Shown here in pieces: positions 1 to 42,090 of a DNA stretch of 42,090 nucleotides. The position numbers and the translations under genes were made by a program. Positions within the stretch are counted from its first letter, which is position 1. Each line of letters begins with the position of its first letter. This DNA is from Candidatus Micrarchaeaceae archaeon (GTDB taxonomy: Archaea > Micrarchaeota > Micrarchaeia > Micrarchaeales > Micrarchaeaceae): assembly GCA_027310825.1 (NCBI GenBank), contig DAIDAC010000008.1:1-42090 (forward strand). The letters run 5' to 3'. The notes below the pieces were generated by a model. The model did no database searches. It was not told the origin of the DNA and saw nothing but the letters and a program-made list of their open reading frames with translations.

Positions 1-9
1 CAGGCCGTT

Positions 10-98
10 GGTGGCGTAAAGCGTAATTTGGTACCGCTGCCGTCTGAAAAACGGATATCCCTAGCCGGATTTTGTGGGTTCGAATCCCACCGCCACCG
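10..98 (+). tRNA. Class II (serine-type) tRNA or tRNA-like gene, apparent anticodon GAA
   Basis: A perfect 7-bp acceptor stem (10-16 with 91-97), a T arm GTGGG/CCCAC with loop TTCGAAT (74-90), a D loop containing GG (30-31), and a long variable arm (57-60 paired with 67-70) show a class II tRNA body. The base after the acceptor stem is G, as in serine tRNAs rather than leucine or phenylalanine ones. The anticodon arm is irregular: only four pairs (40-43 with 51-54) close the loop CTGAAAA, which reads as GAA, a phenylalanine anticodon. There is also one extra base before the D stem. It may be a tRNA-Ser whose anticodon arm I misread, one with a non-canonical intron, or a decayed pseudo-tRNA. 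Confidence 0.6.
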
Positions 99-146
99 GG
101 TTAACTGCCAATAGTAATGTGATGATAAAGATATTTATGGCTTTGG

Positions 147-698
147 TCAACCTACGCCGTACGGGATTGTTCTGCTGTTGCACAGCAACGAAGATTGGAA
201 GTAAAGAACGTAGCCTGTGCTGTGGCCGAAGAACGATGATATCCAATATAAAAGATATTGAGATATGCTGCCCGTGTAGCGTATTCCGAATACAAGAGAG
301 CGATCCTGCCAGTTTCCGAATTGGCAATTGGCGTCATTTTGTAGCATAGAAAGCTCTGATCCGTTGAGCGCATAAGAGTAATTGAATTTCGGGATTGTCA
401 CAGAGCCGCGGCCGCTGATGTAGCTCACGTTTACGAAGTGGACATTGAAGTACGAGGTTATGTTGCTCGGGGTGCCGTTGTTTATCGCTATGCCTATCGT
501 GGAAGAATTGGTGTTTATTTTATACAGATACCTTGAGCATACCTCAGAAAAAGCTATCGAATGCACAGTATCGTTTACCGCAGATACGTTTAATTGATTG
601 AATCCCCTTGGAACTATGCATGCGATCGATTGCTGTGACGACTGAGCTAGCGCAATCGATGGTGCAAGCAGCAATGCTAGAAGCATTATTTTCTTCAT
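147..698 (-). CDS. Small secreted protein with signal peptide, function unknown
   Basis: This 183-residue protein starts MKKIMLLALLLAPSIALAQ, a standard Sec signal peptide with a likely cleavage after ALA-Q around residue 18. The mature part is rich in Asn, Ser, Thr and Tyr and contains several N-x-S/T sequons, as expected for an exported, possibly glycosylated archaeal surface protein. A second hydrophobic patch lies near residues 145-155. Five cysteines could form disulfides. It ends 48 bases from the tRNA, which is on the other strand. I recognise no family. The start is the only ATG next to the signal peptide. Confidence 0.7.
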   Translation of the reverse strand: MKKIMLLALLLAPSIALAQSSQQSIACIVPRGFNQLNVSAVNDTVHSIAFSEVCSRYLYKINTNSSTIGIAINNGTPSNITSYFNVHFVNVSYISGRGSVTIPKFNYSYALNGSELSMLQNDANCQFGNWQDRSLVFGIRYTGSISQYLLYWISSFFGHSTGYVLYFQSSLLCNSRTIPYGVG

Positions 699-759
699 GG
701 AGGAGATAACGACAATGAGAGTTAAGTACTCTTCGGATTCTTTCGGGTCTCGCTGACTG

Positions 760-789
760 CACAGCTAGGCTTGAAGCCTAGATTCTGTG
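760..789. other. Inverted repeat able to form an 11-bp hairpin
   Basis: The 17-base sequence CTAGGCTTGAAGCCTAG (765-781) is a perfect inverted repeat. It is extended by CACAG (760-764) pairing with CTGTG (785-789) across a three-base bulge. On the minus strand it lies just after the stop of the small reading frame ending at 792 and before the secreted protein starting at 698. It could be a 3' RNA hairpin, an attenuator or a protein-binding site. No U-tract follows, so it is not a typical archaeal terminator. Confidence 0.5.
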
Positions 790-791
790 GA

Positions 792-908
792 CTAACGCCT
801 TAGTGCCCTCAATGCGCTCCTGTTGTCGAACGGCATCGGAGGGTGTGGCCTTCTTGTCTCTGGCCCTTCTGGCGTTTGGTCCATTGGTCCTATTCTATTT
901 CTCTCCAT
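792..908 (-). CDS. Possible 38-residue Arg/Pro-rich peptide
   Basis: This short frame begins MERNRIGPMDQ and encodes a polar, Arg- and Pro-rich peptide ending ALRALRR. A good minus-strand TATA box (949-957) predicts transcription from about 927, only 19 bases before this ATG, with AAAGGCGACGAG in between as a weak ribosome site. Promoter spacing is the main support. There is no recognisable domain, and the frame could instead be the leader of the downstream secreted-protein gene (147-698). Confidence 0.35.
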   Translation of the reverse strand: MERNRIGPMDQTPEGPETRRPHPPMPFDNRSALRALRR

Positions 909-948
909 CTCGTCGCCTTTTACGAATAATGATGAAGGTGAAGTGATA

Positions 949-957
949 TTTATATAA
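949..957 (-). promoter_or_regulatory. TATA box for the 792-908 transcript
   Basis: TTATATAAA on the minus strand, centred about 45 bases before the ATG at 908, predicts a start site near 927. It is the only strong archaeal TATA element in the gap between the two divergently spaced small secreted-protein genes. Confidence 0.5.
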
Positions 958-993
958 CCCTGTTGTATTAGACGCGTGTCCAACACGGAGTAT

Positions 994-1287
994 TCAGAAG
1001 AAGAACAGCTTTTGCAGGTACGCCAGGATTTCGTTTATTATTGCCGTGATCGGATTTTGCTTGCTTGGCGAGGAAACAAGAATGCATTGCGTTCCAGTAA
1101 AAGTGTAATTCGAGTTGCCGGCGCAGATGTCTGTTGACCCTCCACAAGTGAAATATACCGGAGAGTCGGGGTAGTTCGGCGGGCATGCCGACGATATTAT
1201 CTGTGGTGTGCATGCGCCTGCGCTGGAGTTGTAATAGTAATAGCTAGGGCATTGCGCGCCTAGAAACGCTAATAATAAGAATATCAT
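994..1287 (-). CDS. Small Cys-rich secreted protein, function unknown
   Basis: This 97-residue product starts MIFLLLAFLGAQCPSYYYYN, a short hydrophobic leader followed directly by a Cys/Tyr-rich segment. It has seven cysteines, two N-x-S/T sequons and a hydrophobic C-terminus ending LAYLQKLFFF. The frame stays open further upstream, but that part overlaps the start of truD on the other strand, and the leader fits best with the ATG at 1287. It is likely exported and disulfide-bonded. I recognise no family. Confidence 0.55.
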   Translation of the reverse strand: MIFLLLAFLGAQCPSYYYYNSSAGACTPQIISSACPPNYPDSPVYFTCGGSTDICAGNSNYTFTGTQCILVSSPSKQNPITAIINEILAYLQKLFFF

Positions 1288-1327
1288 ATAATAGAATGAA
1301 ATCCTTAATGAATAAATAGCTGATACT

Positions 1328-2542
1328 ATGCTCCGGGCTCTTTCTAAAACCAGTGGGATAGGAGGCACGATAAAGAGCGCTCCTGACGACTTCGTGGTAG
1401 AGGAGATAACGAAGAATGGAATTGCCCTCGAGCTCAATAAACAGTATACTGCGAGCGAGCTCGGCTTCGAAAGCGCAGAAGAGGGAGCAAGATTCACCAT
1501 GTTTGTGATGCAGAAGAGGGACTGGAACACTGCGCAGGCATTGAGAGCATTGGCAAAGCGGCACAATCACGGAATAAAGTCGATGGGCTTCGCAGGGACA
1601 AAGGACAAAGCCGCAGTGACTACACAGTTGTGCAGCGTCTTCAAGGTAAAGCCGGAGCAGTTGATGATGGGGCATGTCAAGGACATAACAATAAATGGCG
1701 CGTGGCCAAGCAATGACCCTGTAAAAATGGGAGAGCTTATGGGAAATAGGTTTACAATAAAGGTTGTCGGTGCGCACAACATAGAAAACGCCGACAAAAT
1801 AAACGGCGAGCTCAACGGAATATTTCCAAATTACTTCGGTGGACAGCGATTCGGAAATAGGGACAACAACATAACCATCGGAGTAAACATAATGAAGGGC
1901 GATTTCAAAGAGGCGGCTATGCAGTTCCTGACAAACACTACAAACGAAACCAATGAAGATGCAGTTGCAGCTAGAAAAAAGCTTGAAATAGAACAGGACT
2001 TCAGGGCTGCGCTTGGTTATTTCCCGGAATACCTGAGATACGAGCGGCTTCTTCTTGAGCATCTGGCAAGAGTGCCAACAGACTTTGCAGGAGCGATAAG
2101 AAGGCTTCCGAGGACAATTGCGCTTATGTTCGTGCACTCTGTAGAATCCTACATATTCAACAAAGAGCTGGAGGCGCGTGTCGGTGATGGGCTGCTGACT
2201 CCTGTCGACGGAGATTTGCGCTGCGCAACAAACAGTTTTGGTTTCCCGGATTTCGACACCGTGAAAGAAGGAAAAGGGAACATGGCCGTCAGCATGCTGG
2301 TTGGTTATGACAAGCCAGCCAATGATGCACAGAAGAAAATACTTGACGAACTTGGAGTAACGCAGGATATGTTCAAGGTAAAGAGCATGCCAGAGCTGAA
2401 TTGCAAGGGTACGTATAGAGTCATGTTCGCGCCGTATATCGGATTCGAACACAAAGAAGACGGCGACAACACGATATTCAAGTTTTCATTGCCGTCTGGA
2501 TCGTACGCAACAGTGCTCATGAACGAGTTCATGAAAGGCTAG
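1328..2542 (+). CDS. truD: tRNA pseudouridine(13) synthase TruD
   Basis: TruD isomerises uridine 13 of tRNAs to pseudouridine. The 404-residue protein carries the family signature GFAGTKDKAA at residues 87-96, with Asp93 as the expected catalytic aspartate, and NYFGGQRFG further on. The long insert between the two halves of the catalytic domain is normal for archaeal TruD. The start at 1328 follows a TA-rich region at 1284-1325. Its last 14 bases overlap the convergent RNHCP gene. Confidence 0.93.
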   Translation: MLRALSKTSGIGGTIKSAPDDFVVEEITKNGIALELNKQYTASELGFESAEEGARFTMFVMQKRDWNTAQALRALAKRHNHGIKSMGFAGTKDKAAVTTQLCSVFKVKPEQLMMGHVKDITINGAWPSNDPVKMGELMGNRFTIKVVGAHNIENADKINGELNGIFPNYFGGQRFGNRDNNITIGVNIMKGDFKEAAMQFLTNTTNETNEDAVAARKKLEIEQDFRAALGYFPEYLRYERLLLEHLARVPTDFAGAIRRLPRTIALMFVHSVESYIFNKELEARVGDGLLTPVDGDLRCATNSFGFPDFDTVKEGKGNMAVSMLVGYDKPANDAQKKILDELGVTQDMFKVKSMPELNCKGTYRVMFAPYIGFEHKEDGDNTIFKFSLPSGSYATVLMNEFMKG

Positions 2543-2843
2543 TCATGCTCTGAAGCCGCTCTAGCTCTTCCGCGTTGTCTCCGCTTGCAGATTTCATCTT
2601 GATTCTGGCTTTGCACTTCTGGCATTGGTATGTTATTATGTATGTTCCCCGGTCGTGGACCACACTCTTCGGAACAAGCACGCCTTTGCAGTCAGACATC
2701 CTGTCTCCGGGATTTACGTCGACATGAAGGCCGTATAGGCACTTCGGGCAGTGATCGGTGAATCCTGTCCCCTCCACCTCTTCTCCGCAGTGCACGCATG
2801 TGAAATTCTCTTTTGTTCTCGTGAATCTTCCTTTCTCTTCCAT
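2529..2843 (-). CDS. RNHCP-domain zinc-binding protein
   Basis: This 104-residue protein has the RNHCP pattern: FTCVHCGEEV, then DHCPKCLYGLHVD, PGDR, and a following Cys-Gly. It also has an additional QCQKCKA zinc-ribbon-like pair near residues 79-85. The family name motif RNHCP is altered to TDHCP here. Family members are small Zn-ribbon proteins of unknown role, often suspected of binding RNA. The ATG at 2843 is followed by a basic stretch. The gene converges on truD with a 14-base overlap. Confidence 0.8.
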   Translation of the reverse strand: MEEKGRFTRTKENFTCVHCGEEVEGTGFTDHCPKCLYGLHVDVNPGDRMSDCKGVLVPKSVVHDRGTYIITYQCQKCKARIKMKSASGDNAEELERLQSMTSLS

Positions 2844-2873
2844 GATGATACTTCTGTGCTAGGTAATAAATGA

Positions 2874-3632
2874 TTAGTAGCTTGTCGCGTTTTCGCTTGC
2901 CAGAACCCTCTTTATGCTGTCTTTCAGTGCAAGAAATTGGCGTATTATGCCATCGAACTCGGTTTTTGTCAGTTCCTGCGGGTATGTTGGAGTGCTTATC
3001 AATCTTGCGCGTTCTATGCCAGGATAATAATCGGAAAGGTTGTTGAAACCGAACGGCTGGCCTGTTCTAAGAAATAGATCTACTGGAGGTATGCTCCAGT
3101 TCTGCGACAGGTTCGCGAACGTTGGCTCAAGATTTTTCTCTTTGCACCTAAGAAGCGCTCGCTGAAGTTCAACGCTTCCGTCGTAAGGAGCCAGTATGTG
3201 GATCTTCTTGCCCTTGTGCGACTTTACTGATTCGATCGCGGGGTTTATCTCGCTTCCGAACTCCTTGTAGAATTCTGCGTCGCGTTCGCCTGCAATGTCG
3301 ATCCTTAGATCTAGATCCCTTACAACATCGGAAGCGCAGAGTTTTGTTATCCAATATCGTATCGCTTCTCCCAATATCTGCGAATGCTCAGGCGCTCTGT
3401 GCATATTCCGTTCAAGAAGGTAGAACAGTGTAAGTTCGTCGACATGTCCTTGCGGCGAAAGGCTCCAGTCAACCAGCTTTTCCACCACAGCATAGGAGCG
3501 CATGTATGATTCCTTCAGGGCGTTGTGGTCGAGAGACCCCTTTCTCAGGTAAGCCCACCTTCTGTGGCCGTCCGGCCCGTATATCAGATGGCCTACGCGT
3601 GTTGGAGTTGCTTCCTTTGCTTGGCTCGACAT
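2874..3632 (-). CDS. uppS: Divergent cis-prenyltransferase (undecaprenyl diphosphate synthase family)
   Basis: This family condenses isopentenyl diphosphate in the Z configuration to make polyprenyl lipid carriers for glycan assembly. The 252-residue protein has the N-terminal signature as PDGHRRWA, with catalytic Asp21 and the following Arg-Arg-Trp. The C-terminal LFLRTG near residue 187, followed by GFNNL, matches the usual LxIRTGGExRxSN block. The C-terminal half is otherwise divergent, so product chain length cannot be inferred. Several glycosyltransferases in this window (5,728; 7,621; 23,129) could use such a carrier. It starts at the ATG opposite a TATA-rich stretch (3654-3661). Confidence 0.82.
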   Translation of the reverse strand: MSSQAKEATPTRVGHLIYGPDGHRRWAYLRKGSLDHNALKESYMRSYAVVEKLVDWSLSPQGHVDELTLFYLLERNMHRAPEHSQILGEAIRYWITKLCASDVVRDLDLRIDIAGERDAEFYKEFGSEINPAIESVKSHKGKKIHILAPYDGSVELQRALLRCKEKNLEPTFANLSQNWSIPPVDLFLRTGQPFGFNNLSDYYPGIERARLISTPTYPQELTKTEFDGIIRQFLALKDSIKRVLASENATSY

Positions 3633-3675
3633 GCTTGCAATCTGATTCTGCGGATATATAAAAGTAGCGATTAGG

Positions 3676-4542
3676 CTAGGTCTTTCTGCCGATAAGCAGC
3701 ATGTGTTCGCTTGCTCCGACTATCGAAGGCTCTGCCGATACCGCTACGTGGAGGCGCAGCCATGCGTTCCATCTCCTCTTGTTTCTGTGTAGCCTCTTCA
3801 AATCTTCAGTTTCATAGCTGCCGTAGCCTTCAAGGCTGACAAGCGCGAGCTGCTTGAAATGCCTTCCTGCAAAAGTTGCACTGAGCTCTTCAGGCTTGAA
3901 GCCATGGAAATGCGTGAAGCCGTAAAGGTGCGGCCATACATAGTCGCCGTCTTCCATGAAGCTCTTGACATACGGAGCAGTGACTTCGTTTTGGAAAAGC
4001 TTTAGGAAACCCTTGACTGTAGCCAATAGCGACATCACAGACACGAACACCGGTGCGCCGGTTTTTGCTACGCGCAGCAGCTCTCGTGCTGCGTTTTGCC
4101 TGAGCCTCTTTTCCATGATGTGAGACAGCGGTCCACCCAGACAGAGCACTGCATCGAATTGGTTGTCATCGAATATGCTAAGATCTTCTATTCTTCCTAT
4201 GACTGTCTTTTGCACTTTGTCTGACAATCCAAGCCTGCGGGCCCTTTGCTCAAGGAATCTGATGCTGTTCTCCGCTGCGTCGAGGGCTACAACATGGTAT
4301 CCCATTCGCGCTAGCTCCAGAGAGTATCTGCCAGGGCCAGAGCCCGCGTCGAGTATTGTGCCTCCTTTCGGCAGATATTTCCTGAGATAGTGCATAGTGG
4401 TGTAGAATTCAAGATAGCTCTTCAAATTATGCTGTTTTGTGAGCCTGTGGAACTCCGCCCTTGTGTGGTTTTGATAGGTTTCCCTAACCTCGTCGTGTAT
4501 CTTGTGGTAGTTGTGCTTTGTTACTGCCATGGCTAGTCCCAC
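3676..4542 (-). CDS. Class I SAM-dependent methyltransferase
   Basis: The 288-residue protein contains the Rossmann SAM-binding motif ILDAGSGPGRYS (residues 63-74), an acidic motif II (VVALDAA, about 85-91) and a motif IV region (FDAVLCLGGPL). It resembles small-molecule or lipid methyltransferases of the Methyltransf_11/25 type. The substrate cannot be told. A TATA-like TTTTAATC on the minus strand (about 4569-4576) predicts a leaderless start at 4542; an internal ATG at 4530 is the alternative. Confidence 0.8.
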   Translation of the reverse strand: MGLAMAVTKHNYHKIHDEVRETYQNHTRAEFHRLTKQHNLKSYLEFYTTMHYLRKYLPKGGTILDAGSGPGRYSLELARMGYHVVALDAAENSIRFLEQRARRLGLSDKVQKTVIGRIEDLSIFDDNQFDAVLCLGGPLSHIMEKRLRQNAARELLRVAKTGAPVFVSVMSLLATVKGFLKLFQNEVTAPYVKSFMEDGDYVWPHLYGFTHFHGFKPEELSATFAGRHFKQLALVSLEGYGSYETEDLKRLHRNKRRWNAWLRLHVAVSAEPSIVGASEHMLLIGRKT

Positions 4543-4599
4543 TGCATTAGTCTTATTAGAATACGCAGATTAAAAGCTTCTGTACAAAGCAAGATTGGA

Positions 4600-4668
4600 T
4601 AAAAAGAAGAAGGGAAAAAAAGAAGAAAAATAAAAAATAAAAAATAAAATGAGATACCGTTATGGTAT
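4600..4668 (-). terminator. Hairpin and U-tract terminator of the surface-protein gene
   Basis: On the minus strand a 5-bp hairpin (4654-4668, ATACC/GGTAT) overlaps the stop codon of the 4660-5436 gene. About 50 bases composed almost wholly of T runs broken by A or C (4599-4650) follow. Long U-tracts are the main archaeal termination signal. Confidence 0.7.
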
Positions 4669-5436
4669 GTCTCCAGATATTGCCGTTGCAAGCGAAGTTT
4701 GGTCGATAGTCTTTCCAAAGGACCAGACGAACACTGCGGCATTGTCCTTATGACCATAGAGCAGCGATTCGCTGAACGAGACCCCGCCGGATGGCGGCAT
4801 TGAAACGCCCACATAAGAGTAGGTAAGCCCGCCGAGCGTTGCATTTGTGGCGTTGAAGCCGCCGTTGCTGGTTCCGTTAATCATGTTCTTGTACAGCCAC
4901 TGCGCATCCTGTGCGTTCGGAGACGTTAGCACTAGCTCCAGTGTAAAGGTGCCAGACGAAGAGCTCTGGGCAGTCTTGTTAGTCTGGTTGTACCCTACAA
5001 AGTAGACTCCAGTCACATTGTTGAATAACGCAATCGTGTTCGTGGATGACTGGCCAGCATATGCAAACGCCTGTGCAAGGTATGTTGACTTGTCTCCGTA
5101 TACTGCGGAGTAGTTTCCTCCGGTGCCTCCCATCAGCGAAGCCATCTCGCTCTGGCTTAGGCAGTAGTTGCCTGGACCGCAGTTCGCATTGGTAGAACTT
5201 GAACCAGGGCTAGTTCCTGTTCCGCTGCTTCCAGTGCCTGATGCGCCTGAGCCTGTGCCTGAGCCGGTTCCGCTGCTGCTTGAGCCAGTGTGGTTTGTGC
5301 TTGACGGCCCGTGCGAAAGCAAAAGCGCAGCTCCTGCGACTATCGCTATTATAACCACAACTGCGCCGATTATCAACGGTGTGGACATTCCTCCAGATGC
5401 CGCGGCTGCTGCCGCTGCACCTCCTGGTGCTGCCAT
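4660..5436 (-). CDS. Membrane-anchored surface protein with Ser/Gly/Thr linker
   Basis: This 258-residue protein opens with an Ala/Gly-rich tail, then one strong transmembrane helix (about residues 18-40, LIIGAVVVIIAIVAGAALLL). A low-complexity Ser/Gly/Thr linker (about 45-82) leads to a roughly 170-residue extracytoplasmic domain with many N-x-S/T sequons. The domain starts CGPGNYCLSQSEM, with two close cysteines, and has no recognised family. The layout, anchor-stalk-domain, is typical of archaeal surface proteins, and the Ser/Thr stalk is a likely glycosylation site. It lies downstream of tRNA-Ser on the same strand. Confidence 0.75.
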   Translation of the reverse strand: MAAPGGAAAAAAASGGMSTPLIIGAVVVIIAIVAGAALLLSHGPSSTNHTGSSSSGTGSGTGSGASGTGSSGTGTSPGSSSTNANCGPGNYCLSQSEMASLMGGTGGNYSAVYGDKSTYLAQAFAYAGQSSTNTIALFNNVTGVYFVGYNQTNKTAQSSSSGTFTLELVLTSPNAQDAQWLYKNMINGTSNGGFNATNATLGGLTYSYVGVSMPPSGGVSFSESLLYGHKDNAAVFVWSFGKTIDQTSLATAISGDIP

Positions 5437-5489
5437 GTTATCACAGTTAAGAATAGTTGCAAAGTTATAAAAATTCCATTGAAAAGAAA

Positions 5490-5613
5490 CGCCAGGGTAG
5501 GGATTTGGACCCTAAAGCCCCGAAGGGCGCCGGTTTGCCCGCTGCATCACTAATCAGCTCTCGCAATTTTGCAAACTCGAGACCGGTGCATTACCGGATT
5601 CTGCCACCCTGGC
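5490..5613 (-). tRNA. tRNA-Ser (CGA) with a 40-base intron
   Basis: The acceptor stem GCCAGGG/CCCTGGC is perfect (5607-5613 with 5491-5497), followed by discriminator G, as in serine tRNAs. The T arm is TAGGG/CCCTA with loop TCCAAAT. The variable arm is a GCCC-TTCG-GGGC hairpin, so this is class II. The anticodon stem CCGGT/ACCGG closes a 47-base loop that begins CTCGAG, giving anticodon CGA. The excess of 40 bases fits a canonical archaeal intron after position 37. A TATA-like TTAAATAG on the minus strand (5653-5660) sits 40 bases upstream. Confidence 0.9.
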
Positions 5614-5671
5614 ATGTAAGAGAAGGGGCAGATCCTTAGCCAAACAATATCTATTTAAGGCTGAGGTTAAA

Positions 5672-5701
5672 TAGTTAGCTGCAGATATAAATAGCTAACT
5701 A
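5672..5701. promoter_or_regulatory. Promoter with a 9-bp inverted repeat around the TATA box
   Basis: TAGTTAGCT (5672-5680) and AGCTAACTA (5693-5701) are perfect inverted repeats separated by 12 bases that contain the TATA box GATATAAAT (5684-5692). A further AGCTAAC copy follows at 5701-5707. The predicted start site near 5713 lies 15 bases before the ATG of the glycosyltransferase operon. A dimeric repressor bound here would block TBP, so this is a likely operator (inference). Confidence 0.65.
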
Positions 5702-5727
5702 GCTAACCATTTTCGCTAAAGGATATT

Positions 5728-7287
5728 ATGAACGGATTACGAGATAAGCTTTTCACAGGACGAATGCTAACCGTATTGCTTTTCACTGTGCTTTCTGTAG
5801 CAGGAGTAGGGTTCTCGATATATCTTTTCTACGTAGCGACAAGCCCGTACATATTCCTTTTGGCCTGCATTTTCACATTCCTGTCGTTGGTGGCAGGGTT
5901 CTTCAACATCTACGCCTCGATATGGTACTACAAGTCGTATTTCTACGACAAATACCTTGCTGACATAAAGGCAAAGCTGATGCCGATCGTGAAGTACCCA
6001 ACAGTTGCTGTGGTTGTGCCGGTGTTCAATGAAGAAGTCGACATGGTAGAAAAGAACATGAAAGAGCTCAAGAAGATGAACTACCCGAAGAGCAAAATAA
6101 AGTTCTACATGGCTGACGACTCTACAGATCAATCTATTCAGAAATCGATGCAGAAAATATGCAAAGAAAATGGAATAAACTACATCCACAGAGAAGACAG
6201 AAAGGGCTACAAGGCAGGAGCGCTCACAAACGTTACAATGAACAAGTCAAAAGAGGATTTTGTCTGCATTCTTGACGCAGACGAGTTCCTTCAGGACAAA
6301 AATCTGGTAATGGACCTTCTTCCATTCTTCCAGGATGAAAAACTCGCTTACGTCCAAACGGAAAAGAGATACGCGCCTGGTTCATTCTTCTCAAACACAG
6401 TCGACATATTCGACGCATTCTTCTTCAAATTCATACAACCTGCAAGGGCTATGAACAACACCGCAGTGTTTGCAGGATCGTGCGCTCTGATACGAAGGAA
6501 TGCAATCATCGACGTCGGAGGATTTCCAGAATATGTGATCGAGGACACATTCTTCAGCTTCGAGTCAGATGCACACGGCTGGAAGAGCCTTTATGTTCCA
6601 AAGGTCTACGCACTCGGAAGACCGATCAAAACATTCACAGAGCTTACAAGGCAGCAGTGGCGCTACAATTACGGTGACACGCAGTTCATAAGCTACTTTT
6701 ACAAGAAGAGAGGTTTCCTCTCTGGAAGATCGCCGTTCTCAAGCCTTGACTACTACACCCATGGATTCGGGCTCAACTACATATCAGTTGTGCTCATACT
6801 TTTCACGCTAATCTCAGTCGGCATAGTGTTTTCATCTGTGCCTTTCGCGCACATCGACATCTTTTCATTCTTCACTCAGAACCAGCTGCAGCTTGACCTT
6901 GAGCTGCTTGGATTCTTCGCGTTCACTTTGTCGTTGTTGACTCCAACGCTTTTGACAAAGGTGTATTTCAACTCGTGGTCAAAGGGCTTCATGGTGTTCC
7001 TGCTCAACTACGCGCTTGCGTTTGTGAGGACAAAGGCAGCCATCGCAACATTCTTCAAGAGCCATAACCCTGGAACAAACTGGAACAGGCTTAAGATAAT
7101 AAAAGTGAACCAGAACAGCTTGATCTCGAAGCTCTACAGCACAAAGACGGAGATAGCGTTCTCTGGCTTCATGTTCGGCCTAGCTTACATAGCTCTTACA
7201 CAGTCAAACTTCGCGGGCAGCATATGGCTTGGCTGGTACGGAGTGCTCTACGCATTGACAACTGTATTCCTGTACAAGTATGGTTGA
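5728..7287 (+). CDS. Membrane family 2 glycosyltransferase, cellulose-synthase-like
   Basis: This processive-type GT2 enzyme moves sugars from nucleotide sugars at the membrane. The 519-residue protein has two N-terminal membrane helices (about 13-35 and 42-62) and a cytosolic catalytic domain with VVVPVFNEE, DDS (130-132), DAD (183-185), ED (272-273) and QQWRY (309-313), the full D,D,D,QxxRW set. At least four C-terminal membrane helices follow after residue 350. It is the first gene of an operon and overlaps the DUF424 gene by 8 bases. The likely product is an exported polysaccharide or a glycan precursor; the sugar is unknown. The ATG at 5728 follows AAGGATATT. Confidence 0.88.
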   Translation: MNGLRDKLFTGRMLTVLLFTVLSVAGVGFSIYLFYVATSPYIFLLACIFTFLSLVAGFFNIYASIWYYKSYFYDKYLADIKAKLMPIVKYPTVAVVVPVFNEEVDMVEKNMKELKKMNYPKSKIKFYMADDSTDQSIQKSMQKICKENGINYIHREDRKGYKAGALTNVTMNKSKEDFVCILDADEFLQDKNLVMDLLPFFQDEKLAYVQTEKRYAPGSFFSNTVDIFDAFFFKFIQPARAMNNTAVFAGSCALIRRNAIIDVGGFPEYVIEDTFFSFESDAHGWKSLYVPKVYALGRPIKTFTELTRQQWRYNYGDTQFISYFYKKRGFLSGRSPFSSLDYYTHGFGLNYISVVLILFTLISVGIVFSSVPFAHIDIFSFFTQNQLQLDLELLGFFAFTLSLLTPTLLTKVYFNSWSKGFMVFLLNYALAFVRTKAAIATFFKSHNPGTNWNRLKIIKVNQNSLISKLYSTKTEIAFSGFMFGLAYIALTQSNFAGSIWLGWYGVLYALTTVFLYKYG

Positions 7288-7612
7288 TTCCTTGATCTAC
7301 CTAAAGGTGCACGACACCGAATACGGCGCGATGGTAGCGATGTGCGACTTCAGCGTAGTAGACAAGATCCTAGAGGAGGGCGAGGTTCTCATCGATGTAA
7401 AGAATTACAAGTCGTTTTACATCGGAGACAAGATGAGCAAGGAAGAAGCTGTGAAGTTCATCAAGATGATAAAGAAGTGGCATTCAATCAATATTGTCGG
7501 AAAGGAATCGGTCGAAATCGCACTTGAGACAAAGATGATAAAAAAGAGTAATGTGATGAGCGTTGAAGGCGTGCCATATGCACAGGCATACAACGTGAAC
7601 ATTGGAAAGTAG
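7280..7612 (+). CDS. DUF424 family protein
   Basis: This 110-residue protein starts with a short beta-rich segment LIYLKVHDTEYGAMVAMCD, followed by GEVLIDVKNYKSFYIG and an amphipathic helix MSKEEAVKFIKMIKKW. It matches the archaeal DUF424 (COG2412) family, whose role is unknown and which is sometimes linked to translation. It overlaps the upstream glycosyltransferase by 8 bases and lies 8 bases before the next gene, so it is translationally coupled within this operon. The sugar context may be incidental. Confidence 0.75.
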   Translation: MVDSLIYLKVHDTEYGAMVAMCDFSVVDKILEEGEVLIDVKNYKSFYIGDKMSKEEAVKFIKMIKKWHSINIVGKESVEIALETKMIKKSNVMSVEGVPYAQAYNVNIGK

Positions 7613-7620
7613 ATGGTCTG

Positions 7621-9054
7621 ATGGTAAAGACCGATACAATGCTGATAGCTGCATTGGTAATCATTGCTGCTGTTGCATTTGCGCTTCTTTATTCTGTCAA
7701 CGGTCCCGGTTGGGACCTCGTTGCCCATTATCTGAACGGAAGAAGCCTTTCTAACCCAGCATTCTACACCTGCCTGCTGTCGTTTCAGTGCAACACGCTC
7801 AACCAGAATGTGCTTTTCTACTTTGAATCATACAGAGCACCGATTGCAGGATTCGCGATGGCGGCGATATACCTTTTTGTAGGCAGCAATGCGACCATAA
7901 TCGTATACATTGCAATCCTTTTCGCTGCGTATGTCCTTGCGATACGTTTCCTTGCAAAAAAGATCGAGATGGACAGCCTTTTGCTTTTCGCTCTGATGTT
8001 GAGCCCTTATCTTTTGTACATGACAATACAGCCTGGCAGCGAAGAGATGGTGTCGATAATATTCCTCCTCGTCGGACTCGGCTTCCTTGCAAGAAGGAGT
8101 CCCTGGTTTGGGCTTTTCCTTGGGCTTGCAACACTTGGAAAATATCCTACGCTGATACTTGTGCCGATGATTCTTCTGCTGGTGAAGCCGAAGAAAATCA
8201 TTTATGCTTCGATTCTGTTCGTTGCTGCCGTTCTGCCGTGGCTGGTTTTCAACCAAGTATTTTTCATGGGTGGACCTTTCACAAGCTATCAACTCTCGGA
8301 AATGATAGCAGGCAACAACGCAGGACCGTTTTCGATTAGCGCTCCTGCATACCTTTTTGTGCTAAGTTATCCGATAGTTTTCGTTATTGCTGGTTTTGCA
8401 TTGACCTACGGCAACAGAAAAGCGGTGGTCAAATCGGCGAAGAAGCTTCTCGAAAGAGCAAGGCCGCTCGCAAAATTATACAACGACGATAAACTGTATC
8501 TGTATTCGATACTTGCAGTCTTCTTTGTTCTGTCAGTAATTGCAACATTGCTGATAGGGCCATACTACAACATGTTCACGCAGGCACGATACGGATATCT
8601 GCTTGGCACATCAGCAGCAATAATCGTCGCCGTGGCGCTGAACAACATGAAGAAGTATTCAAGGATTAATTTGCCTGCTACTGCTGCCGTGCTTTCGATG
8701 ATTCTCCTGATAGTTTCAATGTATGTTGTCTGGCAGACCAGCCTTTCTCCGTACAAGTTGAACATATACAGCAGCATGTTCGGCAATGCCGCATCTGAGC
8801 TCTCTTCGCTTGGTTACGGAAACTGTGACATTATGACGAATGACTGGATGTTCATGCTGTATGACAACGTTAAGGCGTTCTCGCAGTTCGACATAAACCC
8901 GAACGTGACAAAATACCCTATTGTGGTCTTCCACAATTGGACGTCTGCCACGGACACTCCAGTGCTTACAAATCTTACTCGCTACGCAAAACTGATCTAC
9001 AGCTCTCAGAACTTCTCGATTCTGGTGCCGCCGAATTACAAATGCTATAACTAG
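7621..9054 (+). CDS. Multi-spanning membrane protein, probable GT-C glycosyltransferase
   Basis: The 477-residue protein has about ten membrane helices. After helix 1 there is a luminal-type loop with GPGWDLVAHYLNGRSL, an acidic residue in the first external loop as in GT-C (PMT/ArnT/DUF2029-like) enzymes that use polyprenyl-phosphate sugars. A soluble C-terminal part of about 90 residues with several N-x-S/T sites follows the last helix. It is the third gene of the GT2 operon, which supports a joint role in glycan transfer. The exact family is uncertain from sequence alone. Confidence 0.65.
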   Translation: MVKTDTMLIAALVIIAAVAFALLYSVNGPGWDLVAHYLNGRSLSNPAFYTCLLSFQCNTLNQNVLFYFESYRAPIAGFAMAAIYLFVGSNATIIVYIAILFAAYVLAIRFLAKKIEMDSLLLFALMLSPYLLYMTIQPGSEEMVSIIFLLVGLGFLARRSPWFGLFLGLATLGKYPTLILVPMILLLVKPKKIIYASILFVAAVLPWLVFNQVFFMGGPFTSYQLSEMIAGNNAGPFSISAPAYLFVLSYPIVFVIAGFALTYGNRKAVVKSAKKLLERARPLAKLYNDDKLYLYSILAVFFVLSVIATLLIGPYYNMFTQARYGYLLGTSAAIIVAVALNNMKKYSRINLPATAAVLSMILLIVSMYVVWQTSLSPYKLNIYSSMFGNAASELSSLGYGNCDIMTNDWMFMLYDNVKAFSQFDINPNVTKYPIVVFHNWTSATDTPVLTNLTRYAKLIYSSQNFSILVPPNYKCYN

Positions 9055-9055
9055 G

Positions 9056-9922
9056 CTATGGCGCGGTGTAGCCGCTCTGCCACGATGACGTGAACCCGGT
9101 ACTACCAAGAGTTATCTGCCCGTTATTGTTATTTCCTGAATAATCATTGTAATTGCCGTTGAGCGGCCACCATCCAACTAGATTTTGTGACCTCACAGGT
9201 GCTCCGCCTATTCCTTCTTGGTAGAGTCCCTGTATTTCCGCTGCAGACAGAGAGGTATTGTAAATTTGGAAGTTTGATGCTTGCCCGTTGAAATATCCGG
9301 CATATACCCCAAGCTGAATTTGCGTTGCGGTGCTAGTGAACGAGAGGGTTGGACTACAAGTATTACCTACGGATTTTCCGTCGAGATAGCCCGACAGAAC
9401 ATTGCTTGTTGGATTGTATGACAAAACTGCATTGTGCCATACTCCTGCAGTCTGAGAAGTCCCAGCTTGCGCCACAAAATTGCAAGAATGACCAACATAG
9501 CCAATTTCATATCTTATATTAGTCGGCGAGTTGAAATAAAAATCTATATAATCTCTAGAAGCTTGGTTTACCAAACCAAAACTGCCACTTGCTGACGTCG
9601 GAATCATGTACCATATCGACCATGTAACGCCATTTGGAAGATTGCCTATAGCATTGCTTCCGGTGATGGTTACTACAGCCGCTGCGCCATTGAATTGCGA
9701 AACGAACCTCGGTTGCTGACCTTGGCATTCGCCTACTAACGAGGAACCTGAAGTAGTCTTCTGCACCTGACATGCTCCCGCTATTGCATAATTGCCGAAA
9801 TTAGAGCCACCTAACACTCCAAGCTGAAACAGCACAGTGAGAACGACTGCAATAATCAGAATGGCCCAGCCATAAGTCATAAGGTATTCCATCGCAGACT
9901 GCGCAGACTTCTGGTTCGCCAT
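9056..9922 (-). CDS. Class III signal peptide LamG-like surface protein (paralog 1)
   Basis: The 288-residue protein starts MANQKSAQSAMEYLMTYGWA, a pilin/archaellin-type leader: a short basic N-terminus, then a conserved Glu at +5 of the expected cleavage site, then a long hydrophobic helix. The rest is a concanavalin-like/LamG domain (about 85-245) ending in a conserved tail NLVGWWPLNGN...DYSGNNNNGQ and the terminal GYTAP. Such proteins are expected to be processed by a prepilin peptidase and assembled or anchored on the surface. The ATG at 9922 fits a TATA element at 9943-9951 for a leaderless mRNA. Paralogs lie at 13,040-13,909 and 35,390-36,328. Confidence 0.82.
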   Translation of the reverse strand: MANQKSAQSAMEYLMTYGWAILIIAVVLTVLFQLGVLGGSNFGNYAIAGACQVQKTTSGSSLVGECQGQQPRFVSQFNGAAAVVTITGSNAIGNLPNGVTWSIWYMIPTSASGSFGLVNQASRDYIDFYFNSPTNIRYEIGYVGHSCNFVAQAGTSQTAGVWHNAVLSYNPTSNVLSGYLDGKSVGNTCSPTLSFTSTATQIQLGVYAGYFNGQASNFQIYNTSLSAAEIQGLYQEGIGGAPVRSQNLVGWWPLNGNYNDYSGNNNNGQITLGSTGFTSSWQSGYTAP

Positions 9923-9961
9923 GCTAATCGATACAAAATGAAACAATAAAAATGTAAGTTA

Positions 9962-10303
9962 TTAGCCTTTCAGCAGCATTATCGCAGCGGCGATGTCGCC
10001 GTTCGACTTCTCGAGCGCTTCTCTCGCCTTTTCCCTGTCGGTCACGCCGGTCTGCTGCATCACTGTGTCGATGTCGTCATCAGTTATATCGACATCCATA
10101 TCCTTCGGCTCTTCCTTGACGCTGCCGGCTATTTGGTAGCTTATCGAGCCCTGCGCCGCTATCTCTGTTACCTGTGGGCTTTCTACGACGATGTTCTTGT
10201 CTGCGCACTCTATCACTACTCGGAGTGCATCTATCTCTGTTGTCTTGATCCCCATCTTAGAAAGCATATTTTTCATTGCGCGTGGATCCATGTTCGGCAT
10301 CAT
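9962..10303 (-). CDS. nac: Nascent polypeptide-associated complex protein (archaeal NAC)
   Basis: Archaeal NAC is a homodimeric ribosome-bound chaperone at the exit tunnel. The 113-residue protein has the NAC domain (about 1-65, with MLSKMGIKTTEIDALRVVI and PQVTEIAAQG) and a C-terminal UBA domain (about 72-113, with VMQQTGVTDREKAREALEKS), the normal archaeal length and order. It is the last gene of a three-gene minus-strand operon, 4 bases after the THUMP-FtsJ methyltransferase. Confidence 0.93.
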   Translation of the reverse strand: MMPNMDPRAMKNMLSKMGIKTTEIDALRVVIECADKNIVVESPQVTEIAAQGSISYQIAGSVKEEPKDMDVDITDDDIDTVMQQTGVTDREKAREALEKSNGDIAAAIMLLKG

Positions 10304-10307
10304 AATA

Positions 10308-11402
10308 TCACTTCTTTACTGCAAAAAGCGTCAGCTCCATTCTGTTGTGCGGCAATTTCTTGATAATCCTTGATGTGTACTTCTTTGACAATGTCTTCTC
10401 GACATTCTTTATGTGCTTGTCGACGTTCGGAGTCATCAGCTTTATTGTCATAATCAGGCACGCTCCTTTATTAAGGCTATCTGCGAGCCCGTTCGCGATG
10501 CCTGCGCAGTCTCTAGGATATATATTCATATCGATTGTCAGCATGTCTACTCCACCGATTTTCGTGAGCTGCTTCGCTTTCAGCTCGCCTGCGCGAAGTC
10601 TTATGTGAAGAAGCCGGAAATCCTTTGGAATGCCGTTGATGTTTACAACGTTTGGCTTTGTGGAAAACTTCGATGCGAGCTTTTTTGTCTGCGCCAGATA
10701 CTGCTTCTTTGCGGCTATCACCGCTTTTGCGCTGATTGAGTCGTATTCTAGAAGTGCATTGTCAACTGCGACGACTCTCATTCCCTTCTTTAACAGATAT
10801 GCCGCCCATCCGCCTGGCGCAGAGCCTAGATCGAGAGCGGTGCCTATCTTTTTCGGAACTGGAAACCTTTCGAATGCGTCTTTGAGTTTAAGCTGCGCGC
10901 GGTTCAGTTTATCATCAATCTTTTTGTCCGCCCTGAAGACGTCCAGCACCTTCGGCGCATCGTCCGATGCACTTAGTGCACAGATTGTAGCTTCGCCCTT
11001 CTGAAGAATTACGTAGAGGAACAGTGACGGGTTTCTTAGATCCGCAACGAAGCCTTTCTTTTCAAGCTCTGTCCCAAGAAGAACTTCTATCGACTTGGCG
11101 TTTGTGCCGGAGATGTCTCTTGAGTTTATTACTTCTATGGTGAACGTGTCGTCTTTCTTCAGCAGTTTTGCGATGGTTTTTATCAATTGCGAGTAGCTCT
11201 TGCCTAGTTTTGCAGTTCCTACAATCGGCGCAGCCCATTCTGTGAACGTGCTGCGTTTTGCTTTCTCGAGCGTCTTCGCCTTCGACGCGCTGCTCTTCGT
11301 GATGAAGAATTTGCCTGCGAACGGAACTGGCTTTCCGCCTAGCTCTTTCAAAGCATTTTCTGCAAACCTTTTGTCAGAGTAGACAAGATAAGAATGAGCC
11401 AT
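10308..11402 (-). CDS. THUMP-FtsJ RNA 2'-O-methyltransferase (RlmM-like)
   Basis: This 364-residue protein joins an N-terminal THUMP-like RNA-binding region (about 60-165, with VGTAKLGKSYSQLIKTIAKLL and a Ser-Arg-Asp segment) to an FtsJ/RrmJ methyltransferase fold. The fold shows ALDLGSAPGGWAAYLLKKG (SAM motif I), LTIDMNIYP (catalytic Asp), MTIKLM (catalytic Lys) and MELTLF (Glu), consistent with the K-D-K-E tetrad. It probably modifies rRNA or tRNA ribose in the cytoplasm. It is in an operon with NAC and an upstream membrane protein (gaps of 4 and 7 bases), pointing to a ribosome target. Confidence 0.82.
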   Translation of the reverse strand: MAHSYLVYSDKRFAENALKELGGKPVPFAGKFFITKSSASKAKTLEKAKRSTFTEWAAPIVGTAKLGKSYSQLIKTIAKLLKKDDTFTIEVINSRDISGTNAKSIEVLLGTELEKKGFVADLRNPSLFLYVILQKGEATICALSASDDAPKVLDVFRADKKIDDKLNRAQLKLKDAFERFPVPKKIGTALDLGSAPGGWAAYLLKKGMRVVAVDNALLEYDSISAKAVIAAKKQYLAQTKKLASKFSTKPNVVNINGIPKDFRLLHIRLRAGELKAKQLTKIGGVDMLTIDMNIYPRDCAGIANGLADSLNKGACLIMTIKLMTPNVDKHIKNVEKTLSKKYTSRIIKKLPHNRMELTLFAVKK

Positions 11403-11409
11403 GTGAACA

Positions 11410-11871
11410 CTATGTCGTGCCGTTCTCTATTTTGAATGTGTTAGAGCCCGTCTGCACATACACGGGGCTGTTGTTCGGAGTCGTGTTGAGTATGCCTTTG
11501 GTGTAGAGGACCCCCCAACCTCCACAGCTCTGCGGCAACGTTTCCATCGAATTGTCGACTGAGACTGTCATGAATGTGTTCGATCCGGGCTGCAGCGAGT
11601 GGTCTAGCTTCGTATTGAACTCCTCTTTTGTGCCGCTTGATGTCTTGCAGTAGATCGAGCTCACGTTTATAGCGTACGGGAGCGTGTTGATGATGTATCC
11701 ATAGCCTGTCTGCTGCGAGTAGTTGAATCGCATCAGCACAGTAGGCTGCGCCGGCGAGTAGACCGATTGGAAATATAATATTATCACCAATGCAACTGCA
11801 ATAGATGCTAGATATGGGAGTATCTTTCCTCCAGTCATGGCCCTCACGGTCGACATAGAAAACAGCTGCAA
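11410..11871 (-). CDS. Single-pass membrane protein with external domain, unknown
   Basis: This 153-residue protein has one membrane helix (about 18-38, LPYLASIAVALVIILYF) and an external domain rich in Asn, Ser, Thr and Gly with four N-x-S/T sequons and two cysteines. No family is recognised. It begins the operon that continues to THUMP-FtsJ and NAC. A minus-strand TATA box at about 11,889-11,897 would place the transcript start near the ATG at 11,871, favouring that start over the internal ATG at 11,856. Confidence 0.65.
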   Translation of the reverse strand: MQLFSMSTVRAMTGGKILPYLASIAVALVIILYFQSVYSPAQPTVLMRFNYSQQTGYGYIINTLPYAINVSSIYCKTSSGTKEEFNTKLDHSLQPGSNTFMTVSVDNSMETLPQSCGGWGVLYTKGILNTTPNNSPVYVQTGSNTFKIENGTT

Positions 11872-11899
11872 GAAGTTTGTAAGCCTATCTATAAAAGCT

Positions 11900-11925
11900 T
11901 AACTTAATTTCCGCTAATTAAGTTA
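11900..11925. promoter_or_regulatory. 10-bp perfect inverted repeat between divergent promoters
   Basis: TAACTTAATT (11,900-11,909) and AATTAAGTTA (11,916-11,925) are perfect inverted repeats with a 6-base spacer. They sit just upstream of the minus-strand TATA (about 11,889-11,897) and 25 bases before the plus-strand TATA CTTATATA (about 11,950-11,957). The position fits a regulator-binding site serving one or both divergent operons. Confidence 0.55.
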
Positions 11926-12001
11926 GACAAATGTCGCTTGCTGTTCTTTCCTTATATACGCGAACGCGCCACATTCATTATCGTTTTAAGGGGTGGAAAG
12001 C

Positions 12002-13039
12002 ATGGCAGTAGAATGGCTTGGCGTAATTCAGAGACGTGTCGCTGAATTCACAGACACGATGCACATCGGGAGGGTTGAGAAAGAGCAGGCTCTTTTCCTT
12101 GACAGATTGGAGATGTTCACTCGAGAGCAGGCAGAATATTTAAGATTAGAAGAGCTTGCGCAAAAGCACAGGGAGTATCTTCGAACCATGTACCTGCAGG
12201 TTCTCAAGTTCGACAAGTCTGTTGCCGATTATGAAAGATTCGCTGCAATGAAGGAAATGATGATTGATGAAAAATGCACGCATCAAAACAGGTTGATTGC
12301 AGTAAGAAACAAGAACGTGAGGATGAAGATGCTGATAGAGCAAATAAAGAACGGCCAACTCGCGCTCATGGGAAAGATATTTGATTCTGAGATAAATGAT
12401 GAGAGGGAAATAGAAGAGACCCTATTTGACGAGGGACCAATTGCAGCCAGAAAGAAGCTTCTCTCGCTCGAGGAAGAGGTAGTTCTCGACTCTAGGGCTC
12501 TGCCGATACGCGAGGGCGCAGAAAATCCAGAGATCCAGAGAAAGATGAGCGCACGAAGGAGCACGCTCCCGTCATTGGAGAACAAGTACAAAGTCATGAT
12601 GGACTATCTGAACCGCATAAACGAATATTACGCCAACGAAACGGCACTTCAAAAAAAGATAGAAATGCTAGAGGCGCGCGGAATCGCTCTGGATAGAGAA
12701 GAATCGGGGATATACTCAGCTTCCGGAGACATGTCCACACCTCCATTATCAAAAAAAACCACGATACTAAACGCGCTTAGAGACCTGCAGGCGAGGAAGA
12801 TAATGCATGCAGGCGAAGTCGATGCGGTCAATGAGCAGATAAAGAAAATCGGCGACACGTTCTACGAATTCTCGAACTGGTATGCAGGGCTTGAGATAAA
12901 GCCGAAGGAGTTTGTAAAGGCATATAGAGAAACGGAGAAGCTATTCACGCAACTGAGAAAGAAGACGATAAAGAGGTACGAAGGAGTAACATCGGTTGCA
13001 ATGCTTATACAGAGATTCGATTCCATTCCTGCAGTTTGA
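12002..13039 (+). CDS. Long coiled-coil protein, unknown function
   Basis: This 345-residue protein is almost entirely charged alpha-helix with heptad-like spacing, for example residues 20-110 and 190-300. It has no membrane helix or signal peptide, so it is probably a cytoplasmic structural or scaffold protein. The ATG at 12,002 is preceded by AAGGGGTGGAAAGC, a clear ribosome site, and a TATA box at about 11,950-11,957. Its stop abuts the stop of the convergent LamG gene. No family is recognised; coiled-coil similarity alone would be misleading. Confidence 0.7.
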   Translation: MAVEWLGVIQRRVAEFTDTMHIGRVEKEQALFLDRLEMFTREQAEYLRLEELAQKHREYLRTMYLQVLKFDKSVADYERFAAMKEMMIDEKCTHQNRLIAVRNKNVRMKMLIEQIKNGQLALMGKIFDSEINDEREIEETLFDEGPIAARKKLLSLEEEVVLDSRALPIREGAENPEIQRKMSARRSTLPSLENKYKVMMDYLNRINEYYANETALQKKIEMLEARGIALDREESGIYSASGDMSTPPLSKKTTILNALRDLQARKIMHAGEVDAVNEQIKKIGDTFYEFSNWYAGLEIKPKEFVKAYRETEKLFTQLRKKTIKRYEGVTSVAMLIQRFDSIPAV

Positions 13040-13909
13040 TTAGGGTGCAGTGTAGCCGCTTTGCCATGAGCTGGTGTAGGACACTCCACTGCCCACTATC
13101 TGCCCATTGTTATTGTTTCCAGAATAATCATTCATGTTTCCGTTTAGTGGCCACCACCCCACAAGGTTCTGGGGACGTACCGGTGCCCCTCCAATCCCCT
13201 CCTGGTAAAGTGCGAGTATCTCGCTTGTCGATAGTGAAGTATTATAGAGTTGCACATTTGCCATGTAGCCCTTAAAATCGTAGCCACAGCCGTTCAAATA
13301 TCCTATGTACCCCGTTCCGCCGGAATGCCCTACCAGGGGACCGGAAACCCCACTTGGTGTGCCTTCCTGCACTCCATTTACATATGTTTTTGCAAGAGAA
13401 CCGTCAAAAGTCCCAGTTACAAATATCCACGTATTAGTAGGATATGATGTTTTGTCTTGTGCCCAGTAAGAACCCAGGCTATTTGCGACCTCCATATTAA
13501 AATACGGGCCGACATTATCAAAATACATTTCATATTGCGAGTTGCAGTGATTTTGGTCGTAGATAGCTGCATTCTCTATCGACTTTAGATTGACCCACGC
13601 AGATACTGTTAGAGATCCAACCAGATTCAAGTTTGATGCAGTACCGACTGTGATGTAGCCACTTCCTGTCATGCTACCGACATACTCTGGCAGTTGCCCT
13701 TGGCACTCTCCCACTAAAGAAGATCCAGCCGCGGTCATTTGCACCTCACACGAACCTGCCTGTGCCGCTGGCGTGAAGTTTCCGCCTGAAAAAACTCCGA
13801 GTTGAAACAGAACTGCAAGAACAACAGCAATAACCAGAATTGCCCATCCATATGTCATCAAATATTCCATTGCGGACTGGCCGGACCTGCCTCTCTGCTT
13901 TATTACCAT
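13040..13909 (-). CDS. Class III signal peptide LamG-like surface protein (paralog 2)
   Basis: The 289-residue protein starts MVIKQRGRSGQSAMEYLMTY, the same pilin-like leader as the paralog at 9,056-9,922. It is followed by GECQGQLPEYV and a LamG/concanavalin-like domain containing the VSAWVNLKS and YNTSLSTSEILALYQEG strands. The C-terminus (GGAPVRPQNLVGWWPLNGN to GYTAP) is nearly identical to that paralog, while the middle differs, suggesting diversification of the exposed face. The start at 13,909 matches a minus-strand TATA (about 13,930-13,938) for leaderless expression. Confidence 0.82.
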   Translation of the reverse strand: MVIKQRGRSGQSAMEYLMTYGWAILVIAVVLAVLFQLGVFSGGNFTPAAQAGSCEVQMTAAGSSLVGECQGQLPEYVGSMTGSGYITVGTASNLNLVGSLTVSAWVNLKSIENAAIYDQNHCNSQYEMYFDNVGPYFNMEVANSLGSYWAQDKTSYPTNTWIFVTGTFDGSLAKTYVNGVQEGTPSGVSGPLVGHSGGTGYIGYLNGCGYDFKGYMANVQLYNTSLSTSEILALYQEGIGGAPVRPQNLVGWWPLNGNMNDYSGNNNNGQIVGSGVSYTSSWQSGYTAP

Positions 13910-13967
13910 GTTATTGTATAAGTGAAAATGATTAAAAGCCTTCTGAGACATGTGTCTGTGTGATTCC

Positions 13968-14582
13968 ATGGTGTTCATAGACAACCTCGCCTTCTCTCTG
14001 TTTTCGCTCAGCTTTGCTGGCTTTCTGCTGCTTTACACAATCACTTCGATGTACTTCGTCTATAGGAGCAGGAAGAAAGATTATGGAGAACATCTCCTCG
14101 GCGCCATGGCACCAATGGCCATTGTCGGCGCATATCTGATACTGATGGGTATCTGGGGGCAGTTCACGTGGCCTCTTCCTGGAAGCTACAACATCCTCTT
14201 CTATGACCCTATGGTAGCATTCGGAATGGTGGTCCTCGCATTTGCGATGTCGATACGCTTCAATGTTCGCCTCGAGTATGCCGGATTCCTTGGCTTGCTG
14301 GTTGGAATTATGACACTGCTCTACGGCTGGCAGGGCTACAGCATAGGCTTGACACAGGCGCCCATCGCCCTTCTTGGAATGTATTTCGCTTATGGAATAG
14401 CGGGGGTATTTGCATATCCAGTGTCGCTTATTGCAGATCGCCTCCCTGGCCTCCAGAAGAATCCTTGGATAGGCTGGCACATCTGCCTCGCAATCTTCTG
14501 GCTCTTCCTGTTTGGAGCAAGCCTTGTTTCCGGCTACGTTGGACTGAACGCAATCGGCTCTCACCTAGTAAGCCCGCCTTGA
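13968..14582 (+). CDS. DUF981 family membrane protein
   Basis: The 204-residue protein has about seven hydrophobic helices and the loop WPLPGSYNILFYDPMVAFGMV typical of the DUF981 family of archaeal and bacterial membrane proteins with no known function. The ATG at 13,968 is used. Its promoter overlaps that of the divergent LamG gene (TATA-like elements at 13,914-13,922 and 13,930-13,938). There is no ligand or catalytic motif to comment on. Confidence 0.72.
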   Translation: MVFIDNLAFSLFSLSFAGFLLLYTITSMYFVYRSRKKDYGEHLLGAMAPMAIVGAYLILMGIWGQFTWPLPGSYNILFYDPMVAFGMVVLAFAMSIRFNVRLEYAGFLGLLVGIMTLLYGWQGYSIGLTQAPIALLGMYFAYGIAGVFAYPVSLIADRLPGLQKNPWIGWHICLAIFWLFLFGASLVSGYVGLNAIGSHLVSPP

Positions 14583-14677
14583 CGTCGTTGATACGTCGTG
14601 GAACTGAAATGCGATAAACACGACTTCGCCAAGCATATAAATACTTTGTCAGGTTTGTTCTAGAGGAGGGTGTAAAA

Positions 14678-15409
14678 ATGGCTTTGTCTGCCGCGACTAG
14701 AGAACTTGTTGGGGAAACTAATTTCCATGCAGAAGCCGGTACGAGGTCACGCGTGCCGCAAGTGCACCATATTGTAACAGAATTCAGGTCAGGTTCATCA
14801 AAGCCTAAAGTAAAAACAAGACCTGTAAGCTCCTTCAATGTCGAGGACCTGATTCCCGAAAGAGTCAAGGAGACAAAAGCCACTCTTGAAGTAAGAGCTG
14901 CGACAAAAATCCACGGGATTGTCAGAAAAGACGGCATGAGCTATATTGCCGGACCTTGCTCTTACATAATGGAAACGCCTATCGGAATAGTCAAGGTCGA
15001 AGTCGACCCGCAACATTGGAAACAGGCGTCTTTGGACAACACAGACCTGCTTAGATCGGTGAGAGTTGCAAATGAATCTGCTCGCCGTGCAAAACATGGT
15101 GAAGAAACAAAGCCGTGCGTTGTAGATGTGCATTCGCTCCAGGAAAGTGGTCGCCACAAATCAAAGAAATTCTACAAACTAAATTATTTTGGGCCACATG
15201 GAAGGCCTAACATGTCGTTGCTCTCGCTTGCAGGCAATCCACTGCCAGACATGGCTCCAGTATTGAGGGATAGGGGGCCAAGAGACAGGAGACGCGCCAA
15301 CATAGAGCGATACGTGGCAGAGCCTGCAAAAGAGTTGCTGCCCTGTGTTATGCTCCCGCAAGAAAGGGCTAAGAGCCAAACTTCGATAGAGTCATTCGCT
15401 CGGAAATAA
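14678..15409 (+). CDS. Orphan basic protein, unknown function
   Basis: This 243-residue soluble protein is rich in Arg, Lys and His, with no membrane helix and no recognised domain. A central segment (about 78-115, KIHGIVRKDGMSYIAGPCSY then VEVDPQHW) looks beta-rich; the ends look disordered. Expression signals are strong: TATA box CATATAAATAC (14,634-14,644) and ribosome site GGAGGGTG just before the ATG. It abuts the stop of convergent htpX. Nucleic-acid binding is possible from charge alone but is not shown. Confidence 0.65.
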   Translation: MALSAATRELVGETNFHAEAGTRSRVPQVHHIVTEFRSGSSKPKVKTRPVSSFNVEDLIPERVKETKATLEVRAATKIHGIVRKDGMSYIAGPCSYIMETPIGIVKVEVDPQHWKQASLDNTDLLRSVRVANESARRAKHGEETKPCVVDVHSLQESGRHKSKKFYKLNYFGPHGRPNMSLLSLAGNPLPDMAPVLRDRGPRDRRRANIERYVAEPAKELLPCVMLPQERAKSQTSIESFARK

Positions 15410-16306
15410 TCAGTACATCGCTTCCAGCCGCTTTATTCTTTCTTCTATAGGAGGGTGAGTGGAGAAAAGGTTCAGCATGCTTCTTGGCTTGAACGGGCTT
15501 GAGAAGTAAAGGTTTGCCGTTATCTCGTTGGCGTGTTTCATTGGAGCAGTCTTGGGGCTTGCAGAATATGCTTGAATTTTCTTGAGGGCGCTGGCAAGAG
15601 CGCTCGGGTTTCTTATTATCCGCGCACCGTTCGCGTCTGCCATGTATTCTCTCCTTCTTGAAATCGCAAGCCTTATCAGAAGCGCAAAGAGCGGCGCAAG
15701 AAGGCCTACAACAATCGCGACTAGCACCAAAATGCCTCCGTTGTTCCTGTTGTTTCCGAATCCTCCGAACCAGAGCGCGTTTCTTACAAGCGCTGCGATG
15801 ATGCCGATTGCTCCTGCAAAGACAATCGCAACCATCATTACAAGTATGTCGCCGTCAAGTATGTGCGATGTTTCGTGGGCAAGCACTCCTTCTAGCTCGT
15901 TCTTGTTCATCATTGAAAGAAGCCCGCTGGTCACTGCGATCGCAGATGCCTTCTTTCCCTTTCCGGTAGCGAAGGCGTTTGGATTCGGATCATTTATTAC
16001 GTAAATCTTCGGCACCGGGATTTGGTTCGCTGATGCAAGGCCTTCTACCACGTCGTAGAGATTTGGATACTGCTGCTGCGTGACCTCTTTTGCCCCTGAC
16101 AGCGCCAGCACCATCTTGTCGCCCATGGAGTAGGCGAACAGAGCGTATGCTACAACTATTACCGTGCCAACTGCAAGGCCGAAAAGCCCTCCTCCGAAAA
16201 GGACAACAAGAAGGTACACTATTCCAGAGAACAGCGCACCGAATATCAAGAACAGAAGAATAGACGTCACGCGGTTCTTTGCTATCTCGTCAAAGAAGCT
16301 TGCCAT
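15410..16306 (-). CDS. htpX: HtpX-like membrane zinc metalloprotease (M48)
   Basis: HtpX degrades misfolded membrane proteins. The 298-residue protein has two N-terminal membrane helices (about 15-37 and 40-62), the zinc motif HETSH (144-148), two more helices (about 158-210) and the third ligand in SRRREYMADANG (near 218). Length and order are those of the family. It follows lemA by 6 bases, a pairing seen in many genomes. Confidence 0.93.
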   Translation of the reverse strand: MASFFDEIAKNRVTSILLFLIFGALFSGIVYLLVVLFGGGLFGLAVGTVIVVAYALFAYSMGDKMVLALSGAKEVTQQQYPNLYDVVEGLASANQIPVPKIYVINDPNPNAFATGKGKKASAIAVTSGLLSMMNKNELEGVLAHETSHILDGDILVMMVAIVFAGAIGIIAALVRNALWFGGFGNNRNNGGILVLVAIVVGLLAPLFALLIRLAISRRREYMADANGARIIRNPSALASALKKIQAYSASPKTAPMKHANEITANLYFSSPFKPRSMLNLFSTHPPIEERIKRLEAMY

Positions 16307-16312
16307 TATTTA

Positions 16313-16972
16313 TCACTGCGGCTTTGATGGTTTCGGCGGCGTCTTTGGCGCTTTCGGCGGAGCAGGAGGCTTTGGCGTCGTTGGTGCCATTGGAGGCTGT
16401 GCGCTGTCAGAAGTCAAATCGACTTTTATTGCTGCACGCTCCTCCTCTGGAGCCTGGAAGAAGTCCGCCTTTGTGAACCCCATTCTCTGAGCGATGACAT
16501 TGCCCGGGAACTGCTGGATTGCATTGTTGAAATCGAGAACGTAATCGTTGTACGATGTGCGAACGTATGAAATCTTGTTCTCCGTGTTCTCAAGCTCGTC
16601 CTGCAGAGTCTTGTAAGTGTCTGATGACTTTAGATTCGGGTAGTTTTCCGCTACCGCAAAGATCGTCTTGAGCGCCTGCGTTATCTGGTTGTTTGCCTGT
16701 GCTTTGTCCTGCACAGAACCCGACATTATCGAAGCCCTGAGAGCAGTTATCTTTGTCAGCGTTCCCTGTTCGTATTTCATGTAGCCCTTGACAGTCTCCA
16801 CGAGGTTTGGGATGAGGTCGTATCTTCTCTTGAGCTGGACGTCTATCTGCGCCCATGCGTCCTGTACCCTGTTTCTCTTTGAAATAAGCCCGTTGTAGAA
16901 CAGTATGTAACCAAGCGCGAGCGCGACTATGATAACGACAACTGCTATGCCTCCATCTAGAAGTAGACCCAT
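16313..16972 (-). CDS. lemA: LemA family protein with Pro-rich tail
   Basis: The 219-residue protein has an N-terminal membrane helix (about 8-28) followed by the LemA four-helix domain: NRVQDAWAQIDVQLKRRYDL, IPNLVETVKGY, then the AENYPNLKSS motif and YVRTSYNDYVLDFNNAI. LemA proteins have no settled function but are often linked to HtpX. The C-terminus is unusual: about 27 residues of alternating Pro, Lys, Ala and Thr after the core domain. A TATA within the 13-base palindrome AGGCTTAAAGCCT (about 17,009-17,021) and GTGAT before the ATG support the start. Confidence 0.9.
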   Translation of the reverse strand: MGLLLDGGIAVVVIIVALALGYILFYNGLISKRNRVQDAWAQIDVQLKRRYDLIPNLVETVKGYMKYEQGTLTKITALRASIMSGSVQDKAQANNQITQALKTIFAVAENYPNLKSSDTYKTLQDELENTENKISYVRTSYNDYVLDFNNAIQQFPGNVIAQRMGFTKADFFQAPEEERAAIKVDLTSDSAQPPMAPTTPKPPAPPKAPKTPPKPSKPQ

Positions 16973-17038
16973 TGTATCACTATACCTCTATCGCCAGACA
17001 GGCTTAAAGCCTTTGCTGTTTGTTAAGGCGGGCGAGAG

Positions 17039-17515
17039 TTAGTTTATGTTGATTCCTGCAGGCTTCAGCACGCTGTTGTCGAGTGCCCTGCCTACTGCAA
17101 AGCCGACGTAGAAGAATACGAACAGCTCAACATAGCCTATCACAAATCCTGGTGCGGTTGTGAATATCGATGTTCCGAAGAATGATATCACTGCGTAGTA
17201 TACCACTGCACCGAAGATTCCTCCAAATATGTCCTCGACCCAGAAGACCTTCTTGAGGCTGCTCTTTGCGTAGTCGACAAGAAGCGCTATGACGATAAGC
17301 ACAACTGCTGCAATCCAGAACGATGTTGTCGACAGCTCTGCAGCGAGAGCGTTCACGCTTCCGCTCGCATAGACCGATAGATTGAGTACGCCGAGTGCAA
17401 TTATAATTGCCGATATTACTGATACTACGAACGATTTCTTGACAAAATGCTCGTGGTTTGTCTCTATCTTTTTGGAAGCCATTTTGGCGCTTCTCCTCCT
17501 AGCTCTTCTTGCCAT
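17039..17515 (-). CDS. Four-helix membrane protein, unknown
   Basis: The 158-residue protein has a very basic N-terminus (MARRARRRSAKMASKK) and about four membrane helices (about 29-50, 66-85, 100-120, 124-145). No family is recognised. A minus-strand TATA box (TTATAAAG, about 17,550) roughly 30 bases before the ATG at 17,515 suggests a very short leader. It lies upstream of lemA-htpX on the same strand, 66 bases away with a separate promoter. Confidence 0.6.
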   Translation of the reverse strand: MARRARRRSAKMASKKIETNHEHFVKKSFVVSVISAIIIALGVLNLSVYASGSVNALAAELSTTSFWIAAVVLIVIALLVDYAKSSLKKVFWVEDIFGGIFGAVVYYAVISFFGTSIFTTAPGFVIGYVELFVFFYVGFAVGRALDNSVLKPAGININ

Positions 17516-17570
17516 TGCAACACCAATTCAGAAGATACTAACTGAAAAGCTTTATAAGCATTTCATCAGT

Positions 17571-17876
17571 TCACTCAACTCCGTCAAGGACTATCCTCTT
17601 GTCAAAAGAGCCGCGTTCCTCGGCTTTCTTTATGCGTATTGCCTCGATCTTTGAGACCGATGTGCCCTTTGCCTTGCAGATCGCATGCACAACTTCGAGG
17701 ACGTCGGCGAGTTCCTCCTCTCTTCCGCTTGCATAATATTCCGCTGCCTCTTCTCTAAGTTTCTCGCGAAGCCTCTTTTCGTATTCCGCATCGTCGGCTA
17801 CGTGTGTCTTCGGAGTCTTTCCTTCTTTTTGGACTATCTCAGGAATTTTGTCTCGCACAAGCTTATTGAACTTCAT
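17571..17876 (-). CDS. MazG-like nucleotide pyrophosphohydrolase
   Basis: The 101-residue protein begins MKFNKLVRDKIPEIVQ, the typical opening of the small MazG-like/PRA-PH phosphatase family. The metal-binding pattern follows: REEAAEY, then EELADVLEVVHAI (EExxE...ExxD). Such enzymes hydrolyse (d)NTPs to NMPs, often as nucleotide-pool cleaners. The ATG follows a perfect GGAGATG ribosome site. It lies 44 bases after the metallopeptidase gene on the same strand. A broken copy of its 5' end is at 18,866-18,947. Confidence 0.82.
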   Translation of the reverse strand: MKFNKLVRDKIPEIVQKEGKTPKTHVADDAEYEKRLREKLREEAAEYYASGREEELADVLEVVHAICKAKGTSVSKIEAIRIKKAEERGSFDKRIVLDGVE

Positions 17877-17920
17877 TTCATCTCCATATAATCTTTTGTT
17901 GCGGCTTAATAAGCATATAG

Positions 17921-18721
17921 CTAAGGAATATCTTCTTTATTTTCATTGACAAATTTCCATGATTTTTTCAAGAAATCGGCGAAGTCGGTTCTTTCATCAA
18001 AGATTTCCTGCAGGCGGGACAGCAAGGGCCTTCCATCGATTGTAGTATGATGGTATATTTCGTGGCTTTTGAAGTCGCACTTGAAGACAGCCTGGACGCA
18101 CGGGTCGCCAAGGACAATCGAGGGCACCATTTCGCTCAGCTTCCAGACCAAGTGCGGCGAATCGAACTCTTCCCTTTTTGCTTCTGGAAATATCTCTTTC
18201 CATTTCTTGAAATAGATAAAATGCAGGATCTCATGTATAGAGGTCGCGACTGCTCCGGATGGGCTAAACCGGTAGTTGATCAGGAATGTCCTTGAATCCA
18301 GGTATCTTGGACACAATGGGAGCGGAGAAACCAATGCAGAAATCTTTCTGTCCTTTTCCGACCACTTCGTCTGCACCACCTCCTCCAGTGCCCTCATTAT
18401 TCCGTCGTTTAGTTTGCCCCATTCTCGTCGGTATTGTTCTAGTGATTTTTCCAAGCCGGCATGCTCGACTACTAAAACCTCTTCGAAAAACGCGCGCTCG
18501 GCTTTTCTGCGTGCCGCTGTTCCAGACAACCGGCGAAGCCTTTCCTCTAATTCCGGATAGGTCTGATAAATATGCTTGCTCCAATTCCAGCCAGGATTTT
18601 CGGCGTTTGGATTCAAAAAGAAATCGAGAGCGCTCAACATATCGTCTATTTGCGCAATGCGCCACTCAGCCTGTGGGATTACCTTTCCTCTGCTTTTTGG
18701 CAGTTCGGATTTCAGTGTCAT
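17921..18721 (-). CDS. Putative HExxH zinc metallopeptidase, soluble
   Basis: The 266-residue protein has no signal or membrane helix. Its core is ATSIHEILHFIYFKKW, giving the HExxH zinc motif at 163-167. A downstream WKLSEMVPSI, about 33 residues on, could supply the glutamate third ligand, as in gluzincins. The N-terminal half is helical. I know of similar orphan proteins in archaea and CPR bacteria but no assigned function. It sits between a full and a broken MazG 5' end, which suggests it arrived as an insertion. An AT-only palindrome at 18,798-18,811 is the likely promoter region. Confidence 0.65.
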   Translation of the reverse strand: MTLKSELPKSRGKVIPQAEWRIAQIDDMLSALDFFLNPNAENPGWNWSKHIYQTYPELEERLRRLSGTAARRKAERAFFEEVLVVEHAGLEKSLEQYRREWGKLNDGIMRALEEVVQTKWSEKDRKISALVSPLPLCPRYLDSRTFLINYRFSPSGAVATSIHEILHFIYFKKWKEIFPEAKREEFDSPHLVWKLSEMVPSIVLGDPCVQAVFKCDFKSHEIYHHTTIDGRPLLSRLQEIFDERTDFADFLKKSWKFVNENKEDIP

Positions 18722-18865
18722 AAAATCACAAGTGGACTCTGCGAAGCTCCTGCGTGTTACGTAAAGCCCGTCCAGTATTTGGTACTAGCATTACCTGATA
18801 TTAATTAATATGCAGTTATTCGTGAACAGCCACCAGTATCCCATCGGGCAGCTCGAAGCCGTGGC

Positions 18866-18947
18866 GTAGGCTGCGTGTGTCTTCAGAGGCTTGCCCGTTT
18901 TGGACTATCTCCGGAATTTTGTCTCGCACAAGCTTGTCGAACTTCAT
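18866..18947 (-). pseudogene. Broken 5' copy of the MazG-like gene
   Basis: The ribosome site GGAGATG and the first 16 codons (MKFDKLVRDKIPEIVQ) nearly repeat those of the MazG-like gene at 17,571-17,876, with only a few substitutions. Similarity continues for about 40 more bases but with a 2-base deletion after codon 16, and is lost near 18,866. The shifted frame runs on to a stop around codon 44, so no functional enzyme can be made. The catalytic EExxE region is absent. Confidence 0.75.
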
Positions 18948-19011
18948 TTCATCTCCACATGATATTTGCACAGCGGTAGCTTTAAATATTATTTAAGGCG
19001 TAATATACTAT

Positions 19012-20025
19012 ATGGATGGATGTATGGGCGATGATGTTCCAGTTAACTTGGAGGCCGCAGGCATAGATGCTACAAGGCCTATACGAATACCGACACCCGG
19101 AGGAAGCCGCTTGAGCCAGCAGGCAGAAGCTGCTCCTGTCAAAACAGAAGAGAAAGGTACATCTGCAGCACCGAACACTATAAGAATTCCGCAAGCTGCA
19201 TGGCGATTCGATATTGAAGGGACGAATTTGAAAGCAGTAGTGGCAGGAAAGACGAGCGGCGGGCCGAAGCACGTCACAAGCAAGGGAAACCAGAAAACTG
19301 AAGATGATATACTTATAGATTCATCTTTGAAACTGCTGGCTGTTTTCGACGGAGTATCTAATTCACAGGGGCCTGGTGGTGTTTCAAGAAATGGCGGTCT
19401 TGCTGCTGTTTATGCAAAACAAGCGCTGGCTGGTGAATACAAGCTTGATGGAAAGGATATTGGCAATTCGATAAAAGGATTGCAAGAAAAATTGCTAGCT
19501 GAGGTCAATCGTGATGGGTCGGAAGTGGGAAACACGACAGTCACAGCTGCAAGCATAAATGGAGACAAGGTAACATTCGCTAATGTGGGTGATAGCCCGG
19601 CTTATTTCATAAGTGGAGGAAAGCTCGAAATGGCAGGTGTACTCGATAACAGCAAGAAAGACGCTTCCCTTCTTACGCAAATGCTTGGAAGGCCAAGCGC
19701 ACCTAACATAGAAGTGCACACGGCGACGAGACAGGTCAAGGCTGGCGACTATATAGTGCTCGGCACCGATGGCATTGAGTACCTTGCGCTTACAAAGCAT
19801 GAGGCAGACGCACTCGAACTAGATGTATCGAAGTCATACAAGGTGCGTTATGATCCAATTTTAAAAGTTAATCCGGAAAAGGTGCTCGGTTTCTCGATAG
19901 AACAGGTGTTGGAAGCACTTGCAAAGGAAAATGCGACTCCGCAAGACATTGTAGACATTGTTATGAAGTCTGCTTCTGGAACAGACGACAGGACAGTAGT
20001 CGTCGTAAAGATCGATAATAAATAA
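19012..20025 (+). CDS. PP2C-type (PPM) Ser/Thr protein phosphatase
   Basis: The 337-residue protein has a disordered N-terminus (about 1-60) followed by a PPM fold: GNQKTEDD (93-99), LLAVFDGVSN (Asp113 metal ligand), FANVGDSPAYF, IVLGTDGIEY and a terminal TDDRTVVVVKI. These match PPM metal-binding motifs, though the usual GxxRxxNED opening is altered. PPM enzymes dephosphorylate proteins in the cytoplasm with Mn/Mg. No kinase gene is nearby. A TATA-like TTTAAATATTATTTAAGG region (about 18,981-19,000) lies close to the ATG; ATG 19,024 is an alternative start. Confidence 0.85.
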   Translation: MDGCMGDDVPVNLEAAGIDATRPIRIPTPGGSRLSQQAEAAPVKTEEKGTSAAPNTIRIPQAAWRFDIEGTNLKAVVAGKTSGGPKHVTSKGNQKTEDDILIDSSLKLLAVFDGVSNSQGPGGVSRNGGLAAVYAKQALAGEYKLDGKDIGNSIKGLQEKLLAEVNRDGSEVGNTTVTAASINGDKVTFANVGDSPAYFISGGKLEMAGVLDNSKKDASLLTQMLGRPSAPNIEVHTATRQVKAGDYIVLGTDGIEYLALTKHEADALELDVSKSYKVRYDPILKVNPEKVLGFSIEQVLEALAKENATPQDIVDIVMKSASGTDDRTVVVVKIDNK

Positions 20026-20026
20026 G

Positions 20027-20098
20027 TGGACTCTGCGGGAATCGAACCCGCAACCTCCCGCTTGCAAAGCGGGCGCTCTACCATTGAGCCAAGAGCCC
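20027..20098 (-). tRNA. tRNA-Ala (UGC)
   Basis: A 72-base cloverleaf with acceptor GGGCTCT/AGAGTCC holds the G3-U70 pair that defines alanine identity, and discriminator A. The anticodon loop TTTGCAA gives UGC. The T arm is GCGGG/CCCGC with TTCGATT. No intron and no encoded CCA. The 14 bases at its 3' end (20,024-20,037) recur at 18,730-18,743. Confidence 0.95.
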
Positions 20099-20152
20099 AG
20101 ATGAAAAGTATTGTTAGAGTTAGATTATTTAGCCCTTGTGCTAGCGAGAGAA

Positions 20153-20314
20153 TTAGGCTGAATCTGTTATTCTTATCTTTATATCGCCGTCGAAGACGTT
20201 TCTGAGGAAATCTTTTAACCCGAAGCTGTTGTGCCACATTGTTTTTGCCATAGAAACAGGATTCTTTTCTTCAATGTGTGACTTGCCGATTATGGCTGTG
20301 ACGGGCAGTGCCAA
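20153..20314 (-). CDS. Possible 53-residue protein with TTG start
   Basis: An open frame starts at TTG (20,314), preceded by GTGAT, the core of the archaeal ribosome site, 5 bases upstream. It reads MALPVTAIIGKSHIEEKNPV and ends KIRITDSA. It lies 5 bases after the stop of the 20,320-20,661 gene, so it would be the last gene of a short operon. Codon composition looks like its neighbours, and the peptide has no low-complexity bias. Function unknown. The frame also has internal ATGs if TTG is not used. Confidence 0.5.
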   Translation of the reverse strand: MALPVTAIIGKSHIEEKNPVSMAKTMWHNSFGLKDFLRNVFDGDIKIRITDSA

Positions 20315-20319
20315 CTAAA

Positions 20320-20661
20320 TCACTTTCTTCCTTTCTTCTTCGCACTCTTCATTGTTTTCTTCGCTGTTCTCTTTGCCTTTGCGGACCCTGCGCTTTTCTT
20401 TGAAGGTGTTCCTGCTACGCTTCCCATTGTCAGCTTCTCTATTTCCTCAAGGCTTCTTCCTCCTGCACGCTCTTCCCTGTTCGCATTTTGCAGAAGGTCG
20501 TCGAGCACATTCTCATTCATTGGCTCGCTCTCCTTTGCAGAATTCGAGAGAAGCGCGTTCTCCAGGTCTCCTGCCTTGAGTATGCTGTTGAGGTCTCTAA
20601 GGCGCCTTATTTCCTCTATTTCTTTCGAGTATTTCCCTCTGCCCGTCTTCTGTTTAGCCAT
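20320..20661 (-). CDS. Small basic protein with Lys/Ala tail, unknown
   Basis: The 113-residue protein opens MAKQKTGRGKYSKEIEEIRR and is predicted helical through the middle. It ends in about 30 residues of Lys, Ala, Ser and Thr resembling histone-H1-like or nucleic-acid-binding tails. The ATG at 20,661 is preceded by GGTGGAAAGA, the same leader as at 12,002. A TATA (ACTTAAATAAAC, about 20,700-20,709) lies upstream. RNA or DNA binding is an inference from charge only. Confidence 0.65.
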   Translation of the reverse strand: MAKQKTGRGKYSKEIEEIRRLRDLNSILKAGDLENALLSNSAKESEPMNENVLDDLLQNANREERAGGRSLEEIEKLTMGSVAGTPSKKSAGSAKAKRTAKKTMKSAKKKGRK

Positions 20662-20740
20662 TCTTTCCACCACAGGGTTAACGTATCACTTACACGTAGG
20701 TTTATTTAAGTCTTGCCGTAAGCTTAGGCATCGTCGAATC

Positions 20741-22069
20741 TCAGAAGTTGTGCACTTCTCCAAGTTTCGGCACAATGGTGTTGTAGCGCTTCTGCCTGTA
20801 GAATTCAGCCAACGCCTCTGCCTTGTGCTTTTCGCCATGCACTATGAAGATGTTTCTTAGGTTTTTTATCTTCTTTGGGATCGACTCGAGCTGCTTCCTG
20901 TCTGCGTGTGCGCTCATCGGGAATACTTCTACGGTCATTCTGACCCTTAGCTTTGAGTCGTGGAAGTCTACTTCTTTCTTTCCCTCTTGGAGTTCTCTTC
21001 CCGGCGTTCCCTCTGCCTGGTATCCTATCAATATCATCTTGTTTGCAGGGTCTCCGGCAAGCCTCTTTAGGTAATAGACGACAGGTCCTCCTGTCAGCAT
21101 TCCGCTGGTCGTGACTATTATACTGCCACCCTGTTCTTCGATTATTTTTCCTCTCGTGCTCTTTTCTTCGACGACAACGAAGTTATCGCTTCTGAAAGGG
21201 TCGTAGTCGCTCATCAGTATTTTGCTTTGGATCTCTTTTTTGCAATATATCACATTGTGCCTGTGTATCCTCATGACTTTGTTTATCATTCCGTCTACGT
21301 AGATAGGAACCTTTGGCAGCTGCCCGGAATTCATGAAGTCGTCAAGGAATACCAATACCTCTTGTGCCCTTTGCACAGCGAAGCTCGGGATCAAGACGTT
21401 GCCTCCTGCGAGAAGGGTTTTCTTTATGCTCGCTACCATCTGGCGCGCGTTCTCCTTTTCGTTCGGATGGTTGTCGTCCTTTCCTCCATATGTGCTCTCT
21501 GTGACAAGAGTATCTGCGTTGAGGTTTTCTAGGTCTGCGCCCTCTAGCAGCTTTGACTGCATCAGGTTTATGTCTCCAGTGTAGATGACTGTTCGCTCTC
21601 TGCCCTTTTCCTTTGCAGTTATCTTGATCAGCGCGCTACCGACTATGTGGCCAGCCTTGAGGAACTCTACAGTCATGTCCTCGAACTTGAACGGCGCTCT
21701 GTATTCTATTATCTTGAAGCTCTTCACCATTCGCTCGAGTCCCTGTTTTGTCACGTCTGGAGGGTTCGACAATCGCATGTAGTCTGCAACCTGCACCTGC
21801 AATAGCTCGAATGTCGGCTTTGTGCAGAACACTTTGCCCGTATATCCCATTGAGAATATGTGCGGCAGGAAGCAGCAGTGGTCAAGGTGCGCGTGGCTTA
21901 TGAATATGCCCTTCACGTCCTTGAGCTCCTTCTGCGTCAACTGCGGATACTCGTTCTTTTTCAGTTCGATCTTTACTCCGCAGTCCATCATTATCTTTGT
22001 TCGGTCCGAGCTTAGGAGTATGCAGCTTCTGCCTACTTCTTCGGCTCCGCCGAGAAATGTCAATTTCAT
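20741..22069 (-). CDS. Beta-CASP metallo-beta-lactamase RNase, aCPSF2-like
   Basis: This family contains archaeal RNases related to eukaryal CPSF73. The 442-residue protein has HAHLDH (59-64), further metal ligands in KAGHIVGSA and YTGDIN, then the beta-CASP region with TESTYG, FAVQRAQE, TSGMLTGGP, SAHADR and a final VHGEKH. The N-terminal KH domains of aCPSF1 are absent, so it fits the shorter aCPSF2 group. It probably acts in mRNA processing or decay. The leader between TATA (GAATATATG, about 22,154-22,162) and ATG is an unusual A-rich stretch. Confidence 0.88.
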   Translation of the reverse strand: MKLTFLGGAEEVGRSCILLSSDRTKIMMDCGVKIELKKNEYPQLTQKELKDVKGIFISHAHLDHCCFLPHIFSMGYTGKVFCTKPTFELLQVQVADYMRLSNPPDVTKQGLERMVKSFKIIEYRAPFKFEDMTVEFLKAGHIVGSALIKITAKEKGRERTVIYTGDINLMQSKLLEGADLENLNADTLVTESTYGGKDDNHPNEKENARQMVASIKKTLLAGGNVLIPSFAVQRAQEVLVFLDDFMNSGQLPKVPIYVDGMINKVMRIHRHNVIYCKKEIQSKILMSDYDPFRSDNFVVVEEKSTRGKIIEEQGGSIIVTTSGMLTGGPVVYYLKRLAGDPANKMILIGYQAEGTPGRELQEGKKEVDFHDSKLRVRMTVEVFPMSAHADRKQLESIPKKIKNLRNIFIVHGEKHKAEALAEFYRQKRYNTIVPKLGEVHNF

Positions 22070-22076
22070 TTTTATT

Positions 22077-22140
22077 ACCTTTTTGTTTTATTTTTTTATT
22101 TTGTTTTTTTTTGTTTTTCTTTTTTTTCTTTCTGTTTTCT
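22077..22140 (-). promoter_or_regulatory. A-rich 5' leader of the RNase gene
   Basis: On the minus strand about 65 bases between the predicted transcript start (near 22,133) and the ATG at 22,069 consist almost entirely of A runs split by single G, C or T bases. They end in AAAAAGGTAATAAAA before the ATG. The opposite strand is a continuous U-rich tract and could terminate antisense transcripts. Confidence 0.55.
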
Positions 22141-22229
22141 TTTCTGTCTTCAAATCATATATTCAAATGGCGATGGACCTACTATTCGCTTCTTTCCGTC
22201 GCTTTCCTTTCTCAAACTGTCTGAAAGAA

Positions 22230-23105
22230 CTAGGCACTTTCGTCTTCCTCTGCTGCTTTCTTCGGCTTTTTCTTTATCACTGCGATGTCCTCAAGGTTTA
22301 TTTCATCCATCGCCTGAGGAACATGCTCATGATGCTGTTTCTTCCTTTCGCCGTGATGCTGCTGTGGCTTTTCGTGTTTGTTGCGCTCTATGCCTAGTAA
22401 CTTTCTTAGTTTATCGTAAAGTTCATCCAGCTTTTTGTCCTGCTCTTGTATCTTTGCCTCTCCTTCCGTCAGCACTTTCTTGAATTGCTCTATGTCGCTC
22501 TTGACCAGATCGTTCTTTCGCTCCAGCCTTATCGTCTTGTAGGCTTCGTTGAGCTCTTTGTTGACCTCTTCTATCTTCCTTACAAGATCCTTCTCCTCAT
22601 TGAGCGATGATGCTTCTGTTGATATCCTGAATTCGAGCTTGTTCTTCATCCTCTTTAAGTATCCGATCTTCTTCCTTTTCTCTGCGCTTTCCGGCTTCGC
22701 TCTTTCTATATCGAGAAGTCTTGTTATCGCTGCCGCTTCGGCCTCTTTGTAGCCAAGCCTTCTCCTCGATTCCTTTATCCTTATTATAATAGTGATTCGC
22801 TCCTTTCTTATGCTGTCAATCTCTGCCTTGATCTTAGCCACTTCGGGATCTGTTGAATTCTTTATCGCTTCGTTAAGCATTATTGCGAATGGCGAGAGCT
22901 GGCGTTCCTTGCCCTTTTTCTCAGGCCTTGGTGCCCTTTGCTCGGCAGGCTTTTCTGCCTTCGGCTCTGTCTTTCCTGATGCTATAGGAGGAGGCTTTGG
23001 CGGCTCCGGTGCCCCTGCACCACCGCTCTCCTTTAACTGCTGTACTTCATTATTCAGTAAATCCCCTGTAATTTTGTTAATGTGAATTGATCGGCAATTG
23101 AACAA
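22230..23105 (-). CDS. Coiled-coil protein, COG1340-like, TTG start
   Basis: The 291-residue protein has a Pro/Ala/Lys-rich N-terminal region (about 25-70), a long charged coiled coil (about 75-240) with KKIGYLKRMKNKLEFRIST and a His/Lys-rich C-terminus. It resembles the archaeal COG1340 coiled-coil family, whose role is unclear. No ATG occurs in frame before residue 76. A TATA box TTATAAAA (23,127-23,134) centred 26 bases before TTG 23,105 predicts a leaderless mRNA beginning at that TTG, so I use it. Confidence 0.7.
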   Translation of the reverse strand: MFNCRSIHINKITGDLLNNEVQQLKESGGAGAPEPPKPPPIASGKTEPKAEKPAEQRAPRPEKKGKERQLSPFAIMLNEAIKNSTDPEVAKIKAEIDSIRKERITIIIRIKESRRRLGYKEAEAAAITRLLDIERAKPESAEKRKKIGYLKRMKNKLEFRISTEASSLNEEKDLVRKIEEVNKELNEAYKTIRLERKNDLVKSDIEQFKKVLTEGEAKIQEQDKKLDELYDKLRKLLGIERNKHEKPQQHHGERKKQHHEHVPQAMDEINLEDIAVIKKKPKKAAEEDESA

Positions 23106-23109
23106 TTGC
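23092..23109. promoter_or_regulatory. 8-bp palindrome over a predicted transcript start
   Basis: GGCAATTG and CAATTGCC are perfect inverted repeats with two bases between them. They cover the predicted start site and the TTG start codon of the coiled-coil gene. The position suits an operator bound by a dimeric repressor. It lies 20 bases past the stop of the GT4 gene. Confidence 0.55.
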
Positions 23110-23128
23110 CAGTCGCTCTTTCTTTGTT

Positions 23129-24298
23129 TTATAACGGCGTAAATTTGTTTAGTATGTCTTTGTATAGGTTTAATAACTCATCGGTCATCTTGCCTATCGA
23201 GTACTGTTCTGCAGTACGCCTTGTTTCATTATATGAATCAATATTATTTAAAACCTTCTTGATTTTCGATGCACATGCCTTCGCGTCGTACGGCTTGAAC
23301 CGCTCGCCGTTCTTTCCGTTCTTTATCGCCTCTTTTAGGGCAAGGCTGTCTGCTCCGACAACAGGCTTTCCCATCGCCATAGCTTCGTATGCCACTATGC
23401 CCTGCGTCTCGAATGTCGACGCTGTGCAGAACACGTCTGACGCTGCGTAGTATTTTGGAAGCACTTTGTCGTCAACAAATCCTACGAAATCGACGACATC
23501 GTCGACTTTCAGCCTCCTGGCGAGGTTCTGGTAGTAGTTGGCTGCCGGACCTGTTCCTGCAATTATAAATCTTGCCGGCTCCTTTGCCTTCTTGAGCAGC
23601 TTTGCTGCCTTAAGAACGGTTTCAAGGTTCTTTTCCTTGCTTACCCTTCCCAAACACAAGACAATCTTCTCGTCTCGGCTCCTTTTGAGTTTCTTCCTTA
23701 GAGAACTGCCGTCGACATCTGCACTGAACCTGTTTGTGTCTATTCCGTTCGGAATGACGTTTACGTTTTCAATATCATTTTTCTTCAGAAGGTCGCTGAT
23801 TGTCTGTGACGGCGCTATGACAGAATTGCACTTGTTGTAGTAGAAACGGGCATACTTCCACGAATACCTTTTCAGCAACTTTGCAGTTGATGCCGGAGTG
23901 TATTCCTCGATTACCCTTTTGTCTGTTATCATCGTGTGGAATGTGCTGACCAACGGAAGTTTGTATATCTTAGCGAAAGCTAGCGCATATGACCCAACTA
24001 TGAATGGAGTTTGTGAGTGAACGATGTCTGGAGCTATCTCGCTGAAGTTCGCCCCTGTCTTGAACGGGGTGAGTGCAAGGTTGTACTGGGGATAAAGTCT
24101 GAACTTCATGCTTCGCAGCACGAATATGTCCTTCTCTCCCTTCACCATCTCCTTTGTCTGCCTGTTTCCAGATGCATAGATATAGACTTCGTGGCCTCTC
24201 CTCTTGAGCTCCTTCCTGAAGGACAGCATAGAGCTGACCACCCCGTCGTGAGCCGGAAGAAACGTGTCCGTATAGAATGCTATCTTCAATGTTTCCAT
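23129..24298 (-). CDS. Family 4 glycosyltransferase
   Basis: The 389-residue protein is a GT-B retaining enzyme: an N-terminal acceptor domain opening with FYTDTFLPAHDGVVSSMLSF, and a C-terminal nucleotide-sugar domain with LGRVSKEKNLETVLKAA, FVGFVDDKVLPKYYAASDVF and the E-x7-E motif in STFETQGIVAYEAMAMGKPV. It resembles archaeal and bacterial glycolipid mannosyl/glucosyltransferases acting at the inner membrane face. Donor and acceptor are not determined. Its promoter TTTTTAAAG (about 24,340-24,348) is followed by a short leader. Confidence 0.88.
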   Translation of the reverse strand: METLKIAFYTDTFLPAHDGVVSSMLSFRKELKRRGHEVYIYASGNRQTKEMVKGEKDIFVLRSMKFRLYPQYNLALTPFKTGANFSEIAPDIVHSQTPFIVGSYALAFAKIYKLPLVSTFHTMITDKRVIEEYTPASTAKLLKRYSWKYARFYYNKCNSVIAPSQTISDLLKKNDIENVNVIPNGIDTNRFSADVDGSSLRKKLKRSRDEKIVLCLGRVSKEKNLETVLKAAKLLKKAKEPARFIIAGTGPAANYYQNLARRLKVDDVVDFVGFVDDKVLPKYYAASDVFCTASTFETQGIVAYEAMAMGKPVVGADSLALKEAIKNGKNGERFKPYDAKACASKIKKVLNNIDSYNETRRTAEQYSIGKMTDELLNLYKDILNKFTPL

Positions 24299-24369
24299 AG
24301 ACTATCTTCGAATCTGTAATGTCTAATACTGAACTGCTTACCTTTAAAAATCCGACTTCCCGTCTGAAA

Positions 24370-24413
24370 ATTAATAAGAAAAAGCCTTTCCTTACTTTAC
24401 AGTAGTATACTGT
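24370..24413 (-). terminator. Hairpin and U-tract terminator after uL15
   Basis: On the minus strand ACAGTATACTACTGT (24,399-24,413) forms a 6-bp hairpin 13 bases after the uL15 stop codon. It is followed by GGCTTTTTCTTATTAATTTTC, a U-rich stretch (about 24,368-24,385). Confidence 0.55.
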
Positions 24414-24425
24414 TTGTCCTAATAC

Positions 24426-24872
24426 TTAAGCCTTTGCCTTCTCCTCTGCTGCCTTTACCGGGATCTTCTTTACTTCGAAAAGAATGGCCTTTCCTCCAGA
24501 GCCAGTTATCTTCTCCTTTGCAAGTGCAGAGAAAGCAGACGCCTTTATAGTCATAGGCTTTTCGAGCGCGCCGTTGCTTAGCACCTTGTAGTGCTCAAAC
24601 TCGAATTCTGTCTTATTCTGCTGCTTTGCCATTTCGTTTATCTTAATCAGTGTGATTTCCTTCATTCTGAACTTTGCAGTCGTGGTGAAACCCTTGCCTC
24701 TTATGAGGTCGCGCCTCTTTGCTGTGATGTATGTCCAGTCGTGCTTCCTTAATCTGTTGACAGAACCAGTTCCTCCCGTGTCTCCCTTTCCTCTAGCGTT
24801 CTTGATGTTTCCCACTCCCCAACGTCTTGTGCCTTGGTATTTCCTGTCTCTCTGCTGTCGTCTTACTACCAT
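24426..24872 (-). CDS. rpl15: Large-subunit ribosomal protein uL15
   Basis: uL15 binds 23S rRNA in the large subunit. The 148-residue protein has the basic glycine-rich N-terminus RRWGVGNIKNARGKGDTGG, followed by RKHDWTYITAKRRDLIRGKGF and a C-terminal beta domain ending in a Lys/Ala tail. It follows uL30 by 2 bases, the conserved end of the archaeal spc operon. secY, which usually comes next, is absent; a terminator follows instead. Confidence 0.93.
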   Translation of the reverse strand: MVVRRQQRDRKYQGTRRWGVGNIKNARGKGDTGGTGSVNRLRKHDWTYITAKRRDLIRGKGFTTTAKFRMKEITLIKINEMAKQQNKTEFEFEHYKVLSNGALEKPMTIKASAFSALAKEKITGSGGKAILFEVKKIPVKAAEEKAKA

Positions 24873-24874
24873 AG

Positions 24875-25300
24875 TTACACCATTCTTGCTATGAGGGTGT
24901 TCACATCCTTGCCCATGTAACCGAGCGTTCCCCCCTGTTTCACGTTGAGCCTTGTGCTCTTCCTGTACCCGTGCTTTGGCGGATGTAGCCTGAGCGGAAG
25001 CTTTTCCTTTATGTCCTTCATGTCGACCTTTCCTGATATTACTCCTTTCGGATCGACGTTGAGCCCGAACTTTGTGACAAGCTTTGAAAGTGTCTCTTCG
25101 TCCACTTCGCCATAAGCTATGTGGCCTGAACTCTTCTTCAGCATTCCAAGCGCAGGCTCGTTGACCTTTATTATTGTGCAGTTGCTAACACGCTTCAGGT
25201 TCAGCCTGTTCAGCGTCTCGGTTATGTCGTGTCGCACGTTTACACGGCCGCGAATACGGACCGCTGCTACGACTTTGCCTAAAAGTTCTGCCTGCTTCAT
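24875..25300 (-). CDS. rpl30: Large-subunit ribosomal protein uL30
   Basis: The 141-residue protein starts MKQAELLGKVVAAVRIRGRV, then VRHDITETLNRLNLKRVSNC and the archaeal uL30 C-terminal extension with FGLNVDPKGVISGKVDMKDI and PPKHGYRKS. Length fits archaeal L30P. It is the first gene of a two-gene transcript with uL15. The usual spc genes do not precede it: the upstream gene is divergent, with a TATA near 25,374-25,383. Confidence 0.93.
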   Translation of the reverse strand: MKQAELLGKVVAAVRIRGRVNVRHDITETLNRLNLKRVSNCTIIKVNEPALGMLKKSSGHIAYGEVDEETLSKLVTKFGLNVDPKGVISGKVDMKDIKEKLPLRLHPPKHGYRKSTRLNVKQGGTLGYMGKDVNTLIARMV

Positions 25301-25514
25301 AAAAAGCACTTAATTGCTATGTAAAAGATTCCTCAGAAAAGAGGCCTTCAGTGCTATCTATTCTGATATAAAGGTATATAAAATATCGCATTTCTTTTTG
25401 CGTTGTGGATTTCACTACATAGATAATGTTGCCAAATATATATGGCTTTTGACGGGCATTTTTCGCCCTCATGTTCACGATAGGCATATATATCTGAACA
25501 AGTGCAAGGATGAT

Positions 25515-25943
25515 GTGGTGAAATTGACACCGAATCAACAGAGAAGAAACAAGACAACCAAAGAGCTTAGCCATGCAGTTCTAGACGTCATAACAAGGGC
25601 AGAGGGCGTCCGGGCTGCAGAGATAAGAGGCGATGTCAAAGTGGCTTCTAATTCAATGAACCATCTAGTTTTCAACGTTTACGCATTGCATAAGGAGAAG
25701 ATGTCTTCTGTTGGAAAGCTTGGACTGGCAGCGATCGGCCTTGCCGATATCATTGCCGGAGAGCTCGGAATAGAGCCGGTCGGGGCAGAAATCGGCTCGT
25801 CTGATGAACAGGCGATAAGGGCACAGTTAAAATATAAGGTTGAATGCAGGGATGGCAGCGCAATATTCTGGATTGCGGTGCACGGGGCAGAAACGGCACA
25901 GGTTCCTTCAATAAAAGCGAAGGATTCTTTTTCTCAAAAGTGA
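25515..25943 (+). CDS. Orphan 142-residue protein, GTG start
   Basis: The frame is open from 25,314, but the upstream part is hydrophobic and unlike the rest. A TATA box (GCATATATATC, about 25,487-25,497) centred roughly 25 bases before GTG 25,515 (or 25,518) indicates a leaderless start there. The protein opens with a basic segment (KLTPNQQRRNKTTKELSHAV), has a helical middle (VGKLGLAAIGLADIIAGELG) and a C-terminal beta segment. No family is recognised. Confidence 0.55.
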   Translation: MVKLTPNQQRRNKTTKELSHAVLDVITRAEGVRAAEIRGDVKVASNSMNHLVFNVYALHKEKMSSVGKLGLAAIGLADIIAGELGIEPVGAEIGSSDEQAIRAQLKYKVECRDGSAIFWIAVHGAETAQVPSIKAKDSFSQK

Positions 25944-26009
25944 AACTTTCCAGTAGTAGCAATTTGCACAGCTCTTTTTAAACATTTCTTTTGCAATTGA
26001 TGCGTAGGT

Positions 26010-26372
26010 TTGGCGACCTGGTTGGAGTGGATGTATTACGGTCAGTACTATAGGATGCAGCGCATTGAAAGAATACTTGAGCGACTAGCATACCTTTCCG
26101 TTGGACTGGACTTTTTCGTCGCGGTGGCAACCCTTCTTGTGATGAGAGGTGCAGAGGGTTCTGCAACTATGCTGCTGCTGAGCGGTTATCTGATGTTCGC
26201 GGAAGTGATAATCGCTGCTGTGCTGTTCACCTCGCTGATTGCGATGAGGCACTACAGGAAGATAATGAACGCGATTGTGCTCAACACATTCATCAACAAA
26301 TACCACAACGAGAGCTTGGGATGGAGAATCGTCACAATACTGAAGAGGATAGTGACGCTGGACTTCAGTTAG
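26010..26372 (+). CDS. Small two-helix membrane protein, unknown
   Basis: This protein of up to 120 residues has two membrane helices (about 28-45 and 50-75) flanked by basic amphipathic segments (YRMQRIERILERLAY and MRHYRKIMNAIVL). The start is uncertain. TTG 26,010 lies about 30 bases after TATA-like TTTTTAAAC (25,976-25,984), while ATG 26,031 has GGTTGGAGTGG before it and would give 113 residues. It overlaps the convergent EndoQ gene by 4 bases. Confidence 0.55.
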   Translation: MATWLEWMYYGQYYRMQRIERILERLAYLSVGLDFFVAVATLLVMRGAEGSATMLLLSGYLMFAEVIIAAVLFTSLIAMRHYRKIMNAIVLNTFINKYHNESLGWRIVTILKRIVTLDFS

Positions 26373-27625
26373 AGCTGCTTCTGCTTCCAGGAGTTGGACA
26401 CAGGCTTTCCTTTTTCCTTATTGAGAAGATCGACTACTCCGAACACCCCGTCGTAGCCAGGAATGATCGTGATTGTTCCGTTGCGGGCATTGATTATCGC
26501 CTGTGCAATCTCTTCGTTCGACTTTGATGCGATGGCTTTCGCCGCAGTGCTGGTAAGAGCATCGAATTCAGTTCCAGAAACTGAGATTATGTCTTTGTAT
26601 GTCTTGTCCACTGCGACAGAGGTTGGCTGTTTGTGCAGAACGTGGGCTATCACCTCTATGAGCGGGACAAGTTTCACGTATGGGATAGAATTGTCAGGGA
26701 CAAAGCCGGCCGGCCTGTCGGCGAGGTCGTTGACCCTGTGGAGAACGCCGATCGTAAGTTTCTTTCCGCATGTGGGACAATTCTTTATCTTGTATTTGTC
26801 AGGATCTACTGACACGACACACTGGCGATGTCCATCGAAGTGATACTTTCCCTCTTCTGGGAAGTATTCGACGTTCAGCTTTATCCTGTTCTTGTCCTTC
26901 TTGATGATTGCATCGATTATTTCGTTGTACGATAGCTTGCTCTCTTCGATTTCGAAAACGTTCATCTCGCGGCCAATCTTGGGCAGCGAGTGCATGTCGC
27001 TGTTTGACAGAAGCGTGTACTTGTCGAGCCCGGATATTCTCCAGTTCATCTGAGGATCTGATGACAGGCCTTGTTCCAGTGCGTGTATGTGCTTTTCCTG
27101 GTCGCCGTACACTTCTTTGAGGGAGTTGTATCTGCTGTAGACTCCGAGAGCGCCGAAGAATGGAGTCCAGATGTGAGCAGGAAAGACAAGAGCGTCTTTG
27201 TTGGCGCTCATCGCCGCTTCGACAAGCTCTGCCGAGCTCATTGACACCTGCGGCCTCCCATCAGAAGAAAGATCGCCCTTCTTCGAAAGTTTGTCTACCA
27301 GGGCGTCGACAGAATCGAAATCCGGCATCAGCATGCAGTGATGTATCCTCTTTGAGTCGTTGTTCGCGTTATAAACAGTTGATACTTCTCCGGAAAGAAC
27401 GAATCGCACTCCTGTTTCTGAGCCTTTTGCCTTGAAAAGGCCGGGTTCTGCAGGCTCAAGCCCTGCTTTTAGCTCCTTTAGCCAAGTAGGATGGGCGAAG
27501 TCGCCTGTTCCTATGACCTTTATGCCCTTTTCTTTGCAGGTTGTGTCCATGCCCTCTATCGAAATGTTGCTGCTGCATGCCATTGCGAACCTTGAATGGA
27601 TATGGAAGTCGGCTATTACTCGCAT
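26369..27625 (-). CDS. endoQ: Endonuclease Q (PHP-domain deaminated-DNA endonuclease)
   Basis: EndoQ nicks DNA 5' of hypoxanthine, uracil and abasic sites, starting an archaeal repair path. The 418-residue protein has the PHP opening ADFHIHSRFAM (5-15), later PHP ligands in GTGDFAHP, FPAHIWTPF and SNSDMHSLPKIG, a Zn-finger segment with QCVVSV and NCPTCGKK (about 275-298), and a C-terminal helical domain. It lies 9 bases after an nth gene on the same strand, so the two are likely co-transcribed. Confidence 0.9.
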   Translation of the reverse strand: MRVIADFHIHSRFAMACSSNISIEGMDTTCKEKGIKVIGTGDFAHPTWLKELKAGLEPAEPGLFKAKGSETGVRFVLSGEVSTVYNANNDSKRIHHCMLMPDFDSVDALVDKLSKKGDLSSDGRPQVSMSSAELVEAAMSANKDALVFPAHIWTPFFGALGVYSRYNSLKEVYGDQEKHIHALEQGLSSDPQMNWRISGLDKYTLLSNSDMHSLPKIGREMNVFEIEESKLSYNEIIDAIIKKDKNRIKLNVEYFPEEGKYHFDGHRQCVVSVDPDKYKIKNCPTCGKKLTIGVLHRVNDLADRPAGFVPDNSIPYVKLVPLIEVIAHVLHKQPTSVAVDKTYKDIISVSGTEFDALTSTAAKAIASKSNEEIAQAIINARNGTITIIPGYDGVFGVVDLLNKEKGKPVSNSWKQKQL

Positions 27626-27634
27626 TTTATCAGA

Positions 27635-28291
27635 CTAAAGCGTTTTTGTAACACCGTTCCTTGGGCATATTTTGTTGACAGGGCATTTGCTGCATGTTGG
27701 CGCTTTCCCGCACAATGCTCTTCCGTGAGTTTTCATCACGTAGGCCCAGTTGTGCCAATACTTCTTATCGACAACCTTCATAAGGTCTTGCTCTATCTTC
27801 TCTGGATCCTTCTGTTTGCTGAGGCCAAGCCGATAAGAAAGCTTTATCACCCACGTGTCGACAGGAATTCCTTCCACTATGCCATAAGCATTGATCAGTA
27901 TTGTGTTGGCGGTCTTCCGACCTATGCCTGGAAGCTCGACAAGCTGTTCCATCTTGTTCGGAACCTTGCCTTTGTACTGTTCGTCGATTACTTTCATTGT
28001 CTTGATTATGTTCTTCGACTTGTTTTCCGCGAACAACACGCCCTTCAGGTAGCCGGCGAGCTCTTTTTCGTCTGCTTCCGCATAATCCTTTGCAGTTTTG
28101 TACTTAGCGAATAGAGCGGGAGTGACTCTATTGACAACAACGTCGAGAGTTTGTGCGGATATTATCGCCCCGGCAACAAGGTCTACGGGGGTTTTGAAGT
28201 CGAGATAGTACTTTGCGTCCTTGTAATGGTTGCCGAGCGTAGCTGCAAGCTCGTTTGCCTTAGCGCTATCAAGGAATCTGTCACCCGCCAT
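27635..28291 (-). CDS. nth: Endonuclease III family DNA glycosylase (copy 1)
   Basis: Endonuclease III removes oxidised pyrimidines and cuts abasic sites. The 218-residue protein has the helix-hairpin-helix LPGIGRKTAN with the catalytic Lys, the catalytic Asp in PVDTWVIKLSYRLGL (His of the usual VDTHV replaced by Trp), and the iron-sulfur loop C-x6-C-x2-C-x5-C near the end. It heads a minus-strand operon with endoQ. A TATA at 28,310-28,318 lies about 23 bases before the ATG, giving a leaderless mRNA. Confidence 0.92.
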   Translation of the reverse strand: MAGDRFLDSAKANELAATLGNHYKDAKYYLDFKTPVDLVAGAIISAQTLDVVVNRVTPALFAKYKTAKDYAEADEKELAGYLKGVLFAENKSKNIIKTMKVIDEQYKGKVPNKMEQLVELPGIGRKTANTILINAYGIVEGIPVDTWVIKLSYRLGLSKQKDPEKIEQDLMKVVDKKYWHNWAYVMKTHGRALCGKAPTCSKCPVNKICPRNGVTKTL

Positions 28292-28296
28292 AAGGC

Positions 28297-28338
28297 TTTA
28301 TAGTAAAATAGGTATATATCATTTGCCAGGGGTGAAGA
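28297..28338. promoter_or_regulatory. Overlapping divergent promoters of the two repair operons
   Basis: The 48 bases between the nth and metallo-beta-lactamase ATGs hold TTTATAG (28,297-28,303) and the near-symmetrical GGTATATATC (28,309-28,318). Either can serve the plus strand, while the second is correctly spaced for the minus strand. GGGGTGA before 28,340 is the plus-strand ribosome site. Shared elements suggest coupled expression. Confidence 0.55.
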
Positions 28339-28339
28339 A

Positions 28340-28975
28340 ATGAAGATAACGAAGTTTGCGCACTCTTGTTTGTTGGTGGAAGAAGGCTCTGCAAAAATAA
28401 TCCTGGATCCCGGAAACTTCTCGACAAAACAGAACGAAGTGAAGAATGTAGATGCGGTGTTGATAACGCATTCGCATCCTGATCATTTTGATCTTCAATC
28501 GATAAAAGCAATATTATCCGGCAATCCAAATGCGAAGATCTTTACAACTACCGAAGTCGGGGCAGCACTTGATAAAGAGAAAATAGCGTATTCGCTGCTT
28601 GGACATGGTCAATCTACAATCGTCAAAGGAGTAAAAATAGAAGGATTCGGGGAGAAACATGCGCTTATATACCAGACAATCCCAGTCGCGGCAAATACTG
28701 GATATATGATTGGTGGAAGATTATTCCATCCTGGAGACGCCCTTACTGTCCCATCAAGCAAAGTAGAAATTCTGGCTTTGCCGCTGACTGCACCTTGGAT
28801 GAAGATTTCTGAGTGCATCGACTATGCGAAGAGCATAAAACCTAAAAATTGCTTCCCGATACACGATGCAAGCCTGAGGTCATCTTCTTTTCTGCAGGGA
28901 CTGGTAAAGCAGATTATTGAACCCGCTGGGGTAAAGTTGACTACAGCAGATGCAGATTCAGTACTAGAATTTTGA
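28340..28975 (+). CDS. Metallo-beta-lactamase-fold hydrolase (UlaG-like)
   Basis: The 211-residue protein has the fold's zinc motif THSHPDHFD, a TKFAHSCLLVEE opening, the later FHPGDAL ligand region, and a C-terminal CFPIHDASL supplying the last His. It belongs to the UPF0173/UlaG-like branch; substrates in that branch are mostly unknown. It is the first gene of a four-gene operon with rdgB, nth and dph6. The ATG is preceded by GGGGTGAAGAA. Confidence 0.82.
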   Translation: MKITKFAHSCLLVEEGSAKIILDPGNFSTKQNEVKNVDAVLITHSHPDHFDLQSIKAILSGNPNAKIFTTTEVGAALDKEKIAYSLLGHGQSTIVKGVKIEGFGEKHALIYQTIPVAANTGYMIGGRLFHPGDALTVPSSKVEILALPLTAPWMKISECIDYAKSIKPKNCFPIHDASLRSSSFLQGLVKQIIEPAGVKLTTADADSVLEF

Positions 28976-28984
28976 ATTGATAGC

Positions 28985-29557
28985 ATGCGATCTTTGATCT
29001 TAGTGACGAACAACAAGGGAAAGATAGCGGAAGCGAATGCGATAGCAAAAGAATTCGGATTCGCGGTCAGATCGCCAAAAAAAGCGTACAAACTTGAGAT
29101 ACAGGCAGATTCCCTCAGAGAGGTAGCAGAGTTTGCAGCACGGGAGGCCTACAAGAAGATAAGGAAGCCATTGATAATAGACGATTCTGGGCTTTTCATA
29201 AACGCATTGAAAGGTTTCCCTGGAGTTTACTCTGCACCGACTGGCAAAACTATAGGATTGGAAGGAGTGCTAAAGCTCATGAAAGGGGTGAAGAACCGCT
29301 CCGCATACTTCGAATGCGCAGTTGCTTACTTCGACGGAAAAACATTGAAGACATTTGTTGGAAAGTCAAGTGGAAAAATACTTGAGAGCGAGAAAGGATC
29401 GGGTCTGCACGGCTTTGGATACGATCCTCTTTTCTCCCCCGGTGGCCATTATGGAGGAAGGAGTCTTGCACAGGTTGACCTCCTGAAGAAAAATAGCGTA
29501 TCCCACAGAGGTAAAGCATTAAGGGCGTTTTTCAAGTGGTATTCGAATGCAAAGTAA
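28985..29557 (+). CDS. rdgB: RdgB/HAM1 family dITP/XTP pyrophosphatase
   Basis: This enzyme removes deaminated purine triphosphates (ITP, dITP, XTP) from the nucleotide pool. The 190-residue protein has the motifs VTNNKGKIAEANAIA, IDDSGLFINALKGFPGVYSA, a FGYDPLF segment and the terminal VSHRGKALRAF. The order and length are normal. Its end overlaps the downstream nth by 11 bases, so translation is coupled. The neighbours with EndoQ fit a shared role in handling deamination. Confidence 0.92.
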   Translation: MRSLILVTNNKGKIAEANAIAKEFGFAVRSPKKAYKLEIQADSLREVAEFAAREAYKKIRKPLIIDDSGLFINALKGFPGVYSAPTGKTIGLEGVLKLMKGVKNRSAYFECAVAYFDGKTLKTFVGKSSGKILESEKGSGLHGFGYDPLFSPGGHYGGRSLAQVDLLKKNSVSHRGKALRAFFKWYSNAK

Positions 29558-30194
29558 GAAGGCTGCTGACGCCAATGCCGTAATTGCAAAACTTAAGCAG
29601 CGTTATAAGAAAGATATGGAAACATGGCTGGATGCAAAAAATAGCTGGGAATTACTTGTAGCGACTATGCTTTCTGCACAATCACAGGATGTACAGGTCA
29701 ATAAGGTGACGCCTTCGCTCTTCAAAAAGTATCCAAATGCCGATGATTACCTTAATCTGAAGCCAACTGACCTGTATCCATACGTTAAGACGCTTGGGCT
29801 GTACAGAAACAAGTCAAAAAACATCATAAAAGCAGCAAAATACCTCCACGAACATTTCGACGACAACATACCGGAAACTATCGACAAGCTTACAGAACTG
29901 CCAGGAGTAGGCAGGAAAACAGCTAACGTGGTGCTCGCAAACGCCTTTGGTGTGCTTGAGGGTATTGCGATCGATACACATTGCATAACTACAACAGACC
30001 GCATATTCCTGTTTCATACAAAAGATGCAGGAAAAATAGAACAAAAGCTCATGACGATGGTTCCAAAGAAGGATTGGGGCAATATAACACACCTTTTGAT
30101 TGCGCTTGGAAGAGATGTCTGCACTGCAAGAGCAAAATATTGTGAAGGATGCGTGTTGAAAGACATTTGCCCGTCTAGCACGGTGAAAAAATGA
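29547..30194 (+). CDS. nth: Endonuclease III family DNA glycosylase (copy 2, divergent)
   Basis: The 215-residue paralog keeps LPGVGRKTAN (catalytic Lys), the catalytic Asp in AIDTHCITTTDRIFLF and the iron-sulfur loop C-x6-C-x2-C-x5-C. The segment after the Asp departs strongly from the usual VDTHVxRVxxRLGL, so substrate choice may differ from copy 1. It overlaps rdgB by 11 bases and dph6 by 4 bases. Confidence 0.9.
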   Translation: MQSKKAADANAVIAKLKQRYKKDMETWLDAKNSWELLVATMLSAQSQDVQVNKVTPSLFKKYPNADDYLNLKPTDLYPYVKTLGLYRNKSKNIIKAAKYLHEHFDDNIPETIDKLTELPGVGRKTANVVLANAFGVLEGIAIDTHCITTTDRIFLFHTKDAGKIEQKLMTMVPKKDWGNITHLLIALGRDVCTARAKYCEGCVLKDICPSSTVKK

Positions 30195-30856
30195 TCGCGT
30201 GTTTGTACAGCGGCGGCAAAGACTCAACATTGGCTATACACCGCATGTGGGATCAAGGTGTGAAAGTCGAACTTCTCATCACAATAGTCTCTGAAAACGA
30301 ATTCAGTTACATGTTGCAGCGAGTAAATGTGACTTGGACCAAGCTTCAGGCTGAAGCGATGGGTGTGAAACACGCCTTTTACAGAACAAAAGGCGAGAAG
30401 GAGAAAGAACTGGTCGACATCGAGAACGCCCTAAAGCAGAATAAGGTCACCGAATTGATAACAGGAGCCGTCGCGAGCAAATATCAAGCAGATAGAATCA
30501 ACAATATCTGTGATAAGCTCGGCATAAAGCATTATTCTCCGCTTTGGAAAATGGATCCGCTTGAAGAGCTCAAAGAGATATCGCAAAAATTCGATGCGAT
30601 TGTCACGCAGGTTGCTGCAGAGGGCTTTGACGAGAGCTTTTTGGGTGCTCGGGTTGATGCAAAAATGATAGAGAAATTGCAGAAACTCCATCAGAAGTAC
30701 AAAATAAACATGTCGTTCGAGGGTGGAGAAGCGGAATCATTCGTTCTTGATGCTCCGCTTTTCAAGAAAAAAGTTGTGATCAAGAAAGCGCACAAAGAAA
30801 TGAACGGTTCTGTTGGAAAATACATGATAGATGAAGCGGAATTGCAGAAAAAGTAG
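30191..30856 (+). CDS. dph6: Diphthine-ammonia ligase Dph6
   Basis: Dph6 performs the last step of diphthamide formation on elongation factor 2, using ATP and ammonia. The 221-residue protein has the PP-loop YSGGKDSTLA (residues 7-16), AVASKYQADRI and the diagnostic FEGGEAESFVLDAPLF. It overlaps the nth stop by 4 bases (ATGA), so it is translationally coupled as the last gene of the operon. Confidence 0.9.
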   Translation: MIACLYSGGKDSTLAIHRMWDQGVKVELLITIVSENEFSYMLQRVNVTWTKLQAEAMGVKHAFYRTKGEKEKELVDIENALKQNKVTELITGAVASKYQADRINNICDKLGIKHYSPLWKMDPLEELKEISQKFDAIVTQVAAEGFDESFLGARVDAKMIEKLQKLHQKYKINMSFEGGEAESFVLDAPLFKKKVVIKKAHKEMNGSVGKYMIDEAELQKK

Positions 30857-30860
30857 ATGG

Positions 30861-31268
30861 CTAAGAATCGACAACAGTTATCCAGTCTATGTTCTTAAAA
30901 TCCTTGTCGAAAGTCGCAACTTTAGAAATATCGTGAGCACGCATAAATGAAATTGTTGTGCAGTCGGTAAAGCTGAATTTTGTGTTTTTTTGTGTTTTGA
31001 ACACATGCCACGCTGCATTGAACTCCGCTTCGTCTACTCCAAGTATCTCTCCTGTCTCTTTTAGTCTGTCCCCAACAACACTTGCTTTCTCTAACGATTT
31101 TGATCTCAGGGCAGTTACTGTGACAATTTCGCTAAAAATGTAATCAGTAATAACGAACCTACCATGTTTTCCAGCTACTATTTCTGATACTAATTTTTGT
31201 GCTCTTGTGTGGTTTGAGTCTGCTTCTAGTTCGTAAGCAACAATAACACTCGTATCTATGACTAACAA
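30861..31268 (-). CDS. vapC: PIN-domain toxin VapC
   Basis: VapC toxins are RNases that cut tRNA or rRNA. The 135-residue protein begins MLVIDTSVIVAYELEAD (first acidic ligand Asp5), has Glu in FSEIVTVTALR, and ends with FTDCTTISFMRAHDISKVATFDKDF, which supplies the last aspartates. It starts at TTG 31,268 after ribosome site GGATGAT and lies 4 bases from the vapB stop. Confidence 0.85.
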   Translation of the reverse strand: MLVIDTSVIVAYELEADSNHTRAQKLVSEIVAGKHGRFVITDYIFSEIVTVTALRSKSLEKASVVGDRLKETGEILGVDEAEFNAAWHVFKTQKNTKFSFTDCTTISFMRAHDISKVATFDKDFKNIDWITVVDS

Positions 31269-31272
31269 ATTA

Positions 31273-31515
31273 TCATCCGTATAGTGTTTCGTCTATCTCT
31301 TCGCTCCATCTAACAGGTTTGCTGGTCTTTATGAAGCCATCAAGTTTCAGCAGTGCTTTTGGATCATATTTTTTGTGTTCGTTTTTGTTGAGCCACTCAA
31401 GCATTGCTGCGGTCAATGCTTGGCCTATGCTGAGGTTCTCACCTATGGCCTTTTGCTTAAACTTTTTGTAAATTCTCTTGTTTATCTTCCTTACAACAAG
31501 CATGTCGCTTTCCAT
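31273..31515 (-). CDS. vapB: VapB-type antitoxin
   Basis: The 80-residue protein starts MESDMLVVRKINKRIYKKF, a short beta strand and helix like ribbon-helix-helix antitoxins. A C-terminal tail with KPVRWSEEIDETLYG would bind the toxin. ATG 31,515 lies about 25 bases after the TATA at 31,535-31,545, which indicates a leaderless mRNA. Upstream in-frame ATG and other starts would place the start before the promoter. Confidence 0.78.
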   Translation of the reverse strand: MESDMLVVRKINKRIYKKFKQKAIGENLSIGQALTAAMLEWLNKNEHKKYDPKALLKLDGFIKTSKPVRWSEEIDETLYG

Positions 31516-31517
31516 AC

Positions 31518-31545
31518 GTATAACATGTATAACATAATATAAATA
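31518..31545 (-). promoter_or_regulatory. vapBC promoter with paired operator repeats
   Basis: Two GTATAAC copies on the plus strand (31,518-31,524 and 31,527-31,533), 9 bases apart, lie between the minus-strand TATA box (ATTTATATTAT, 31,535-31,545) and the vapB ATG. Type II toxin-antitoxin complexes usually repress their own promoter at such repeats. Confidence 0.55.
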
Positions 31546-31576
31546 TCTTTCTATTTGTCGACGAAATCCGTACATT

Positions 31577-33811
31577 TCACAACACCTCTAATTTATCATC
31601 GTTTAACTTTAGCGAAACGTGCTCTTTTGCAGTAAAACTCGTTTCTGCCAGAACTTTTCCTTTCCTGTCTATGAACTGAACTTTGTGGCTCTTTCCTTCG
31701 ATAAGCCCTTCTGCTTTTCTTTTCCACGTCTCAGTTATTGGCATGTTGGCGACTTCGTCGCCTAGATAGAATACCTTGAGCTCAGAAAGATTTGGAAGTA
31801 TTACATTCCTCTTCACGTCTTCGGACACCCTTGCTTCTATTGCAAATTGCACGCAAACAGAGCGTGGTATTTTGGCGTTGCAGTTTATTGGTTTTGGTTC
31901 GATTTTTGTGACGACATTTGCATAGTCAATAGTCCTGACGAAAATCGTGTCGTTTGAGAACTTCTCTGTTCCTTCCTTGACTACGTAACTGAATGCACCC
32001 ACTCTGGAGTCGAGATGCTTCAACTTTGATACGACCTTGTCGTCTTCTGCATATGTGAAAACCAAATCCTTTGCTGCTATCGGAGCGACGTCAGGTGCTT
32101 GCTTGAGGTAGAGCTTTATCTGGCATAGGCGTCTTATGCTCGGTTCTATATCGCTTATATTGTGGGTGAGCAACATCAGTCCTATGCCCTGCTTTCTGAA
32201 GTCTTGTATTCTGTATTTCATGTCTTGAACTGCGGCAGCGTCTTCATCTCCGAAAATCAGCTGTGCCTCTTCGAGGCAGATCAGAAGCCTTAACTTTGAG
32301 TCATTGTTCATGTCGAATGTTGATGCAACGGAATAGAGTTGATTCAGTATTAGCGCATAAAGATATGGTTTTGTGCTGTTGCTAACCTTTGAAAGGTCGA
32401 ATACAGCGCCATTTCCCAGCAATTCGCCGATATCTATGCCCTTTTCGACACAGTACTCCGGCCTTGACAGTATTGCCCTTAGATTTTCGAGCGCAGAGTG
32501 GATATTTTCTCCGTGTTTTGTGTGCTTGTACCCGGAAGGTGTCTTCTTCGCGTGCAGTTTCGCAACCGCTTCCTCTATCGCTTCGTAAACTGCAATAGGA
32601 TCGGGTGTTTTTGTCTTTGAATATACCTTCCTGAACGCATTGAGCATGCATTTTTCCATTGGGTTCCTGTAAGGGCCTGCACTCGATGCAGACGATAGTA
32701 TCATTGCAAGGTCTTCGTAGAACTTTACAGTGTCGCATTGCCTCGGGCATTCGAAAAAGTTTATCGGTGTTTTACCATCGTAAAGCCTTATCAGATCCAT
32801 AGAATTTCTTGCCGCGAAGCTGCCCCATTCATCAGTAGGGGAGATTACTGCTAACTTCGTGCCTGTCGCCTTCTTTGCTGACTCAACAATCGACATCGCT
32901 TCGTTTGTTTTGCCTGAACCTGGAAGACCGGTGATGATAAACCCCAAGTTCAATGCAGAAGGATCCATGTTTACCTTCTTTTTTGTGTCCGAGACGGCTC
33001 CTTTCATGTAAGTACCAATCGATAGTTCTCCGTTTTGGCTCGGAAACAGCGTTGGGAGCACATATCCCAGCGAATAAACTCCTCTGAACTGCAGGAAACG
33101 CCCCGCAATATCAACTCCGATAGGAAATGCTTTGCTCTTTGCCATGCTTGAAAGCAAATCTTCTGTAGACTTTACCTTAATTTCCTGGCTTGAGAGAACA
33201 AGAAATCTTGATTTGAGGTAATTCTTTACATCTTGGCTCGACGTCGCGAAGAACATCTTGTAGCACACCCCATTCCGCAGTATTGACCTGTTTATCGATT
33301 CTAGCACTTCCTCTAGCATCATCGCCTCTTCGGAGTTGGAGAAGCTCTCGCTGTGGAAAGTTGTGTTGAATCGCTTGCCCAAAATGTCTGCAGGAGTGGA
33401 AATCGTCTGTGCTGTGTGCCTTTTGCTTAGTATCTGCTCTATCTGCAGCTTCGATTTCTCGATTTCGCCCTTTTCCATAGGGATAAAAGCGATGATCAGC
33501 ATGCCTTTCTGGGCGCTTATGTCAAAAAGATCAGTGAACAGCGTTCCGTTGACAGTATCTGCCTTTCTGTAGAAGGACAGTATAGTCTGCCCCTTGTCGA
33601 TGTTTATGCCGAATGGATTAGAAAGTGAAAGCCCAGGCACGGAAAGCCCCAACGAACTGACATATTCGGTGCTGTTTTTGCCAACTCCGATGTATGTGCG
33701 CACCTTTTCTATGTCGTATACGATTAAAATCGGGTTGTCGCCTATAGAATCGAACAGGACCGTTTTGTCAAACTCCAGATCTGGAACCGACTTTACTTCG
33801 AAGAACTGCAT
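31577..33811 (-). CDS. HerA/FtsK-superfamily ATPase (DUF87-like)
   Basis: The 744-residue protein has an N-terminal region (1-280) without a known domain, then an FtsK-HerA-type ATPase: Walker A GLPGSGKT (295-302), Walker B LLICLEEAQ (about 509-517), and a LLTHNISDIE sensor segment. A beta-rich C-terminal domain (about 640-744) follows. HerA-like pumps move DNA or drive secretion; this one lacks the typical HerA HAS barrel and is longer. It lies with a 39-residue membrane peptide upstream (5 bases) and VapBC downstream, suggesting a mobile or defence-related origin (inference). Confidence 0.78.
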   Translation of the reverse strand: MQFFEVKSVPDLEFDKTVLFDSIGDNPILIVYDIEKVRTYIGVGKNSTEYVSSLGLSVPGLSLSNPFGINIDKGQTILSFYRKADTVNGTLFTDLFDISAQKGMLIIAFIPMEKGEIEKSKLQIEQILSKRHTAQTISTPADILGKRFNTTFHSESFSNSEEAMMLEEVLESINRSILRNGVCYKMFFATSSQDVKNYLKSRFLVLSSQEIKVKSTEDLLSSMAKSKAFPIGVDIAGRFLQFRGVYSLGYVLPTLFPSQNGELSIGTYMKGAVSDTKKKVNMDPSALNLGFIITGLPGSGKTNEAMSIVESAKKATGTKLAVISPTDEWGSFAARNSMDLIRLYDGKTPINFFECPRQCDTVKFYEDLAMILSSASSAGPYRNPMEKCMLNAFRKVYSKTKTPDPIAVYEAIEEAVAKLHAKKTPSGYKHTKHGENIHSALENLRAILSRPEYCVEKGIDIGELLGNGAVFDLSKVSNSTKPYLYALILNQLYSVASTFDMNNDSKLRLLICLEEAQLIFGDEDAAAVQDMKYRIQDFRKQGIGLMLLTHNISDIEPSIRRLCQIKLYLKQAPDVAPIAAKDLVFTYAEDDKVVSKLKHLDSRVGAFSYVVKEGTEKFSNDTIFVRTIDYANVVTKIEPKPINCNAKIPRSVCVQFAIEARVSEDVKRNVILPNLSELKVFYLGDEVANMPITETWKRKAEGLIEGKSHKVQFIDRKGKVLAETSFTAKEHVSLKLNDDKLEVL

Positions 33812-33816
33812 TTCGT

Positions 33817-33936
33817 TCAGAAAACCACCACGTACAGAACAGCAAGGACGACTACAGTAGCAAATATCTTAAGCTTTAGCTCCTTTGTGAGCCTTGGCCC
33901 TGCAGTTGAGCTGTATTTTGTGACGTTCTCCAGCAT
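33817..33936 (-). CDS. 39-residue single-helix membrane peptide, possibly Sec61 beta-like
   Basis: The peptide opens MLENVTKYSSTAGPRLTKEL and ends in one membrane helix, IFATVVVLAVLYVVVF. A TATA element (GTATAAATATG, about 33,966-33,976) puts the transcript start some 10 bases before the ATG. It sits 5 bases before the HerA-like ATPase ATG. The polar Ser/Gly/Pro segment followed by a C-terminal helix is the layout of archaeal SecG/Sec61 beta, but similarity is too short to be sure. Confidence 0.55.
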   Translation of the reverse strand: MLENVTKYSSTAGPRLTKELKLKIFATVVVLAVLYVVVF

Positions 33937-34027
33937 TCACGCACCAATTATTATTTACTTTACTATACATATTTATACTTAACTACACGATAGAAGCACT
34001 TTTAATGTTTTTGAGTGTTTTACACTT

Positions 34028-35257
34028 ATGACATTCCTCTCCGAGCGCAGTAAGCACGCCCAGAACGCCATAGAAGTAGAAGACATAGTCGCTGAAGAGC
34101 TTGTCAAAGAGGGCAGAAAAGTGGTTAGCCTCAATAGAGGTGATCCTGCAAAGTACCTTCCTACTCCGAAATACATAGTCGATTCTTACAAAAAGGCGTT
34201 GGACGACGGAAAGACCGGCTACTCGAAGGCAGAAGGGCTGAACGAACTCGCTGTCGCGATAGCAGGAAGATACAAGCGCATGCATGGACTCAATCTGAAA
34301 AGAGAGGACATAATCTGCACAGCCGGTGTGTCGGAGGCACTCGAGTTCATGAACAGCGCAATGGTGAGCAGCGGCGATAGTGCAATCCTTTTCAAGCCGT
34401 ATTATCCGCCGTATATGTCGCATCTGAGATTGAATGACGGTAATGTTGTTCTTGAAAGGTACAATGAAAGCGACGGCTGGAACGTGCACATCGATGAACT
34501 TAGGCATTCGCTGAGTTATCTCAAGAAGTCAAACCGCTTGAAGAAAGTGAAATATATGCTGATGACAAATCCGAACAATCCTACCGGAACCGTCCTTAGG
34601 CGAAAAGTCCTGGAGGAGATAGTAGATCTTGCCAACGAATACGGACTCTTTCTGATAAGCGACGAAATATATGATGAGATAGTTTACAACGGCGCCAGAT
34701 TCACAAGCGTTTCAGAACTAGCCGAGGGAATGCCACACGCTATCCTCAACGGACTTGCAAAAGATTACGACGCTACGGGCTTTCGGCTTGGCTACATGAT
34801 AGTTCCAGAAGACGACAAAAGGTCGCTGGAGCTGAAGAAGAAGATGGTCGACTACGCCCGTGTCAGGATATCTCTGAACACTCCGTCGCAATGGGCTGCA
34901 GTAGAAGCGATAAACAACGTGAAAGAGCACAACAGGTGGGTAAAGAGCTATGTAAAGGAGATAGAGAAAAGAATGAACTATGCGGTTGACCTTCTTGAGG
35001 AGAATCCCTACCTCCAAGTTGTCAGACCGAACGGCGCTTACTACATATTCCCGAAGATCGACCTGAAGCTGCTTGGCTTCAAGAGCGACATGCAGTTTGT
35101 CGACACGCTTCTCAGGAAAACAGGTGTGCAGATAGTCTGGGGGTCGGCCTTCGGCGAGCCATCTCACCTTAGGCTTGTCGGCCTAGCACCGAAAGAGATA
35201 TTAGAGTATGCGCTCAATAGGTTGAATAATTTCTGTCGCAAAAACGCCAGGAACTAG
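34028..35257 (+). CDS. Class I/II PLP-dependent aminotransferase
   Basis: The 409-residue protein has the fold type I pattern: GAP-like N-terminus RGDPAKYLPTP, TNPNNPTGTV, LISDEIYDEIVY, and the PLP Lys in GLAKDYDATGFRLGYM. The closing Arg region is HLRLVGLAP. It resembles archaeal aspartate/alanine (AlaT-like) aminotransferases. Substrate cannot be fixed from sequence. A TATA-like CTTTTAATG (about 33,999-34,007) suggests a leaderless start at the ATG. Confidence 0.87.
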   Translation: MTFLSERSKHAQNAIEVEDIVAEELVKEGRKVVSLNRGDPAKYLPTPKYIVDSYKKALDDGKTGYSKAEGLNELAVAIAGRYKRMHGLNLKREDIICTAGVSEALEFMNSAMVSSGDSAILFKPYYPPYMSHLRLNDGNVVLERYNESDGWNVHIDELRHSLSYLKKSNRLKKVKYMLMTNPNNPTGTVLRRKVLEEIVDLANEYGLFLISDEIYDEIVYNGARFTSVSELAEGMPHAILNGLAKDYDATGFRLGYMIVPEDDKRSLELKKKMVDYARVRISLNTPSQWAAVEAINNVKEHNRWVKSYVKEIEKRMNYAVDLLEENPYLQVVRPNGAYYIFPKIDLKLLGFKSDMQFVDTLLRKTGVQIVWGSAFGEPSHLRLVGLAPKEILEYALNRLNNFCRKNARN

Positions 35258-35271
35258 TGTAAGCTTATTTT

Positions 35272-35342
35272 GGGCCCGTCGTTCAATGGTAGGACGCTAG
35301 CCTTACACGCTTGCGACGGGAGTTCGATTCTCCCCGGGCCCA
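35272..35342 (+). tRNA. tRNA-Val (UAC)
   Basis: A 71-base cloverleaf with perfect acceptor GGGCCCG/CGGGCCC and discriminator A. The anticodon loop CTTACAC gives UAC. The T arm is GGGAG/CTCCC with TTCGATT. One T-T mismatch in the anticodon stem. No intron and no encoded CCA. CTTTTT follows directly and may end transcription. Confidence 0.93.
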
Positions 35343-35389
35343 CTTTTTACTTGGCGCATCTTTTTATAGCTGCCTTTGTAAACAATTTC

Positions 35390-36328
35390 ATGCAAAAAGC
35401 CCGAAGCATGAAGCAGGCGTCAGCGCTTGAATATCTGGTTACCTACTCTTGGATGATAATCATAATCGCCGTGGCCATAGCGGCGTTATGGCAGCTAGGA
35501 GTATTCGGAGGCGCGAACTCTGGACCGAAAGCGACACCAGGATCATGCCGGGTTGTGAGGCCTGTCGGCAGCATAGCAAGCCTTCAAGGCACGTGCTTTG
35601 GAGAACTGCCGGAGTATGTAGCAAGCATCCCGCTGTATAGCGGTGCAGTGCTATCCAATGCCTTATCGACCAGTCCCGAAACTACACAGAATTTCACCAT
35701 TACGATGTGGACCGATATACCGGATCTTAATTATGGAGAAATTTTAATCGGGTCAGGAGGGAGCGATACTGGATATTTTGCTGCGTATCCTGGTGCAAAC
35801 GGAATATCGTTCAGCTGCCTCCCAGGCTCTCTGGCTTGTACTTTTACTGGCGCTTCTTCCCAAACTGTTCCTTCGACCCAATGGGTATTTGTTGCCGCAA
35901 CTGTCAATTCCATAGGTTCTGGCACCTCTACAATAGTTTACCATTTGAATGGAGCTTCAGACACCGAAACTTCGGGCGGAACAAGTTTCTTAAATTCTGG
36001 GATAGGGATGGGAATAAACATGGGTTCGTGCAAAGTCGGAGTCGCTTATGATAAATGCGCAACCGAGAGCGATGGCTTGATGGCAAACCTTCAGATTTAT
36101 AACGCCACGCTCACGTCAGGAGACATAAATGCAATATATCTGAGCGGGATAGGTGGAGCTCCTTCTGACCTCAACCACCTAATTGCCTGGTACCCACTCA
36201 ATGGAAATCTAAACGACTATAGCGGGTACGGTTATAATTTGATGCCATATAACGCAGAAGGCGGTCTTTACTCGACAAACGGCATACAGTACACCGCTGC
36301 ATGGGAAGGTAATTATACTGCACCATGA
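35390..36328 (+). CDS. Class III signal peptide LamG-like surface protein (paralog 3)
   Basis: The 312-residue protein starts MQKARSMKQASALEYLVTYSW and has the same pilin-like leader and hydrophobic helix (about 17-40) as the two paralogs at 9 and 13 kb. A LamG/concanavalin-like domain (about 95-250) follows, then the tail NGNLNDYSGYGYN and terminal NYTAP. It is more diverged, with TYSWM in place of TYGWA. An internal ATG at 35,408 is an equally possible start given a TATA element near 35,371-35,379. Confidence 0.8.
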   Translation: MQKARSMKQASALEYLVTYSWMIIIIAVAIAALWQLGVFGGANSGPKATPGSCRVVRPVGSIASLQGTCFGELPEYVASIPLYSGAVLSNALSTSPETTQNFTITMWTDIPDLNYGEILIGSGGSDTGYFAAYPGANGISFSCLPGSLACTFTGASSQTVPSTQWVFVAATVNSIGSGTSTIVYHLNGASDTETSGGTSFLNSGIGMGINMGSCKVGVAYDKCATESDGLMANLQIYNATLTSGDINAIYLSGIGGAPSDLNHLIAWYPLNGNLNDYSGYGYNLMPYNAEGGLYSTNGIQYTAAWEGNYTAP

Positions 36329-36391
36329 GCTTGGCTTTTTGGTTCTTAGCTTGGGGACAATCTTTTTATTAGCTAAAAACCAATAGCATTC

Positions 36392-37168
36392 ATGCAGAAC
36401 GCAGAAGAGATTATCGACCGCTATTCAGGAATGATAACTAGGAGCATGGCAGAATCGATGGCCAGCTCTCCTGATTCGGAAAGCGAGATCAAGGCTGATT
36501 CTGCAAGGCGCAACGACACAACAGACGCTGCCGGGATCATACAATTTGCCGGGATGAAGCGAAAGGTCGGGATGAGCCTTAACAGAAGCGAAGATGCATA
36601 CACTGTAAACGTCGAGGACACGGTATACAGGGTTTTCAATTCTGGCGATCGCGGGAAAGGCATAAGGCGGGACATAGTCATCGGCCGCGAAGGCGCAACG
36701 ATAAGAATAATCCTTCATGGGAAAATCGCTGAGCAGATAGACACGGAAAAGGTGTGCCGTGGCGACAAGGTGCTGATAAGAAATGTTGTGCTAGATCCTG
36801 CAACCATGGATTTGGAGAGCAGACCAGACACTTCGTTGATGATGACAACGCAGGCGAAAGCCAAGACTGTTCCTTTGCAGGAACTGCGAGAAGGAATGAA
36901 AAACGTCGACATCTCCGGAAAGCTGGCCGAAGTCGGGATACTGAAGCAAGTCAGCAAGCTGAGCGGAAACGGAACAGTCGCAGTTGTGAACTGTACAATC
37001 CGCGACGCTGATTCTCCTGTTTCTTTGATCCTCTGGGAATCGTCTGCCAACATAGCTTCTAAGATGGTTCCGAATGACACAGTGAGGATAGAATTTTGCA
37101 GCGTACGGTCGAAAAACGGCCTGATTGAAATAGTCGCGAACGAGTATTCCAGAGTGCTGAAGCTCTGA
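36392..37168 (+). CDS. RPA-like OB-fold single-stranded DNA-binding protein
   Basis: The 258-residue protein has two OB-fold-like regions: about 65-140 (YTVNVEDTVYRVF to GDKVLIRNVVLD) and about 170-258 (KNVDISGKLAEVGILKQVS to VRIEFCSVRSKNGLIEI). The second resembles the archaeal RPA/SSB core with TVAVVNCTIRDADSPVSLILWE. No zinc finger is seen. It probably binds single-stranded DNA during replication or repair. It abuts the stop of the convergent AAA gene. Confidence 0.78.
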   Translation: MQNAEEIIDRYSGMITRSMAESMASSPDSESEIKADSARRNDTTDAAGIIQFAGMKRKVGMSLNRSEDAYTVNVEDTVYRVFNSGDRGKGIRRDIVIGREGATIRIILHGKIAEQIDTEKVCRGDKVLIRNVVLDPATMDLESRPDTSLMMTTQAKAKTVPLQELREGMKNVDISGKLAEVGILKQVSKLSGNGTVAVVNCTIRDADSPVSLILWESSANIASKMVPNDTVRIEFCSVRSKNGLIEIVANEYSRVLKL

Positions 37169-39931
37169 TCATCTCTGGCCGTATTTGTCCAGGAATCCTT
37201 GGAACTCCGCAAGCACAGAATCCGATGCAGAAGGCTTTGTGTCCTTTATGATGTTTTCGATAACTTCTGTCGTTACTCTTCCTTCTGAGCCGGTCTCGAT
37301 CTCCTGCTGCATGGCTGCTGTCTTCGCCTTCCTGCATATCTCTGCTATATCTGCGCCGGTGTAGCCCTTTGTCGCAGAGCCGAGCTTTGAGTAGTCGATA
37401 GTGTCAGACGGCGCGCCAGTCAGGAATTTGTTGAACATCGACGTTCTCGCAGCTGCTGACGGCGGCTTTATGAAAAGAAGCCTGTCGAATCTTCCTGGAC
37501 GAAGCACTGCAGTGTCTACGTTCTGTGGCAGGTTTGTTGCGCCGATCACCACCACGTTCTCCATTTTGTTGATTCCGTCTATTTCCTTTAGCACTTCGGT
37601 TGTTATCGAAACGCTGAGCTCGCTTGCGCCCTGACGCTTTGGAAGAAGAGCGTCAATTTCATCTATGAAAATCACAGAGGGCGCGTTCTCCCTTGCTCTC
37701 TCGAATATGTCCTTGATAGTTGCAGTCGCGCGCTCCAGCCCCTGCTCCGAAAGGTCTGAACCCGTTATGCTGAGCATTGCTATGCCCTTCATGCTGTTCT
37801 GCACAGCTTTCATCAGCAAGGTCTTTCCGTTTCCAGGAGGGCCGAACAGAAGGACTCCATTGACTGTCTTGATGCTGTATTTCTTTATCATCTCCGGGTG
37901 AAGGAGCGGTATCTCGATCGCTTCCCTTATCGCCTTCTTCGCCGGCTCAAGACCGATGACGTCTTCCATCGACACTGCGTCAGGCTCTACTTCCTCTATG
38001 GTCTTGTGGGAGCTTCGCTCGAAGTCCATCTTGAATCGCTTGTAGTCGTCGATCTGGCTCAACGTTGTCGACGGCTTTGTCGCCTTTATGACACCAAGTA
38101 TGTCCTCGTGCGTTATCTCAAGGATCTTGTGCTCTGTTGCAGCGTCTTGCGCAACCATCTGCGCCACGCTCTCGCAAAGAGCTTTTATGTCTGCGCCAGT
38201 GTATCGCTCTGTCTTTTCCGCCAGCTCCTTTATCTTCACGTTGTTTGAAATCGGGAGTTTGCCAAGATAGATCTTGAATATTCTTGCACGCCCTTCGCTC
38301 GTCGGCACCGGCATGTAGATCAATCTGTCGAATCTTCCTGGACGCAGTATTGCGTTGTCCAGTATGTCCGGTCTGTTCGTTGCGCCGACTATTATGACGT
38401 TGTTTATCTTCTGGAATCCGTCCATCTCGGTGAGCAGCTGCGTGAGTGCATGCTTGTGTGTGTCGTCGACGCCGGTCGCGTCCCTGCTGGTGGCGAGCGC
38501 ATCTATTTCGTCAAAGAAGAGCACGCACGGGGCGTTTTTCTTTGCGATTGAGAATATGTTAGCTAGCTGCTTCTCTGTCTCTCCCGGAAAAGCAGAGACA
38601 AGGTTGCTTGCCTTAACGTAGTAGAAGCCAGCGCGTATTTCGTTGGCTAGCGCACGCATCATCATTGTCTTTCCGGTTCCAGGAGGGCCGAACAGAAGGA
38701 TTCCTTTTGTAGGTGCGATGTTGTAAGCGGTTGCGATTGCGCGCTCCTCGATCGGCGCGATTATTGCTTCGCGGAGTTCTTTCTTCGTATCCTCGTAGTT
38801 GCCTATGTCTTCGAAACGCTCTGTTGTTGTGCCTCCTGCCAGGTCTTCGAAAGCCTCTCCGAATTTCATTCTTATGTCCTGCTTCCTGACGTCGAGAACC
38901 TTGACAAGGCTTATTCCCTGGCTTTCGAACACATAGAGCGTTGCCGGTGCAATCACGAAGCTTATGAGCGGAAGCACAGGGCTTATCGGATCAAATCCGT
39001 AGCTGCTGGAGAACAAAATGTATGTGAGCGGATAGACTATGCCGAACATTCCTGCTATCGATCCTTTGTACTTCGACCTGCTTAGGCTTGCATACCAATC
39101 CATTGCAAATATTATAGTGCCGAGGATTATGAATTGTATAATGTACCCGGCCGGGCTTATCGCCCACGTCTGTGCTATCAGAGACAGCGAGCTGTTTATC
39201 TGGCTGACTACAGCGTTGCTGAAGAAGTTCTCGAAAGTTGTGGCTAAGCCTGAGCCGAGGTTGGTGATTGTGAAGCCTGCCTTGGCTGCAGTGTCTAACG
39301 GGACAAGCGGGCTTGCAGCTATGGCGCTGTGGGAGACCGATGCACTGTAGAGTATGTAGCCGCTGTTCTGAAGCCCTGTGACTGCTGAAAGCGGAACTAT
39401 CAGCATTATGCTTAGAAGCAAAAACAGCAAAGCGCGTTTGTTGCCTATAGTAAGCACTGCAAGTATGAATGCAGGTATCTCCAAAAGGTAGCCTGCCGGA
39501 GAGAACGCGAGCGTTGTGAGAAGGAGCGCGAAAATCATAATTCTGTAATGCATGTAGCCGTAGATCAGCACAGCGGCTGCGACAAGCAGGAACGCCCATG
39601 CCAACACTGGAGTCTGGTATGCAAATATTGGGAATATGGCGACAAGCAGCGACAGAAGCCCGAGGAATGAATGCTTGAGCGTGATAAAGAATAGCACAAC
39701 TGCAATGACTGCTATCAATGGCAATGGATAGAACTGGAATGTGGTAGAAGAGAAAACGAAAACGAGCGTTATCAGTATAGCGTCGAGAAGGTCCGGGTTC
39801 GACGTGACTTTGTTGATCTGGTCCTTTATGTTGTAGGCGCCCATTGGCCCGTGCCTGTGGCTCTTCCTGATCACTTCTTCGCTCACGCTGCCAGGCTTCG
39901 CTTTTATCTTGGAAGCATCGCTAGCAGCCAC
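37169..39931 (-). CDS. Membrane-embedded double-AAA (Cdc48-type) ATPase
   Basis: The 920-residue protein has about ten membrane helices in residues 45-335, in place of the Cdc48 N-domain. Two AAA modules follow. D1: GPPGTGKT (415-422), FFDEID (about 472), GATNRPD and RPGRFDR. D2: GPPGNGKT (697-704), FIDEID (about 754), GATNLPQ and RPGRFDR. Both keep Walker and arginine-finger residues, so both can hydrolyse ATP. Archaea lack bacterial FtsH, and a role in extracting or refolding membrane proteins is likely but inferred. The D2 pore loop differs from the usual aromatic-hydrophobic pair. The ATG at 39,931 opens MAASDASKIK. Confidence 0.88.
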   Translation of the reverse strand: MAASDASKIKAKPGSVSEEVIRKSHRHGPMGAYNIKDQINKVTSNPDLLDAILITLVFVFSSTTFQFYPLPLIAVIAVVLFFITLKHSFLGLLSLLVAIFPIFAYQTPVLAWAFLLVAAAVLIYGYMHYRIMIFALLLTTLAFSPAGYLLEIPAFILAVLTIGNKRALLFLLLSIMLIVPLSAVTGLQNSGYILYSASVSHSAIAASPLVPLDTAAKAGFTITNLGSGLATTFENFFSNAVVSQINSSLSLIAQTWAISPAGYIIQFIILGTIIFAMDWYASLSRSKYKGSIAGMFGIVYPLTYILFSSSYGFDPISPVLPLISFVIAPATLYVFESQGISLVKVLDVRKQDIRMKFGEAFEDLAGGTTTERFEDIGNYEDTKKELREAIIAPIEERAIATAYNIAPTKGILLFGPPGTGKTMMMRALANEIRAGFYYVKASNLVSAFPGETEKQLANIFSIAKKNAPCVLFFDEIDALATSRDATGVDDTHKHALTQLLTEMDGFQKINNVIIVGATNRPDILDNAILRPGRFDRLIYMPVPTSEGRARIFKIYLGKLPISNNVKIKELAEKTERYTGADIKALCESVAQMVAQDAATEHKILEITHEDILGVIKATKPSTTLSQIDDYKRFKMDFERSSHKTIEEVEPDAVSMEDVIGLEPAKKAIREAIEIPLLHPEMIKKYSIKTVNGVLLFGPPGNGKTLLMKAVQNSMKGIAMLSITGSDLSEQGLERATATIKDIFERARENAPSVIFIDEIDALLPKRQGASELSVSITTEVLKEIDGINKMENVVVIGATNLPQNVDTAVLRPGRFDRLLFIKPPSAAARTSMFNKFLTGAPSDTIDYSKLGSATKGYTGADIAEICRKAKTAAMQQEIETGSEGRVTTEVIENIIKDTKPSASDSVLAEFQGFLDKYGQR

Positions 39932-40043
39932 TCCATCTACCCAGGCTTGCGCCTCTAGTCACCTATATTTAACGCCTAATTTGATATATAGTCTTTTGCT
40001 CAGAGAGAACATATATTAATATTCTGGGGTAAATCTTGTATGC

Positions 40044-40146
40044 CCCGTCGTAGCTCAATGGTAGAGCGATCGCCTGTAGTTTGTAAGGGTCCAGCGCCAC
40101 GCGTGCTGAAAGCGATAGGTTGGGCGTTCGACTCGCCCCGACGGGA
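40044..40146 (+). tRNA. tRNA-Tyr (GUA) with a 31-base intron
   Basis: Acceptor CCCGTCG/CGACGGG with C1-G72, the archaeal tyrosine identity pair, and discriminator A. The D arm is AGCTC..GAGC. Anticodon stem ATCGC/GCGAT closes a 38-base loop starting CTGTAG, giving GUA and a 31-base intron after position 37. The T arm is GGGCG/CGCCC with TTCGACT. A TATA box at about 40,009-40,018 lies upstream. Confidence 0.93.
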
Positions 40147-40157
40147 TTTGTGATAAC

Positions 40158-40613
40158 ATGGAGGAGAATTGTGTCTTTTGCAAGATTGTGAATGGTGCTT
40201 TGCCCTGCTACAAGGTCTGGGAAGACGAAAACTACATGGCGTTCCTAGACATATTCCCCAACATAAAAGGGCAAACCCTTGTGATACCAAAGGCGCATGT
40301 GGATAGCAATGTGTTTGCAATGAGCGTTCCGGAATACGCCAGCTTCCTCAAGGCGACAAGAAAGGTTGCAAAGTTCTTGGAGAAAAGACTGAAGGTAAAC
40401 AGAGTCCATCTTGTATTCGAAGGAACTGCAGTAAACCACCTTCACGCTAAGCTGTATCCTGCGATAGGATACGGAAAGACTTTTGTTGAGACGATAGCTC
40501 CGGAAAAGGTAAAGTTCGACAGTTATCCAGGCTATGTGACTTCGCTGGCAGGACCGAGAGCAACAGACGAGGAGCTAAAGGCAATCCATCAGCAAATAAC
40601 GGGAAACAAATAA
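40158..40613 (+). CDS. HIT family nucleotide hydrolase/transferase
   Basis: The 151-residue protein has the zinc-like opening CVFCKIVNGALPCYKVWED, the HIT core FPNIKGQTLVIPKAHVDSN, and the catalytic motif as VNHLHAKLYP. The usual HxHxH reads H-L-H-A-K: the middle nucleophilic His is kept and the third His is Lys, a variant I believe occurs in a subset of HIT proteins. Substrates are probably AMP-linked compounds. It starts 12 bases after tRNA-Tyr, with a short purine-rich N-terminal codon run. Confidence 0.85.
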   Translation: MEENCVFCKIVNGALPCYKVWEDENYMAFLDIFPNIKGQTLVIPKAHVDSNVFAMSVPEYASFLKATRKVAKFLEKRLKVNRVHLVFEGTAVNHLHAKLYPAIGYGKTFVETIAPEKVKFDSYPGYVTSLAGPRATDEELKAIHQQITGNK

Positions 40614-40674
40614 CTATATAAATCAGGACGAGCGTATAGTTAATCTACATACGTGACACACATTTCTACTACAC

Positions 40675-40747
40675 GCCTTGGTAGTCTAGTGGTCTAGGAT
40701 GCGAGCCTGTCACGCTTGCGACCCGGGTTCGAATCCCGGCCAGGGCG
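40675..40747 (+). tRNA. tRNA-Asp (GUC)
   Basis: A 73-base cloverleaf with acceptor GCCTTGG/CCAGGGC (one T-G pair), discriminator G and anticodon loop CTGTCAC, giving GUC. The T arm is CCGGG/CCCGG with TTCGAAT. The integrase gene begins 62 bases further on, so this tRNA is the probable attachment site. A TATA-like CTATATAAAT (40,614-40,623) lies upstream. Confidence 0.95.
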
Positions 40748-40808
40748 GCTTCTTTTCCGTCCAAATCCCGACGTCGTTCTTAAGAAGAACTTTAACGTAT
40801 ATCCATTC

Positions 40809-42020
40809 ATGGATAAGTGGGATGCGAACTTCAACAGTAAGCTGGGTAGGCTCAAAGGCAATGTAGCCTTTAACGAAGTGAGCAGAAGGCTTGTCCTTGA
40901 GTACATCCAGTCCAAGAAAGCCGAGGATGTGAAATGCCATAGGCTTAACAGGATAGTGGACTTCTTATGGCACTTACTGGATAACTACACCTACGATTTA
41001 AGTACGCTATCTGAAGACCGCATAGACGAGATTGTCATATGGATTAACAACAATAGCGAGTGGAAAGACTGGACTAAATACACGTATGTGGGTATCCTAA
41101 GCAACTTTGTCAAGTGGCTAAACGGGAAGTATAAACTTGACTTGGATGTGAAAATCAAGCGTAAGACCCCAAAGAACTCGATAATGCCAGAGTATCTCCT
41201 AAGCTCTGATGAGCTTGAGAGGATGCTTAATGGGAGTAGTGATGAGCAGACAAAGCTATTCCTGAACCTTGTCTATGAATCTGGGGCGAGAATAGGAGAG
41301 ATATTGACTCTAAAGATACATAGCATAGAATTCAATAGCTATGGCGCCAGGCTCTTCTTGAAAGGAAAGACAGGCCAGAGGATAGTGCCTGTAGTGTGGT
41401 GTGCTAATGGCCTGAGACAATTCATAGGGAATCATCCACTTAAAGATAGGCCAGAGGCTAATCTATGGTATTTCAAGCAAGGAGAGGATATACTGCCAGT
41501 GAGCTATGAGGTAATGAGGACAAGGCTAAGGCGGCTTGCTAAGAAGATAGGCCTTAAAAAGCGTGTCCATTGGCATCTTCTTAGACATCAGAGATTCACC
41601 GAAATGGCTAAGCGTGGCCTGGGGGAGAGCAATCTGAGGAGGCTTGCAGGGTGGTCAGATGATTCTAAGATGGTAAAAACGTATGTTAACCTGAGCAATA
41701 CAGATGTTGAAAACAGTCTCTTAGAAAAGATGTATGGAATCAAGACAAATAGCAACAATCAGGGAGAGAAGGATAGGATATGTTCAAAATGTAGTGAAAC
41801 AAACCCTTACTTCTATAAGATATGCCAGAGGTGCAAAACGCCATTAGATGAGAAAGAACTGATAGGAAAGATGCTATCTGAGGAAAAGGTTAAGGAAGTG
41901 GATGACTGGTCTAAGACATTTATGGCCTTCTTAAAGGTGGTCGAGAAGAAGCATCCTGATATCTGGGATGACATGAAAGACGTTATAAAAAGTAAAGATG
42001 GGAATTTACCAATTGAATAA
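40809..42020 (+). CDS. Tyrosine recombinase/integrase with C-terminal zinc ribbon
   Basis: The 403-residue protein has an N-terminal SAM-like DNA-binding domain (about 20-120) and a catalytic domain with Arg in ESGARIGEIL, the HLLRHQ box, the second His/Trp in LAGWSDDSKM, and the nucleophile Tyr in VKTYVNLSN. A zinc ribbon C-x2-C-x9-C-x2-C follows (about 328-344), then an acidic tail. The ATG 40,809 starts MDKWDANFN; frames from further upstream would run inside the tRNA. More AGG, ATA and AAG codons than neighbouring genes suggest transfer. Confidence 0.88.
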   Translation: MDKWDANFNSKLGRLKGNVAFNEVSRRLVLEYIQSKKAEDVKCHRLNRIVDFLWHLLDNYTYDLSTLSEDRIDEIVIWINNNSEWKDWTKYTYVGILSNFVKWLNGKYKLDLDVKIKRKTPKNSIMPEYLLSSDELERMLNGSSDEQTKLFLNLVYESGARIGEILTLKIHSIEFNSYGARLFLKGKTGQRIVPVVWCANGLRQFIGNHPLKDRPEANLWYFKQGEDILPVSYEVMRTRLRRLAKKIGLKKRVHWHLLRHQRFTEMAKRGLGESNLRRLAGWSDDSKMVKTYVNLSNTDVENSLLEKMYGIKTNSNNQGEKDRICSKCSETNPYFYKICQRCKTPLDEKELIGKMLSEEKVKEVDDWSKTFMAFLKVVEKKHPDIWDDMKDVIKSKDGNLPIE

Positions 42021-42090
42021 TAGCCCATCAACTCGGCGCCAGATTAGCACTTCCAATCTACGTTAGAGATGGTGGAGCTACCATTATTGA

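Follow-up and report, generated by a model that had tools for sequence, protein, structure and literature searches.

Introduction

FtsH is absent in archaea, where LonB, a membrane-bound protein with its own protease and two spans, is the presumed functional counterpart and the only membrane ATP-dependent protease on record (PMC4343526). Little is understood of how archaea clear faulty membrane proteins in the absence of FtsH. Methanogens have a 'membrane-bound AAA (MBA)' group. Among the membrane extractors, Msp1 has a transmembrane helix in the place of the N-domain, and a double-aromatic pore loop 1, noted for both Msp1 and Cdc48, serves the extraction of hydrophobic chains (PMC7018516). 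Eukaryotic Cdc48 retains the aromatic pore motif in D2 and has lost it in D1; archaeal Cdc48 has the motif in D1 too (PMC5511170). No membrane-bound archaeal Cdc48 was found in the open literature.

In this study, we analyzed a 42,090-nucleotide stretch of a Candidatus Micrarchaeaceae archaeon (contig DAIDAC010000008.1; hereafter the window), which belongs to a genome of 975 kb in 15 contigs (92% complete). An earlier note on this stretch had pointed to a gene for a Cdc48-like ATPase with a membrane domain. The encoded product, referred to here as the membrane AAA protein, resembles several known systems in part. It shares with FtsH an N-terminal membrane part, a cytoplasmic AAA ring, and a possible role in membrane-protein quality control; it differs in having no M41 protease, two AAA domains, and ten predicted spans instead of two. 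Like the Msp1/ATAD1 dislocase, it has a membrane anchor at the N-domain position, an aromatic pore loop in most members, and no protease of its own; however, Msp1 is eukaryotic and has one span and one AAA domain (PMC7018516), against approximately ten hydrophobic segments and two AAA domains here. In Cdc48 with Derlin, Hrd1, or Doa10 (ERAD), a double AAA ring is likewise coupled to a substrate-handing polytopic membrane protein, whereas motor and membrane part are one polypeptide here; none of the PDB fold hits listed was a Derlin, Hrd1, or Doa10 structure. Archaeal LonB is also a membrane-bound archaeal AAA+ machine, but it differs in its protease and span number (PMC4343526) and coexists with the membrane AAA protein in the same genomes. 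The plant Spaf-like proteins are the only tandem Cdc48-family proteins with a membrane segment in the literature searched; their single C-terminal segment, gained in eudicots, represents an unrelated layout (PMC5070193). PAN, the proteasome ATPase, has a single AAA domain, an OB domain, and an HbYX tail, whereas the membrane AAA protein has two AAA domains and no HbYX.

Results

Architecture of the membrane AAA gene

The features of the gene are listed in Table 1. The tandem AAA arrangement behind a polytopic membrane domain, as proposed in the earlier note, was borne out by a single 920-residue frame, two classical AAA domains (258 bits to Pfam PF00004 over two stretches, nothing else of weight), and the hydrophobic segments preceding them. 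D1 is the most conserved part, with a mean identity of 64% over the family of the window; D2 follows with 53% and the membrane domain with 38%. The linker between the membrane domain and D1 reads VRKxDxRMKFGEAFEDL in the window protein and KFGKFGxxDL class-wide.

Table 1. Coordinates of the membrane AAA gene, its parts, and its convergent neighbor in the window.
Feature	Residues	Position	Strand	Basis or remark
Whole membrane AAA gene, 920 aa, GTG start, stop at 37169-37171		37169..39931	-	Single frame, zero internal stops; homologues likewise in one open frame
Basic N-terminal tail, helices 15-24 and 30-43	1-47	39791..39931	-	Predicted cytoplasmic
Polytopic membrane domain, ~10 hydrophobic segments	48-337	38921..39790	-	No family or fold match
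Long loop between membrane segments, conserved N189 and Y195, short helices 225-236 and 245-257	186-259	39155..39376	-	Predicted extracellular
Conserved charged linker, membrane domain to D1	338-371	38819..38920	-	Sequence conservation
AAA domain D1	372-640	38012..38818	-	Pfam PF00004
D1 Walker A, GPPGTGKT	415-422	38666..38689	-	Invariant except T419 in 2/26 class-level members
D1 pore loop, SAFPGETE	446-453	38573..38596	-	WYGES in most class-level members
D1 Walker B	470-475	38507..38524	-	Motif conservation
AAA domain D2	660-903	37223..37954	-	Pfam PF00004
D2 Walker A, GPPGNGKT	697-704	37820..37843	-	Motif conservation
D2 pore-loop region, LSEQGLER	727-734	37730..37753	-	Aromatic-X-glycine motif absent
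C-terminal helix and tail, YxxFxxKYG[QE]R, conserved	904-920	37172..37222	-	No terminal HbYX
Convergent neighbor, weakly RPA/OB-fold-like protein		36392..37168	+	Downstream of AAA gene in 29/49 loci

Topology and fold of the membrane domain

The membrane domain is strongly hydrophobic, both in the window protein and as a family average. Conserved lysine and arginine residues lie on alternate loops (the N-terminus, 86, 130, 165-166, 285-289, and 344-356), and the N-terminal tail carries a K/R sum of 8.8 per sequence, averaged over the family of the window. This alternation points to a chain that crosses the membrane ten times and has both termini in the cytoplasm, and an N-in/C-in topology would place the AAA rings in the cytoplasm. 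The AlphaFold model of the N-terminal 365 residues is confident (mean pLDDT 89.8, pTM 0.85; full chain, pLDDT 82) and shows nine long hydrophobic helices, since it merges segments 4 and 5 into a single helix of 35 residues, 108-142. Ten is therefore the likely span count, with alternative counts possible, in agreement with the ten-helix domain of about 290 residues described earlier.

No Pfam family matched the N-terminal 365 residues in 47 members beyond two chance hits. For the membrane domain, no sequence match was found in the PDB, no PDB fold match was better than E = 1.5 (the best hits being at chance level), and no fold match was found among viral models (BFVD). Judged by these model comparisons, the domain appears to be an as yet unsolved fold. 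It retains only approximately 20% identity across the class, yet Y105-Q106, F143, G163, and N189 are kept. The strictly conserved polar positions are Y33, K165, R166, N189, and Y105-Q106, and the domain has conserved intramembrane charges at D50, D278, and E336.

Occurrence of the membrane AAA protein

In approximately 68 of the 85 genomes of the family, the alignment to a homologue started close to the N-terminus and ran across both AAA domains, in one open frame; further genomes of the family had truncated homologues on short contigs. An assembly or annotation artefact, raised in the earlier note as a possible objection, is thus ruled out. Its other possible objection, that such a protein is already well described in relatives, found no support: an earlier description was not found in the open literature searched, papers on cultured Micrarchaeota included (subscription papers and preprints were outside the scope).

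A first membrane-domain profile matched 241 of the 301 genomes of the phylum and 86 of the 96 better ones. With a broader profile, 250/301 were matched, mostly inside one open frame of approximately 900 residues. The set searched with this broader profile also included approximately 94 genomes from other archaeal phyla, and all matches listed lay inside the phylum. In two further phyla, represented by 6 and 87 genomes, no match was convincing: the two hits there (E near 3e-4 and 6e-4) were at chance level and lay in frames of 69 and 67 residues, one of them broken by stops. Among the genomes sampled, the membrane-AAA-AAA protein is nearly universal in Micrarchaeota and restricted to this phylum. 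Families f22-f28 (genomes G272-G300) of the same class have no membrane AAA protein; ordinary Cdc48 proteins are present in them. One genome (G083) has two full-length copies of the gene on contig 5, at 40280-42931 and 70511-73228, approximately 30 kb apart.

Catalytic motifs and pore loops of the two AAA rings

Motif conservation was scored in 50 members from the family of the window and in 26 class-level members. In the 50 family members, D1 is invariant in Walker A (GPPGTGKT), Walker B (D474/E475), sensor (T518-N519), and arginine fingers (R530/R533); D2 is invariant in GPPGxGK, E758, T799-N800, and R811/R814. The 26 class-level members have the same catalytic motifs in both domains, with single exceptions only. 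The claim that both rings are catalytically intact holds for these motifs in D1 and D2, with the qualification that the D2 pore loop has no aromatic-X-glycine.

The D1 pore loop is mostly WYG in the class-level members (W/Y at 448 in 22/26, Y/F at 449 in 24/26). In the family of the window it is F/Y-P-G, with FPG in the window protein. In D2, a glycine occupies the position of the tryptophan of Cdc48, followed by Y in most class-level members and by I/L in the family of the window. As read from these motifs, the two rings are non-equivalent, D1 usually having an aromatic pore loop and D2 no aromatic-X-glycine. The pattern, in which D1 keeps the motif and D2 has lost it, is the reverse of that in eukaryotic Cdc48 (PMC5511170).

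The homologues of two genomes contain inteins exactly within the D1 pore loop (WYGE / S), at loci L193 (G182:C29:400-6900) and L194 (G124:C17:23500-28200). Inteins usually sit in functionally essential sites. L193 has an apparent second intein near the D1 Walker B, and several further class-level members have frames of 1380-1450 residues, the size expected with an intein.

The C-terminus, KYG[QE]R, is not the HbYX proteasome-docking motif, and direct proteasome docking via HbYX is ruled out on sequence; the Cdc48 of the host ends in MMYR.

Relation to Cdc48

The membrane AAA protein and Cdc48/p97/VAT have in common a tandem D1-D2 cassette, with approximately 40% identity per domain to the Cdc48 of the host, and a helix after D2. 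VAT is the best solved-structure sequence match. They differ in that a polytopic membrane domain stands here in place of the double-psi N-domain, in the missing HbYX tail, and in the separate branching of the AAA domains. The best NCBIfam model, CDC48 (TIGR01243), scored 464.6 bits, below its cut-off of 802.65; the PAN model scored 439 bits, summed over the two AAA domains, against a cut-off of 500. In single-AAA-domain trees, D1 and D2 each formed a clan, neither joining Cdc48 D1 or D2. A tree constrained to an orthologous D1-D1/D2-D2 arrangement with Cdc48 was disfavored at AU p = 0.074, above the 5% level. A recent internal duplication of one AAA domain in this lineage was disfavored more clearly (AU p = 0.032, rejected at 5%). 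The trees comprised 241 aligned positions and had long outgroup branches, which limits their weight on the origin of the lineage. A true Cdc48 with a normal N-domain is encoded elsewhere in the host genome. Of the earlier statement that the Cdc48 N-domain had been replaced, the tandem AAA layout and the missing double-psi barrel domain stood; descent from Cdc48 found no support, in view of the trees, the model score (465 versus 803), and the separate Cdc48. 'Cdc48-like' fits the layout; the sequence comparisons fall short of establishing a 'Cdc48 with a new N-domain'.

Proteolytic context and neighboring genes

The FtsH M41 protease was found in none of 80 genomes (75 from the phylum, the host genome included), and 10 of 14 control genomes were positive. 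A Lon C-terminal protease domain was present in 80/80; the LonB-type gene of the host is on contig 11, and an HtpX gene lies within the window. These results agree with the earlier note in the absence of FtsH and the presence of LonB and HtpX, and the absence of FtsH matches what is stated for archaea in general (PMC4343526). The proteasome was present in all 27 genomes tested. For the membrane AAA protein itself, neither M41 nor the S16 Lon protease domain was among the families shown, which, together with the 80 genomes, rules out an FtsH-like protease. The idea that the protein fills the gap of a missing LonB is likewise ruled out by the presence of LonB in all 80 genomes.

Lon_C matches averaged 3.6 per genome in f22-f28, without the membrane AAA protein, versus 2.0 in carriers; the two distributions may be complementary, an unproven lead, as f22-f28 are possibly one clade and some of their LonB genes bear inteins. 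No PAN-type ATPase was among the four AAA matches in the host genome; the remaining one of these is a TPR-AAA protein, not PAN. Locus L004 (G000 contig 9, 64625-68428; ORF 1291-2901, minus strand) encodes a 536-residue protein that combines TPR-like repeats at its N-terminus with a single AAA domain. It has a similar counterpart in L195, and in the tree it stands far from every other AAA protein.

Across 49 loci, no operon partner or conserved client gene was found beside the membrane AAA gene. The weakly RPA-like gene is the only frequent neighbor; its stop codon abuts the AAA stop, and, being convergent, it is no operon partner.

Discussion

The AAA motor of the membrane AAA protein is itself known; what would be new, on the comparisons made here, is its fusion to a polytopic membrane domain in a phylum-specific protein. 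Our preferred reading, held tentatively and with slightly less than even confidence, is that the protein may be a membrane-embedded, protease-free double-ring AAA unfoldase that acts as a membrane-protein dislocase. This reading draws on the conserved catalytic residues of both AAA domains, cytoplasmic AAA rings under a polytopic domain, a D1 loop of the aromatic type in most members (as noted for the extractors Msp1 and Cdc48), the lack of a protease domain, the absence of FtsH from the phylum, proteases at hand in trans, wide conservation, and the lack of a fixed gene partner; occurrence in 250/301 genomes is as expected for a housekeeping function. The subunits would assemble, probably into hexamers, and the polytopic domains would form an intramembrane collar above the D1 pore, recognizing misfolded, orphaned, or mistargeted membrane proteins. 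Lying directly beneath the membrane, D1, whose pore loop is of the aromatic type in most members, would grip the chain and pull it into the cytoplasm. D2 would hydrolyze ATP without the canonical grip residue; its probable role is to stabilize the ring, to coordinate the cycle, or to hand over the chain. Degradation of the freed chains could then follow in trans, through LonB, HtpX, or the Cdc48-proteasome. By analogy, Msp1 is the nearest functional precedent. A dedicated membrane extraction machine, the possibility raised in the earlier note, is still the reading that needs the fewest assumptions. A direct link with the proteasome finds no support, since the HbYX motif is missing here and present in the Cdc48 of the host.

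Several points count against a dislocase. LonB is already there, leaving no obvious vacancy; f22-f28 have no such protein and seem to manage; the FPG/YPG pore loop in the family of the window is, by sequence, less aromatic than WYG; and the modeled membrane fold is without a known counterpart. A bolder proposal, which we consider unlikely, is that the protein represents an undescribed class of extraction machine, nearly universal in the FtsH-less Micrarchaeota, in which an AAA-AAA lineage not derived from Cdc48 is combined with a new ten-helix fold serving as lateral gate and retrotranslocation channel. If true, one polypeptide would do the work of Cdc48 plus Hrd1, Derlin, or Doa10 in eukaryotes.

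The strongest rival to the dislocase is a dedicated assembly or translocation factor for one or a few clients, whose membrane domain docks a specific complex that the motor remodels, similar to Bcs1 and the Rieske protein, which Bcs1 reportedly serves. We rate it as unlikely. A large, individual membrane domain with strictly conserved polar positions exceeds the need of a plain anchor, the long outer loop (186-259) might accommodate a client, and the occurrence is confined to one phylum; however, none of the 49 loci has a conserved client gene beside the AAA gene, and clients would need an equal phylum-wide spread. Two other readings appear improbable, each to a similar degree. One is a membrane-tethered unfoldase coupled directly to the 20S proteasome or LonB as a composite FtsH-like machine, for which both proteases are at hand (27/27 and 80/80 genomes) and no PAN-type ATPase was among the four AAA matches of the host; against it, the tail is not HbYX, no docking motif is evident on the D2 exit ring, and the host Cdc48 can serve the proteasome. 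The other takes the membrane domain as a transporter, channel, lipid-handling module, or sensor that the AAA rings gate or regulate, extraction not being its job. Ten spans with conserved charges inside the membrane would be unusual for a simple anchor, but no transporter family or fold matched, the best PDB hits being at chance level, polypeptides are what classical AAA rings with an aromatic D1 pore work on, and the D1 pore loop is the exact site of an intein in two members.

Very improbable, in our judgment, is an ordinary Cdc48 paralogue that exchanged its N-domain for a membrane anchor and handles the usual soluble Cdc48 clients near the membrane. The tandem layout, the match to VAT, and the orthologous arrangement that the AU test left unrejected speak for it, whereas neither domain groups with Cdc48, the CDC48 score is below cut-off, HbYX is absent, the D2 pore motif is lost, and an anchor would call for a much smaller and less conserved membrane domain.

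A phylum-wide, protease-free membrane unfoldase would be a concrete second candidate, beside LonB, for the clearance of faulty membrane proteins in archaea, and could offer a minimal one-gene model for retrotranslocation. The inverted pore loops of the protein, with D1 gripping and D2 not, would constitute a natural experiment on the division of labor in double-ring motors. For lineages known mostly from metagenomes, it is also a further conserved membrane protein of probable importance.

Other features of the window

A tRNA gene with an apparent intron lies at 40044-40146 (+), just upstream of a HIT-family gene; it was detected with Rfam and missed by ARAGORN. Several genes, at 9056-9946, 13040-13984, and 35270-36328, encode proteins with pilin-like N-termini (SAMEYLMTYGWAILIIAV or similar) and LamG-like secreted domains. 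These proteins have a common motif near the C-terminus and form a small paralogous family.
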